64,000 bases of DNA from the NCBI GenBank assembly GCA_015179125.1, contig WHVA01000063.1:124001-188000 (forward strand). Direction: 5' to 3'. Positions 1 to 64,000 of the stretch are shown in pieces. Origin of the DNA: Gautieria morchelliformis. Lineage: Eukaryota > Basidiomycota > Agaricomycetes > Gomphales > Gomphaceae. The notes under the pieces were generated by a model. It was not told the origin of the DNA, made no database searches, and saw only the letters and a list, made by a program, of their open reading frames with translations. Positions within the stretch are counted from its first letter, which is position 1, and every line of letters begins with the position of its first letter. A program made the position numbers and the translations under genes.

Positions 1-1717
1 CGCTGCTCGGAGCAAGATGTTCCGCCCGTTCGCCTTGTGCAATTTCTCATACATTCCGACTCGGTGTCCTCCCCTTCTAGTACCGCAGGCGACATTGCTC
101 TACACATTGTGCTTTTTCCCGCCGAGGTTTTCCCCGTTGCCAAACAATTCTGGCAGCATTCCGGACTTGGTATCTCAAGTCGCATGGCTGACCGGTGTCT
201 AGCGTCACTGGAAAATAATATGACATACACTTCAAGAGATGTTGTAAACCAGCCGCCGACATCCCCCACTAGGATCCTGTCCCCATCCCGGAATAAGCAT
301 TATTCTTCCCAAGGTAGCTCCGCGAGGGGTGCTTTTGTGTCTTCCTCAAACGGGGCGCCACAACGAGACCCCGATGTCCTCTGTGGAGACCAAACGACCT
401 ACATGGAAGAACGGTACGGGCGCAATATGCCTTTGACTGCTGCTTGGGTCGCGAAACGGACACTACGACGGCGTATCGCCGGTGTTCTAGCCCGCGAAGA
501 TGAGTCGTCTCCCACGGGAGACGATGAACTTCAACCAAGCACACGTGGAGTGGAAGGCGTGACAGAGGACGATGTGTATCTTTTCCCAACTGGCATGGCC
601 GCTATATGGAATGCACATCAACTGTGTCTCAACACCTTCCCTCCAGCAACAAGTGTATGCTTTGGGTATGTTATAACGCGCAACTTTCCCGTCACCCAGT
701 CTCATTTGCTAGTTTGATGTTCCTCTAGCTTTCCTTATACCGATACATTGAAGATCCTGCAGAAATGGGGTCCAGGCTGTCACTTCTTTGGTAATGGCGA
801 CGAAGCCGACGTTGATCGTCTCGAGTCGCTTCTGTCCTCTCCGGAGGCTCCTAGGATTCTTGCCCTATTCTGCGAATTTCCCTCAAATCCGCTGTTGCGG
901 TCTGCAAATCTCGTTCGATTGAGAGAACTTGCCAATCGTTATGAATTTGCGATCGTGATAGATGAGACAATTGGCAACTTTGCCAACGTAGAATTGTTGC
1001 CCTATGCCGACATACTGGTCAGTAGCCTGACAAAAGTGTTCAGCGGTGAAACGAATGTCATGGGTGGAAGGTACGTGGTCACTTTCGAGACAGTTAAAGA
1101 ACTGCTTAATGCGTCCTCTTTTACTTTCAAGTTTGATACTCAACCCAAGATCTTCGTACTTTTCGGAGCTCAAGAGGACTCTCGGCCAGAGATATGAAGA
1201 TGTGTATTGGGATGAGGACGCCATTTACATGGAACGAAACTCGCGGGATTTCGCCAAACGTGTCCGTATCATCAATCGGAACGCCGAGGCTGTGTGCGAT
1301 TTACTTCATTCTCGCATGACTATGGCAAATTCCATCGTGAAAAGGGTTTACTATCCAAAGTATGAGACGCGATCAAACTACAATGCATGTCGGATCACCC
1401 CTCCAGTTGGTCTCGATGGGCAAGAAGAGGGAAATTTCGGCGGATTATTTTCCGTGACGTTTACATCTAAAACGGCTGCGGAGGCTTTCTTCGACGCTTT
1501 GCCCTGTGCCAAAGGTCCGAGCTTAGGGTCCAACTTCACGCTAGCCTCTCCATACACCCTTCTTGCCCACTTTGCTGAACTAGAATGGGCAGCGACTTTC
1601 GGCGTAGAGGAAGGTCTCGTCCGCGTCAGTGTGGGATTAGAGGACCAGCAACTGCTGATCTCCTGGATCTCGCACTCGCTTCGTCAGGCAGAAGAGGCAG
1701 TTTCGAGGTCTAAGTAG
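1..1717 (+). CDS. STR2: Cystathionine gamma-synthase (5' end outside window)
   Basis: PLP-dependent transsulfuration enzyme that joins cysteine to an activated homoserine to form cystathionine in methionine synthesis, in the cytosol. Exons read 1-665, 729-1070 and 1132-1717, with introns of 63 and 61 nt (GTATGT..TAG and GTACGT..AAG); both junctions keep the frame. The frame is already open at base 1, so the start lies upstream. Seen: the substrate-entry stretch [14 protein letters not shown], the segment [10 protein letters not shown], the FPSNPLL motif, and the PLP-lysine motif [15 protein letters not shown]. The last third has the usual small C-terminal domain ([16 protein letters not shown]). 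The family call rests on these motifs; a cystathionine beta-lyase relative is less likely because the N-terminal part is of the fungal STR2 type. It converges on the next gene with 127 bp between the stop codons. Confidence 0.85.
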
Positions 1718-1844
1718 CTCGCCACAGATTGTATTTATTATGGGCGGCTTCAGATAATGAGATCTATCACAGACTAGACATACAGGGACAATACAAAGTG
1801 GGATGTTTCAAACCTTGGCGGAAGCGTGACAGAGTATGGTACAA

Positions 1845-3527
1845 CTATGATATAAACACCTTTCTCAGGACAGAAAAATCACAGGTATCCCCAGTTCTTG
1901 GGCAGGTTACCTGACCGCCACGTTTGGCTGCCATGTCCTCTAGGGCCTAGACAGCAAAATACGTAAAACAAGGTTGTACGTTGCACCCGACATGCATACC
2001 TCTCGCGAATAAACGTATCCGTTGGGAAAACAGAGAGGCATATTATCCTCGTCCATGATTTTCCCACTAATGCGACACACAATAGTCGAATTGACGTGAT
2101 GGCTCCAGGGCACCTCCTTAGCAAGTTCGCCCAAACATTCGTGGTCACATATGGGACAGTCGATACTTTTGGAGCTGTCCCGTGTCGTAGAATTTGAGTA
2201 CGGGGCCGTGCCAATAAGATTTGCCGACAGCGAGGAATATGTTGAAGGACTAAAGGGCAGAGAGGTGGAGGACGAGGAGAAGGCGATAGGAGGATTAGAT
2301 GGGGCAGAAGCCGAGGTGGGTGGCAAAGGGTAACATGATGGAAGTTTCAATGACGCGAGACCCGCGTAAAGTGCAAGATGAAGCAGCGGCTCAGTTGGCA
2401 GAGTCGAAAGATTATATGCTGCAAGACGGAAGGTACGGCTGAGAACAGTCCACCTTTCTGTATCATATAAGCGCTAGAAGTCGTGGCCAGGTTAAAACAG
2501 GGCTGTAAGTATATGAGCCTGCCCATACCTTATAGGGTGCGCACGTCGTGGTGGGAGGAAAGGCAAGTAGGTTAAATGCCTGTGTAATCTGCACTCCGTG
2601 GGTTTCATACCATGGAGTCAGGTACTTCTTAGAATACGGAATAGCTTCCTCATACTTGCGAGCCCGCGTAAGCTCGATGTATTCTTGAAGCCGGAGGTCG
2701 AACTCAAGGGTGCTCTGTGTCCCGCGTCTTATGAGTGTATATGGCAAGGGTAAATCGTCAGATGCGCCTACCTTGATCTTCCGTAATGCAGATTTGTTTT
2801 CGCTGCACCATGCCAGTGCCTCCGTGCAACTGTGATTACGGAGCGCGTCCTCTATACGGTGAATTTCAGAAAACAAGTCAATGTCGACGAGTGCCTACGC
2901 ATGAATTGGACGGGTTTAAGATTATGGTAACATGCAGTCAGCCCGTAATAGAAGCTCACCTCTATACCGCGGTCGTGAGCGATCTGCCTTGCTGTCTTTT
3001 CTTTCCCCGTTCTGAGTGCCCAATCCACAAGCCATCTATCTAGTCTTATGTCCGCCCATCGGTTAAATTCCGCATCATCTCTCCCTGACATAGTATCAAG
3101 AGAATTTAGATGCTCCAAACGCTTTCGCATAACCGCGTGCGTAGGGATAGTGCACCTGTCGCTAAGGTCAGAGAGCTGCCCAACGGGTTGGTCAATTGAG
3201 ATTGGCATTTGGTACAAAGAAATGTGCAGACCTTGCGTTTCAGTCCTTCCACACGCCCTATCATACTATCAATTGTCTTTAATGCCTCTGACGGTTCATA
3301 CGTATGTTGTGTGGCTCTCTTCTCCAGCTCAAGCGATGCATTTTGTACCGCTGTCATTTCACGTTCGATATACTTCTGAGATGTCCGGAATATCTTGCGG
3401 AGGTTCTCATACGGAACCTTCATAGGGACTGAGACGAATGCCTGGGGTCAAGAGTCAGTTAACTTACCTTCGCAAAAGGCTGCTCCAGTAGGAGAATACC
3501 CTCCACATTGAGCTTGTTTGTCGACAT
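1845..3527 (-). CDS. FYV10: GID9/FYV10 (MAEA-like) subunit of the GID/CTLH E3 ligase
   Basis: RING-like subunit of the GID (CTLH) ubiquitin ligase, which in yeast degrades gluconeogenic enzymes. Seven exons: 3527-3468, 3417-3232, 3175-2960, 2894-2772, 2714-2529, 2473-2000 and 1946-1845, giving 448 aa with introns of 50-65 nt. I chose the acceptor at 3418 because it joins LLEQPFAK directly to VPYENLRK, as the family shows; a nearer AG would leave a 26-nt intron. Domains in order: N-terminal helix with the LLEQPF and VPYENLRK motifs, LisH (about residues 125-152, RWLVDWALRTGKEKTARQ), CTLH (VDIDLFSEIHRIEDAL), CRA, and a Gid-type RING (CPIC, then ISGKIMDEDNMP, PNGYVY and TCPRTGD). The protein ends KVFIS, as in the family. 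All junctions keep frame and no damage is seen. Confidence 0.93.
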
Positions 3528-3869
3528 GCAAGAGGCAATGCTTGAAATGCACCACGCCGGTGACTTCAGCGTGACTTGGACGGTCACTTCTGAGACTCAT
3601 TATTCACGTGTTCGTAAACCAGAATTGTATTATACGAAACGCAGAAGATAGGCCGTTTTCACGGACAGATTGTGGTACAGTACTATTGATGCATGAACAA
3701 AGAAGACACACTTCTGGGGGGACAAGTCGAAAGAGAATATTCTTTGATCTAGCTTGTCCATTCCTCCAAGCCTGCGCAAACCACGTTCACAAGTTCGACG
3801 TTACGAAAAAGTAGATTTTGAAGCGACGGAGTGATCGAATCATAGCTTCGGGCCCTCCTCAGTATGAAA

Positions 3870-4977
3870 TTATGCATTGGCGCTGGCGGAGGAGGCCTTC
3901 CACTTCGTGAAATCAGCAAGGTACGCCTTGATGTACTTCTCCTTTTCGGAAGCGGGGAGTGCTCGCCACCTGGCACCAGACTCACGCGCGGCCCAAATGA
4001 TTTGGGGCACATCAGTTCCTTGGGGAGCATTGTGGGGAGACACAGTGTCGTTTGCCCTGAGCTCTTGGGCGAACCTGATATCATACAAGCGAGGTCGGAT
4101 TAGTCGGAACAGCCTCCCGCACTATAAAGCCGCACCTCATAAATGCCGGCAAAGGCCTCTTGGGGAGAGCAGTGGCGGGAGCATGAATGCGCTTCTTGCC
4201 ACGCTTCTTGCGGTCCTTGTTGATCGTCCTCAGCACCTGAAGGTTCTTGGGATCCTTGTACCATTGGTCACGTTTGCCGTAATAATCAACCAGGAGAGCC
4301 TTAGCTTCATCTTGGAAGGGCTATTGGTGAGGTCACAATGGTCAGTTGGCACATATGGTAGCTAATAGGAGAGGAAACGGACCTTTTTTTCTGCTTCGGT
4401 TAATCGGCGCCAAGCCGTACCAGCCTCCTTTGAACTAGACATAACTCCTCCGGGGCGAGATCCCGGAGAGGGGAAAGTGCGGTTGTAAAAGAGCACGAAT
4501 GGTGTCGCTGGGCGTTTAGGAGGTCGCAATATCAAAGGTACGCCTGTAAGTAGAGACGCGTTTATTTGATCAAACGCGGGCAAGAAACATGCGAGGGGGA
4601 GGAGAATGATAAAGAATGAGACCATATTCCGATTCACTACGGTGATTGGGCTACGTACGAGTGGAAGGCTTGGGCTTGGGTTTGGGTTTGGGTTTGGCGG
4701 CAGCCTTTCGCTTCGGTTTTGCCTTAACCTTGGGCTTTGCCTTGACTTTGGGTTTTACCTTAGCCTTAGCCTTGGGCTTTGCCTTCACTTTGGGTTTAAC
4801 TCTTGCCCTCGCGGTAGCGAAAAGAGAGGGGGTGGTGGAGAGAGCACGATAAGATGATAAACTGGGAAGCAAATGGGAACGATGTTGTAGCACGAGAGGT
4901 GAAGTAGCCTTGAACGCAACCAGAGGGACGCGCAGCGCTATGGATCGCGTCAAGGACAGCATGGTTGCAGTCAACAT
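3870..4977 (-). CDS. Mitochondrial twin HMG-box DNA-binding protein
   Basis: Likely a nucleoid or transcription protein of mitochondrial DNA (ABF2/TFAM type). Exons 4977-4659, 4543-4383, 4320-4136 and 4074-3870 give 289 aa in one frame. Residues 1 to about 50 form an Arg/Ser/Leu-rich, acid-free presequence (SLTRSIALRV, later RALSTTPSLFATARA), typical for mitochondrial import. A Lys/Pro/Ala repeat of KPKV and KAKP units follows (about residues 57-105). Box 1 starts at RPPKRPATPFVLFYNR and runs to KRDQWYKD. Box 2 starts at LPKRPLPAFMRFAQEL and runs to KWKAS. Two boxes plus a presequence fit mitochondrial HMG proteins; a nuclear HMGB-like protein is the alternative, made less likely by the N-terminus. 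It is tandem with the GID9 gene, ending 343 bp from its start codon. Confidence 0.85.
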
Positions 4978-5037
4978 GTCGATATGTCGATGGACAAACT
5001 ATACTTGAGGTTATGTAATCCATGAGCACCCACATCG

Positions 5038-5054
5038 GGTATAAATATGCCCAA
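5038..5054 (-). promoter_or_regulatory. TATA-like element of the HMG-box gene
   Basis: The complementary strand reads CATATTTATACCC about 60-75 bases upstream of the HMG-box start codon. The position suits a core promoter; function is inferred. Confidence 0.35.
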
Positions 5055-6199
5055 CCACATGTTGTGCAGGAGATGTAACTTGATTTGTATTACTTAGTGC
5101 GTAAGCTCTGGCTTTCTTTTTTTCCGTCTTCGGAACTCATACGACCCGTCCATGATTTCTACAGCAACTTGAACGTCTAGAACATAGGGACGCCTGCTAT
5201 GTGCTTAGATGTTGGCCATTTTGCTGTGTGTAAATTAGCCTTTCGATCCACGCCAGCCTGTCTCACCACTGCCGACTATACACTGCGAAGTTACTGGTGA
5301 CAGGAATAAAATCAACATCACCGGGAACACTATTCAGGTAAAGTGGCACTTTCGTATGAGCAGCGATGCATTGACGTGAGTATCAGAAATGGGGTGTAGA
5401 CTGTACACGCTTCGAAATCCAGACGTTCAAGCCCCATAATCACGGTGAAGTAGAGAAGCAGCTCGAGTTCCAAATGCAAGCGGAGCGAGAACGCCGCAAG
5501 CAGCTCCTAGATACGCAAGCACTACAGCGAACCACTCTGGAATCAGAAGGCGGTGGGGTGGGTTTATTCTCTTCCTCCTGGTTTGTTGCAATTCTCGCCT
5601 CAGAAGGTTTCCTATATATTATAAGATGGTCTTGAGAATAAGTACCCCTACAAAAGACGATCGTGAAAGGGGAGATATCGAGCTGTTATGATAGTAGCTT
5701 GGTGGCACATACACGTCATCATATATGGCAAGGTTGCGATACATAGCCCGAGGGCTTGATGCTCACTAGACTCACCAATAGGACCTTGTATAACGGTTTT
5801 ATGCGACCCAGTTTTATCTTGACTGACTTGGACCATCCAATGTGTATACTCAGTGCATCGCCCCTAGATAGGTAGGTAATAAGTTGTTGACCGTGCGCTA
5901 TAACAGTCCTCAAGCTACAGGCAGAAGGAAGCACCGAACTGGACTAAAAAGCAGGAGGAACTCAACAATTTCTGGGGCTTCGCGAAAACAAGGCGTATAA
6001 TATTACTGCCGCGCTCTCGCGTAACCGTGCCATGGTCCGTGCACGACTCGCAGGCGTGGGATCAACGTGTCCTGGCGGCCTTTCGCTGACTGAATTTGAC
6101 CACAGCATGTACTGTCGTCAGTGAGGTTTTACTGAGGCACAGTCTTTTGCTAGTTGCAAATTACACAGCTGAACCCGTCTCTTTCTTTCGGTCGGATAA

Positions 6200-6424
6200 A
6201 GCAGAATAGAGCATCGATAGAAAGGTTTTACCACTTTAGCTATTGACGTGGAATTTGAAGAATGTCATTGGTCCATGTGTTCTCGAGAAGGAACATTGAA
6301 TTGAACCGGTGACTGATTTCATTGTCCGCTCAAAGGGAAGCGACGATTGAAATCCTACATAAAGACCTGACACAGTGTCTCTCTTGTACTCTCAAACCGC
6401 CATCTTTGCCATCACTGCTGCACC
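6200..6424 (+). promoter_or_regulatory. Conserved promoter region upstream of MENQ copy A
   Basis: The block from GCATCGATAGAAAGGTTTTACC to the start codon is nearly the same before all three copies (here, 8970-9183 and 26707-26930). It holds the TATA-like CATAAAGACCTG about 65 bases before the ATG and a pyrimidine-rich leader (TCTCTCTTGTACTCTC). The start context is CACCATGG. Promoter function is inferred from conservation and position. Confidence 0.5.
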
Positions 6425-7072
6425 ATGGAAAATCAGCTGCCCTTTTTGCACAGCCTTGGCTTACTCCACCGGGAGCTCATGACTCTGGAGGAGGATCGTC
6501 GTTTGTTTATGCAACCAATTCACCTCCGCCCTCTAGGGGTGGGGGCCCCAGGTTTCCTGGCACCACCCGCACCACTTCTACACCCGCCGCTCGAGCCACA
6601 GCCCTACCCCAGGTTGCCCCCACACCCTCTCCCCGCATTCCAACCGCTGGCGCGGCCGCTCCCCATCCCCGCGCTCTCATCGGCAGTAGACAACGCAGCA
6701 TTGCCTGCACCATTCGCTTCTCGAGGCGACCGCGACCGTCGCCGAAAGGCCAAAGCAATGGCAAGGCTGAAAAGCGAAGAGGCCACCAGCCATTTATCTC
6801 GCGGGGGCAGCCGCCCTCGCAAGAGCAAACAACGACATATCTCCGTGGACACGCAGCCCGATTTGGGCGCGAGGTCCAGGAGCACGCCGCCGTCCTTTGC
6901 AAGGGACGGCCGCTGGCCGAGAGGAGCGAAGAGGAGAGGAGGAGCTAGCAGTGACGGAGGAGAAATGGGCGCAGAGCGTGGGACAAGACTGCTCTTTCTG
7001 GTCGAGCACACCTTCGAGGAGCTGCCAGACGACACCGTGGTTCCCAGATGGAGGATTTCAAAGCAGTGGTAA
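6425..7072 (+). CDS. MENQ-family protein, copy A (intact, unknown function)
   Basis: Intact 215-codon frame of a family not recognised here. Residues 1-35 form the best-conserved part (begins MENQLPFLHSLGLLHREL, then MTLEEDRRLFMQP). Residues about 36-85 are proline-rich (PAPLLHPPLEPQPYPRLPPH). Residues about 95-165 are very basic (RGDRDRRRKAKAMARLK, RPRKSKQRHIS) and could act as a nuclear signal or nucleic-acid contact. The C-terminus reads LLFLVEHTFEELPDDTVV. There is no signal peptide or membrane segment. A strong start context, a TATA-like site and conservation of the first 100 codons in three copies favour a real gene. The unit's opposite strand also stays open over this GC-rich stretch, so coding status is likely but not proven. 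Confidence 0.55.
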   Translation: MENQLPFLHSLGLLHRELMTLEEDRRLFMQPIHLRPLGVGAPGFLAPPAPLLHPPLEPQPYPRLPPHPLPAFQPLARPLPIPALSSAVDNAALPAPFASRGDRDRRRKAKAMARLKSEEATSHLSRGGSRPRKSKQRHISVDTQPDLGARSRSTPPSFARDGRWPRGAKRRGGASSDGGEMGAERGTRLLFLVEHTFEELPDDTVVPRWRISKQW

Positions 7073-9183
7073 CGTATTTATACGTGGCCACCCCTGAGTC
7101 GGCATATAGTTCAAGCTCGCAGGGATCTTGCAGGTTCGCGTTTCTGGTGTAGAGGAGGACACTTGCGATTGGACTTTAGGGTATGCTGGAAGGGAAAGCT
7201 TGTTTGGATTGTCATGTATATCTGTATCAGCATTTGTATCAATTCACGGTGTAGATCTCTTATTCCGATTTTTCGTGCGGCGAGCAATTACGGGTTGTGT
7301 CCTTGTGATTTCGATAGGGTTGGATCCGCGAAAAGGCTTAGCTGTACCAGGGTCCGAGTACTAGACGTACATTCTGCCCATCGAAAACATGTTCGGTCCT
7401 GCTTTCCTAAGCTAAGATGTATCGCTGAAATTAGAGAAACGACTTCGGTTCAGCTGACTCGATGATCATTACATGCCAGCAGTAGTACGGGATAAATCCA
7501 CAATAGATTAAAACACTTTTTCTAATACATCTATGACCGTGCCCCTGCCCAGCATGCGCCGCGAGTAAATGAGGCAACACAGGGCGCCATCCAGTACACA
7601 CCTTTTTAACAACCCGGGGAAGCCTCTGCCTCTGGAATCCGACTCTCGTATTCCACTGCGTGCTTATGTTTTTGTTCTCCGAGATGATAAGATGCGTGCG
7701 GCCTAACGTGGTCAGCACACGACTTGGGATCTATCCTAGCAACCTTCTTGACGATTAATTGATTTTCCAGGCCTTCGGGTTGGGTCTTCGGACGCCGGCA
7801 CCTCCCCAGGAGTCCTGTCAAATAATTCAACCATGAGCAAACGCTCCTGGATTAAACGCAACAGGCAAACCCAGCCAGGCAGTATCTGCTATGCGCTTAG
7901 TTGTTGGTGGAGATTAGCCTTTCGATCCATAGCAGCCTGTCTCACCACTGCCGACAGTACAACGAAGCTATTGGCGACAGGAATAAAATCCACATGAAGC
8001 TCCATGAAATCATCGGCAACACCATTCAGGTAGAGTAGCACTTTTGTATGAGCAGCTATGCATTGACGTGAATATCAGAAATGGGGTGTAGACTGTACAC
8101 GCTTCGAAATCCAGACGTTCAAGCCCCATGTGAAGTAGAGAAGCAGCTCGCGTTGTGCAAGCAGAGCGAGAGCATCGCAAGCAGCTCCTAGGTACGCAAG
8201 CACTTGTTAACGTAGCAGAGGGCAACAAACAGCGAACCATTCTGAAATCAGAAGGCGGTGGGTTTATTCTCTTCCTCCTGGTTCAGTGATTCGGACTTGG
8301 TTTGACGTGGACACCGTCAATTCAGGACTTCAATCGTAGCTCAACAAAGCGGAAGGAGAAAAGCGTGGTGCAATTCTCGCCTCAGAAGGTTTCTTATATA
8401 GTATAATATTCTTGAGAATAAGTACCCTGGACCCTGCAAAAGACGATCGTGAAATGGGAGAAATCGAGCTGTTATGATAGTAGCTTGGTGGCAGACTTAC
8501 ATGTCATCATATATAAGTATAGCAAGCGGTACTTAGCACGAGGGCTTGATGCTCACTAGACTCACCGATAGATCGGACCTTCTACTTATAACGGTTTTGT
8601 GAGACCCAGTTTTATGTCGACTGACTTGGACCATGCCATATATATGCTGCACCGTCCCTAGATAGATAGGTAATTAGTTGTTGAATGTGCGCTATAACAA
8701 TCCTCAAGCTACAGGCTACAGGGAGAAGGGAGCACTGAACTGGACTAAAAAGCAGGAGGAACTCAACAATTTCTGGGGCTTCGCGAAAACAAGATCCACG
8801 TCCGAGCCATGGTCCGTGCACGACTCAGAGGCGTGGGATCAACGTGTTACATAACACTATCTGTGCAAGCGGTCTTTTGCTAGCACATTCGAACCCGTCT
8901 CTTTCTTTCGAGATTGAGCAATTTTTGGAACACTATTCGTTCTTGGGCATGTCGGATAAAGGAGAATAGAGAATAGAGCATCGATAGAACGGTTTTACCA
9001 CTTTAGCTATTGACGTGGAATTTGAAGAATGTCATTGGTCCATGTGTTCTCGAGAAGGAACATTGAATTGAACCGGTGACTGATTTCATTGTCCGCTCAA
9101 AGGGAAGCGACGATTGAAATCCTACATAAAGACCTGTCTCTCTTGTACTCTCAAACCGCCATCTTTGCCATCACTGCTGCACA

Positions 9184-9833
9184 ATGGAAAATCAGCTGCC
9201 CTTTTTGCACAGCCTTGGCTTACTCCACCGGGAGCTCATGACTCTGGAGGATGATCGTCGTCTCTTTATGCAACCAATACACCTCCGCCCTCTAGGGGTG
9301 GGGACCCCGGGTTTCCTGGCACCACCCGCACCACTTCTACACCCGCCGCTCGAGCCACAGCCCTACCCCAGGTTGCCCCACACCCTCTCCCCGCATTCCA
9401 ACCGCTGGCGCGGCGGCCGCTCCCCATCCCCGCGCTCTCATCGCCCGCAGACAACCCAGCATCGCCTGCACCACTCACTTCTCGAGGCGACCGCGACCGT
9501 CGCCGAAAGGCGAAAGCAATTGCAAGGCTGAAAAGCGAAGAGGCCACCAGCCACTTAGCTCGCGGGGGCAGCCGCCCTCGCAACAAGAAACAAACGTATA
9601 TCTCCATGGACCGGCAGCCCGATTTGGGCGCGAGGTCCAGGAGCACGCCGCCGTCCTTTGCAAGGGACGGCCGCTGGCCGAGAGGAGCGAAGAGGAGAGG
9701 AGGAGCTAGCAGTGACGGAGGAGAAATGGGCGCAGAGCGTGGGACAAGACTGCTCTTTCTGGTCGAGCACACCTTCGAGGAGCTGCCAGACGACACCGTG
9801 GTTCCCAGATGGAGGATTTCAAAGCAGTGGTAA
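9184..9833 (+). pseudogene. MENQ-family copy B, frameshifted
   Basis: Begins with the same start codon and about 62 matching codons as copy A. A run of five C in copy A (GGTTGCCCCCAC) is four here near 9379, which shifts the frame. A three-base gain near 9410 keeps the shifted phase. The original frame resumes in another phase through TFEELPDDTVV to 9833. So this copy cannot make the full protein unless the lost base is an assembly error in a C run. Confidence 0.7.
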
Positions 9834-10401
9834 CGTATTTATACGTAGCCACCCCTGAGTCGGCATATAGTTCAAGCTCGCAGGGATCTTGCAGGTTCGC
9901 GTTTCTGGTGTAGAGGACACTTGCGATTGGACTTTAGGGTATGCTGGAAGGGAAAGCTTGTTTGGATTGTCATGTATATCTGTATCAGCATTTGTATTAA
10001 TTCACGGTGTAGATCTCTTATTCCGATTTTTCGTGGGGCGAGGAATCACCGGGTTGTGTCCCTTGTGATTTCGCCGCGAAAGGCTTACGAGTAGGTAGAC
10101 ATTCAGCCTGAAAACATGTTCGGTCCTGCTTCCCTAAGTTGAGAAGTATCGCTGATTAGAGAAACGATTTTCGGTCCAGCTGACTCCATGATCATTACAT
10201 GCCGGCAATAGTACGGGATAAATCCAGATTAAAGGACAGATTAAAACGCTTTTCCCAATACATCGATGCTGCCCAGCACGCGTCGTGAGTAAACGTCGTG
10301 AGTAAACGAGAGAACACACCTCGCCATCCAGTACACACCTTATTAACAACCCGAGGAAGCCTCTGCCTCTGGAACCCCACTCTCGTATTCCACTTCGTTC
10401 T

Positions 10402-10421
10402 TATATATATATATATATATT
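10402..10421. repeat. (TA)n microsatellite
   Basis: About ten TA units in the 3' part of MENQ unit B; copy A lacks it at the matching place. Confidence 0.95.
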
Positions 10422-10499
10422 CTCCGAGATGATAAGATGCATGCGGCTTAACGTGGTCAGCACGCGACTTGGGATCTATCCCAGCGACCTTCATGCATG

Positions 10500-11424
10500 A
10501 TCTTCATGCCTCTTGCGTGTTCCAACTGGCTATACCCTTGCGCAGATCAGAGGGCCCTCGCGTGGACAGAGTCTCGGAGCTCAAGTAGGCAAAGATTGTG
10601 TGAGGGAAGAGGAGAACCAGGCGTAAGCGTAAAACTAGTAGTTTTTACCCTTACGCCTGTTAGCTTGATAAGACTGATAGATGATAGTGTGATTGGTCAC
10701 TATCCTCACCATTCTTTCCCATCTATGAATGTAGCTTTAAAGGCTAGTCTGGCTCTCCGGTTTGTCCAGGCGTCCAAAACTTCATCGTGAAGACGTATAC
10801 TTGAGGCCAGTGACATAAGGTCTCGGAATTCAGCCATTAACTTGACGAGAAAACCAAGTATCCTCGGGTATGACCGCGGTGCTTGTTGAACTTACTCGCT
10901 GCAAGACCAACGTATATTTGTTTCTTCAGTCCAGAGACCACAAACACTGCCCTCAAATCCATCCAAGCCTGTTGGTCATTGGAGCATCAAGAAAGCAAAC
11001 AGTGAGTGATGGAGGTCCGACTCGTCGGAATAGGAGTGATGCCTTTGAGGGTCAGATGCATGCAGTTTTCGAAAAGGGTCCAAGCATGATGAGGGGTTCC
11101 AGAAAATACCCAACAGAACGTGGATAATAGACCTTTCGGTTATGATACCGGGTTTAAGAAGGATGGATGTACTTATTGAGCTGTAGATGTATTAAATTCA
11201 GACATGAAAGTGTAACCTGGATAAGATATTTCAACAACGCTGCCGTTTGTTACTTTCTCCAACAGTTGGAGCAAACTGACCTCGTGATCTGAAGGAAATT
11301 GAGCCCCTGCTCTTGTCATAACATACCACGTACTTAAAACTAAGATTTTCGTCGTGAGATCTTATCTGAAAGTATGAATGGAAAGTACCGGCAGCTCAAG
11401 CAAACAACACACCTCGAGATTCCT
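10500..11424. other. Intergenic stretch without a supportable gene
   Basis: No frame with recognisable motifs. On the minus strand around 10740-10860 a frame reads AEFRDLMSLASSIRLHDEV, which has a coding look but no extension. The only clear structure is a hairpin at 10619-10658. Confidence 0.5.
10619..10658. other. Inverted repeat (hairpin)
   Basis: AGGCGTAAGCGTAAAACT pairs with AGTTTTTACCCTTACGCCT across a loop of about 3 nt, with one mismatch and one bulge. Function is unknown; an intrinsic terminator is not expected in a fungus. Confidence 0.7.
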
Positions 11425-11481
11425 CTGGGCTTCGCACAAGGTGTAAGTATAGAAATATTACATGCTTTCGCGTAACCCCAT
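11425..11481 (+). repeat. MENQ unit copy C, left fragment
   Basis: CTCTGGGCTTCGCACAAGG through TTTCGCGTAACCCCAT resembles 5968-6035 of copy A. It ends in CCCAT, the target-site duplication of gypsy-1. The unit resumes at 19806 and again at 26706. Confidence 0.6.
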
Positions 11482-11717
11482 TGTAAGGACCCGAGCTAGC
11501 TTACTAACGCCGAGCCCTTACAGACTCCGACCGACTAAAGATAGAACTAGAAAAACATATAAGATCAGACATATTTCATGTATATAATTTTCGAGACTCT
11601 TAGTACCCACCTATCGAAGGTTGACTCAGACTGGTTATATCGAGTGTTGCACCTCTTAAGAACTCGGTCTTCTCAGTTTGTCGCAAAATCTTTGAGCTCC
11701 GACTCACTTCCTTTACA
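11482..11717 (+). repeat. 5' LTR of gypsy-1
   Basis: Starts TGTAAGGACCCGAGC and ends CCTTTACA. It is 236 bp long. From 11542 on it matches the 179-bp 3' LTR at about 96 percent by eye, but it carries 57 extra bases (11485-11541) after the first TGT. Confidence 0.85.
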
Positions 11718-11821
11718 TTTTTTAACCCGTTCGCCGTCAACATCGAACTCGACACGGACTGATCACCCGCTGTTGAGTACCCAAAATCCAATTTTTTTTC
11801 TAACAACTCGAACACAGGAAC

Positions 11822-12796
11822 ATGGTGACTCGCTCTGGAAGAAGCTACGCTGAGCCTCACCACCACACAACGGCGCCGTCGAACAGCGGAAGCACTCCAC
11901 GGGACGTCGAAGAATCTTCGAACGATCCCAGAACGACTGAGATTAGCCCACTCACTTCGGTAAGTCGGTCCATCTCACCTGTGCCCGACTACGTCGGAAG
12001 AGAGGATGAGCCTGCAACGGTCACCTCTAGATTTGTCGTCGACTCAGTCGACGAGAGCTCGCTCCCTCCCGAGGTCGAAGCTGGAGCAGCGAGCGGTGCT
12101 CACGCCCCCGGCGTTGGAGGCACGCTCAGTCGCCCCCGCTTAGCGGACGGTGCAGACGATATGTCCGAGAGGACAGCTAGACACACGCTGCCGGGCTTGA
12201 ACGACCACACGTTTCCCAATGAGAGCGGCTCGGAGCCCGAGGGAAAGCACGATCAGGGTGACGGCTCACCAACGAAAGCCAATAGTCACATCGAGTCGCT
12301 ATTCTTCCCTGGCTGGTTCTCCAACGAAGAGTCAGCGACGGAAGGAACGGGGAGAGAAGAGGAACACCCCTCAACGCCCAGGTGGTCTGACTACGAGGGA
12401 TCAGAAGACCCTTTTGGGACAATCCCAGAGGGTTGGGCAAACGAGCCAGCTAGGGGCAAATCGAGATGTCGCGCCGCCCGTAGACCAAAGGTCGACGAGC
12501 TGGACGTGTACAAAACCTTTATGATGGGTATAATAGAGGATATGGACTCTGATACCTTGCGCAATATGATAAGGAGACGGGCTGACCTAGTAGAAAACCT
12601 GCCCATAAAAAATCAGGAGACTACTGTAACCTCAACAGACAACGTCACCTCGAGGCCATCCACGAAGGCAAAGAGGATGCAAGGATCGCGTCTCACGGCA
12701 AAGAAAAAGGGAAGTGGAGGGCGACTTCGCTCCCTGAAGCAAGGCCTGAGGAATCAGAGGATGACAACGTACTACTGGACGAGCAAGTCGCCATGA
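11822..12796 (+). CDS. gypsy-1 leader frame of gag
   Basis: A 324-codon frame starting MVTRSGRSYAEP, rich in Ser, Glu and Arg, with no known domain. Its start matches the gag start of gypsy-2 (MSTRTGRTYQ), so it is the N-terminal part of the gag product. It ends in a TGA that overlaps the next ATG (ATGA at 12793-12796). In gypsy-2 the matching region is one uninterrupted frame, so this boundary may be a frameshift or a stop-restart site. Confidence 0.7.
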   Translation: MVTRSGRSYAEPHHHTTAPSNSGSTPRDVEESSNDPRTTEISPLTSVSRSISPVPDYVGREDEPATVTSRFVVDSVDESSLPPEVEAGAASGAHAPGVGGTLSRPRLADGADDMSERTARHTLPGLNDHTFPNESGSEPEGKHDQGDGSPTKANSHIESLFFPGWFSNEESATEGTGREEEHPSTPRWSDYEGSEDPFGTIPEGWANEPARGKSRCRAARRPKVDELDVYKTFMMGIIEDMDSDTLRNMIRRRADLVENLPIKNQETTVTSTDNVTSRPSTKAKRMQGSRLTAKKKGSGGRLRSLKQGLRNQRMTTYYWTSKSP

Positions 12797-13923
12797 AACT
12801 ACACCAGACCCTCAACGGCAACGTAAGCGTAGAGCCACAGGAAAGGGGTAACTTACATTACCCTAAGAGGACTACAGCGGTGCTACCTGGCGTTTACCAG
12901 TTGAGGAATATGAGACCAGGCGATACGGCTCATCCATCCCTACCACATAGATATCAGCCCCCCGCAACTGTGCAGATACCACGGGACGGTTACCTTGCAA
13001 AAACGCTGTTTAGTAAGAAATTCCCCCCCGTGGACCTAGACATTGATTCAGACGAGTCGGATACTACATCCTCAAGTGACTCAATGGCTAGATACAGAGC
13101 TAAACGAAAGAGACAAGCTTACAAGGAAAAACTGAAACATCGCGTGAAGAATGCCTCGAGTGTAAAAATCTCAGAGCCAGATCCGTACGACGGCTCTGCT
13201 GACTTCGACACGTTCGAACAATGGACCTTCGAGGTTAACAACTGGTTTGAAATGACTGACTTCCCTAAGAAATTCCGCGTAAGACATATGAAAAAATTTA
13301 TGAAAGGAAAAGCGGCGAAATACTATATGACCTTCGTGGCTCCACAAGCTGATTCATATACGGTCGAGACGTTAGGAAAAGAGCTGTTTGACTTCTGCTT
13401 CCCAGCACGGTTCAGACAACAAATGCGCACCAAGTTCTATGAGGCCTCCCAAGGAAAGAAGATGATCCGGGAATTCATACGGAATCTTCGCTCCCTAGCA
13501 ACAAGGCTGCCCGATATAACGGAGTTTCATCTCGTCCAGCAGCTGTGGAACGGCGCGAATAGCTACCTGAGATTAGAATGGACGAAAGCGGGTATGTCTG
13601 ACGAATACACGGACCTTGTAACCCTGGAAGAGGCCGCAGAGAGGTTTGAACAGGCGGAACACCTAAGACTTTACGAGGAGCGTAGGAACTCGCTGCGCCC
13701 CAAAGATGACTTCAAAAACTCACCGAGAAAACGGGACGACTACCCGCGCCCGGACTCTGGAAGACAACGATCAACACAGTCAGGGTCGCGAACAGCTAGG
13801 ACCCCAAGAACTACAAGCCGTTCAGCGCAAGGGGGCGGGACCGGGCGGTATCCCCAACCCGTAACAAGGCCGGGCCACAGCCTAGACAAAGCCCACAACG
13901 CTCGAGAACGGCTCCTCAGCTAA
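12793..13923 (+). CDS. gypsy-1 gag (capsid region)
   Basis: A 376-codon frame with a Retrotrans_gag-type capsid: the stretch EPDPYDGSADFDTFEQWTFE, then KAAKYYMTFVAP and LPDITEFHLVQQLWNG. The matching gypsy-2 region (MLAFMSGKAQQYFMTF and so on) confirms homology. A frameshift near 13870 separates it from the zinc knuckle that should follow. Confidence 0.8.
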   Translation: MKLHQTLNGNVSVEPQERGNLHYPKRTTAVLPGVYQLRNMRPGDTAHPSLPHRYQPPATVQIPRDGYLAKTLFSKKFPPVDLDIDSDESDTTSSSDSMARYRAKRKRQAYKEKLKHRVKNASSVKISEPDPYDGSADFDTFEQWTFEVNNWFEMTDFPKKFRVRHMKKFMKGKAAKYYMTFVAPQADSYTVETLGKELFDFCFPARFRQQMRTKFYEASQGKKMIREFIRNLRSLATRLPDITEFHLVQQLWNGANSYLRLEWTKAGMSDEYTDLVTLEEAAERFEQAEHLRLYEERRNSLRPKDDFKNSPRKRDDYPRPDSGRQRSTQSGSRTARTPRTTSRSAQGGGTGRYPQPVTRPGHSLDKAHNARERLLS

Positions 13924-15245
13924 CCGAGGAGCTGAAGGACGACCTGAGAGCAAGGGGACTTTGCTTCCTTTGCAGGCAGCAAGGCCACCTCTCACGAGAC
14001 TGCCCTGAAAGAACAAGCATCCCGCGAACGAGGGACGGGAAACCACCAGGGGTACAGGCCACCACGGTAAACGTGGGCGAAGACGTCGCAGACCTCGATA
14101 AGCTAGCAAAAGAACATATTGAACTTCAGTTAAACATGATGGAGAATATGACAGAGGAAAATAATACCGGTGGGGCTTGGGACCAACCACAGAGCGTTTG
14201 GGACGAACTGGCGGACAGGCTATCATCGAGAGTATCCCTCGCAAACTGTGAAATGCCCACACACGTATTAATGACTGGAAGATACACAATAGTCCCGGTA
14301 ACCACTCACTCGGTACTCATAAACGACCGCATGTTCAACATGCAGTATGTCATAAATAGTTCACGAATCCTGGATAACCACTTTGACTGCGTGCAATGGT
14401 TAGAATTCGAGAATATCCGTCGACATGCAGAAATTCCGCCATACCTACTTCGTTATTCGGGAAACATGTGGGCAGACCCGCGCCGAACCCTACGTACGAA
14501 TGCTACCGGTTCGAGATGGGACGGCGAATCCTGGTCTGACTTAGCAAACAACCCGAGAAGACTGAACAAACATCAGTTAGCCACTCAGGAAATAGAGAGG
14601 ACCGCTCACAACCGAAGGTGTGACGAACTCCGGGACAACCGAGAGAGCGCAAACAGTGGAAACGAATATGAGTTCTCGGAGGACGGAAGTGATGAGAATC
14701 TCTCACCGATAACGCGCTCAATAAGAAACCTAATCCCGCAAGAAGAGAATCCTGGGGAGGAACCGCCAACTCTAATATGGGACACCGACGGTGCGGACTA
14801 CGACGCTGAAGAATATGGGGAGGCCACAGAGGACATCTTAAAGAACACTTCTGCTAGGCCAATGACCGACACACGCGCTGTAAAATCGAGGGGAAAATTA
14901 GCAAAAACCCCACAGCAAACTCAAAAAATGGAACACAATGCCAGCAAGCCAAAAGACGTCAAAAGGGTAATACCCAAGGCAATCATAGTAACAGCTAAAA
15001 TAAATGGAAAGGACGTACGGGCGTTGTTAGACTCGGGCTCTCTGGCCGACTTCATCTCCACGACGCTGGTGGACCAGCTACACCTACCAGTGGAGCACCT
15101 AGCGAAACCCTTACCATGCCAATTGGCGGCATCGGGCTCGAGAACCATGATAACTTGCTCAACGACGGTGAATTTTGCCTATAATGAAATAAACGAACAG
15201 CGACGATTCGACGTCATCAACCTCGAAACTATGACATCATCTTAG
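13920..15245 (+). pseudogene. gypsy-1 zinc knuckle and protease
   Basis: Starts in a new frame with a CCHC knuckle (CFLCRQQGHLSRDC) near 13965-14010. An acidic linker follows, then an aspartic protease with the active-site motif ALLDSGSLADFIS near 15020-15060. It stops after NLETMTSS, where one missing base breaks the expected protease end; the correct frame continues from 15240 as LGTPFLFQHKVMLGFNP. Confidence 0.8.
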
Positions 15246-15274
15246 GCACACCTTTCCTCTTTCAGCACAAGGTA

Positions 15275-16234
15275 ATGCTGGGATTCAACCCAGCAAGGGT
15301 GTCAGTGGTATCCGCAATGTCGGAAAGATTAACAGGCCCGGACGTTGCTGAAATAAGCTCTATGGCAGCGGACGTAGTAGAAGGAGGTTTAGAAAAACTA
15401 CGCACCGAATTAAGGGCCTACGTGAATGACATATGCAAGCCAGCTGGCCAAACGCCGCTCCCTCCTCTACGAGAAATAAATCACACGATACCCATAATAG
15501 ACGAAAATCTCACCTACTCGTGGCGACCTTCCAAATGTCCCGAAGCGGTGAAACACCTTTGGAGAGAGAAACGGGACTCTTACCTAAGCACGGGGAGATG
15601 GCATTTTAGACCTGGTCGAAACGCTGTACCGATGCTAATAGTATTAAAGAAACCTGGTGAAAACGGAGAAACCAGGATCAGAACGGTATTGGACAAAAGA
15701 GAACAAAATAAGAACACAAGGAAGCTGGCAAGCCCTCTCCCAAATATGGAGACAATACTCACAAACATACTCCGACACCCGTACAGAACATTGATCGATG
15801 GAAGAGATGCCTACGAACAAATTCATGTCGTAGACGAGGACGTGCACCGCACGACCTTTAACACACCAGACGGCACGATGGAAAGCTTGGTGATGCAGCA
15901 GGGTGATTGCAATGGCCTGGCCACATACCAAGCACTGATGAACCACATCTTCGGACCATATATCGGTATCTTTATGGACGTCTACTTAGACGACATAATA
16001 GTGTACTCTAACACAATAAAAGAACACATAGAGCACTGTAAGCTAATAATAGATATTCTGAGAAAAGAGAAACTATACCTGTCAACGCCTGACAAACTCC
16101 AGTTCTTTGCCAAAGAACTGAAGGTACTAGGTCACGTCATAGACACACGAGGACTAGTCATTGATCCAGAAAAAGTGGACAAAATTCTGAACTGGAAAAC
16201 TCCACCAGGAAGGGATCAGCTCGCTGCCTTATAG
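15275..16234 (+). pseudogene. gypsy-1 reverse transcriptase
   Basis: Contains the RT motifs RTLIDGRDAYEQIHV, FNTPDGTMESLVMQQGDCN and the catalytic YLDD box (FMDVYLDDIIVYS, near 15976-16014). The frame is lost near 16205, where the thumb and connection region goes on in another phase (QLAALIGTVSYITPNCKGI) and has a further stop before RNase H. Confidence 0.85.
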
Positions 16235-16329
16235 GGACTGTGAGTTACATCACACCTAACTGCAAGGGCATCAGGACCCCGATGGGTGTCCTAACGGAGA
16301 GAACGGGGTCCACGTCGATATGATGATGG

Positions 16330-17193
16330 GGCCCTACGGAGCAACAAGCATTTGACGACGTAAAGAAAATTGTACAAAACCATAGAGACTCACACAGAAT
16401 TGCCCTGGACTACTCTGCCAACGCTCCACGAATAAACCTGGTATGCGACGCAAGTCTAGGAGGCGCGGGAGGCATGGTATCACAGGGAAATGACCCGAAA
16501 ACCGTGGCTCCAATAGCATTCTGGTCTGCAAAATTCAATCCTGCACAACAGAACTATCCGGTGCACGAAAGAGAATTATTAGCCATAGTAGAATCTTTGA
16601 AACGGTTCAGGCACTTACTTCAAGGGGTACACTTCCGCATCTTTACAGACCATAAACCCCTGGAATATATCTTATCTCAAAAAAATCTGTCAGCACAACA
16701 ACACAGATGGATTGACGTACTAAGCGACTTCGATTTTGAAATAATATATATACCTGGAGAAGCGAACGTAGTGGCAGACGCGCTATCGCGAATGTATAAC
16801 GCAGAACCGGCAGGAATCATGAGAGCGGCGTCGGAATACATAATTGGGGAAGACGTACCAACAACGATAACTGAAATAAGACGAAGACCCTGTTCTCTGA
16901 AGACTGGACACGAGGCCAACGCATCCTTACTGATGCACCTAAACGCAACCGGTATCGATGGTCGGCCAATAGGGAAAACACGAGCCGGGCATACTATAAA
17001 ACCGCCGAAACAGTACGACGATGCCAACGTAGCGGTAAAACCACTTACCACGAACCCCACCACGGAAACAGTCAGAGAGAGAAAGGCCCCCAGAGGGAAA
17101 CGAAACTGGAGGGCGCAAAGAAAATCCTCTGACGCCCGCAACGTGGCCGCCCCATCCATTTCGGTCAAACCCCAAGCCGGGACACCGGAATAA
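16330..17193 (+). pseudogene. gypsy-1 RNase H and linker
   Basis: Open from about 16330: GPTEQQAFDDVKKIV, LVCDASLGGAGGMVSQG, FWSAKFNPAQQNYPVHEREL and FRIFTDHKPLEYIL, then IIYIPGEANVVADALSRMY. This is the RT connection plus RNase H with its D, E and D residues. A stop at 17191 in the linker before integrase divides it from the next part. Confidence 0.8.
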
Positions 17194-17241
17194 GACACAG
17201 ACCCGGAAATCGAAGCTCCTCAAATTAACGAGGATTTATAT

Positions 17242-19549
17242 GTGGCTGCACCATCCTTTGAAGAAATGATATCGATGTTCGACCCCTCATTTAAATTCCC
17301 GACTATTTTAAAGGAACAGTATCAAAAAGACAAATTTTTTAAAGGAATAATCGATAATTTACAACACAACGACAATTTTCTAATGCAAGACGGCTTGCTT
17401 TACATCAAGATGAGTGGTGAACCACGCCTCTGCATCCCGGATGGCGCCCACGGAAACAAAGGAATAAAAGAATGCATAATATCACACGCGCACTCCTTAT
17501 TAGCGCATCTAGGAAGCCGTAAGACGTACTGTAATAACCTGCAGGATCACGTATGGAATCTATGCAGACATGAAGGTTTATTGTGAAAGCTGTCACACAC
17601 ATGTGCCGTCGCGAAACCGGTAAACCAGAAACAGTATGGAAACCTGAAACCACTAAAAGTCCCAAACCGCCGCTGGCAGCAGATCGGTATCGACTTCGTG
17701 GGACCACTCCCGATATCCTGCAATAGAAGTGGCGAATTCGATATGATAGGACTGGGTCTTGAAGCTACCCGCAATCAAGTTCGCATTCAACAGCGCACGA
17801 TCGGACACGACAGGGTTTACTCCTTTCTTCCTGAATTTCGGAAGCCTACCAAGGCCGATGATATGGGACTCGGGGAGAGAACAGATGCCAGGAGTGAGGC
17901 GTTTTGCACAGAAACTGAAAGACGCCCTGATAACTGCACATGATTCAATTCTTACCCAGCGAGTGAAACAGACCTACGCGGCTAACAAGAAGAGACGGCC
18001 CGCCCCTTTCAAGGTAGGGGACCTAGTATACCTGTCAACAGTGAACCTGAAGCTCCCAAAAGGAAGGGCTCATAAGCTATCACCAAAATACATAGGTCCC
18101 TACAGAATAACAAATGAGTTAGTAAAAGGATCAACTTACAAACTGGCCTTACCGAATGAGCTGCTAGCGTGCGACATACACCCCGTATTCCACGCTAACC
18201 TATTACGCATACATATCGCAAATGATGATCGATGTTTCCCAGGACGAGCCGTGACACAGGTTACCGATCTAGGGGACGCCCCGTTAGAATGGCACGTGAA
18301 AAGACTAGAAACGCACTGTAAGTCCGGAAAGGACGCCTGGTTACGGGTCCTATGGCAGAGCAATGACAGAACCTGGCTTCCCTTCGCATCAGTGAAACAT
18401 CTGGCAGCATTGGATGCTTACCTGGAGGAACAAGACATAGCTAGCATCGATGATCTGCCGAACGGCACCAGACAGCCCCCTCCGGACATCGAACAAATAT
18501 TGGACTTACCAGAATGGAAAAGCACTACGCCCACGATCGACAGCAACGCAATCACGCTGACAATACCGATCGACAGAGACATTCCCTATAAAAAGAGGGA
18601 TAAGACAGGTCTGAAGCTGACAGTGACACTCACCCCTATGTCTGGCAATGACACCCCACAACCCGCTCCCCCGACTACTCAGCAGCTGTGGCACAACGCG
18701 TCCACGCTCCACGAATATGCTGGAGGACCGGACCCAGGACCCGCGCCCCCAGGCTACGAGGCCCGGTTGGCGGCGCAGTCATTCTACGCTGCCAACAGGC
18801 ACCCCCGCGAAAATCCTGACGACGCTATATCAGACATATCAGACGTCTTTAGCCACTTTGACTCGATATCGCAATACGCAGCGACTGACCAGGTGCCCGC
18901 TGTACAACAAGTACCCCCCCCGCCATCCGCGGCAGGTACGCACACCTATCCTCCCAGATACTATGGCGCGCCGTCTCCACAAGTTCCACCTCGAAACGCT
19001 GCTGCATATGGACACCCCCCCTATCAGCGGACGCAGACGAGTCACTCAGAGTACTACTCACCGTACCGCGTCCCCGCTCGAGTGCGACATGAGATACCCG
19101 AAGAGAGCTTTATGGAGCGTTACGCCTCCTTCGGCCTCTTCCAGCAGATCAACGATAGGGCTATGGCCAACTATAACTCCGCCTTCGACCATGGGCAACG
19201 ATCGTTCCGAGGAGGACGTCGAGGGAGGGGAAGGGGGAGGGGTGCCACCGATGGTCAGCAGTCGGACAGGGACCGTGCACCCAGGCGCAACGACGGCCAG
19301 ACCCGCGTGCCCAGACAGCACCCTAGGAATGCGGCGGCTGGCCCTAGCCAGCCCGCACCCGCGGCGCAGGCAGCTGCTCCACCACCGGCTGCAAACGCGT
19401 CCGAACCTGGTATGTTACCTGAAAATCCGCGCTCAACACTATCAGCCGCTGATGAACGAGCGTTCGAAGCTGTGGTCCAGCAAATCATCAACGGCGTGGC
19501 CGAATTGGCCACTGGAACCGAAGAGGATATGCTGGACGCTGCCGACTAG
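17242..19549 (+). pseudogene. gypsy-1 integrase remnant with long C-terminal tail
   Basis: The H2C2 zinc-binding part is present (ISHAHSLLAHLGSRKTY, then a shifted frame with CESCHTCAVAKPV). The first core segment GIDFVGPLPIS is seen at 17690-17715. The sequence then jumps from GEFDMI to LKLPAIKFAFNSA near 17750-17760, which removes the second catalytic Asp and the Glu, about 140 residues. From 17759 one frame of 596 codons holds the integrase C-terminal SH3-like part (FKVGDLVYLSTVNLKL, KYIGPYRI, HPVFHANLLR) and a tail of about 330 residues: Pro-rich, then an RGG box (FRGGRRGRGRGRG, near 19205-19245), then Ala/Pro-rich. The tail has a counterpart in gypsy-2. Confidence 0.8.
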
Positions 19550-19611
19550 ATACCAGGGTTAGTACTCACTTTCTTTGCTGGATTCAGGGATAGGGTGTTC
19601 ACTACCTTGTA

Positions 19612-19626
19612 GCGAAGGAGGGCGAG
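19612..19626 (+). other. Polypurine tract of gypsy-1
   Basis: GCGAAGGAGGGCGAG lies directly before the 3' LTR; gypsy-2 has the similar CAGGGAGGGCGAG in the same place. Confidence 0.75.
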
Positions 19627-19805
19627 TGTTAGAACTAGAAAAACATATAAGATCAGACATATTTCATGTATATAATTTTCGAGACTCTTAGTACCCACCT
19701 ATCGAAGGTTGACTCAGACTGGTTATATCGAGTGTTGCACCTCTTAAGAACTCGGTCTTCTCAGTCTGTTGCAACACCTTTGAGCTCCGACTCACTTCCT
19801 TTACA
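19627..19805 (+). repeat. 3' LTR of gypsy-1
   Basis: A 179-bp LTR from TGTTAGAACTAG to CCTTTACA. It is followed by the duplication CCCAT at 19806-19810. It lacks the 57 bases seen in the 5' LTR. Confidence 0.9.
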
Positions 19806-19923
19806 CCCATGGTCCGTAACAAACGTTCGTGCATTCAGGCGGCTCTTGCTGACTGTTTACACAGTCTTTTGCTAGTTTCAAATTACACAGCTGAACCCGT
19901 CTCTTTCTTTCGGTCGGATAAAG
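19806..19923 (+). repeat. MENQ unit copy C, middle fragment
   Basis: CCATGGTCCGT and ACAGTCTTTTGCTAGTTTC through GGTCGGATAAAG match 6032-6205 of copy A with an internal gap. The left end is the gypsy-1 duplication and the right end (AAG) the T1 duplication. Confidence 0.8.
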
Positions 19924-20061
19924 CACCACATTTTAGGCCAAAAAATCACCTGGCCACTTTTGTATCAATTTTCAAATAATATCCAACTTTCATCCAGAAG
20001 TCACATCGGGGTGTCACCGGGTTTATCCTTGGATGAAATTTGAAATATCTCGTGTGGAAAG

Positions 20062-20378
20062 TGTAGCGGTTATGCGCAGTACTAATAGTAATGAAGCCTC
20101 AGTGAATGGTCAGTTCACTGAGTATATATAAGTACTCTACCTAATAGTAATGAAGCCTACATGATAGTAAGTATACCATTAGGATACATAATGGGATGGG
20201 GGCACGTACCTCAGTGAACGGTCAGTTCACTGAGGGGTTAGCGATTGTGGAGCGAGTAGATATAGGGCCTCGGTCAAACTTGACCGAGGCCAGTAATACT
20301 ATTTTACTAGACGATGATAGATCCTTCCCCTAACCTACTTGGCCCTGCGTTCTCCGCTTATCGACCCTGACTCCAACA
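20062..20378 (-). repeat. 3' LTR of copia-1
   Basis: 317 bp from TGTAGCGG (plus-strand view) to CCAACA. It holds strong hairpins: GGCCTCGGTCAA pairs with TTGACCGAGGCC across 2 nt, and CTCAGTGAAC pairs with GTTCACTGAG. Confidence 0.95.
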
Positions 20379-20385
20379 CTCCCCC

Positions 20386-20901
20386 TTAAGCCGAATGTAG
20401 ACCAAGTAAGGCGTTCAGGTGTAGAACCTTGTGTCGGGGGAGGGCTTTAGTGAATAAGTCGGCAGCCATGTCATCTGTTGGTACGTAGTCGATGTACAGT
20501 AGCTGTCTCTGTACCGCGTGACGTATGAAGTGATACCGTATGTCGATATGCTTGGTCCTTGGGTGATACTCGTCATTCTTTGTGATAGATATCGCAGAGA
20601 GGTTGTCGAGGTGGATGGTGATGGGCTGGCTGAGTGGTCGGGCGATCTCTGCCAGGAAGGCATGTATCCACAAAGCCTCCTTCGCGGCATGAGTCGCTGC
20701 GACGTATTCCGCCTCCGTTGTTGACAACGCGACGATCGGCTGCTTCTTGGAACTCCAAGACACAGCGCCTCCATCGATCGTGAACACGTACCCCGAGATC
20801 AAGTGTCGGTGTTCTTGTGATGCCCAGTCAGCATCAGAAAACGCCTCTAGTCCCCTGCGAGAACCGCCGATAGTTAGGGCCACGTCCTTCGTGCCCTTCA
20901 A
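20386..20901 (-). pseudogene. copia-1 RNase H
   Basis: Contains LEAFSDADWASQEHRHLISG, VSWSSKKQPIVALSTTEAEY, HLDNLSAISITKN and the end motif RTKHIDIRYHFIR, then DLFTKALPRHK. A one-base loss just before its start separates it from RT. Confidence 0.9.
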
Positions 20902-22676
20902 ATAACGAAAAACACGTTTGACCGCCTCCCAATGCGGCCTCCCGGGTCCTGCATGAACTGGGCCAGGAACGATACTGCAAACGCAATGTCAGGGCGCGTG
21001 CCCAATGCCGCATACATGAGTGAGCCGATAGCTTCCCTGTACGGTACGGCGTGCATTTCTTGGCGTTCGTGAGGGGTGGTGGGCGATTGGGATAGGGATA
21101 GCCTGTGATGCGGGTCGAGCGGCGTGCTCAGGGCGTTCGCATCCTGCAAGCCGAATATTTCGAGAATTCTCTCGATGTAAGCACGTTGTGAGAAGGATAT
21201 TGTGCGCGTCTCGCGCACCCGTTTCACCTCTATACCCAGTAGCCAATGCAGATCACCCAAGTCCTTGATTTTGAGGACTGTACGTGGCTCGTTCTTGAAC
21301 TCAAGGATCGCGCTCTTCGAGCTTCCGGCCATGGTCAGATCATCGACGTCGACCGCGACGATAAGCGCGTCCTGCCCAGCATATCTGTGAAAGACTGCGT
21401 GTTCCGTCTCGCAGCGCGTGAAACCAAATTGGTTCATGAACCCGCGCAGCGTATCGTACCATTCTCTGCCGGATTGCTTCAGCCTGTATATCGCACGGTT
21501 GAGCCGGCAGACCTTATGCTCATTTCCAGGGGCTTCATATCCCCTGGCCTGTCGCATGTATATAGTCTCCGTGATCGGTGCATTTAAGTACGTGCCGTCT
21601 ATGTCCGTTTGTTCGAGTTCCCAGTCGTTCCGGACTGCGATGGCTGCGATTATTTGGATAGCAGAGAGATTTGCTATGGGGGAGAAGGTCTCATTGTAGT
21701 CAATTCCATGTGCCTGTGAGAATCCTTGCGTGACGAGCCTCGTTTTTCGATCTACAACCTTTCCCTCCATGTCGTGCTTGTAGTGAAACACGAGCCTGCT
21801 CCCTATGATGTTCGCACCATCTGGGGCTTCGACGAGGTCCCAGGTGCGTAGCGCCATGTGTTGGTCCAACTCCCGCCTGATCGACGCGTCCCACTGCGGC
21901 CAGTCAGTGCGGGAACGGGCATCGTCGAGGTTAGTCGGGTCAGGCCCTGGGCTGTGCGCTGCGGCAGCGGTCGTGTGCCTAGCAGGATGACGAGGCTCCC
22001 CCTCAGCTCTGGCGATCTCTCCTCCACCCCCTGTCAGCACGACTAGGGCTGAGTCGTTGGTGGGCATCGGCAGACCTCGGGGGTACGCGGGCGCGTGTGG
22101 GCAACCTGTGCTACTGCCCACACTGTCCGCGATCCCCCGCACGTACGCGGACGGTTTCCGCGTGCGGTGGCCCCTTCCTTGGGGCGGGTCTGCCGGGAGA
22201 TCCGCGGCCTCGAATCCCTCGAGGGGGTCGATCCGCCCGGTGTCTGCGGGGTCTGCTTCCGGGTCCAGCGGTTGTAGTGGCGGGTGCTGGTGGGGTGTGT
22301 GAGGAGCGGGAACACCGCCGACGGCGTTCTGAGTGCCTAGGGTGGATGACTCCCCCTCAGTCAGACCGTCGTTGGGGGTCACGAGGACAAGGGCGTCAAA
22401 CATGACGTTCCTTTCCACTGTGACACGGCGTTTCCTGGGCCAGTAGACCCTGTGCCCTTTGCTCTCATCGCTATACCCCACCCACTTTCCTTCATCCGCC
22501 TTCGAGTCTAGCTTACTGCTGCTTTCTTTTAGAACATAGACTCTAGTTCCCCATTCTGGTAAATCAGTGAGATCCGGCTTCGCGCCGTGTACGACCTCAT
22601 ATGGCGTTCTGCCGTTGAGCGCACGCATCGAAGTCCGGTTTTTCAGCCAGACCGCGTGCTGTACGCTTCTGTCCAC
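20898..22676 (-). pseudogene. copia-1 integrase end and reverse transcriptase
   Basis: A 592-codon frame. It starts with the integrase C-terminal part (AVWLKNRTSMRALNGRTPYE) and a Pro-rich linker. The RT follows: DGANIIGSRLVFHYKHDMEG, ETFSPIANLSAIQIIAAIA, QTDIDGTYLNAPITE and the catalytic VDVDDLTMAG. It ends with GSLMYAALGTRPDIAFAV. The frame is broken at both ends by single-base losses. Confidence 0.9.
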
Positions 22677-23509
22677 AGAAACTTCGGTAATCCAGCTGCT
22701 AGAAGCATTGCACGTGCGTGTTCTAGCAACGTCCGGTTTAAACGTTCTGACACGCCGTTTTCTTCAGGGGTATCGTGCACCGTGAGGCTCCGGGTCGTCC
22801 CCTTTGACTTTAGGTGGGCCATGAAGGCGTCGGAGAGGTATTCTCCCCCGCGGTTAGTCTGTAAGTGTTTTATATACTGCGTCTCGACCCACGCCTCATA
22901 CTGCTTGTAGCAGTTGAACGCGTCACTCTTCCTAGCCATCGGTACCAGGTAAGTCCACCGGTTATAGTCGTCGGTGAAACTGACGAAATAGTCCTTTCCG
23001 TCGTAGCTCTGGGGGTTTGCGGGCCCCCAGACGTCCGAGTGCACCTTTTCGCCGAATTCGGTGGCTCGTGGCCCCTCCCCTTTCTGTGGGACGGATTTTC
23101 GGGTAGGTTTGGCTTGTGCACACTCCGTGCAAAAGCCTGGCTGACTCGCCATGTCGATATCCAGTCCAGTGACGATTCGGTCTCGGATGAGCTTGTGGGC
23201 GGCCTGGGGCGATATGTGTCCCATCCGGCGGTGTAACTCGTCCAATGTGAGTACTTTTCGTGTAGTACTCGCTGCCGCTGCAGTAGACTGATGTTCTACT
23301 TTATACAGACCATTCGAAAGCGGGATTTGTCCAAGTAACGTCCCTTTCTTGTCTCGAATTAAGCACTTCTGATTCTTGAGTAGAACCGTGTAGCCAGCTG
23401 CGTTGCATCGCGTTAGGGAGACGAGTGTAAACGCGAGATCGGGACAGTACAGCACGTCCTTCAAGGTAACGTACATTGTCGTTCTACCATTAGGTATCCC
23501 GATCTTCAT
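22643..23509 (-). pseudogene. copia-1 protease end and integrase core
   Basis: After the end of the protease (VLYCPDLAFTLVSL) come GAG-pre-integrase (HRRMGHISPQAAHKLI) and the integrase core. The first catalytic Asp is present (KVHSDVWGP) and so is the Glu (HDTPEENGVSERLNRTLLEH). The second, usually in a TDRGGEY-like motif, is Asn here (LQTNRGGEYLS; codon AAC, near 22855). The frame is lost at LWTEA by one missing base. Confidence 0.9.
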
Positions 23510-23510
23510 G

Positions 23511-24584
23511 CTACCTATCCCGGTAGCCTTGAAGACTATCTTGTCCGCGGCGTGATCTCATTGAAAGTGACGAACCTGACGCGCCCGAGTCGTAAACGTC
23601 GACTTCTTGTCCCGTTGACCGACTCGTTCCCAGCGCAAGCGCGGTCCCAGCGAGCGTCGTGGTAAAGGCGAAATCCTCGCCCTCTACTGCTGTGTTCGCC
23701 GAGTCGCCTCCTTTCTTGTCCTCATCCTTTTTTTCTTTTTTCTTGCCTTTAGAATGACAATCCGCTTTGATGTGCCCCTTTTTGCTGCACTTCCAACATT
23801 CCACATCTGTCCGCGTGGTATTGGAACTACTGCTGCGTGGCTGGTGCTTTCCGTGATTCTTGACCACCGCGAGTGCGTTCTCACTCGCCTTCAATTGTCG
23901 TTCCTCGATTGCTAATCGCTCGAACTCGTCGATCAGAGTGCTGACTACCTGGTCCGGTTCGAGTCTTGCCTTTGCGTGTGTCGCTGACATCGTTATTGCA
24001 TTGATGAGCGGCCGATACGACTTCGGGAGCGAGCCGAGGATGACGGTGACAAGGTCGTCATCAGTGAGTCCCGCGTTCATCCCTGCGAGTTGCTCCTGCA
24101 TTCTCATGAGGGACTCCAGGTGCGTGCGGACGTTCGATTCGTCCTCGCATTTCAGCTCGTACATGCGTCGTCGCATGTCAACTTTGACCGTGAGTGCCCT
24201 TGTCTCATGCTTTGCACATACGGCCTCCCAGACCTCCTTTGCTGTACGTAGGTTGCGGACTTCGATGAGGATGCTATCGGGGACAGTGGTAAATATTTGT
24301 GCCATTATTGCTGCCTCGCGCTGATTGTAGTCATCCCAGCGTTTCTCGAGTTCCTCTAGGTCCTCTTCCTCTTTGTCTGTGAGTGTATAGCCGTCAGGGT
24401 ACGTCGGGATCGTGCGAGGGATCCGAGCGGTCCCTTCGAGGTGACGCTTCGCACCACGGGTCGCCGCCAGCATAGCTAATGTCTGGCTTTTCCAGGTGAC
24501 CCAGTTCGTGCCGTCCCTGGCCAGCTTCAGGACGACGAACGACTTGGAGGTGGGGGTAGACGTTGTGGGCTCTGCGGGGCCCAT
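23511..24584 (-). pseudogene. copia-1 gag and truncated protease
   Basis: A 357-codon frame starting MGPAEPTTS, with its ATG only four bases inside the LTR. A UBN2-type gag (YNQREAAIMAQIFTTVPDSI), a CCHC knuckle (CWKCSKKGHIKADC) and a Lys-rich stretch precede the protease motif VYDSGAS. The sequence right after DSGAS is too short and out of frame with the rest of the protease (expected join to KATGIGSMKIG), so a small deletion has hit this point. Confidence 0.9.
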
Positions 24585-24588
24585 AACC
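24577..24588 (-). other. Primer binding site of copia-1
   Basis: GGTTATGGGCCC follows the 5' LTR directly. It is complementary to the anticodon arm of initiator methionine tRNA (GGGCCCATAACC, anticodon CAT), as known for Drosophila copia and yeast Ty5. The gag ATG lies inside it. Confidence 0.8.
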
Positions 24589-24905
24589 TGTAGCGGTTAT
24601 GCGCAGTACTAATAGTAATGAAGCCTCAGTGAACGGTCAGTTCACTGAGTATATATAAGTACTCTACCTAATAGTAATGAAGCCTACATGATAGTAAGTA
24701 TACCATTAGGATACATAATGGGATGGGGGCATGTACCTCAGTGAACGGTCAGTTCACTGAGGGGTTAGCGATTGTGGAGCGAGTAGATATAGGGCCTCGG
24801 TCAAACTTGACCGAGGCCAGTAATACTATTTTACTAGACGATGATAGATCCTTCCCCTAACCTACTTGGCCCTGCGTTCTCCGCTTATCGACTCTGACTC
24901 CAACA
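24589..24905 (-). repeat. 5' LTR of copia-1
   Basis: 317 bp, near identical to the other LTR; followed by the duplication GAAAG at 24906-24910. Confidence 0.95.
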
Positions 24906-26705
24906 GAAAGTGGCGAGCTGAGCTCAAGCTCGCGCTACGTAGCTATAAGCAATATTTCTATAGTGCACCTGCGTCAGGACTTGACTTAGGCTCGTCGCGG
25001 CAGGCAGCGGAGTTCTGCCACAGTCACGTGAGGCACGCTGCACGCGCCACGTCTTCAGCGTCCTCATCATGGAGGTGACTGGTGTGGCTCTGGCGTATCT
25101 GACTCACTCTCGGACCAGAAAAATCCACCTGTTAGTCAGTTCACACTTGATGGCTTTGAACCGCTTTCTGCTCTGTTCTCTTGGCTTAATTCTCCAAGCA
25201 CCTCCACTCATTTTTACCATGCGCTCAGCTATTCCCTTTTTGTGAACCAGGTGACAAACAAGATGTCCCTAACCCAGCCCTGGCTGTAGTACCACTGTTT
25301 TTCTCTGAACACCCCATTTGTTGACAGGCATACATGCGTGCCTCGAAGCACGGGTCATATCTGTCAAGTGCGTCGCTCTCACCTGCATACTCTACTCATC
25401 TGAGATCATCCCCGGTCGCGCACTGTGCGCCGTGCATGCAGCTTCAACTTTACCGTGTTTGCGCTCATGCAGGCGGTCCTGCAATACCTCCTCACCTTCA
25501 TCCTCGCCTCGCTACCTCCCGCCCCGCCCAGCGCCCTGCATGGCGCACGCCCACACTCATCATCCTCGCCGCCTCGTTCTTCACCGGGGTGTGGCGAACC
25601 GTCGATAGCCCGATCCCATTCCAAGACAAGCGGCTGCGCAGCTGGGTGCGCTGCGCTGCCCCCCCCTTTTCCAGCCTTTCCCTACTCTATCTGACGCATA
25701 TCCCCGCACAGACACACACACATACCTACACCGTGTGCATGGCGCTCCTCCTCTCCCTGCTCCTCCACCACCTCCCTGCACACTCCATGCTCTGCCCAAT
25801 CGTCGATGATCATGTTGATGGTAAGTGCGTTAACCTCAGCGTTTTTTAGATAAGCACGAGAAAAGCTCAGTCCTTTGTCTTTGATTTGTTTAGCAACATC
25901 TTTATGCCACCTCTTTGCTTCCCAAAGGTGAGATTGAAATTAGGTCGAAAATATTGATCATTGGTTGGGGTTTTAGAAGACGTATCTGGCACCCAGTAGC
26001 CACGCAATATCAGTTTCCGATCGCTTCTCAACACCCATGAAGCCATAGAAAGCCGCGCGTATGAAATTCTATTACTCGTAGTGCAAGCCCGCAGATGGAT
26101 GTAAGCTAGGCTTAGCTTTCTTTGGAGGTGGAGTCCTTTGTGTACCGTCTGTATCCTGATCTGACATGACTTCTTGCCTGTCCAACACAGTCCACTTCTT
26201 GTCTGTGCTCTTCATGGCACTCTTGCTCGACATGAAGATGAGGGCGTGGTGAAAGCAATGCGTAACTGTGAGTGCTACTGAACAGGTATTCGCATTACTA
26301 ATTTGGACATGACATCTAGTGCTCTGAATGTCAGTGCGACGCTTGATCGCTGCATGAAAGGTGGCGCTTGAGGGGCCACGAGTCGAGCAATGATGCCAGT
26401 GTAGCCATAGGGAAATGATTACTGGGCCATTTCTTGTTATATACCTCTTTCTATCAAATTTTCTTGCAATTATTGAGGCTGCAGCTGGCTGCCTAGCTGG
26501 GTAATAGCACCCGTGATAATTTCTTGTGTGGAGAGAATCTAGCTGAAATCTTGGATGGAATTTGGGTTACATGCCGTTTTTATTTGGACAGAAGGTCAAA
26601 TCTCGTGAGCGCATAATTTGGGTACTATTCGGATTACTTTCCGATAATTTTTGGAATTACACCGAGATATCGGCCACCCAAAATTTAGAGTGAAGCGCGG
26701 TGAAG

Positions 26706-27945
26706 GAGAATAGAGCATCGACAGAAAGGTTTTACCACTTTGGCTATTGACGTGGAATTTGATGAATGTCATTGGTTCATGTTGTTCTCGAGAAGGAACA
26801 TTGAATTGAACCGGTGACTGATTTCATTGTCCGCACGAAGGGAAGGCGACAATGTGACCATTGAAGTCCTACATAAAGACCTGTGTCTCTCTTACTCTCA
26901 AACCGCCATCTTTGCTATCACTGTTGCACCATGGAAAATCAGCTGCCCTTTTTGCACAGCCTTGGCTTACTCCACCGGGAGCTCATGACTCTGGAGGATG
27001 ATCGTCGTCTCTTTATGCAACCAATACACCTCCGCCCTCTAGGGGTGGGGGCCCCGGGTTTCCTGGCACCACCCGCACCACTTCTACACCCGCCGCTCGA
27101 GCCACAGCCCTACCCCAAGTTGCCCCCACACCCTCTCCCCGCATTCCAACCGCTGGCGCGGCCGCTCCCCATCCCCGCGTTCTCATCGCCAGCAGACAAC
27201 CCTCTATCACCTGCACCACTCGCTTCTCGAGGCGACCGCGACCGTCGCCGAAAGGCGAAAGCAATTGCAAGGCTGAAAAGCGAAGAGGCCACCAGCCACT
27301 TACCTCGCGGGGGCAGCCGCCCTCGCAAAAACAAACAACGACATATCTCCGTGGACACGCAGCCCGGTTTGGGCGCGAGGTCCAGGAGCGCGCCGCCGTC
27401 CTTTGCAAGGGACGGCCGCTGGCCGAGAGGAGAGGAGACGGAGGAGAAATGGGCGCGGAGCGTGGGACAAGACTGCTCTTTCTGGTCGAGCACACCTTCG
27501 AGGAGCTGCCAGACGACACCGTGGTTCCCACAAGGAAGATTTCAAAGCAGTGGTAACGTATTTATACGTGGCCACCCCTGAGTCGACATATAGTTCAAGC
27601 TCGCAGGGATCTTGCAGGTTCGCGTTTCTGGTGTAGAGGACACTTGCGATTGGACTTTAGGGTATGCTGGAAGGGAAAAGCTTGTTTGGAATGTCATGTA
27701 TATCTGTATCAGCATTTGTATCAATTCACGGTGTAGATCTCTTATTCCGATTTTCGTGCGGTGAGCAATTACCGGGTTGTGTCCCTTGTGATTTCGATAG
27801 GGTTGGATCCGCGGAAGGCTTACGAGTCTGAGCTGTACCAGGGTCCGAGTAGACATTCAGCCCGAAAACATGTTCGGTCCTGCTTTCCGAAGTTGAGCTG
27901 TATCGCTGAGATTAGAGAAACGATTTTCGGTTCAGCTGATGTACA
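26706..27945 (+). repeat. MENQ unit copy C, right fragment
   Basis: Resumes at GAGAATAGAGCATCGACAG right after the T1 duplication and follows copies A and B through the coding part to CGGTTCAGCTGA. The sequence after about 27945 is unrelated. Confidence 0.85.
26931..27581 (+). pseudogene. MENQ-family copy C, altered C-terminus
   Basis: Open for 217 codons from the conserved ATG. It follows copy A to about residue 165, then lacks 22 bases (near 27432) and goes on in a different phase (EKWARSVGQDCSFWSSTP) to 27581. The original end (TFEELPDDTVV) is therefore not encoded. It may be a broken copy, or an expressed variant with a new tail. Confidence 0.6.
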
Positions 27946-28076
27946 TGATTAGATTTTGGACGTCGTTTATAATGGGGCGCAAGGAATTTTCGGTGTCGCA
28001 TGGTAGGGTGGTATTGGGGGCTTCAAATGGGGCCTCTGGCGCGTCACTCGCAGGTTTCAAAGGTGACGGGGACTGA

Positions 28077-28650
28077 TTAAGACTCTGGAGCCACCTGAAG
28101 CCGCAGAGGGCGGGTCCTGTACAGGGCGGGGATTCCGCGGGGTCGAGTGTGAATCAAGGGCTGCAGTAGAAAGCAAGGGTGTTCTCCATCACGCGAGCGA
28201 ATCCGGACAGCGGCGACGGGTGTGGGGGTGGGGGTGGTGTCAGGCTCCTCCGTGCCAGGTTTCTCATATCTGATGGGTTCTAACTCCCCTCCGACAAGCC
28301 CCGTAACCGCGCCTGTCTTATACTCCACATTGTGGCACGTATCCAACATGAGCCGCGGGAGGAATGGCTGGAATGCGGTGCGGCTTAGGTTTACGTTCGT
28401 CTGGTAATCATGTACGGGGTGGTGGTCCTAAGGGGGCTTGACTCCGACCCTGAAATGTGGACGTTTGCGTCGTCTGAGACAGGGCTATAGCACAACGAAC
28501 GGAAATACAGTTCAGCTTAAGATATGACAGGGCATGACACGCACGGAGGTCTAGGACGGAGGCTGTGATGATGAAGGTGAAGGTGGTGGGGGGCCTCAAG
28601 GAGGGGTGTAAGATTGCGTGCGAGATGAACCCTTGAAGAATGTATTGCAA
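28077..28650 (-). pseudogene. Unidentified host-gene fragments
   Basis: Two coding-like pieces on the minus strand. One reads GFISHAILHPSLRPPTTFTF then ASVLDLR, followed by a possible intron (GTGCGTG to CTATAG). The other reads FQPFLPRLMLDTCHNVEYK then RIRSRDGEHPCFLLQPLIH to 28077. No start codon or complete domain is visible, so this is likely a fragment of a gene I do not recognise. Confidence 0.35.
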
Positions 28651-29375
28651 ATAGCAATAGTAAGAAGCGTTCTATTGAAGAGAATCGGTCTAAATCTTAC
28701 ATAGTGAGACAAGGTCGCGTTGGTGCGTCATTGAGTGAGCTGGCACTAGGCTTGGGCGCTGAATTTACTAGTGCTGTTTAAAAAAAATGATAAACTGCTT
28801 TCTGAGGAAGATACAGCTATATGCAGACCGGAGACACCGTCTGAACGGACCTAAACAGGGGTGCGATGGGTCAATATCCTCGGACCTCTGATATCAAAGG
28901 TACGTAGCCAGAAAGTCAGAGACCTTCTCAGCCGTGTTAAGGTTAGACATTCAGAGCCTGGGGAGGCCAGGTTGATATGTACATAGATATAAGTGGACGG
29001 TACGTTGGCATGGCCTTAACAAGTCTGGTAGTCAGAGCTCAGCGGACGTCGCCGAGCTACAGTAATACGGCTTAAACGCAGTGATATAAGTGCTTTGGTC
29101 CACAGTTTTGAGATAGCGGTTTTCTTACTGGAATGGGAACCAACCTCTGCGTCGTGCCCTCCGAAGAGATGTTCTTGTAATTGGGCCCGCAGCGAAGACG
29201 ATGATCAGTCAAAGGGGCACTGGAAACTTCAAATGGCTTACGATATTCTCCACAGTACGAAGAGTTTCAGACCTAGCCAATTCCAAATTCTTCCTTCGCT
29301 TCAGCTCGATCTTCTTAGCCGCCTTGCTAAACTTCTTCGCCCACAGGGATCAGCATAGGCTGTGGGATTGCCAGC
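28651..29375. other. Stretch without a supportable gene
   Basis: No convincing frame on either strand; nothing repeated elsewhere in the window. Confidence 0.5.
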
Positions 29376-29469
29376 AGTCATCGCGTTTTAGGGGTTTCAA
29401 CTTGTAGTTCGAATGACTCAGATTGGCGGCAAATGGCCGAAGCATTACCTGATAGCAGTAGGAAATTGA

Positions 29470-29880
29470 GGCCACGTTTGGTTAATCTATTCAGACCCCA
29501 CAACAAGCCTCGAGCTGGATCGAGCGTTTCTGACATTATCTAACATGCTGCAATCAGGTCAACTAATGGCAGTTACGAGCGGTTGATCTGTCCTTGCTCC
29601 AAATTTGTCCTATTAGCTTCATATCGATAGTATCGTCGTATTTAGATCACCTAAAGCATTACCTCGTAACCACAGGTGACTGTGGTCACGATTAGCTAGT
29701 CTATTCACACCCTACAACAAGCCTCAAGCTCGATCGACCATTTCCGACATCATTTGATATGCTGCAATTGGGTCGACTGATCGCAGCTCCGAGTGGTTGA
29801 TGTGTCCTCGCTCCAAGTTTGCCTTGTTAGCTTCATATCGGTAGTATCGTCGTATTTAGATCATCCAGTATCAAGTTGGG
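29470..29880. repeat. Two ~215-bp direct repeats inside the arm
   Basis: Two diverged tandem units share ACAACAAGCCTC, GCTGCAAT, GGTTGAT.TGTCC and TTAGCTTCATATCG.TAGTATCG. The mirrored pair occurs at about 50916-51326. Confidence 0.8.
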
Positions 29881-30542
29881 ATGGATTTGAGCACGGCCAC
29901 GCAGCCATGCCACGCTCAAGGTACGTCCACTGCCATTAAAATTTTGACTTAGATACATATTTATGAAGAGCTTCCAAAAAAAATAGATTGTGGTCCGAAT
30001 GCATGAGAGCCAGGCTGCCTTGAGGCTTAGCGCTTATCTATCAACGAGGCGGGGCATTATTTATATACACGCTGGGGCCTCTTTTCCACCACAACCCTCA
30101 CGAGTAACCACCAACTAGTACTGACCCCATCTTCCCTAATGTCCCAGGCCTCCTTCCATGTTGCTGCTAGTATTAGAGCGTAAGTCCAGTATTTGCCCCA
30201 CTATATCGTCTTCATTGATGCTCAGTGCATATATGAGCATATGCCACGTCACTTCTTATAGACGACATCAAGCCGGAACGGGTTGGGCGGGGAGCAGCTC
30301 ACGGTCACGGATATGGGGCGCACGTTTGCGGAGAGATGATCAATGTGTATCTGGAGCCGAGGAAAAGGACGTTTGAGGGGTGAGTCGGATTTGCTTGTCA
30401 TTTTGTCTTTTGTGTTCTTTTTTTTTTCTTTTTTCATGTGTCACGCAAGTGTTGTTCTGCACTCCCTCCACGCGTGTCCCGTGTTCGTTGTGCATCAGTT
30501 TCCGTATCCTCTTTCCTCCCGCCGGTTCGCTTCGTGCCATGT

Positions 30543-30740
30543 CCGTCTGCGTGCTGACTTGTTCTTGGTGTTCTCGCACCACCCCGTCCACCCACGCAGC
30601 CTCAAGCACAACCCCGACGACACATTTGACGACGCCGCTCTGGCGGCCATCCTGCACGCTGCGACCGGGCCACTACCGCACGTGGCACGCCCGCTGTTGT
30701 AAATGATGGGGATCGAGCAGGGGGGCGGGTAGGGCATGTG
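30543..30740 (+). pseudogene. Decayed fragment, possibly Ppo/linoleate diol synthase
   Basis: One frame reads LKHNPDDTFDDAALAAILHA. A second phase goes on ARGTPAVV and then MGIEQ near 30700-30722. This order (DD.LA.ILH, RGTP, MGIE) resembles the region before the end of the dioxygenase domain of fungal fatty-acid dioxygenases. There are frameshifts and no surrounding exons that I can assign. The mirror copy lies at 50056-50253. The identification is tentative. Confidence 0.35.
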
Positions 30741-31237
30741 CATGGTGCATTTTCGTTTCTTTTTTTTTTTCCTTTTTTTTCCTTTTTTTGTGTGCGGGAG
30801 CGGGGGCCCTTATGCGTGTGACGACTCATTGGCCTTTTTGAGTGAGGTCCACGTTGTTACCGCAGTATTTTTATTATCGGTTAGTCTGTACATATAGTAC
30901 TATTTAATTGGAGTGCAACGCAGGTACTAGAACAGATTTGGATTGTGCAGAGATATATATTTAAGATGTGCTCTGAGCCAGTAGAGTGTAACTGGAGTAT
31001 GAGTGGCTCAGATGTGTGGATGTAAATGGTTGTAACTGAATCTATATGCTCAATGAGTACATGGTATGTCTGGATCTATCTACATGTGACTACATATAGT
31101 AGCTGCCTGTGCAAGGAACGCACTTGAAGACTAGATAGACCTTGTGTTTGCCCGTCTGATGGTAAGCTGTACTTGGATATTGAACGTCTCCAGAATGAAA
31201 GCCTATTAACGATCGGGCAGATGTACTCGTGATCCGT

Positions 31238-31533
31238 TTCCTTACTCTCCATGCCCCACGATTAGCCACCCTAAACCCGGCGATTGGTGTCTATTCGGAC
31301 TATGAATACCTGCCGCCTCAACGCGGTGAGTGCCAACCTGGGGAATAATCCTTTCTCATCCAGTTTGTGTACGTCTTGTTCGTTACTGTATACAGCTTGC
31401 ATGGTGTGAAGATGCCATTACTGTAACAAACCGCGAAGATCCACTCCTCAATTTCACACATCTGTATGTTACAGCTAACCTGCCACCTGGGGCGATGTAT
31501 AAATTGACCGAAAGACACAGAGGTGCAGAGATC
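31238..31533 (+). pseudogene. Host-gene exon fragments interrupted by copia-2
   Basis: An exon ending NPAIGVYSDYEYLPPQR meets a donor GTGAGT at 31326. After an intron to CAG near 31396 a second exon reads AWCEDAITVTNREDP, then NFTHLYVTANLPPGAMYKL, to the copia-2 insertion point. After the element the frame goes on for a few codons from 36362. The gene is not recognised. Confidence 0.4.
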
Positions 31534-31538
31534 AAGAT

Positions 31539-31815
31539 TAAAGACAGTTGTAAATTCCCAGTGGCAGCGAAAGACACTAGATAGTTATACACTACCTAAA
31601 GACAGTTGTAAACTACAAGCTATAGTTAGCTTTGATACTCGTTATACAAACTATGTACTTACTTCCCAGTGGCAGCGAAAGACATTGGGAAGACTATGCT
31701 ACTATACATTCGCGCATACTTATACGCGTGTCTCAGAATGAGTAAGGAGAAGCACGAACCATTTCCTAGTTAGGCTTCGGACTACGCCGAACTACTCGAC
31801 GCTCGTTTCCTAACA
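31539..31815 (-). repeat. 3' LTR of copia-2, with a 58-bp extension
   Basis: The core 31597-31815 (219 bp) equals the other LTR in length. Before it, 31539-31596 repeats the LTR edge TAAAGACAGTTGTAAA joined to an internal LTR piece (TTCCCAGTGGCAGCGAAAGA). The site duplication lies outside the extension. Confidence 0.85.
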
Positions 31816-33777
31816 CTCCCTCTCAAGCGTTGAGGCAGTGAGGCCGAGAGATTCTGCATGAAGGTTATAGGAAGGAGTGGAAAGGAACTTCGTGAAGATG
31901 TCTGCGGTCATTTCGGAGGTGGGTTTGTACTTCAGCTGTATTGTTCCCTTGTCAATTTGATGCCTGATAAAATGGTACTTCATGTCGATGTGTTTCATAT
32001 GACGTAAGGCCTTTTGGTGGTTAGTGAAGGCAATCGTTCCTTGATTGTCTTCGTAGATGATGGTAGGGTCGTCGAGGGTAAAATCTTGTTCTTGGAGAAG
32101 ACAACGTGTCCACAGCACCTCACGCGCAGTTTCTGAGAGTGCGATATACTCGGATTCAGTCGAAGAAAGAGCAACAACGCTTTGCTTCTTTGAGGACCAC
32201 GAAATGGCACCTTTACCCAAAAATAGAGCATATCCGCTCGTCGATTTCCTATCCTCTGAGTCTCCAGCGAAATCTGCATCTGAATACGCAAATAAAGAAG
32301 ACTTTTCTCCACCGAGTGACAGACTTTGATCGCAAGTATGATAAAGATACTGAAGGATTCGCTTTGCTAGGTTCCAATGAGCTTGACTGGGATTCGATGA
32401 GTATTGCGCCAGTTTATTGACTGCGTGTGATATATCGGGGCATGATACTGTGGCAGCAAACATTAGACTGCCGATTAGCTCACGGTAGGGAAAATCCTTT
32501 GGTTGATTCTTTTGCTCGTCATCGTTTGCGATTGTGGAGAAATCGATGCCGAGAGGAATAGGAATTTTGGGTGGTTTAGTATTCTGTTCTTTGAATTTTA
32601 TCGCCATGTCCTCAATATAATTTTTCTGCGAGATATGGATTAAATTTGACTTAGCATCTCGACTGAGAGCTGTCCCTAGAATCCAGTGCGCGTCGCCTTG
32701 GCCCGATACACCAAATCGTTGACCAAATGCATCTTCAAGTTCGAGGAGTCGATTTTCGTGACCTACTGACGTAGCGTCGTCGACCCAGAACCCTACGATG
32801 GCCCACGATCCGTCATCCCACACCTTAAAGAAGACTGCTGGGTCGTGCTCAGAGCAAGTCCATTCGAGAGTCTTCTTCATAAATTCTTCGAGGGTCTTCC
32901 TCCATTGATTACCGCCTTGTTTCATCCCATACAGGGCCTTCTTCAACCTCAAAGTCAAATGTTCCTTTCCCGGCACTTTAAACCCTTCTGGCTGCTCAAC
33001 CCACACCTTCTCCTGAATTACTCCATGTAAGTACGCTGACTTCACGTCGAACTGACGTATATTGATGTCGTATATTGCACCAATAGCTAGAATGATCCGG
33101 AATGTTTCCCAGCGCATAACTGGAGCGTACGTCTCATTGTAATGGAGACCGGGCACCTGACTGTACCCTTTAGCGACAATTCGAACCTTGCGCTTAGTAA
33201 TCTTATTATCATGACGCGTCATATGCAACGCTGTGCCAGTCTTGAGCACCTGCGTATTTGGTGGAGGGGTTTCAGGTGCGCTAAACACTTCATGGTCTAT
33301 CATATTTTGCCACTCAGCTTGCCGCGCACGTTCCCATGCTTCTCCCTCTTCTCCAGGTAAGTTCAATGCGTCATGTATACTCGTTGGTTCTCCTATAATG
33401 TTGGCTGACATCATTATAGAATCTTCTAATTGTTCATCGCTTGCTATTAAGGATTGGATCGCTCCACGTTGCTTCCCGGATCGCGTCGTTCCTGGTGGGA
33501 AATCAGGTACGTTCGACACTAATGTTGATTGCTTTTGCTCAGACTGATCCGGGGTTACTTCCTCAATCGTGGCATGGCCCTGATCTTCACGACCATATTC
33601 GACGTGAGGGGGATGCGCTGGGATGCGTATGAAAAGCCGTGGGGTTGCTTTGGGAGCCACAACAGGTGCGTTAGTGGTTTTCGCTACATTTCGTCGTTCG
33701 TTAACGTTGCGAGGTGCATCATCCTCACCGTACAACATGGGTGTAGCAGGTGCTACGGCTTCCTCATGGAAGAACAC
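31810..33777 (-). CDS. copia-2 reverse transcriptase and RNase H
   Basis: A 655-codon open frame. RT motifs: KVRIVAKGYSQVPGLHYNET, IRQFDVKSAYLHGVIQEKV and the catalytic FWVDDATSVG. RNase H motifs: AYSDADFAGDSEDRKSTSGY, SSTESEYIALSETAREV and KHIDMKYHFIRHQ. The last Cys codon and the stop (TGTTAG) are the first six bases of the LTR, and the codons before it (LERE) form the polypurine tract. Confidence 0.9.
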   Translation of the reverse strand: MFFHEEAVAPATPMLYGEDDAPRNVNERRNVAKTTNAPVVAPKATPRLFIRIPAHPPHVEYGREDQGHATIEEVTPDQSEQKQSTLVSNVPDFPPGTTRSGKQRGAIQSLIASDEQLEDSIMMSANIIGEPTSIHDALNLPGEEGEAWERARQAEWQNMIDHEVFSAPETPPPNTQVLKTGTALHMTRHDNKITKRKVRIVAKGYSQVPGLHYNETYAPVMRWETFRIILAIGAIYDINIRQFDVKSAYLHGVIQEKVWVEQPEGFKVPGKEHLTLRLKKALYGMKQGGNQWRKTLEEFMKKTLEWTCSEHDPAVFFKVWDDGSWAIVGFWVDDATSVGHENRLLELEDAFGQRFGVSGQGDAHWILGTALSRDAKSNLIHISQKNYIEDMAIKFKEQNTKPPKIPIPLGIDFSTIANDDEQKNQPKDFPYRELIGSLMFAATVSCPDISHAVNKLAQYSSNPSQAHWNLAKRILQYLYHTCDQSLSLGGEKSSLFAYSDADFAGDSEDRKSTSGYALFLGKGAISWSSKKQSVVALSSTESEYIALSETAREVLWTRCLLQEQDFTLDDPTIIYEDNQGTIAFTNHQKALRHMKHIDMKYHFIRHQIDKGTIQLKYKPTSEMTADIFTKFLSTPSYNLHAESLGLTASTLEREC

Positions 33778-33848
33778 GTCTCTAGCCTTCTCTATTCGCC
33801 TTGACCCTGGATATCAAATGAGGTACCCAGACGGATAAGGCTCGTATC

Positions 33849-34229
33849 CTACCATATACCCCATACGTGAGCGATTTTCTCTTTTTCTTTTGGGACTGCG
33901 ACACTTACAGGACAGCCAAAGATCTTGATATGGGCGAGGTCTGGCTTCTGTCCAGTAATACGCTCAAGAGGCGTGACCCCATTATTTGCCCAAGCCGGCG
34001 ATCTGTTGCGAAGGTATGACATCGTTTTGACAGCTACTGACCACAGATATTTTGGCAGCTTGGACGCATAAAGCATAGCATGCGCCCCCTCTGTGATCGT
34101 ACGGATCGCTCTCTCGGCGACTCCGTTTTGTTCATGAGTGTACGGGATGGACGTGTACAAGGTGATTCCCTTCTCTTTGATGAATCGGTTCATGTCTGAA
34201 TTGACAAATTCCGTCCCATTATCTGCCAT
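33849..34229 (-). pseudogene. copia-2 integrase, second half
   Basis: Starts MADNGTEF (second catalytic Asp) and contains IPYTHEQNGVAERAIRTI with the catalytic Glu, then KTMSYLRNRSPAWANNG. It is cut from the first half by one TGA at 34236-34238, where Arg (CGA) would fit, and it loses frame near 33870. Confidence 0.85.
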
Positions 34230-34235
34230 GAAACT

Positions 34236-35126
34236 TCAAACCTTCGCTCCGTATCCAGTCTTGAACACGCGAACAAAATCGCGGATCTTGGACACTACTT
34301 CGGACTTCAGGGTGAGTGCTTCCACCCATATTCCACGGGAGTAATCATCAACGATGATGAGGAAATATTTCTTTCCATCGAAGCTCGTTGTTTCCATGGG
34401 ACCGGCAAGATCCATATGTACTAACTCTCCAATGTGAGTAGCACGAGTTCTTCCAAGTTTAAACGGCAACTTATGCTGTTTTCCATGGATACAAGCTAGA
34501 CAGTCAGCACTTCCGACTGTATCTTCCTCAATTTCGATACCCGTGGCATGATTCCAAGCCAAAGTACGTACATCGGCGACATTCAAATGACCTAGACCCT
34601 GATGCCAACGCATGACATCATTGTCGGCCTTTGCTGTATATGCAATATAGGTCTGATCAAGGCGATCCTCCAGATCCTCGGCCGTAGGCTCATGCACGGT
34701 GTTTATGATCGGGAGAGGGGAGCTTAGCTGCACAATTGAGAAACTTGCAGGGTAAGTATTACCCTGCTCATGGATGTCTGCTAATAACCGATCAGCAGGA
34801 TCCTTCAAAATGCAGCTGGTCCTGTGCAAATGGACCGCAAAACCATCCTTGATCAATTGACCTGGGGAAAATAAATGCGTATGGATATCCGGCGCCCATT
34901 GAACATGTGGTACGTCGACGATATATGATCCTTTGTCACCACTGACGTTTATTTTGATTATTCCCATCCCTCTGGAGGTTACTTTACCCCCGTCAGCCAC
35001 TGTAAATGCTTTGGGATGGGGGAATGGCTCGAAGTTGTGTAAGTCCTCTATCCTGGGCACAAAATTGCCCGATGCTGCCGTATCTATAAAACATCGCCTC
35101 ATGACAGGGCTCTCTCCCAAAAACAT
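34236..35126 (-). pseudogene. copia-2 protease and integrase, first half
   Basis: The protease site reads FIDTAASGNFV, with Ala where Gly is usual. GAG-pre-integrase follows (MRWHQGLGHLNVADVRTLAW, with the CxxC of CLAC). The first catalytic Asp is in LVHMDLAGPME. The frame ends at the TGA described for the next part. Confidence 0.85.
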
Positions 35127-36095
35127 CGAGGTCTCAATCGTAGAGAATAGACCTCTCGTGGTTGTAGAGCCAGAGGCTTTATTTTTGTCTTGATCGCTGG
35201 ACTGTGAGTCCTTCTTTGTATCCTGTTGTGAACCGCCGTCCCTCTTTTTCTTCGGAGAGGAACAATTTTTGGTGAAATGACCTTGACCTCCACAGTTATA
35301 ACATTTGCCGGAGCGTCCTGAGGACTTCTTCGGCGTGCTCCCCTTCGCACCCTGCGAGGTGCCTTGTGAGGCCCCTGCGAAGTCGAAGCTGAGGTCGATC
35401 CAGGCTTCTGCTGTTTCTTTTTCGCTACAGCAAATGCCGAGCCTTCTGTGGCGGTGCGCAAACCCTTCCTTATCTCCCCCTGACGCAGATTGCTAACCAA
35501 TTCAGCCACCGAGTCATGATCCCAGTCGATGGTATTCGTAACTGCGTCAAACTCATCTAGGAGGGTGTTGACAAAGAAGCTAAGATAGAGCGGCTCCGGG
35601 ACTGGATGGCCAGCTTCTATAAGCCTCAACCGTAGTGAGTCCATCCTAGCTTTATGCTCCATGATTCCAGAACCGTCGTAAATGAATGTGAGTGATCTCT
35701 CCGAGCAGCGACGCTCTCGTATTTGCTAAACGATTGCCATACACTGTATGCAGTGTGTTCCAGGCCAAACATGGGTCGCGATTATCATGAATCGCCGTCT
35801 GTTGCTGTTCTTCAAGACGCAGATCAATTTCTGTGTATGCATGCTCCATCCAGAGCGTCCAAGCTTCTTCTAGCTCTAGCTCCTCATCAGTAGGAGCTTT
35901 CGAATCAGCTCGTGTCGGACTTGGAACTCTTCCCATCACGACCTCCCACTGGTTGAGGGATCGCAACGTCGACTCCATACTTGCGCTCCATGAAAAGTAA
36001 TTATCATGGTGCAACTTTGGGAACACTGAATAGGAAGTACCAGTACTTGACTGGTAATTATTCATTTTCTCGAGAGGCGTAGCCGGCATTGTCAC
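35099..36095 (-). pseudogene. copia-2 gag, frameshifted
   Basis: Starts near 36089 with MPATPLEKMNNYQSS; the gag core is WMEHAYTEIDLRLEEQQQ. A shift near 35655 leads into SFFVNTLLDEFDAVTNTIDW. A second shift near 35330 removes the zinc knuckle from the frame; it is readable in the neighbouring phase as CYNCGGQGHFTKNC. Confidence 0.8.
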
Positions 36096-36125
36096 AGTAG
36101 ATTATGCGTTCAGAAGGTAGGGCCG

Positions 36126-36137
36126 GGGCCCATAACC
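36126..36137 (-). other. Primer binding site of copia-2
   Basis: GGTTATGGGCCC, the same initiator-tRNA anticodon-arm complement as in copia-1, directly inside the LTR. Here the gag ATG lies about 40 bases downstream. Confidence 0.8.
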
Positions 36138-36356
36138 TAAAGACAGTTGTAAACTACAAGCTATAGTTAGCTTTGATCCTCGTTATACAAACTATGTACT
36201 TACTTCCCAGCAGCAGCGAAAGACACTGGGAAGACTATGCTACTATACATTCGCGCATACTTATACACATGTCTCAGAATGAGTAAGGAGAAGCACGAAC
36301 CATTTCCTAGTTAAGCTTCGGACTACGCCGAACTACTCGACGCTTGTTTCCTAACA
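36138..36356 (-). repeat. 5' LTR of copia-2
   Basis: 219 bp, from TAAAGACAG to CCTAACA on the plus strand, followed by the duplication AAGAT. Confidence 0.92.
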
Positions 36357-36623
36357 AAGATGCGAAGCAATCCTACGCCATGTCTGGTAGTAGGGTAGCC
36401 GCTTTTCTCACATCACGTAAGTTGGCAGCATGCGATACACACTCGGGTCTAAATAAATAATCTTGACATGTAACGATCCCGTTGTGGTTACCAGCCCCCT
36501 TCATTCAGCTAATACATTAATGTGGTTCTCGTGTTTTGAATATAAATATTGGCACGCTCTAGCATCATCATTTGACAACTTAAGCCCGGGGTCCATGACT
36601 GTTGTGTGATGCAGGGCTTTGTT

Positions 36624-36670
36624 ATCTGCACAAGGATAATCTTCAAGAGGACAATTATCCTTGTGCAGAT
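36624..36670. other. Hairpin 1 in repeat R
   Basis: 17-bp perfect stem: ATCTGCACAAGGATAAT and its complement ATTATCCTTGTGCAGAT around a 13-nt loop. The right copy has only the left arm. Confidence 0.9.
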
Positions 36671-36740
36671 ATGTGGCACCACTTTCAACCCTGCTGTACT
36701 CTCTCCTCCCAGTCTGCTTTCATGACTGATATTGCCCTGC

Positions 36741-36797
36741 GATTCAAAAGAATGGACAGGTCGAAGTCGAACTTCGACCTGTCCATTCTTTTGAATC
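36741..36797. other. Hairpin 2 in repeat R
   Basis: 27-bp perfect stem with a 3-nt loop (CGA): 36741-36767 pairs with 36771-36797. The right copy has the left arm only and runs straight on into AAGCCAGCACTTGAG. Confidence 0.95.
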
Positions 36798-36813
36798 ACA
36801 AAGCCAGCACTTG

Positions 36814-36870
36814 AGTCGCGACAGCCAAGAGCCCAATGACCGCTTCATTGGACTCTTGGCTGTCGCGACT
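36814..36870. other. Hairpin 3 in repeat R
   Basis: 36814-36839 pairs with 36845-36870 (26 bp, one C-A mismatch, loop CCGCT). The outer arm reads AGTCGCGACAGCCAAGAG. The right copy has only a diverged left arm. Confidence 0.93.
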
Positions 36871-36995
36871 AGTAAGCGCTCAGGAGATCAAGCAGTGCAA
36901 CTAGTCGACGGTCCTGGTGAGCCTGATGAGCAGCGAGTAACTTATTCCAGCTGAGACTACCGGCGAGGCTTTCAAAACAAGTGACGCAAGGCTCT

Positions 36996-38272
36996 TGTCA
37001 AGATTGGTTTTTAGGCGTTAATATTGTGTATTTAGTGAACACAACGAATGCCCGAATAACTTGTGCGAATAAGTATGCCGTTCGGCGAATAAGTGAACCG
37101 ATGAATGTTCACGAAACAAAGGGGTTGCCCGAACGGGGCTCGCCCTGTCTACAGTCGTAGCGAAACAGCTCGCAGCACTTGACGACGCAACGTGCAAGAT
37201 ATTGCGGAAGGGCTGTCTAAATTTCGACGGTCCCTTCGCTGGCGAAGGTGCCCCTTAGGAGCCCTTCGCCAACAGCACAGAAAGTAGTTCGAAGGCTAAG
37301 GTAACGAAGATGAAGTATGAGAACTCACCAGTGATGCCTAAGTCCTTGGCTGGTCGAAGATAGAAATCTTCAAAGAGAGGCTCAAGACGATGATCACAGC
37401 GAGGTCAAGTTTGCACAAGATGGACGACGTATGATAATTGAACTGGGGAATATACATGCGAATGTAAACTACTTATATCGAATGCTCGTACAGTATCAGC
37501 GAATAGGAAAGAGGCCGTCACAAGTCAGGGTTGGATAGGGGCGCGCAGTCATGAATACAGCATAGATGAAATAAACATACAATAGAATGTGAGGAGAGGG
37601 GGAACATGAAACGACGGAGAGTAAAGGTGGCGAAGGCACTTATGGACAAAACCATGTCTTGGGACCCGCATACATGCTTCCCTGCACGGACTCTTGGTCT
37701 ACTGGGTCGATTCCGCACGACCTATGGAAGGGATGCCCTGCGAACACATTTTGACCATACGAACGCCCAATGGGGTTGGTTTAAGAAGACGATGGGGTTA
37801 ATGATGAACCATCATGCCGGGTGAATGGCATCGATCGTATTTGATGGTGTGCCTGCTGGCGAATGATGCGAGCAGCGACTAGCCATTCGGCGAAATGCAA
37901 GGAAGGGCGAACAGAGGTGGCCTAGTGGGGAGAGGTCGAGGTAGAGGGCGAAGCCGAGCGAACACCGAGGAGGAGTAGCGAAAGGGAAAATGGGGATACC
38001 AAGGTGTTGGAAATACACTGGTCATGGAAATCCAACTATCAGAACACCATCAGAGGAGGGTCGAACAGCGGAGGTAGTAGACCCAGTGATGACTTGTCAA
38101 GTCAGTCCAAAACCGTTGGTCGTGCATTTTAACGGCGTGGCGGTGGTAGCGGGCGCAAATCAGCGAATATCGGTTGCCGAACATGATAATAGCGATCGGA
38201 ACGAACACAGAAATGGGGTGAGAAATGTCAGGACAGAGCACCTGAGTTATGAGGAATAAACGCGTCATGACA
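36996..38272. mobile_element. LTR-like insertion of 1277 bp
   Basis: Begins TGTCAAGATTGG and ends GTCATGACA. It is flanked by GCTCT (36991-36995 and 38273-38277) and lies in repeat R; the uninterrupted sequence is at 49190-49210. No protein is recognised in it. It is probably a long solo LTR or a non-autonomous element; the TGTCA ends are inverted for only five bases. Confidence 0.7.
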
Positions 38273-38380
38273 GCTCTCTGTAGATGCCAGTCCAGTAACG
38301 TTGAAGCTCAAGATGGGGGGAGAGAGTGAGAACGTGTGCAGTGTTTCGGTTGCCATGAAAGGGGTTTGCGGGAGGCTAGG

Positions 38381-38601
38381 TGTAAGATGGGTTAGAGAGG
38401 ACTTCGAAATATCTTAGCAGACGGGATGACCAGTCGTAACCAAGTATATGTTCGGGGTCAGTTTTCTCTATCGTACATGTATTGTTTCGGTAGGCTACTT
38501 ATATGAGAAGACACGGGCCTAGGTGCCCGTGTCTTACCTTTTGGTATGCATAAGTGGTCGGCCATATTGGGTCTCCGCTGGTAATTATGCCGTTCCTTAC
38601 A
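38381..38601 (-). repeat. 3' LTR of gypsy-2
   Basis: 221 bp from TGTAAGATGGG to CCTTACA. It contains a 10-bp hairpin (AGACACGGGC and its complement) that is mutated in the other LTR. Confidence 0.92.
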
Positions 38602-38844
38602 CTCGCCCTCCCTGTTCGACGCAGTCGGACAAAACACGCTGAAGGCCAAAAGGTACTTTTGAAGCCCAGTAGATTCAAAAAAAGCTGGTAAAGTACACTC
38701 ATGTTTCAGACATATTTATGTCGGTTGATGAAAAACTTTGGAAGAAGAAAAGGGTACGTGGCACGTTGGTGCCGTTACATCTAGTAATTCTCGATCTCGA
38801 ACGGCAGCTCAGTCAGATTATTCGTCAAGCTGTCTGGGAACGTC

Positions 38845-39907
38845 TCAGACGCGTCCGCCGTTACGTCCATATTGGAGTCTGTTTTGATCCCAGGTGCCAT
38901 TGGCAACACGGCTGCAAATTTTAGATATGACGTCGGTAAGTGCTGAACAGGTACTGGTGTGAGGCTGATGAGGCATACCCTTGCCCTTGCCTTTTCCAGG
39001 TTCGCTAGCGCTGTCCTTGAGGCGCTCCGTCATTTCGTTCTGCAGGGCTTCCAAGGCCACGCGCTGTGATTCGATGACTCTCGCTAGGTCGGAAAGGCGA
39101 GTTGAGACCCGGGACAACGAGCTGCTCTCGTCGTAGTTGCGGGCGGATTTGCGGTGGGAAGGGGGCGCGTGGTTTTTATAAACATGCGGTTTGTACCACC
39201 CCTTGTTTCTGCCGCGCCAACCTCCTCGCCCTCCTCAGCCACCTCTGTAGGTCTTTGTGCCACCATGGCCATTTCCGCGATCGAAGTCGCGGATTTTCTG
39301 CATCAGCGCCATGTTATCGTCCATTGACATCAAGCCGGTGGCAGGCGCGGGAATCGGCGCGTACGCTGGATACCCGGGGTAAGGATTCCCAGCTGGGTAG
39401 GGCCCGTGCGCGCCGGCGTAAGGATGGGATACGTGAGCAGTTGGGAGCTGCACATTGCGGTGAGCGTCCAAGATCTCGGCAGGAGGACACTGAACGCGAA
39501 CTCTAGCTTCCTCAGCATTCCGGGTTTTTTTTATGATTCGTTGCCCATTTCTCAAACCCATCGGGAGCGTCACCAGGGTGTGGGGCACCATAGTTTGCGT
39601 TCTCGGTAAGTTTATAGAGGTATTGATAGAACGTGAAGGCCTCTTCAGCAGAATGCATCTGTCTGGAGGGGGTGTGTGTTGGGGGGGTTGAACTCGACCT
39701 TGGTGAGTTTATATGTAATTCCCCGTGCGTGTCTATTATGTTTGCTTGTAGGTCCACTGAATCGGTCAGAGAGGCAACGAATGTTTCAGGGACATCGGCC
39801 TGTATTCGCACGTCTGAGGGTGGGTTTCCTGAACCACTTATCATATGATCTATCTGGTCAATACCGTTGTTTTCCAGGTATGCCTCTAGTGCTGACAGAT
39901 GTTTCAT
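38845..39907 (-). pseudogene. gypsy-2 C-terminal tail with RGG box
   Basis: After the integrase end (MKHLSALEAYLENNGIDQ, matching VKHLAALDAYLEEQDI of gypsy-1) the tail runs in several phases. It has a Pro/Tyr stretch (PYPAGNPYPGYPAYAP), MSMDDNMALMQKIRDFDRG, a Gly/Arg stretch near 39190-39240, and a helical stretch SRVSTRLSDLARVIESQRV to 38845. Frameshifts are present near 39520, 39230 and 39110. Confidence 0.65.
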
Positions 39908-42900
39908 GGCGCCATAGTGTAACCAGGTCCGATCCCCAGACTGCCATCAGTGGTTTCTGGTTGCGCAATTTCCCCGTTGCACACGTGTGGCAGGTGGCGC
40001 AGTAGTCTGTCACATCCTGGTGCATGCCCGGCCACCACGCGTTGCTTCTGAGGTAATGAAAAGTCTTTCGCCCTCCCAGATGCGCTAACATCGAGTGTGC
40101 GTGGGAGATCAGGACCTCCCTGATGGATTCTCCATTGGTCAGGCCGTCGGGTATGCATAGGAGCTCCAGACCATGCTCAGTCAGGTAATACAGGCCGTCG
40201 CGTACGCTGAAGTTGTTGTACGTGTTGGGCTCCTTCTGCATCTTACTGAAGAATTTATCCTCACTATATAGGTTCCTAAGACAGTCCGGGAACTTCAGGG
40301 ATGGGTGCATCATCGATACAACCTTGGAAAAGGGAGGCGGTGTGTATTGTTCATCGTCTCCTGCTATCGGTAACAAGTCTGGTAGGGGTTCGTCGGACTC
40401 CTCTCTTAGGGGACTCATCGCGTCTTGGTCGTCTACCATGGTGTGAGCGGCTCGCTCTGTTATTACTGCGCGGGGCGGCTCAGGGCCCTTGTCACGGGAC
40501 GCTTGCTGAGGTGACTTCTTTTTCATTTTCTTCGATTTTTTCTTATTGTTTTGTCGTACTTTTAGCAGTGCCGCGCGGGCCTCTTCGCTGATAGGCAGGA
40601 CGGCGACCCCTCTGGCAGAGTGGTCATCTGGGCGAGTGGCACGTGCAGTTCTTATGCGCGTGCTTGCCCTTACCGGCTGCTCCTCTGGAGCTTGGTTAGA
40701 GACCGGCGGGCCGTTCTTGGCACGCTCTGCTCTAATCAACGCTGCTATTTGCAGGTCTACCTCGCCCTTTGCCTCAGCTCCCATGAGGAGAGGACAAGAG
40801 AGGCTTTGCAGCGATGTAGGGATGTCAGGTGCGTCGTTCTCGTGGATATATTCTGAGTCGGCCCTGACAATTCCCAAGCTCTCGTTGCTGTAGATGCGTG
40901 ACAACGCGTCTGCGAATATGTTGGTCGGGCCCGGGATATATTTGATCTCAAAGGTAAAGTCACTTAGCAGATCTATCCAGCGTTGTTGGCACGCTGACAG
41001 GTTTTTCTGCTTCATGAGGAATTCAATCGGCTTGTGATCTGTGTAGATATCGAAGCGGATGCCTAGCAATAGGTATCTGTAGCGCTTGAGGGATTCAACC
41101 ATGGCAAGTAATTCCCTTTTGTGCACAGGGTAGTTTTGCTGTGCTGAATTGAATTTTCCTGACCAGAACACGATGATGTTGACGTTCGGAGGTTTGCCTT
41201 GTGTCACTATTCCTCCTCCCCCAGTCTGACTTGCGTCTATATTCAGACTCACAGGGTTCTCAACGGGATCGGCCTTGTAGTCGATCGGTAATCGATGTAA
41301 GTCCCGGTACTTCTGTATGGAGGATTTGATTTCCTCAAATGCTCGTTGTTCTGTAGGGCCCCACCTCCAAACCCTAGTTGCGCCGGTGAGTGTGCTCAGC
41401 ACAGAGCTGCTGAGCCATAGCCCAGGGCAGTTATCTGAGAGATAACCGGCGATGCCCACGAATTGAGCTAGAAGTGCTTTATTCGTGGGTGTCTTCCAGT
41501 TTGCAATTTGGTCTACTTTGTGGGGATCCATGACGATACCCTTGTCGTCTATGACATGCCCTAGTACGTCCAGTTGTCTAGCGAAAAACTGAAGTTTGTG
41601 CACGCCAGCTAAATAGATTTTAGCTTCACGCAGTAGGCGCATTGCAAGGTGGCAGTGTTCCATGTGTTCCTCAATTGTGTCTGAGTACACCGCAATGTCA
41701 TCCAGGTAGACATTGAAGCATACACCGATGTATGGCGCGAAAATGTGAGTCATCAGCGTTTGGAAGGTCGTAGGTGCGTTGCAATCTCCCTGCTGCATCA
41801 CCAGGCTGACCATCGTTCCATCCGGTGTGTTGAACAGAGTTTTCCACACATCATCGGGTTCAATGCGCACAGATTCGAACGCATCCCTGCAGTCGATGAG
41901 TGAACGGTAACGTCGTCGGCTTACGTTCATCAGTATATTTTGCTGATCTGGGATAGGACTCGCCATTTTCTTTGTGTTCGCATTGCGTTCATGCTCGTCG
42001 AAGACGGTGCGTAGGCGTGGAGTGCCATCGGCAGCGGGCTTTTTGCTAACCATCATCATAGGTATAGCGTTGTGGCTGACGTGATATTGCCAATGTCCGG
42101 TCTTGAGATATTTGTCTCTTTTTGCACGCCATTGATCTTTCATGGCCTCAGGGCATTTGGATGGCCGGTAAGAGTAATTTTTAGATTCATCTATTACATG
42201 AATCTTATGATTGATTGCTCGTAGCGGCGGGAGCGGCGTGTCTTCTGCAGGGGTGCAGAGATCAGCCGCTTCTTGCCTCAGCTGCTCGCGCAGCTTTTCT
42301 AGCTCATCTTCTACGAAGTCCGCGGCCATCGAAGAGATTTTAGCAACATCTGCACCATTTATGGGAGCCGCCGCATCGCTACCTATCACTACCTTGGAGG
42401 GATTAAATCCGAGGAGGATCTTGTGTTGCCACAAGAAAGGGGTACCAAGAATGACATCGTGATTTTCTAGGTTGATGACGTTGAAACGACGACGTTCGTG
42501 AATACTCTGGTACGTGAATTCAGTTTCTACGCAGCTCGTGATCATGGTTTTATATCCTGATGCGGCCATTTGGCACGGGATCGGCTTTGCCAGGTGTTGC
42601 ACCGGCAGCCTGAGTTGATCTACGATGGTTGTAGAGATGAAGTTGGATAGGGATCCGCTGTCGAGCAGCGCACAGACGGCCTTTCCAGATAAGTTGCATT
42701 CTACTATAATGGATTTTGGGACTAATCGCTGAAAATCCTTAGGTTTCGATGTGTTACACTCTAAGGTGCGCATACTATCTGGGTAGACTTCAGTTTCTGG
42801 CTTCTGATGAGCCCACTTCTTTTTTGTTACAGATGTGCCTATCGCGTCGCAGGATATATGGTCAGGGGACGATGGTGAGTCGTATCCTGGGGACTCGCAT

Positions 42901-43532
42901 CGTTCTGCCCATGCGTTTTCTTCTGACGCATCGGCTAGGTCTTCGCCATGGTTGGTGAGACCCATCCAGGCTTTCCTGGCCATCTCTTCTGGTTCATTGC
43001 GATGGTCGTCAGCTCTTTCCAACCAGAGCGCGTCTAATGAATCGGGGAACATGTCTGGGTGAGTGGTGTTATTATGATGGTGCATCCACTGTACATAATA
43101 AAATTCAGGTTTGAATATGTGGCCGATTTGAACGCAGTATGTCCGTCTCAAGAATCTATTGATGATGAGTACTGATTTCTCATCGACGTCATTGGTTAGC
43201 GGAATTGCATTATATCTCTTTGGCCAGTCTTGTTTGTCAGGGTTTTCTATGCCATCATGCGGCATGGCGTTAGAAATGCCCGAGCAAAGGTCGTCATAGA
43301 AGCATTGCGCGAAATCATTCGCGCGGACCGATTGTAAGAATTCTTCTTCAGAATCGTTATCTGACTCATCGCCTGCATTCTCAGGGGTTACCTCTGGTGG
43401 AAAACCGCTACTATCAGTGGTACCGGTAGCTGCTGTACTGTCCATCGGTGAGTCCAGCTCCATGCAGTTCAGCTGCAGTGCCATTTGGCTATGAGCCGTA
43501 TCTGACGCTTCCTGCAGCTTAGCAAAGTTCAC
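39858..43532 (-). pseudogene. gypsy-2 pol: protease, RT, RNase H, integrase zinc finger
   Basis: One open frame of about 1224 codons. Protease: VCALLDSGSLSNFIST. RT: LIDCRDAFESVRIE, MQQGDCNAPTTFQ and NVYLDDIAVYS. RNase H: SLNIDASQTGGGGIVTQG, FDIYTDHKPIEFLM and TNIFADALSRIY. Integrase keeps only the H2C2 finger (SHAHSMLAHLGGRKTFHYLR, then CATCHTCATGK). It then jumps to DRTWLHYGAMKHLSALEAYL in another phase near 39950, so the whole catalytic core is gone. The frame continues upstream through one TGA into the zinc knuckle at 43584. Confidence 0.88.
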
Positions 43533-43583
43533 AACTGCTGCCTGGATGCCAGGAGGCCTTACTGTAGAGCGGTGAGGACAATC

Positions 43584-43844
43584 TCAAGATAAGTGTCCTT
43601 TTTGTTCACAGATGAAACATTGATTATTTGCACGTAGTTCATCATGTTTTTCTGGCGTCATCTGAGGCTGTTGTATGGTAGCGCGAGGAGTACGCGGATT
43701 TGGCTGTGTCACTGCAGAAGTGGGACGTGTTCTGTCAGTGGTTGCTGACTGCTTAGGGCCACACCAGCGGTTGCTCCGTATGGTGAGTGGCAGCTTATTC
43801 GCAGTTCTATTCAGCCTCTGAATTGAGCGCGTCCTTCCTGTCAC
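43584..43844 (-). pseudogene. gypsy-2 gag zinc knuckle, interrupted by TGA
   Basis: The CCHC motif CFICEQKGHLS is followed by TGA and then GAT TGT (Asp-Cys). Arg (CGA) stands here in gypsy-1 (HLSRDC). The stop lies inside the knuckle, so it looks like a point mutation rather than a gag-pol readthrough site. Confidence 0.85.
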
Positions 43845-43850
43845 TGTCGT

Positions 43851-44294
43851 TCAATCTGCATGCATCATTGTGGACGCTTGCACGTCCTTGCTGGCCCGAC
43901 GTAGTTCATACAGTCGTAAGGTTTCCGCATTCTCATATCGCTCTGCTGACAGTTCTAGGTCATCTAACGTGGAGAACTCGGGGGTAAACCCATTCTCAGT
44001 CCATTTCAGTCGTAAGTAAGACTGTACACCATCCCAGAACCGCTGTATCAGCTGGAATTCGGTGATGTCAGGCAGTCGTGCCGCCATTGATCGTAGTAGG
44101 CGGAGGTATTCCTTTACAGTGCGCTTTCCTTGAACAAGTTCGTTGAAACGAGTCCTCATCTGCCTTCTAAAGGCAGGAGGAAAGCAGTAGTTGAACAGGC
44201 CATGTCCAACGGATTCGATGGTCCAGTGCTTAATATCAGGCGTGATAAATGTCATAAAATACTGTTGCGCCTTTCCTGACATGAAGGCAAGCAT
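43851..44294 (-). pseudogene. gypsy-2 gag capsid part
   Basis: MLAFMSGKAQQYFMTFITPD, then FRRQMRTRFNELVQGKRTVK and LPDITEFQLIQRFWDG: homologous to gypsy-1 gag. It is separated from the leader part by a one-base loss near 44385 and from the knuckle by another shift near 43850. Confidence 0.85.
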
Positions 44295-44344
44295 CTGTTT
44301 GACATGATGTTTCTTAGGGAAACCGGTGATCTCAAACCAAACGT

Positions 44345-45682
44345 TTACGGCATATGACCAACGCTCGAAGGCATCAAAGTCCGGTGTGCCCCATCATAAG
44401 CGGTGGGTGTATCAATCTTCACTCTGGTCACCGTGTCCTTCTTGGACCTCCGCTGCTCACGGTCGTCATTTTTCCTTTCAGGACAGTTAGCAGCGCGGAG
44501 CGTTCTTGCGCTACTACTGGACGAGCTTGAGTCAGACGAATCAGATCCATCTGGGTCTGGCTGCCCAGCCGGCGCTATGTTTCTTGCGAAGTAGCTCATG
44601 GGAGGAGCCTGATCTGCCGCCTTATGCATCTTGCGCGGGATGCTGGGCTTCATAACATTCCCTCCTGGTGTTATGCCTCGCAGCCTTATGATGTCCGGCA
44701 ATTCGGACGATCTAGTGCGCTTATACGGTACTTCGGCGTTCACGGTGGCTTCGTCTGTTGAGCTAGTGTCGCTCAAGGTGAGACTTTTGATTGACTGCAG
44801 TGAGATCTGAGGCTTCTCTACAGATTTGTGCTCGTCGGTGTGTTCATCGATTGTCTCAGAGGGGGTAACGCCACTCCCTTTCTGACATGCGTCTTTCATA
44901 TAGGAGGATTCTGCTACGGGCGGCGTGCTCATGGCGTAGGATGGCCAGGCGGGCACGTAGGGAGAGATTGCGCTACGAGTAGTGCAGGAGTCTATGTCCA
45001 TTGTGCGCTTAAGGTGCTTGTATCTCTCCGCTCGAGCGTATAGCTCATTCTGTACGTCGTTGTCTAGGCCATGCAGTATGTTCGCCATGAATTCCATGTA
45101 AGAGTTATGCGTATCTGCGTCTGGTTCGTGTATTTCACGACTAGTACGCATTGGCTGTCTCAAGTTGTTATTAGGCTCGGTTCCTCCCCAACCAGTCAGC
45201 ATGTGACCGTACGGGTGTTCAGAGCCATCGAAGTCCTCCCACCTAATGGGGGTATACTCCCTATCGTTGGGAGGGGCAACGCCAGCATTACTGCTGGGTG
45301 CGGCTCCTACTGGGTTGCGCTCGGCGCTCCCAGGAGCATCCACGGCTTCTACCTTGGCCATATGAAGGCCTGAGGGAGCGTCAACGTGCTCAGCAGTCGA
45401 GAGCACGTCTGAGACGGAGGGGGGAAGTGGTACCTCCTCCACCCTAACCTCGTTGAGGGTGTCTGCTGAGGGCATAGATCCCTCACGACTGGTCATTTGT
45501 AGCGGCGCCTGGGACGGCAGGTGCGTTGTACCCCGTCCGTCCCCCTGTCGTCTACTCAGTGCCTCATGGAACGCCGTCAGGCGTTCACCCTGAGTGGTAT
45601 CGAGTGTACGTACCGCATCCATGCTGGCAGCACGCTGTGGGCGCGTTGCCCGTTGGTACGTTCGGCCGGTTCGAGTCGACAT
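44345..45682 (-). pseudogene. gypsy-2 gag leader part
   Basis: The frame opens at 45724, but the ATG at 45682 (MSTRTGRTYQRAT) matches the gypsy-1 start and is chosen. It is Ser/Glu/Arg-rich with poly-Ser (SDSSDSSSSSSS) before VKIDTPTAYDGAH, where the frame is lost. Unlike gypsy-1, leader and gag are one frame here. Confidence 0.75.
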
Positions 45683-45783
45683 AGTGGGTCTGGTTAGTTG
45701 TGGGAAGTTGTGCGATATGCTCACCAGTTGATCAGGCCGGAGAGTTTCGGAAGGTGTTGGATTTGTGAAGATGGGTCAAAAAA

Positions 45784-46005
45784 TGTAAGATGGGTTAGAG
45801 GGGACTTCGAAATATCTTAGCAGACGGGATGACCAGTCGTAACCAAGTATATGTTCGGGGTCAGTTCTCTCTATCGTACATGTATTGTTTCAGTAGGCTA
45901 CTTATATGAGAAGACACGGGCCTAGGTACCCGTGTCGTACCTTTTGGTATGCGTAAGTGGTCGGCCGTATTGGGTCTCCGCTGGTAATTATGCCGGTTCC
46001 TCACA
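45784..46005 (-). repeat. 5' LTR of gypsy-2
   Basis: 222 bp, about 96 percent like its partner. The sequence inside it starts with six T and RACCC, as in gypsy-1, without an obvious TGG primer site. Confidence 0.92.
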
Positions 46006-46010
46006 CTAGG

Positions 46011-46254
46011 TCACGTGTCTGCCGACTTTTGGCTGCCACATACATAATAATCATAATGTACTAGTCTCCGGTTCGATAGTCTTGGCTGGATGGGCAATGG
46101 CAATGGCTGAAGCCCACATCGTTAGTGCACTGTCGCAAGATTTAGGAACGATGAGGAATATGTATTTGTTAGAAGTACTGCCAAACTCAGATGCCAAAGC
46201 TTGCCAAGCGGTCACGTGCAGGTCATGTGATAGAAATTGTCGTCAGCGCTAAAT
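46011..46254. repeat. Repeat R, left copy, last part
   Basis: TCACGTGTCTGCCGACTTTTGG to GTCAGCGCTAAAT matches 49308-49464, with about 60 extra bases near 46100-46190. Both copies stop matching their surroundings at the same base. Confidence 0.85.
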
Positions 46255-46298
46255 ATTTAGCGCTGACGACAATTTCTATCACATGACCTGCACGTGAC
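46211..46298. other. Perfect 88-bp palindrome
   Basis: 44 bases of the end of repeat R (GTCACGTGCAGG to GCGCTAAAT) are followed with no spacer by their exact reverse complement. The right edge joins a truncated transposase gene. Confidence 0.97.
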
Positions 46299-47643
46299 GA
46301 GGATGGTCTCGGCAAGATCGAGTATTATCCATATATACATCCAGCAATCAGATTCCTTATCTTGGTAAAGCTGGGCTCTGTCTATTGATAGCATGACGGC
46401 GATATTAATGTCCTTCAGGTCTTCACGGATGACAGCGTTGAGGTAATCGCTGCCATGGTAGAGATCATCATACGTTCCAATGCTCGTCCCATCTCGCGCT
46501 AACTGCCTGAGGATATCCCTTGTTTTCTCCCTTCGATGTTTCATCAAACGCGCAGTCTCGGGGTTTCGCCAAAGGGCCTGCAGCTGAGGGCCTAGTGGAA
46601 TTGTGTGGAAGGTGAGCACTGGTTTCCATGTCATACCATTGCTCCTCTCGAACTCAGGTTCGTCATATCGATTGGTGCCGCAGTATGGGCAGGCCTGAAG
46701 GTGAGCCAAAGGTCCATTGAACGCCATGCAAAACCTGCGGCACACATCCTGCTCGATCGTCTCGACCCCTGCCCATGCAGCAATCCTGGATTTTACTTGT
46801 TCTAAAGATAGCATAGGATCTTGGGGATACCGCTCATTGTGATTAAGCTGGAAATCGTGATAGGTTTGCTGAGATGAGCGTTGGGCAGCAAGAAACTGTT
46901 TAAGAGAATATACATCATTGGGATCCGAAATGTTGAGAGTAGATTGAGGCGGGTTCCGAATACGATCCACTACATCCTCTGAAAGATCGCCGTTGTCGAG
47001 AGATGCTGTCTTGACAGTGTGGATGTAGTCGAGGGCCTGCCTGAGATGAGGCAAGTGTGGCCTGTTATCCTGACGCTCCTGATGCTCCTGTTCCTCCGGA
47101 TCCTCTTCCACGGGACCTGGAGAAGCGGGTTCTGACCTATCATCTTCCTGTAAAGAAAAGAATGGGTGTTCCTGTTCTATTGATGAACTTGGACCTCCCC
47201 TGAGTTCGACAGAGCCGTGTTCTGCATGAAAAAAATTCAGCATGGGTCACAGTAATAATCATGCTAATTTACCTGATGGCTCATAGTCGGATGGACAACC
47301 CCCATCGACTTCACCTTTGTCCATGGCTTCAAACCGGCCCTGGCCAAAAATTTTCAACTTTCCTTGACTAACATGCCAATATGTACAGACGTACCATGTG
47401 ATCGCGTCCTTGCGATCCAACAGAGAGAATGTCTTCATTACCATGAGAGTCCATACTATGGTTCTGCTCATTAGCCTGGCTAACGTCGTCCGGGCCTTCT
47501 TCCATCGCCAATCCAAGTGCAAGAGGCTGGAGTTCCGAGCGGCGCTCAGCCTCATGACGATGGTACGTCGCGTACAATACCATTCTCTCGCAGCGACAGT
47601 ATAGCTGACACGTGCAGAGGTGGCAGTCACGCCTACGTGCCAT
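46299..47643 (-). pseudogene. CMC (EnSpm/Plavaka-like) transposase, 3'-truncated
   Basis: N-terminal part of a fungal CACTA-group transposase gene. The start MARRRDCHLCTCQLYCRC has a Cys-rich zinc-finger-like N-terminus. Two introns follow (donor GTACGT near 47390; GTAAAT to CAG near 47272-47222). The main exon contains LKQFLAAQRSSQQTYHDF, the motif CPYCGTNRYDEP, FHTIPLGPQLQALWRNPE, DDLYHGSDYL, VMLSIDRAQLYQDKESDCW and YIWIILDL. The gene breaks off after DLAETIL at the 88-bp palindrome, before the rest of the catalytic domain. Confidence 0.8.
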
Positions 47644-48231
47644 GGTGGCACTAGTGTTCGAGCAATATTTGAGCAATAGGTTCAAGCAAGCAAAGTGAGA
47701 GGAGGAGGATGGAGGAGAAGGGAGCGGATGCACCAGTGGTTTTTAAGTCCTTGTTTTTATGAAAACTCGTGTTTCGACGCGAGTCCAATTGCTGAAGTAA
47801 AAATGCACGAGTCCCAGTGTGAGGCAAGGTGAGAGGAGATAGGAGCGGATGCTTTAGCTTTATGAAAACCTTGCGTTTGTTGTTAAGTAAAAAGTCAGGG
47901 GTTTCGAAAGTTTTGAAAAGATTACGTTCAGGAATTTATGAAAAGTCCTTGCGTTTTTGCAAAGCGAGTCGTTGACGCGTTGACGCGACGTGTCGACGGA
48001 CCTTGAAAATTTTCGGTTCGTGTTTTTTTTACGCCTGGAGACGGTGCGGTCATATCTGGCCAGTTTAGATTCCATTTCTCAAAACGATTCTAGAAAATCG
48101 AGCTCTCTAAAAATAGCATGTCCCGCGCATCATCTGGGGACCGATATCTACCGATCCTAACCGACTCGTCATCACATCTACCGCTCCCACCCGGTGCCAC
48201 CTCCCTGGATCCGGGGCATTTCTCACTGGGG
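47644..48231. other. Stretch without a recognised gene
   Basis: Would hold the 5' flank of the truncated transposase. T-rich and CTTGCG-containing repeats near 47750-48010; no terminal CACTA sequence was found. Confidence 0.4.
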
Positions 48232-48570
48232 CTAAATACTGGGGCTTATCTCCTCAACTGGGGACGCTGCAGAACTCGTCCCCTGGAATCTTTCAAGGCT
48301 GTAGTCCATGTACGCATCCAATAACCGACACAGTTCACAAAGGTCCTCCTCCATTCCAGCACAGCGACACACACGTGAAAAACCAGGCGGGTATCTGAGC
48401 AGGAGGCCGTCGATGTCGGCAGGTTGCACGTCGGATGTATGGGTGACAAATTCAAGTAGAACAAGCTCCTGGAGCGAATACTCGTCAAGGAGGGCATATG
48501 TCCTGGCACTCGCAGTAGTGGTGGAGTTGGCAGAGAGCACCTTGGACTTAGCCTTAGAAATAGACCGCCC
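48232..48570 (-). pseudogene. Unidentified coding fragment cut by repeat R
   Basis: A minus-strand frame reads SKVLSANSTTTASARTYALL, then YSLQELVLLEFVTHTSDVQP and RLLDAYMDYSLERFQG. Regular hydrophobic spacing suggests real coding sequence. The right copy of repeat R begins at 48571, where the sense would change. The gene is not recognised. Confidence 0.3.
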
Positions 48571-49464
48571 TGTTGTGTGACGGAGGGGTTTGTTATCTGT
48601 ACAATGATAGTCTTCGGGGGGAGTGTGACACGGGGACATCGCTGCGCTCGACCCTATCTCAAGCGATTCCGGGTCAGTGTCAAAACTGGGATTTAGCTAA
48701 GAATGTTGAGAATTATATCGACTCGACGACTCGTGTGGGAAACTCACTGTTGGGGAAGGTAAGTCGCTTTCATGACTGATATCGCGCTGCGATTCAAAAG
48801 CATGGATTGGACGAAGCCAGCACTTGAGTGGCGAGAGCCAAGAGAATGAGGGGGTAAGGGGATTTTTGAACGTAAACATGTCCTAAAAAAATTAGGCAAC
48901 TATCTGTCAGTTAGCCATAGTGACATTAAATGGAGACCTCACGCGACAGATCTCAGGAATGCAGGACTTCCAGGAAGAAACAAAGGCAGCTCGAATGCTC
49001 GCCATGCCAGTGGGAACAGCGATCTGGGGAGAAAGAAAGAACTTGGGCGAAGTAACAGTGCAACCAACGCAGAGCTCAGGTGTCCGCTCAGGGGATCAAG
49101 CAGCGCAACTAGCCGACGGTCCTGGTGAGTCTGACGAGCAGCGAGTAACTTATTCCAGCCGAGACTACGCGCGAGGCTTTCAACACAAGTGACGCAAGGC
49201 TCTCTGTAGATGCCAGTCAAGTAACGCTGAAGCTCAAGATGGGGGCGAGAGTGAGAAACGTGTGCAGTGTTTCGGAATTGCCATGAAAGGGGTTCGCGGA
49301 AGGCTAGGTCACGTGTCTGCCGACTTTTGGATGTATACATAATAATCATGATGTACTAGTCTCCGGTTCGATAGTCGTCGCTGGATGGGCGATGGCGACG
49401 CGCCAAAGCTTGCCAAGTGGTCACGTGCAGATCATGTGATTGGCAGGCGACGTCAGCGCTAAAT
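48571..49464. repeat. Repeat R, right copy (uninterrupted)
   Basis: Runs from TGTTGTGTGACG to GTCAGCGCTAAATA, without the hairpins or insertions of the left copy. A plus frame at 48920-49192 (GESDEQRVTYSSRDYARGFQ) may be remnant coding sequence. Directly after it starts the right arm of the large inverted repeat. Confidence 0.75.
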
Positions 49465-51421
49465 ACTCACCGCGTTGAGGCGGCAGGTATTCATAGTCCG
49501 AATAGACACCAATCGCCGGGTTTAGGGTGGCTAATCGTGGGGCATGGAGAGTAAGGAAACGGATCACGAGTACATCTGCCCGATCGTTAATAGGCTTTCA
49601 TTCTGGAGACGTTCAATATCCAAGTACAGCTTACCATCAGACGGGCAAACACAAGGTCTATCTAGTCTTCAAGTGCGTTCCTTGCACAGGCAGCTACTAT
49701 ATGTAGTCACATGTAGATAGATCCAGACATACCATGTACTCATTGAGCATATAGATTCAGTTACAACCATTTACATCCACACATCTGAGCCACTCATACT
49801 CCAGTTACACTCTACTGGCTCAGAGCACATCTTAAATATATATCTCTGCACAATCCAAATCTGTTCTAGTACCTGCGTTGCACTCCAATTAAATAGTACT
49901 ATATGTACAGACTAACCGATAATAAAAATACTGCGGTAACAACGTGGACCTCACTCAAAAAGGCCAATGAGTCGTCACACGCATAAGGGCCCCCGCTCCC
50001 GCACACAAAAAAAGGAAAAAAAAGGAAAAAAAAAAAGAAACGAAAATGCACCATGCACATGCCCTACCCGCCCCCCTGCTCGATCCCCATCATTTACAAC
50101 AGCGGGCGTGCCACGTGCGGTAGTGGCCCGGTCGCAGCGTGCAGGATGGCCGCCAGAGCGGCGTCGTCAAATGTGTCGTCGGGGTTGTGCTTGAGGCTGC
50201 GTGGGTGGACGGGGTGGTGCGAGAACACCAAGAACAAGTCAGCACGCAGACGGACATGGCACGAAGCGAACCGGCGGGAGGAAAGAGGATACGGAAACTG
50301 ATGCACAACGAACACGGGACACGCGTGGAGGGAGTGCAGAACAACACTTGCGTGACACATGAAAAAAGAAAAAAAAAAGAACACAAAAGACAAAATGACA
50401 AGCAAATCCGACTCACCCCTCAAACGTCCTTTTCCTCGGCTCCAGATACACATTGATCATCTCTCCGCAAACGTGCGCCCCATATCCGTGACCGTGAGCT
50501 GCTCCCCGCCCAACCCGTTCCGGCTTGATGTCGTCTATAAGAAGTGACGTGGCATATGCTCATATATGCACTGAGCATCAATGAAGACGATATAGTGGGG
50601 CAAATACTGGACTTACGCTCTAATACTAGCAGCAACATGGAAGGAGGCCTGGGACATTAGGGAAGATGGGGTCAGTACTAGTTGGTGGTTACTCGTGAGG
50701 GTTGTGGTGGAAAAGAGGCCCCAGCGTGTATATAAATAATGCCCCGCCTCGTTGATAGATAAGCGCTAAGCCTCAAGGCAGCCTGGCTCTCATGCATTCG
50801 GACCACAATCTATTTTTTTTGGAAGCTCTTCATAAATATGTATCTAAGTCAAAATTTTAATGGCAGTGGACGTACCTTGAGCGCGGCATGGCTGCGTGGC
50901 CGTGCTCAAATCCATCCCAACTTGATACTGGATGATCTAAATACGACGATACTACCGATATGAAGCTAACAAGGCAAACTTGGAGCAAGGACACATCAAC
51001 CACTCGGAGCTGCGATCAGTCGACCCAATTGCAGCATATCAAATGATGTCGGAAATGGTCGATCGAGCTTGAGGCTTGTTGTAGGGTGTGAATAGACTAG
51101 CTAATCGTGACCACAGTCACCTGTGGTTACGAGGTAATGCTTTAGGTGATCTAAATACGACGATACTATCGATATGAAGCTAATAGGACAAATTTGGAGC
51201 AAGGACAGATCAACCGCTCGTAACTGCCATTAGTTGACCTGATTGCAGCATGTTAGATAATGTCAGAAACGCTCGATCCAGCTCGAGGCTTGTTGTGAGG
51301 TCTGAATAGATTAACCAAACGTGGCCTCAATTTCCTACTGCTATCAGGTAATGCTTCGGCCATTTGCTGCCAATCTGAGTCATTCGAACTACAAGTAGAA
51401 ACCCCTAAAACGCGGTGACTG
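49465..51421 (-). repeat. Right arm of the ~1.96 kb inverted repeat
   Basis: Reverse complement of 29376-31331. It differs at few positions, for example near 50883 (CGCGGC against CCACGC in the partner) and near 51300. It contains the mirror copies of the tandem repeat and the dioxygenase-like remnant. Confidence 0.95.
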
Positions 51422-51458
51422 GGCATCTCCTCGATGTGTACGCGCGCCAAACATCATC

Positions 51459-51650
51459 ATGGTCCACACACGAATCAACGAACGCCACGCAAACCCCAAC
51501 CCGCACATCAACTTTATCTCTGCCCTCCCTTCCGGTTCCCACCGCGCGGCCGAGGAAGACCCAGAAGCAACGGAGCTCCTGCGCGTGCTGGCTGCGCAGC
51601 TGAATCCTGTCATGAAAGCACACGGGTTGACGGTGAATAGCTTCGAGGAG
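51459..51650 (+). pseudogene. First exon of a WLM-domain (WSS1-type) metalloprotease
   Basis: Starts MVHTRINERHANPNPHINFI and continues LLRVLAAQLNPVMKAHGLTV, then NSFEE at a GT donor (51651). This is the start of the WLM domain of fungal Wss1-like proteases, which act in DNA-protein crosslink repair. No downstream exon with the HExxH site follows within the next kilobases, so the gene is truncated. It begins 38 bp outside the right arm of the inverted repeat. Confidence 0.65.
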
Positions 51651-53158
51651 GTGTGTCCATGCTCCGTGCTGTCGCCGTCTGCGGGTCCCTGCACGCAGCC
51701 GACTCATTACAGCGCTTTGCAGTACGTAAGGCGGGCGCTTGTTTTGCTTCCATTATTCGGCGGCCAAAATTAAAACAGCTGTAGAATAGCTAGTTCTCCA
51801 TGGATTCAATCCAAATTTGAAATACAAGGTTATATGAGCTTATATGAGGGCACAGTACCCTAACATTGATGTATATCAACTGGTAAAAAATTCGCATTTT
51901 TGGCCAGCTGCCCCTGGACTAGAATGTCTATTGCAAGCTGAATATATGCCAGAACCAATAACTTGTTGACAGATCATGTACTCAGGACATATGTTGAGGG
52001 ATTGAACTGCATTTACGCTTTATATATGTCACAGACTAATTATATTCACAAAATAAATGAGTCGGAGCGGCAGGCGCAACAGCAGCGAGAGGGAGACTCG
52101 ATGAGCGATGCGCGCATCGCGCTCCCACTCGTCCTGTGCACGCGAGAAAAGGTGCTGCAGTCCCCTTGAGTGCAGAGTGTCATGGACCCACTAGCAGCGT
52201 GGGGCGACGTGGACCAGGAGCACGAGGCGAGCTTGAAAAGGAGCGCGGGGTGACATGGACCACCAGGGGCACAGGGCGATGTCGAGAAAGGGCGCGGGTG
52301 ATGTCGAGAAGGAGCGGGGTGATGTGGACCACCAGGCACGCGGGGCGATGCGGACCTGCCAGGAGCGCAGAGTGACATGGACCCACCAGGAGCGTGGGGA
52401 TGAGTCGGAACGGCAGGAGCAGTAGCAGCGATGGGGAGACTCGAAGCGAGATGCGGGGGAAGGTTCTGGATGGAGATGCGTTCATCAGGTGAGACATATA
52501 TCTAATGAATCAAACTTAACATACACGCACAGGCGCAGCACGCGCAGCCGTTGCCACATGCGATGAGGGCAGAGTACGCGCTTCCCACCCCAATCTTCCG
52601 CACCTCCTCAGTGACCCAGCCCGTCGGCCCTGGGGTGGATGTGTCACGGGGATGCGTGGTGAAGCTGCGGGAGCTCAAGCTCGCTGTGGGGGAGCCACAG
52701 GTGATGTGGACCCACCAGGAGCGTGAGGCGATGTGGACCAGGAGGAGGCGAGGCGACGTGGACCAGGAGTGCGGGACGAGTTGGAGCGGCAGGAGCAGCA
52801 GCATTGAAGTTGGGAATTGGCGTCGAACTAGGACCGGCTTGCTTCAGGTAGAAAAAATTCATAATGTCGGTTTCTAGACCCAAGTCTTTCCGTTCCTTGA
52901 GGGGAGTAAAATATGTGGTAGTTATGCTCAATCTTGGGCTGGAAGATGAGCCGAGAGCACTCTAGCAGATAAGTGCTATGCGCCTGCCAACAATCTCTTG
53001 TTTCCCATCAAAGAGAATCTATAGCTTGATAAGTAGATGCGTAGTCCACCCTGATAGAGCGTACCTGACTCAATGTACGTTCCGAATCTGGGGGAGTTAT
53101 CGTTGCGAGGGGTTTTAGCGTTACCGAATGCCTCTAAGATGGGATTGGTCGCAAGAAT
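51651..53158. other. Gene-poor stretch with GC-rich minisatellites
   Basis: At 52180-52410 and 52690-52800 units resembling GGGGTGATGTGGACCACCAGG recur with variation. Long frames over them are periodic artefacts. No gene is supported. Confidence 0.6.
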
Positions 53159-54478
53159 TTGCTGTTTGACTTCGCTCACTCGTCCAAAGATATTTTGGTG
53201 CGAGACTTTCCACTCGTATACAGACCACGGACGGTGAGTGTGACAAACACGAGTTCTCGGAGTTTCAACACATGTTTGGCACCTCATGCCAGACCACCCA
53301 ACCTACGTCCTGTTCGTCAGCACTACTGTAAACAGCTGAGGGAACGGGTTATCTACCAGAAATTCAAACTAGGCAAGAGTACTACTGACATCGCGATTGA
53401 CTTAGATATGTCGTTGCGTGTAGTCCAACGAATCATCGCACTCTGGCGCGATGTCGGCGATGTAATCACGCTCCGCAGAAGCTCTCACGTGCACCACTGA
53501 TGACTGCAGCTCAAGAGGAGGTAAGTTATCTATTGGTGTTCTCATTCTGTCTGATACAAGTGCCCAGCAGTTTCTAATCGTGCTGCTTGAGCATTCTCCA
53601 TACTTATATCTTGACGAGCTTGCGGAGGAACTGGAAGTACAGCATGGCATCACTGTTAGTATATCAACTGTCTGGAGATCGTTGCAACGACTTGGGCTGC
53701 GACGCAAAAAGGTATGTTTTTACTTTTACATAACTCGGCCAGTAGCTAATATGTCTCTCTCTGAAAGCTTTCCAAGGCTGCTGCAGAGCATTGTGAAACC
53801 TCTAGGACAGCTTTTCAATGGGCTATAGGTGCCGAGTCACCCGAACGCTTGTGTACACCGATGAAAGCGCTATCGACCTTCGAACAACATATCGACTCAT
53901 GGGGTGGAGCTACAGGGGGTAGAGCCCGCGTTAAGGCAAAGTTTGGAAGGGGTGAACGGTAAGTACATGATCTATCTTATACATGTAATACTCTTCTTAT
54001 GAACCGTGTAGATATTCACCACTGCCGGCCTTGTCGCAGGATGGCATTATCTACAGCGATATCAAGATTGGTTCATATGATGGTAATTCACCTTGAAGGG
54101 CTCCTAGAACACATGAATCCATATCTGGCACCTCGAAGATTCTGGTACTCGATAACTGCAGAATCCATCATGTGCCAGGGGTAAGGGAGTTGTGTGCCGC
54201 TCGGTAAGTTACCTCTGCATTCATTCCTATATCCACAACTGATATTATTTTTCAGAGGTGTAAAAATCATGTATTTGCCTCCTTATTCACCTGATCTCAA
54301 CCCCATCGAAGAAGCGTTTTCTTTCATCAAGTCATACCTCCGCCGGCATGGTGACCGGTTTCGCCAGGCCGTTGCAAGTAAGCAGAAGGAGTTACCGCTC
54401 ATGTTTTTGTATGAGGCACTAGATGAAATTACGCCAGAACATGCTCTTGGGTGGATGAAGCATTCAGGTTATTTGTAG
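53159..54478 (+). pseudogene. Tc1/mariner-type DDE transposase, decayed
   Basis: N-terminal helix-turn-helix: LRERVIYQKFKLGKSTTDIA, then SLRVVQRIIALW. Next come HSPYLYLDELAEELE and the catalytic segments VYTDESAID (first Asp, 53855-53880), ILVLDNCRIHH (second Asp, 54139-54171) and YSPDLNPIEEAFSFIK (Glu, 54283-54330). The end is GWMKHSGYL. Introns look likely at 53522-53572, 53712-53766, 53959-54010 and 54205-54255. Frameshifts near 53480, 53853 and 53920 are needed to join the parts, so it is inactive. Terminal repeats were not found. Confidence 0.8.
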
Positions 54479-55579
54479 ACTCGTGCCGTTGTATCACTTG
54501 AAATATTGGGTGCTGATCATTATTAGCTACCTTTGACATGAACACCACATTACTACTTTTGACATTGACTAGACAAGCACCGCGTTTTAGACCAAAAAAT
54601 AGCCTGGCGACTTTTGTATCAGTTTTCAAATAATATCCAACTTTCATCCAGAAGTCGCGTGGGGGTGTCACCAGGGTTACTCCTGGATGAAATTCGAAAT
54701 ATCTCTGGTGTGAAAGTGGCGAGCTGAGCTCCAGCTCATGGTGTTACGTAGATATAAGCAATATATATTTCTATAGTGCACCTGCGTCGGGATTTGACTT
54801 AGGCTTGTCAGTGGTCACAAGATGCAGCGGAGTTCTGCCACAGTCACGTGAAGCCGCGTCTTCTCTTCGACGGCCTCATCGCTCCCACTTCCTCTAAACA
54901 GCCCGTCTATCCTGCATGGCGCTTTTGCTGCCCTCTCCACCACGTCTGGCCATCCGTGCAGTTACAGTGCAGTTCGCACATGCCCCGCAATGCAAACACG
55001 CGTCGGGGCCGCAGGATGAGCAGGCACTCACACCCCCATATGGGTACGCACAGGCATGCCTGGCTGAATCCAGGCGCATTCCGTTGCGACATTGCATTGG
55101 AACTGCCCAGGTGAGCAATGCCACTCAAGTGCCCAAGCCTGTGGGGTTGCACAGGGACAAGGGCGCGATAGGCGGGCGGCGTCCGCAGCTGCACGGTACA
55201 TTACTGGCTGGTCAACTGATGGCGGGTGCGTGTAGGGCTGACAGGGTGCGGAGGTGAGGTGAGGGTGCGGGTGCGGGTTCGGCGGTGAGGACCGGGCCCG
55301 CACTCGCTTCATCAAATCAAGCCGCTCATAATATGACAGACCAAACGGAAGCTCTGCAGAAGGCCGGCCAGAAACACCCTCTCCAATGCCTACGCGCCGC
55401 ATCTACATCATGCCGTGCGCTGATCTCCCGCACCAAAAACCGCAATGTTGCGTGCGGGGTTGGGCGTGCTCCATCTGCGTCTGCATCTGGGCCTGTGCGT
55501 ATGCATATGCGTGTGCCCAATCACCCCGCGGCCCCGGACGCGTGTGCGTATTCGTATCTGAACACGTCGGACCCGTGCA

Positions 55580-57130
55580 CGCCTGTGCGTATGCGTATGC
55601 TGCTGGGTGGCGGAGGGGCAGCCCGCGTCCGCAGCTCCGCTGTCCATTGGAGGATGGTCGAGCGGCGACGTGCGTGGAAGCGCTGGGTTGGCGGGGAGGT
55701 GCGGACACTAGAAAGGTGAATATTTCATTATTTTGCAACTGAACACGAGAAAAGCTCACCGGTGCTTATCTAGAGGCAGGTCCAGGCCTGTGCGTATGCG
55801 TATGCTGCTGGGTGGTGGAGGGGTAGGTGGTGTCCACAGCTGCGCTGTCCATTGCTGGATGGCGGAGGGTCGAGTGGCGACCTGCATGGGGGCCGCTGGG
55901 TCAGCGAGGAGGTACAGACGGACGGGGTGCTCTGCCTCAACGCATGACGACGGCCGGGCCCGGGCGTGCGGCATCTGCGTCTGGGCCTGCCGCAGGACCA
56001 GGTCTGTGCGTATTCATATGCTGCTGGGTGGAGGAGGGATAGGCCACGTCAGCGGCTGCGCTGTCCACTGCCGGGTGCTGGGTGCCAGAAGGTGGAGCGG
56101 CGACGTGCGTGGGCAGCACTGGGTCGTGTCATGAACCGGTTTATTTCACCAACTGCGCTGAGCGCTTACACGGAATCCTTTCCCCCAATTGTCTCATCAG
56201 ACCACTGCCATCACATCTTACCCCAAGTTGAGCCATCACCTCCAGTGCCGTGTGCTGTTCCGGATTGTTGGTTGGCTCAGGGGTTAAGGAAGACTCATTA
56301 TAGTCTCCATGAGTCACTATTGTTCCTCATGACTTGCTCTTTTTTTTGTTGACTCATTATGACTCAGTTCCCCTATTGTGTACCATACCAGCCTTATTGT
56401 TCTGACTCCTCTTTTAACTCACATGACTCATTCTGACTCATTCTGACTCATCCCTCTTGTTGTTCTGACTCCTTCTCATAATCACCTGACTCACTCTGAC
56501 TCACTCTGACTCATTGTTACTCATCCTTCTTGTTGTTCTGACTCCTTCTCATAATCACCTGACTCACTCTGACTCATTTTGACTCATGGTGACTCATCCC
56601 TCCTATTGTCTTCTGACTCATCCCCCTTTTCCAAAGTAGATAAATACCAGAGCTTGCTCCATGTATTTCGCTAGTTTGGTTATCATATACGTTACGCTGT
56701 CTCCTGTGCCCTTAAGCACTTGAGGATACCTTGCTCACTCTATCGTCTCTCTTCTCTCAATCTCTTACTTCGAGGCTTGTCTACTTCAGACTTGTCCTTC
56801 TTCTTATCTCTTTCAACCAACCAGAACAGGCACCCCTTCTTAGTGCAGGGTCTTCAACATTGGGATCTTACGCCTGGTGTGGACGGTTCTGACAGGTCGG
56901 CGAGGAGGTGCAGATGGACGGGGTGCTCTGCCTCACAGCTTGGCGTGACGGCCGGGCCCCGGCATGCTGCATCTGCGCCTGCGTCTGAGCCTGCCGCAGG
57001 ACTGGGTCTGTACGTACGCGTATGCTGCTGGGTGGCGGAGGGGTAGGTCGCGTCTGCGGCTGCATTGTCCACTGCTGGGTTCTGGGTGGCAGATGGTCGA
57101 GCGGCGACGTGCGTGGGGAGGGCTGGGTCG
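55580..57130. repeat. GC-rich tandem repeats inside T2
   Basis: Units carrying GTATGCTGCTGGGTGG, then GCTGTCCATTG or GCTGTCCACTG, then GAGCGGCGACGTGCGTGG recur near 55590, 55800, 56010 and 57010. The open frames over them on all strands are by-products of the repeats. Confidence 0.75.
56350..56620 (+). promoter_or_regulatory. Array of 13 TGACTCA (Gcn4/AP-1 type) sites
   Basis: Thirteen exact TGACTCA heptamers in 271 bases, mostly in the context TCTGACTCAT or CCTGACTCAC, plus several near-matches. AGATAAATACC (56638-56648) follows like a TATA box, and then a CT-rich stretch. TGACTCA is the core site of fungal Gcn4/Cpc1 bZIP factors. Regulatory function is inferred; a neutral minisatellite is the alternative. 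Confidence 0.5.
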
Positions 57131-57544
57131 GCGAGGAAGTGTGGAGGGATGGGGTGCTCTGCCTCACCACGTGTGGACGACGGCCGCGCATGCTACGCCC
57201 GTCGTGGACTTGCCTGGGTGGGGAAGACTGGCGATGAGGGCTTGACAGGCGGCGTCCGTGGCTGCGCTGTGCGCTGCTGGGTGGTGGAGCGTAGGGCGGC
57301 GAGGTGCGGAGGACTGACTGGGTGATGACGTGAGAGGACTGGCATGGGGAGGGGTTGCTCTGTGCGGGCGCACTTGGGCGGATGCGGGTGGGCAGAGAGA
57401 GGATGGCGTGGGGGTGAAATTTTTTGTAGGGGGTTTACGGAAGAGAGACGCTGACGCTGATCAGATTCTGGTTCCGCGGAAGACCCCGAGGAGACAATTG
57501 AAGTCGTATTACTTGACCGGCAATACGCAGCACCCTGACTAACA

Positions 57545-57884
57545 ATGGCATCGGGAAACCAAGCTGTCCAGCGATCATGTCCGGCGTACCCGCGAAATAC
57601 TCTAATCATCGATACATGAAATGCCAGCCTTCACGGACTTGCTTCTTCCGCACGCATCATCAACTCACGTCAGGCGATTATATGAACTCATACGGAAGGA
57701 TGCGGAACAGCGTCATAACTAGATCACACCAGCTGATGTCCTGCCGCCTCAAACCAAATTCGTCTGCACCGATCACCTGGTTTAACAAATGTCCTTCCTT
57801 ATTCCATCGATTATTCCATCGATAGAGTTCAACCGAAACGTCCCCGCGGACCCATCGCAGTATCAATAGCACCCGCGCAGGCAA
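57545..57884 (-). pseudogene. Unidentified coding fragment inside T2
   Basis: Minus-strand frame: VLLILRWVRGDVSVELYRW, then ADEFGLRRQDISWCDLVMTL; a neighbouring phase reads RGYAGHDRWTAWFPDAIVS. Composition looks coding, but the family is not recognised and start and end are lacking. Confidence 0.3.
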
Positions 57885-58612
57885 GCTTTACGGCCACCGT
57901 GCCGGTAGTCCACACGCCTTTGCTCCAACAGCAACAGCCGCAGCAGTCGCACCCGCAGCGCCACACACGCCCCCCACCTCCAACTCTACACCAGCAAGCC
58001 TTCCCTTATATTTACCCGCGCACACCACCGCCACCGCAGCCTTGCCCTTGCCCTTACCCGCCCGCCCCCCTCCCAGACCCCCCAAACCTCGCCGCCGCTG
58101 CGAGGGCAAATACACGCGTCTTCGTGAACCTGCACGCCCCCAGGGACCCGACCCGCGCCCGACGCGTATCCCCTATCGCACTCGCATGTGCCAGCCCCCC
58201 CTTCCCACCCCCATGCCCACGCAGCAGGTGCACGCGCACGCCTACCCGGCCGCGGGGTCCCGCCTTCCCACTCCCACGTACACACGAACCCGAACCACAG
58301 CGTGAACACGCTCATCCCCGTCGCGAGCTTTCACGGTCCTGGGGTCCGTCCCGGCGTCGGTCCTGCCGTGGGTCTGAGGGTTGGTGTGGGGGTGCCGAGT
58401 TTGGTGCCTGTGCAGTGGCATTAGGCTTTAATTAGAGGAAGGCTCGGGATGCGTGGCAGTGACATCTGGGATGGCATTTAGATGACATGTTGATTATATT
58501 TGCAGTCAAATCTTGCAATGGAGTTATTTGGATAACAGTTTTATTTTTGGAATATCATTGGAATATCATTGAGATATCAGTTGACCGTAATCTGGAGCGA
58601 AGCGCGGTGAAG

Positions 58613-60250
58613 CTACTCATGTCTAGCATGCTTAGCCCACCGCATGTTTTTCCTCGCCTTGTCTACCCTGTGAATGGCTTTCTCTGCCGCTTTGTGAATG
58701 AACCGTGCATCTCCCCATACAAAGCCAAATTGGTCTTTGAACTCCTCAGCTGTGAGACCCGCAGCTCATCAATGTAGTGAACATGCTCGCTTTGGAACTG
58801 CGTCTTGAATAACTCAAGATCGCGATCTTGCGCATCTGGCTGGATGGTAAGCATATCAATGAAGTCGGAAACAGTTGGGAAAGGGTGAGCTGCCGTGATT
58901 TCTGGGCCATCACTTGAAGGGCCAGTAGCTGGACTAGGTGACCTTGTGCCGCCCTGGCCTTTTTTCAAAACCACCATAGCTATTCCGTCATCTGCATTGG
59001 GTCATGGTAGCCGTATTGTGGTGCATATGGGTGGTAACATGCAGGGTGTGGTGTCTGCGGCTGGCCCATAAGTGGATAGGACCTGTTGTTACCAATCGCC
59101 GTGTGACCTGCCATCTGCCCCATGACTGGATAGGGTCCGTCACTACCAAGAACAGCGTGACCTGCCCTTATTCTCGTAGGTTCGGCGGTACCTGCATTAG
59201 CCACAGTGTTGGCCGTGTTGCCGTGAAACTCCTCAAAATGCTTGCTGTTGGGTGGTACTTTGTATGTAACACCATATGTACCAGCAGCCTAAAAATGAAT
59301 CAGACGTTGTCACTCTATAGAATATACGGTAACTTACCAATGCCTCGGTCCATGCTCTCAGCTGGTTCCAACTAATGTCTCGGTGCATACCTTGCTTATC
59401 AACCTTACAGCGCTCGTTGTGGCAGGTGCTCAGGTCACATGGCCTGAGAGTTTCCTTCAATGCCTGTAGGGCACCTTGTTCTTTGGCTGACATTCGACTG
59501 TGGTCATCATCAGAAACGACCGATCTTTCATCATCTGACACATTCAAGTCGGTAATTTTTATATCTTTCCATGTGTGGCCGCCACGTCCCTTGCCGGTGC
59601 CCTTCTTGTTAGCATTCTTCCCTTTACCCAATGTGTGACGGAGTGACTCCATGTACTTTACCAATAGTTAGAGAACTGAGGATGAAAATCTAGAAGAACT
59701 TACGTTGTCAGGAACAATAATCTCGACAGCAACAGAGGCTTGATTTTTTTTTCTTTCCTTGCACAGTTTCTATCTCCTCCGTAAAGCCCTCCCAGTCTTT
59801 GACAGACTGGAGCCGCATGAGCATTGCCTTGGTAACACGTGTAAGCTTGTACTTCAACTTCGGCTTCGATTTGACACCGGAACAGCCGATTGCATCATGA
59901 AGGGTGTTAATGACCGTATAGAACGAAGTATGGGACATTATATTAATCCGGGTGCGAGTCTCGTCAGCGTCAGTGCCATCTGGTACGAGAAATGTGATAC
60001 CTTTGTTGTGTCAGAACACGCAATTACATATGTGTTTGAAACTCACTCTTTGCAGCGTCCTTTTTTCCCGCTATCACAGGTTTACTCGTTGGATTTGTAG
60101 CTATACTGGACTCGGATGGTATACTATCGGATTCGCTTCCGGACTGAACCTGGTCGGTGTAAATAACCCATGTACCTACATGTACATTAGTTATTATATA
60201 ATCCCAGTGGGCCCTATAGTTTATGCGTGGGAACCGGCTAGCGGTCCCCA
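58613..60250 (-). pseudogene. Broken multi-exon gene of unknown function
   Basis: Exons are readable on the minus strand from about 60250. They run: IATNPTSKPVIAGKKDAAKS; then ITFLVPDGTDADETRTRI and DAIGCSGVKSKPKLKYKL; then YMESLRHTLGKGKNANKKG and a Ser/Asp-rich part with CDLSTCHNERCKVDKQG; then a Gly/Tyr/Pro-rich part. The last ~80 residues (VSDFIDMLTIQPDAQ, later FGFVWGDARFIHKAAEKAIH) resemble a SAM-like helical domain. Frameshifts near 59750 (A9 run), 58985 and 58755 break it. The stop codon is 58613-58615, four bases from the end of T2. The function is not recognised. Confidence 0.5.
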
Positions 60251-60493
60251 TCGCATCTTACCCTTACACTGTCACTACGTAGCATCAGAATACCACACAT
60301 TGGTCAAGTTCTGTCGTGCTCTTGTGACTTGAGGCTTAAGATAGATATCTTTACATCTTTTTGAACTATCCTGCAGTTGATCGCCACACGACCAACTGAT
60401 AGTTGATTCGAAGCAATCTTGAAAAAGATCGCTGCATTGACGACTAAACATCATTGAGACCCTCCAGTAGACCCTCTACTGTCGGCTGCGAGC

Positions 60494-61423
60494 ATGATGA
60501 TTCCACGCAGTCGAAGATGGACACGAGCGACGAGCTCGAGGTCCACACCCCAGGCGCAGCCCAGTGACACGACGGCTGATGCTATCCTGGACCAAGAGAC
60601 CAGGACGATAGAAGACGGAGAGATTGTAGATCTCACCGCCCTCGTCCCCTCAGTAGAGAACGAGGAAAACCCCGACCACGTCTCGTCGAGCGTGGCCGAA
60701 GAAGAGACGACGCCGAGCGATGAGCCGGCACCGCCCCCCCATCTCCCTCTGCCCGAGGACAAAGGAAAGGGCAGAGAAGTCTCGCCGTCGTCAGACGGTA
60801 GAGCAACAACGTCGAGACGGGCACAAAGCCACGACTCAAACCGACGCTCACGAAGTAGAGCGACAACGATCGTCCCTGAAGGAGGACAACGGCAAAAGAG
60901 ACGAGCCCCAGACGATGGTCAGGACTCAGAATACTCGAGCTCTAGTCGCAAGAGCTCGAGGGCTCACACCATCGACCACGAGATGGCAGAGGCCCTGAAC
61001 AAACAGGTGCAGGCTGCGCTGCACCGAAGCACGCTGACGTGCCACAAGCACGATCAGCTTGCATCGCAGCTTGACAACGCCACTGCCACCCTAATGGCAA
61101 TCGGCAAGGAACTCCACCAGGCGGAGGAGATCAGGCTGCAAGACGCAGCCACGCTGGAGGATGTCCAGAAAGCACTCCGCCCACGCGGGGAATGCGACGC
61201 AACTCGTCCGAGCTCGCGACAGTCCGCAGCTAACGAACGCAGTCGCGACGCGCGCCGAAAGGAGCGAGACAAACAGCGAATGCCGCCGCCAGCCGTCCCG
61301 GTCGAACAGGACGTAAGGTTCGGGAACGAACCTCAGGAGCAACCGGCTGCCCAACAGACAGCCGTAAAACGATCCAACAGATCGTTAGGGATCAGGTCGC
61401 CTCAGAGCCTGACTCTGAAATGA
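60494..61423 (+). CDS. gypsy-3 leader frame
   Basis: 309 codons, starting MMIPRSRRWTRATSSRST. It is acidic then basic, with a likely coiled-coil near the end (LASQLDNATATLMAIGKELH). It overlaps the next frame by ATGA (61420-61423), the same layout as in gypsy-1. No known domain. Confidence 0.65.
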   Translation: MMIPRSRRWTRATSSRSTPQAQPSDTTADAILDQETRTIEDGEIVDLTALVPSVENEENPDHVSSSVAEEETTPSDEPAPPPHLPLPEDKGKGREVSPSSDGRATTSRRAQSHDSNRRSRSRATTIVPEGGQRQKRRAPDDGQDSEYSSSSRKSSRAHTIDHEMAEALNKQVQAALHRSTLTCHKHDQLASQLDNATATLMAIGKELHQAEEIRLQDAATLEDVQKALRPRGECDATRPSSRQSAANERSRDARRKERDKQRMPPPAVPVEQDVRFGNEPQEQPAAQQTAVKRSNRSLGIRSPQSLTLK

Positions 61424-63985
61424 CGACCGAGAGCTTAGAGCTCGAAGTCGCACACTGGCAGCGTAAAGAAGCCGCAGCCGCGCGTGGCCACACACGGGCA
61501 CTCGAGCTACTAGCAAAGAATGCCGAAGAGACGGTGGCCCACAGCCACACCGCTCAGCTGCCCGATGAGCAGCTCACGCAAGCCGTACAGGACGCACGAC
61601 AAGCACGCGCAGCCTACAACAGCAGGCTACGGATTCGCAACGCGGGACTGACCGGGGACACCAGGCACAAAACGCCCCCGGAACCAAGAGCACAAAATGC
61701 TCCCGATCCCGAGCCCGATCCAGGCCCGGGGCCCGTCAGGGCATATAACAGCCTACCCCGCGCGGCGTCACAACCACGGGAGCGATCCATGGCCCCAACG
61801 GAAGGCCAGGGAATCCCTGACCAGGCCAACGTCGTACCAATGGAGCCGTATGACGGGATCACGCGGATGATACGCGTGGCGTTGGCAGACGCCGCGGACA
61901 CAGACCCGGAGAAGTCTGTGCTAGCGAAGGCCGGCGTAAAATTGGCCCACCCCGAGCCATATGCAGGGGGATCGGACCTCGAAGAGTTTGAAATCTTCGT
62001 GGCAGCCATCCTACGATGGCTGAAAATGAATTGCCTCCTAGGACCAACCAGCATCGACATGCAGGTCGGCTATGTGGGCACTCGCCTCACCGGCGAAGCC
62101 CAGGAATGGTTCCTTCGAAACGTTGAACGCTTCGATCGCCAGGTCTGCATCTGGACGCTGGAATCTGTGATGCAAGGCCTTCAAAAGAGGTTCCTGCACA
62201 CACTGACATACCATCACGCATCGAATAAGTTCGACGCGGTCATGCAAGGCATGAAAACCATTCAGGAGATGCTGAACGAGCTCACGAAATACGCGGCATG
62301 TATGATACAGCCGCCAGACGAGTATGTTATTGGATTCTAGAGGGTTATTTCCTAGGGGCATACATCATCATCAATGGATTATCCACCTAGGGGCACACAG
62401 CATCATCATTGACATCATTAGTGATGTATGCACTCCTAATCCAATGTTCCATAGGGGTTTACCCCTGTTCACCACTGTATAAGTAGCTAGGACTTTAGCT
62501 ACAACAAATCATTGGTTTTAGCCCATTCACTCACATTGTTGAGTCCGGTTGAGTGAGTTAACAGTGTCCTCACTATTCTCAAGTTCCTTTCCCTACATCT
62601 CCTGCGCTCGAGTTAATGCGCAGACTCCTCCTGGTCCTTCCCATTTTGGCAAGGCAACGAAACAACAAAATAACAAAATAACAGAGTACACGTTCCGGAG
62701 ACGGTTCATCTCGGCGCTACGCGAAACGCTGCGCAATGAGGTCCTCAAAAAGGGCTATAATGCTGAGAGCAGCTCAATAGAGCAACTCTTCGAGACGGCC
62801 CGGATGATCGAGGAGGCATCCCGATACAACATGGGGATGCGCTGCGCAGAAAGCGCAGCAGCAACGGCAAGCGCCGCCCGGCTCACAGGGAGCAAGCCGT
62901 TGACACAAACGGGCCTGACCAGGCCCAGCCTGTTCACGAGAAGCGGAACAGGACAACGGCTACCGCCCTCACGCCCAGCACAAGCTGGACGCCCGCCTGA
63001 AGCTAAACAGCCTCAAGTGTCAGGATCGTCCCCACGACCTGCCCCACCGACGAAAACGTCGGGCCAGCCCAACAACAGGCCCAGCGGCAGCCAAAGCAGC
63101 ACCACATGCTTTGAATGCAGCCAACCCGGCCACAAGAAGGCAGAGTGCCCCCGGCCTAGCTCTGGTATGAGGACAGCGGCCGTGAGGCACGACGGTGAAG
63201 CCGAGGATCCGGAGACGGATCTCGGTCAAAACTCTCTTCAACAGATTGATGAAGAGGGGGAGGGTGGTCCCCAACCCAACGACACTCCGGATAACGGAGA
63301 CACGCCCGCTGAAGAGTGGGACCCTGAGCCATCCCAATACTATGAATGGGACGAAGAGGTGGAGGACACCGCCTACAGGTCCAGCGCGATCAGATTCGCA
63401 CTGGAAGACGAAACCGCCATGAAAGTCATGGTGGCACGCACATCGGTCACACCAGACAAGGCAGCCGAGCCGGTGTATCACCACCGAAGCAAACACAGAA
63501 CGCGGCCAAAGCGTCTGCGTAGTGAGAACCGTACCCTATCGGGGTACTGGGAAATAAACGGCGTAAAAGCCCACTGCCTGCTAGATAGCGGCAGTGAAGG
63601 GGTACTGCTGTCCCCCGAATTCACGCGAGCTACAGGAATGAAGACATTCTCCCTGGAGCAACCAATCGCGCTGCAGCTAGCCTGCATAGGCAGCCGTTCC
63701 ACGATCAACTATGGAACGAACACGACCATCAAGTGTGGTCGTGGGACATACGACGAATACTTCGACGTAGCAAACGTCGAATATTACGACGCGATCTTAG
63801 GGACACCATTCCTAAGGAGATTCAGCATAACCCTGGACTTCTCGAGCCCAGGGACGATCTGCAAGGGAAACGAGGTGATCCCCACGGGCAAGGTCTCATT
63901 CGATGACGATGAATCAAAGAACGAGGACAAAGGGCCATGGGTGAGCAGGATCACCCAAGCGCCGACGCCGAACCTGGCTCATTGA
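61420..63985 (+). pseudogene. gypsy-3 gag, zinc knuckle and protease, interrupted
   Basis: Gag core: FVAAILRWLKMNCLLG, VGTRLTGEAQEWFLRN and FLHTLTYHHASNKFDAV, up to PPDEY at the solo LTR. It resumes in frame after the LTR with TFRRRFISALRETLRNEV, then the knuckle CFECSQPGHKKAEC. The aspartic protease follows: CLLDSGSEGVLLSPEF, then YDAILGTPFLRRFS. It ends at 63985; RT would lie outside the window. Confidence 0.85.
62325..62683. mobile_element. Solo LTR of 359 bp inside gypsy-3 gag
   Basis: Starts TGTTATTGG and ends AAAATAACA. It is flanked by GAGTA (62320-62324 and 62684-62688). Removing it with one duplication copy restores the gag frame exactly. It holds a promoter-like CTGTATAAGTAG near 62475. 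Confidence 0.92.
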
Positions 63986-64000
63986 ATCCAGGAGGACGAG

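Follow-up and report, generated by a model that had tools for sequence, protein, structure and literature searches.

The window analysed here is a 64-kb stretch (64,000 nucleotides) of contig C704 (320,413 bases), part of the 122-Mb assembly of Gautieria morchelliformis, a truffle-like gomphalean basidiomycete. Two copies of a gene-family locus, R1 and R2, lie on the two sides of a transposon fragment, and the right part of R1 ends in a palindrome. The features are listed below by position and strand.

36599–36651, plus: R1 segment S1 (aligned with C185/L057 1501–1553); 36623–36640 is the original arm of hairpin 1
36654–36671, minus: inverted copy of 36623–36640 (hairpin 1; 18 of 18 positions), in place of about 156 bp found in C185 and R2
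36672–36721, minus: segment U, inverted relative to C185, C221, C386 and C559
36738–36767, plus: segment S2, original arm of hairpin 2 (hairpin scan and alignment with relatives)
36771–36800, minus: inverted copy of hairpin 2 (29 of 30), a pure insertion with nothing lost
36814–36839, plus: segment S3, original arm of hairpin 3 (hairpin scan and alignment with relatives)
36840–36870, minus: inverted copy of hairpin 3 (25 of 26), in place of 235 bp found in R2 and R3
36877–36995, plus: R1 segment S4, 92% identical to R2 49085–49203
36996–38272, no strand assigned: 1.3-kb insertion in R1, flanked by GCTCT/GCTCT (boundaries by eye)
38273–38380, plus: continuation of S4, 92% identical to R2 49199–49309
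38381–46005, minus: LTR retroelement nested in R1, with RVT_1, RNase H and an integrase zinc finger (Gypsy-type), flanked by CTAGG/CTAGG
46006–46210, plus: right part of R1 up to the palindrome (alignment with R copies)
46211–46254, plus: original palindrome arm, belonging to R1; aligns with R2 49420–49464, R3 (C773, reverse strand) and partly R4 (C704:45178–45223)
46255–46298, minus: inverted copy of 46211–46254, an exact reverse complement missing from R2, R3 and R4
46299–46300, no strand assigned: junction filler GA, matching neither the reverse complement of onward R nor the transposon copies (partly by eye)
46301–48233, minus: CACTA/CMC-type transposon fragment that lacks one end and whose transposase frame is truncated at 46301; over 1.9 kb it is 96–97% identical to C257 and C604
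48264–49467, plus: R2, second gene-family copy, without hairpins (frame P0072 is read from R2)
49468–51417, plus: transposon I1, copy B, flanked by ACT/ACT, interrupting R2 close to where R1 has its palindrome centre (boundaries by eye)

With its insertions removed, R1 matched R2, R3 (on C773), part of R4 (at 45 kb of C704) and further copies on C185, C221, C386, C559 and C172, and it was therefore identified as one copy, now decayed, of a gene-family locus of the host. R is a multicopy locus of this kind and not a mobile repeat, and 46254/46255 is a breakpoint within the copy R1. The frame of R2 (154 residues) was identical to part of a hypothetical protein of Gautieria morchelliformis (next best protein, 94%) for which 8 further relatives were found, 4 of them in the same species; no Pfam match was obtained for this frame. 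R1 is split by three insertions, each between 5-base direct repeats (boundaries by eye), namely an RVT_2 (Copia-type) element flanked by AAGAT, the 1.3-kb insertion and the Gypsy-type element, whose LTRs of about 224 bp are 96% alike. On its left side, R1 joins a segment whose only match elsewhere, in that search, was at 42 kb of C704, oppositely oriented and 2.3 kb away from R4. A recent origin of R1 from R2 was considered and found unsupported, with S2 matching C185 at 44 of 45 positions and R2 at 39 of 45 (by eye).

Several rearrangements were observed around the R copies. The flank at 29088–29378 also adjoins R in C172 and C221, oriented relative to R oppositely to the window, an arrangement that suggests an older inversion. 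Long stretches are common to contig C773 and the window; judged from these alignments, C773 is likely the other haplotype or a duplicated region. It carries R3 and the first part of a WLM-like gene (C773:36071–39014) in the orientation opposite to that of the window, and the breakpoint falls at window positions 51706–51709. In the window, this gene start lies at 51459–51710, beside R2 and I1, and its WLM match is below threshold (E 6.1e-4, 20.4 bits vs 26).

The initial annotation had taken 46254 for the natural end of R, which the other copies did not support. R2 appears to stop at the position of the palindrome centre because I1 sits there between ACT and ACT. When I1 was removed, R2 read TAAATACTGGGCATC (TAAATACT-GGGCATC), which is not palindromic. 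R3 and R4 diverged 6 and 11 bases before the palindrome centre, respectively (by eye; the BLAST alignments stop at 46248 and 46233), and a mobile element R ending at 46254 was accordingly rejected. I1 itself is a dispersed element, with an inverted copy at 29379–31328 (99.7% identical by BLAST) that has AGT on both sides. The two I1 copies enclose the block of R1, transposon and R2; recombination between them could invert some 18 kb without altering the flanking AGT and ACT, which are mutual reverse complements.

Direct comparison of 46211–46254 with 46255–46298 bore out the 88-bp perfect palindrome reported earlier: the two arms are exact reverse complements (44 + 44 bases) with zero spacer, and the next outer pair is mismatched (46210 G and 46299 G). 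A hairpin scan (arms of at least 14 bases, loop up to 60, one mismatch tolerated) found four hairpins in the 64-kb window, at 36623–36671, 36738–36800, 36814–36870 and 46211–46298, all inside R1 (arm lengths in the scan, in ascending order, 18, 18, 30 and 44). In a first-order Markov control with 60 resamples of the window, the mean count of hairpins with arms of at least 14 was 0.2, and the longest arm was 17 bases, reached in one resample. Other loci of the same genome (237,916 letters, partly overlapping; L001, L005, L009, L048, L056 and L061, which cover R1's own arms, left out) yielded 10 hairpins with arms of 14–16 bases and none longer. The clustering of the four events in R1 is real. 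The earlier proposal that one process acted on R holds for this one copy, whose hairpins are changes of the same kind; no other fetched copy had arms above 16 bases. Nor were other R copies joined to inverted copies of themselves present among the matches listed.

A transposon does follow the palindrome, as had been noted, with the two bases GA in between. Close copies on C257, C604 and C193 run uninterrupted across 46301, match the window from that position and differ from it leftward. At the break, the last 44 bases of R1 are followed by their own inverted copy and by GA, and these connect R1 to a CACTA/CMC-type transposon that is itself broken internally. The claim that the transposase gene was cut in mid-domain holds weakly: a frame crossing the break in locus L002 gave a Transposase_21 match over that point (E 0.017, 14.8 bits vs a cut-off of 28.6), and the window's own transposase frame gave no Pfam match. 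The CMC assignment rests mainly on the homologues of this frame, 22 of 71 of which carry PF02992; those that are named come from mushroom-forming fungi. A search for the missing transposon side with a 1.5-kb query from left of the break returned 11 matches, among which none of those listed was on C704 or C773. No microhomology was seen by eye at the transposon junction.

Alignment with the relatives was used to determine the direction of each event. In all four, native sequence runs without interruption from the left into the left arm, which is the original; the right arm is the added copy. The second arm of the palindrome was absent from all three relatives covering the site (R2, R3 and, in part, R4), the second arm of hairpin 1 from all seven relatives having S1 (R2, R3/C773, C185, C221, C386, C559 in part, and C172), and the second arms of hairpins 2 and 3 from six of six (R2, R3/C773, C185, C221, C386 and C559). 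Sequence was lost at the junctions of hairpins 1 and 3 and of the palindrome. Hairpin 2 arose without loss, as 34 bases placed between S2 and S3, which are contiguous in all six relatives having S2; TCGAA at this site has no template, a feature of end joining. In hairpin 3, the copy extends 5 bases past the end of the first arm (reverse complement AGCGG; GGCGG in C773, C221, C386 and C559). Segment U had been counted in the chain of changes private to R1 and was dropped from it: R2 has at 48765–48785 only GCTTTCATGACTG, an apparent remnant of the same inversion, so that this inversion is probably older than the hairpins.

The letters of the arms were then compared with those of the relatives. 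R1's own form ATAGAAATTG is present in both palindrome arms and was not found in R2, R3 or R4. Both arms of hairpin 1 carry the combination GCACAAGG, seen in none of the seven relatives, where its two variable bases occur singly. The palindrome and hairpin 1 thus share R1's own letters between their arms, which fits copying in cis, or later arm correction. The arms of hairpin 2 match C185 as well as they match each other, and the copy in hairpin 3 has T, as do 5 of 6 relatives, where the left arm of R1 has C. By these letters, the source of hairpins 2 and 3 may be another R locus; a later point change would also do.

We consider it probable that the right palindrome arm is a 44-base, locally templated inverted insertion at a rearrangement junction, and an insertion of this type would explain all four events. 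R1 would have undergone a series of short-range template switches, or fold-back synthesis, while it was being repaired or replicated. A strand extended from left to right would leave its template, copy 18–44 bases back along the complementary strand, and re-engage directly ahead, some 150–235 bp ahead, or in the transposon. Intra- and inter-strand switches both yield such products in the four-point template-switch model, as set out in the available text of its descriptions (PMC8794818, PMC7954356). The reverse-complement copies are absent from the ancestral sequence, as reconstructed from relatives that differ from R1 by 2–21%, depending on the segment. Fold-back on the strand itself needs a loop, which hairpin 1 (13 bases) and hairpin 2 (3–5 bases in the scan) have and the palindrome lacks. 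The zero-spacer palindrome, at a site where R2 is not self-complementary, and the hairpin 3 copy starting 5 bases past its arm are the two centres, of four, that favour an inter-strand switch (to the opposite strand, parental or sister) over a strand folding on itself; the offset in hairpin 3 could instead reflect later trimming of a loop. Against template switching, the second switch of the palindrome does not lead back to R, whereas a return to the original strand is part of the four-point model; the transposon junction without visible microhomology and the untemplated TCGAA at hairpin 2 also speak against it. Such a return is seen directly in hairpin 2 and after a jump in hairpin 3, while hairpin 1 is followed by the inverted segment U. 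The kind of copying error is known; four of them in about 1.2 kb of one gene copy is the unusual part.

The initial annotation had offered two ways in which the break was sealed, a template switch, which is the best fit, and a hairpin-capped end, which fits the zero spacer poorly. In the latter, a resected 3′ end would fold on itself and prime synthesis, and the hairpin would be opened and joined to the transposon fragment. The loops of hairpins 1 and 2 suit such intra-strand folding, and yeast foldback inversions used stems of 4–15 bp (PMC7467729, available text). A centre without spacer requires a palindromic seed, however, and R2 without I1 reads TAAATACTGGG there; a pre-existing inverted repeat with a loop, as in the yeast events, was found neither at the palindrome nor at hairpin 3, although hairpin 1 could have had one. 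The hairpin 3 copy, moreover, begins beyond the end of its first arm, and the yeast events, in the text at hand, are gross chromosomal rearrangements and not duplications of 18–44 bases (PMC7467729). A hairpin-capped end is therefore regarded as unlikely here.

If two copies of one broken end, sister or allelic, had been fused by end joining and later trimmed to 44 bases, the zero spacer would be accounted for; end trimming and filler would also explain why the centres show offsets of 5 and about 11 bases and contain untemplated bases. This route would need a second break within 18–44 bases of the fusion four times over and leaves the short arms unexplained, and we hold it improbable. An assembly or sequencing artefact deserves mention since the assembly holds one copy of R1 with these arms; it is still less probable, because the four are separate short events within the contig, in two of which the arms have since come to differ at one point, and fold-backs in reads are as a rule long and terminal. 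A snap-back templated insertion made by theta-type end joining is very improbable. Templated insertions are its mark in metazoans and are rare in yeast, according to the portion of the source available (PMC9779921), and Pezizomycotina have, within the text available, a POLQ-like helicase without the polymerase domain (PMC8469720). The genome weakly disfavours it, since its single DNA polymerase A match, a 1312-aa frame on C682, is perhaps the mitochondrial polymerase; in the search of the genome for the POLQ_helical domain, no control gave a signal. Head-to-head termini of a mobile element R would give a palindromic join and dispersed copies, but this is scarcely credible, as no element boundary lies at the palindrome (R2 continues past 46254, and R3 and R4 stop matching 6 and 11 bases short of it) and the transposon is broken at an internal point.

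Returning to template switching, the relation of the four events to one another was considered. All four have the same polarity, which fits a single run and has a 1 in 8 chance if they were independent. Of the 118 positions paired between arms in the four events together, 2 differ, vs about 4% between the LTRs of the two retroelements nested in R1. The earlier argument that the palindrome is unstable, hence young, is indirectly supported by this low divergence; later arm correction would look alike. One left-to-right run with at least four switches, a micro-scale chromoanasynthesis ending in the transposon, that would have made the three-hairpin region 36599–36880 at once as a possible new source of small RNA against R relatives, is held to be unlikely. 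When 36599–36880 was folded as RNA, three long stems were predicted (−149.6 kcal/mol, z −15.9), and none of 200 shuffles was as low. No match to known RNA families above the gathering score was obtained in the window. New microRNAs have reportedly been described, in a 2023 paper, as arising by template switching. If the four events were one run, R1 would hold a compact natural record of a stutter of the copying machine and a direct case of near-perfect hairpins born within a gene family. Comparison with as many as seven sibling copies, which act as natural controls, allows the states before and after several of the backward copies to be followed at single-base level in a wild basidiomycete.

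The R1 events were compared with known systems; no paper on template-switch inverted duplications in basidiomycetes was found in the limited literature collection searched. Short-range template-switch mutations are the closest in form, sharing, in the available text, the local reverse-complement copy, the new perfect inverted repeat and the intra- or inter-strand geometry (PMC7954356, PMC8794818); R1 differs in having four in one 1.2-kb gene copy, with one polarity, one of which ends in a transposon. For events at breaks, two systems come nearest. Foldback inversions of Saccharomyces cerevisiae likewise show an inverted duplication at a break with a small centre, but, as far as the source is available, they are gross rearrangements formed via hairpins of existing short inverted repeats (PMC7467729), whereas the R1 copies span 18–44 bases and two of their centres have no such seed in the relatives. 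In human double minutes, the second of these systems, short palindromes (stems of 12–24) lie at rearrangement junctions, with inserted bases in the arms; these are cancer amplicons for which the authors, in the portion seen, suppose untemplated synthesis (PMC3734650), whereas the arm in R1 duplicates the sequence next to it. Arm homogenisation in yeast also involves template switching between inverted arms in a fungus, and, within the text available, it changes existing imperfect repeats (PMC8604942), whereas in R1 new arms were added.
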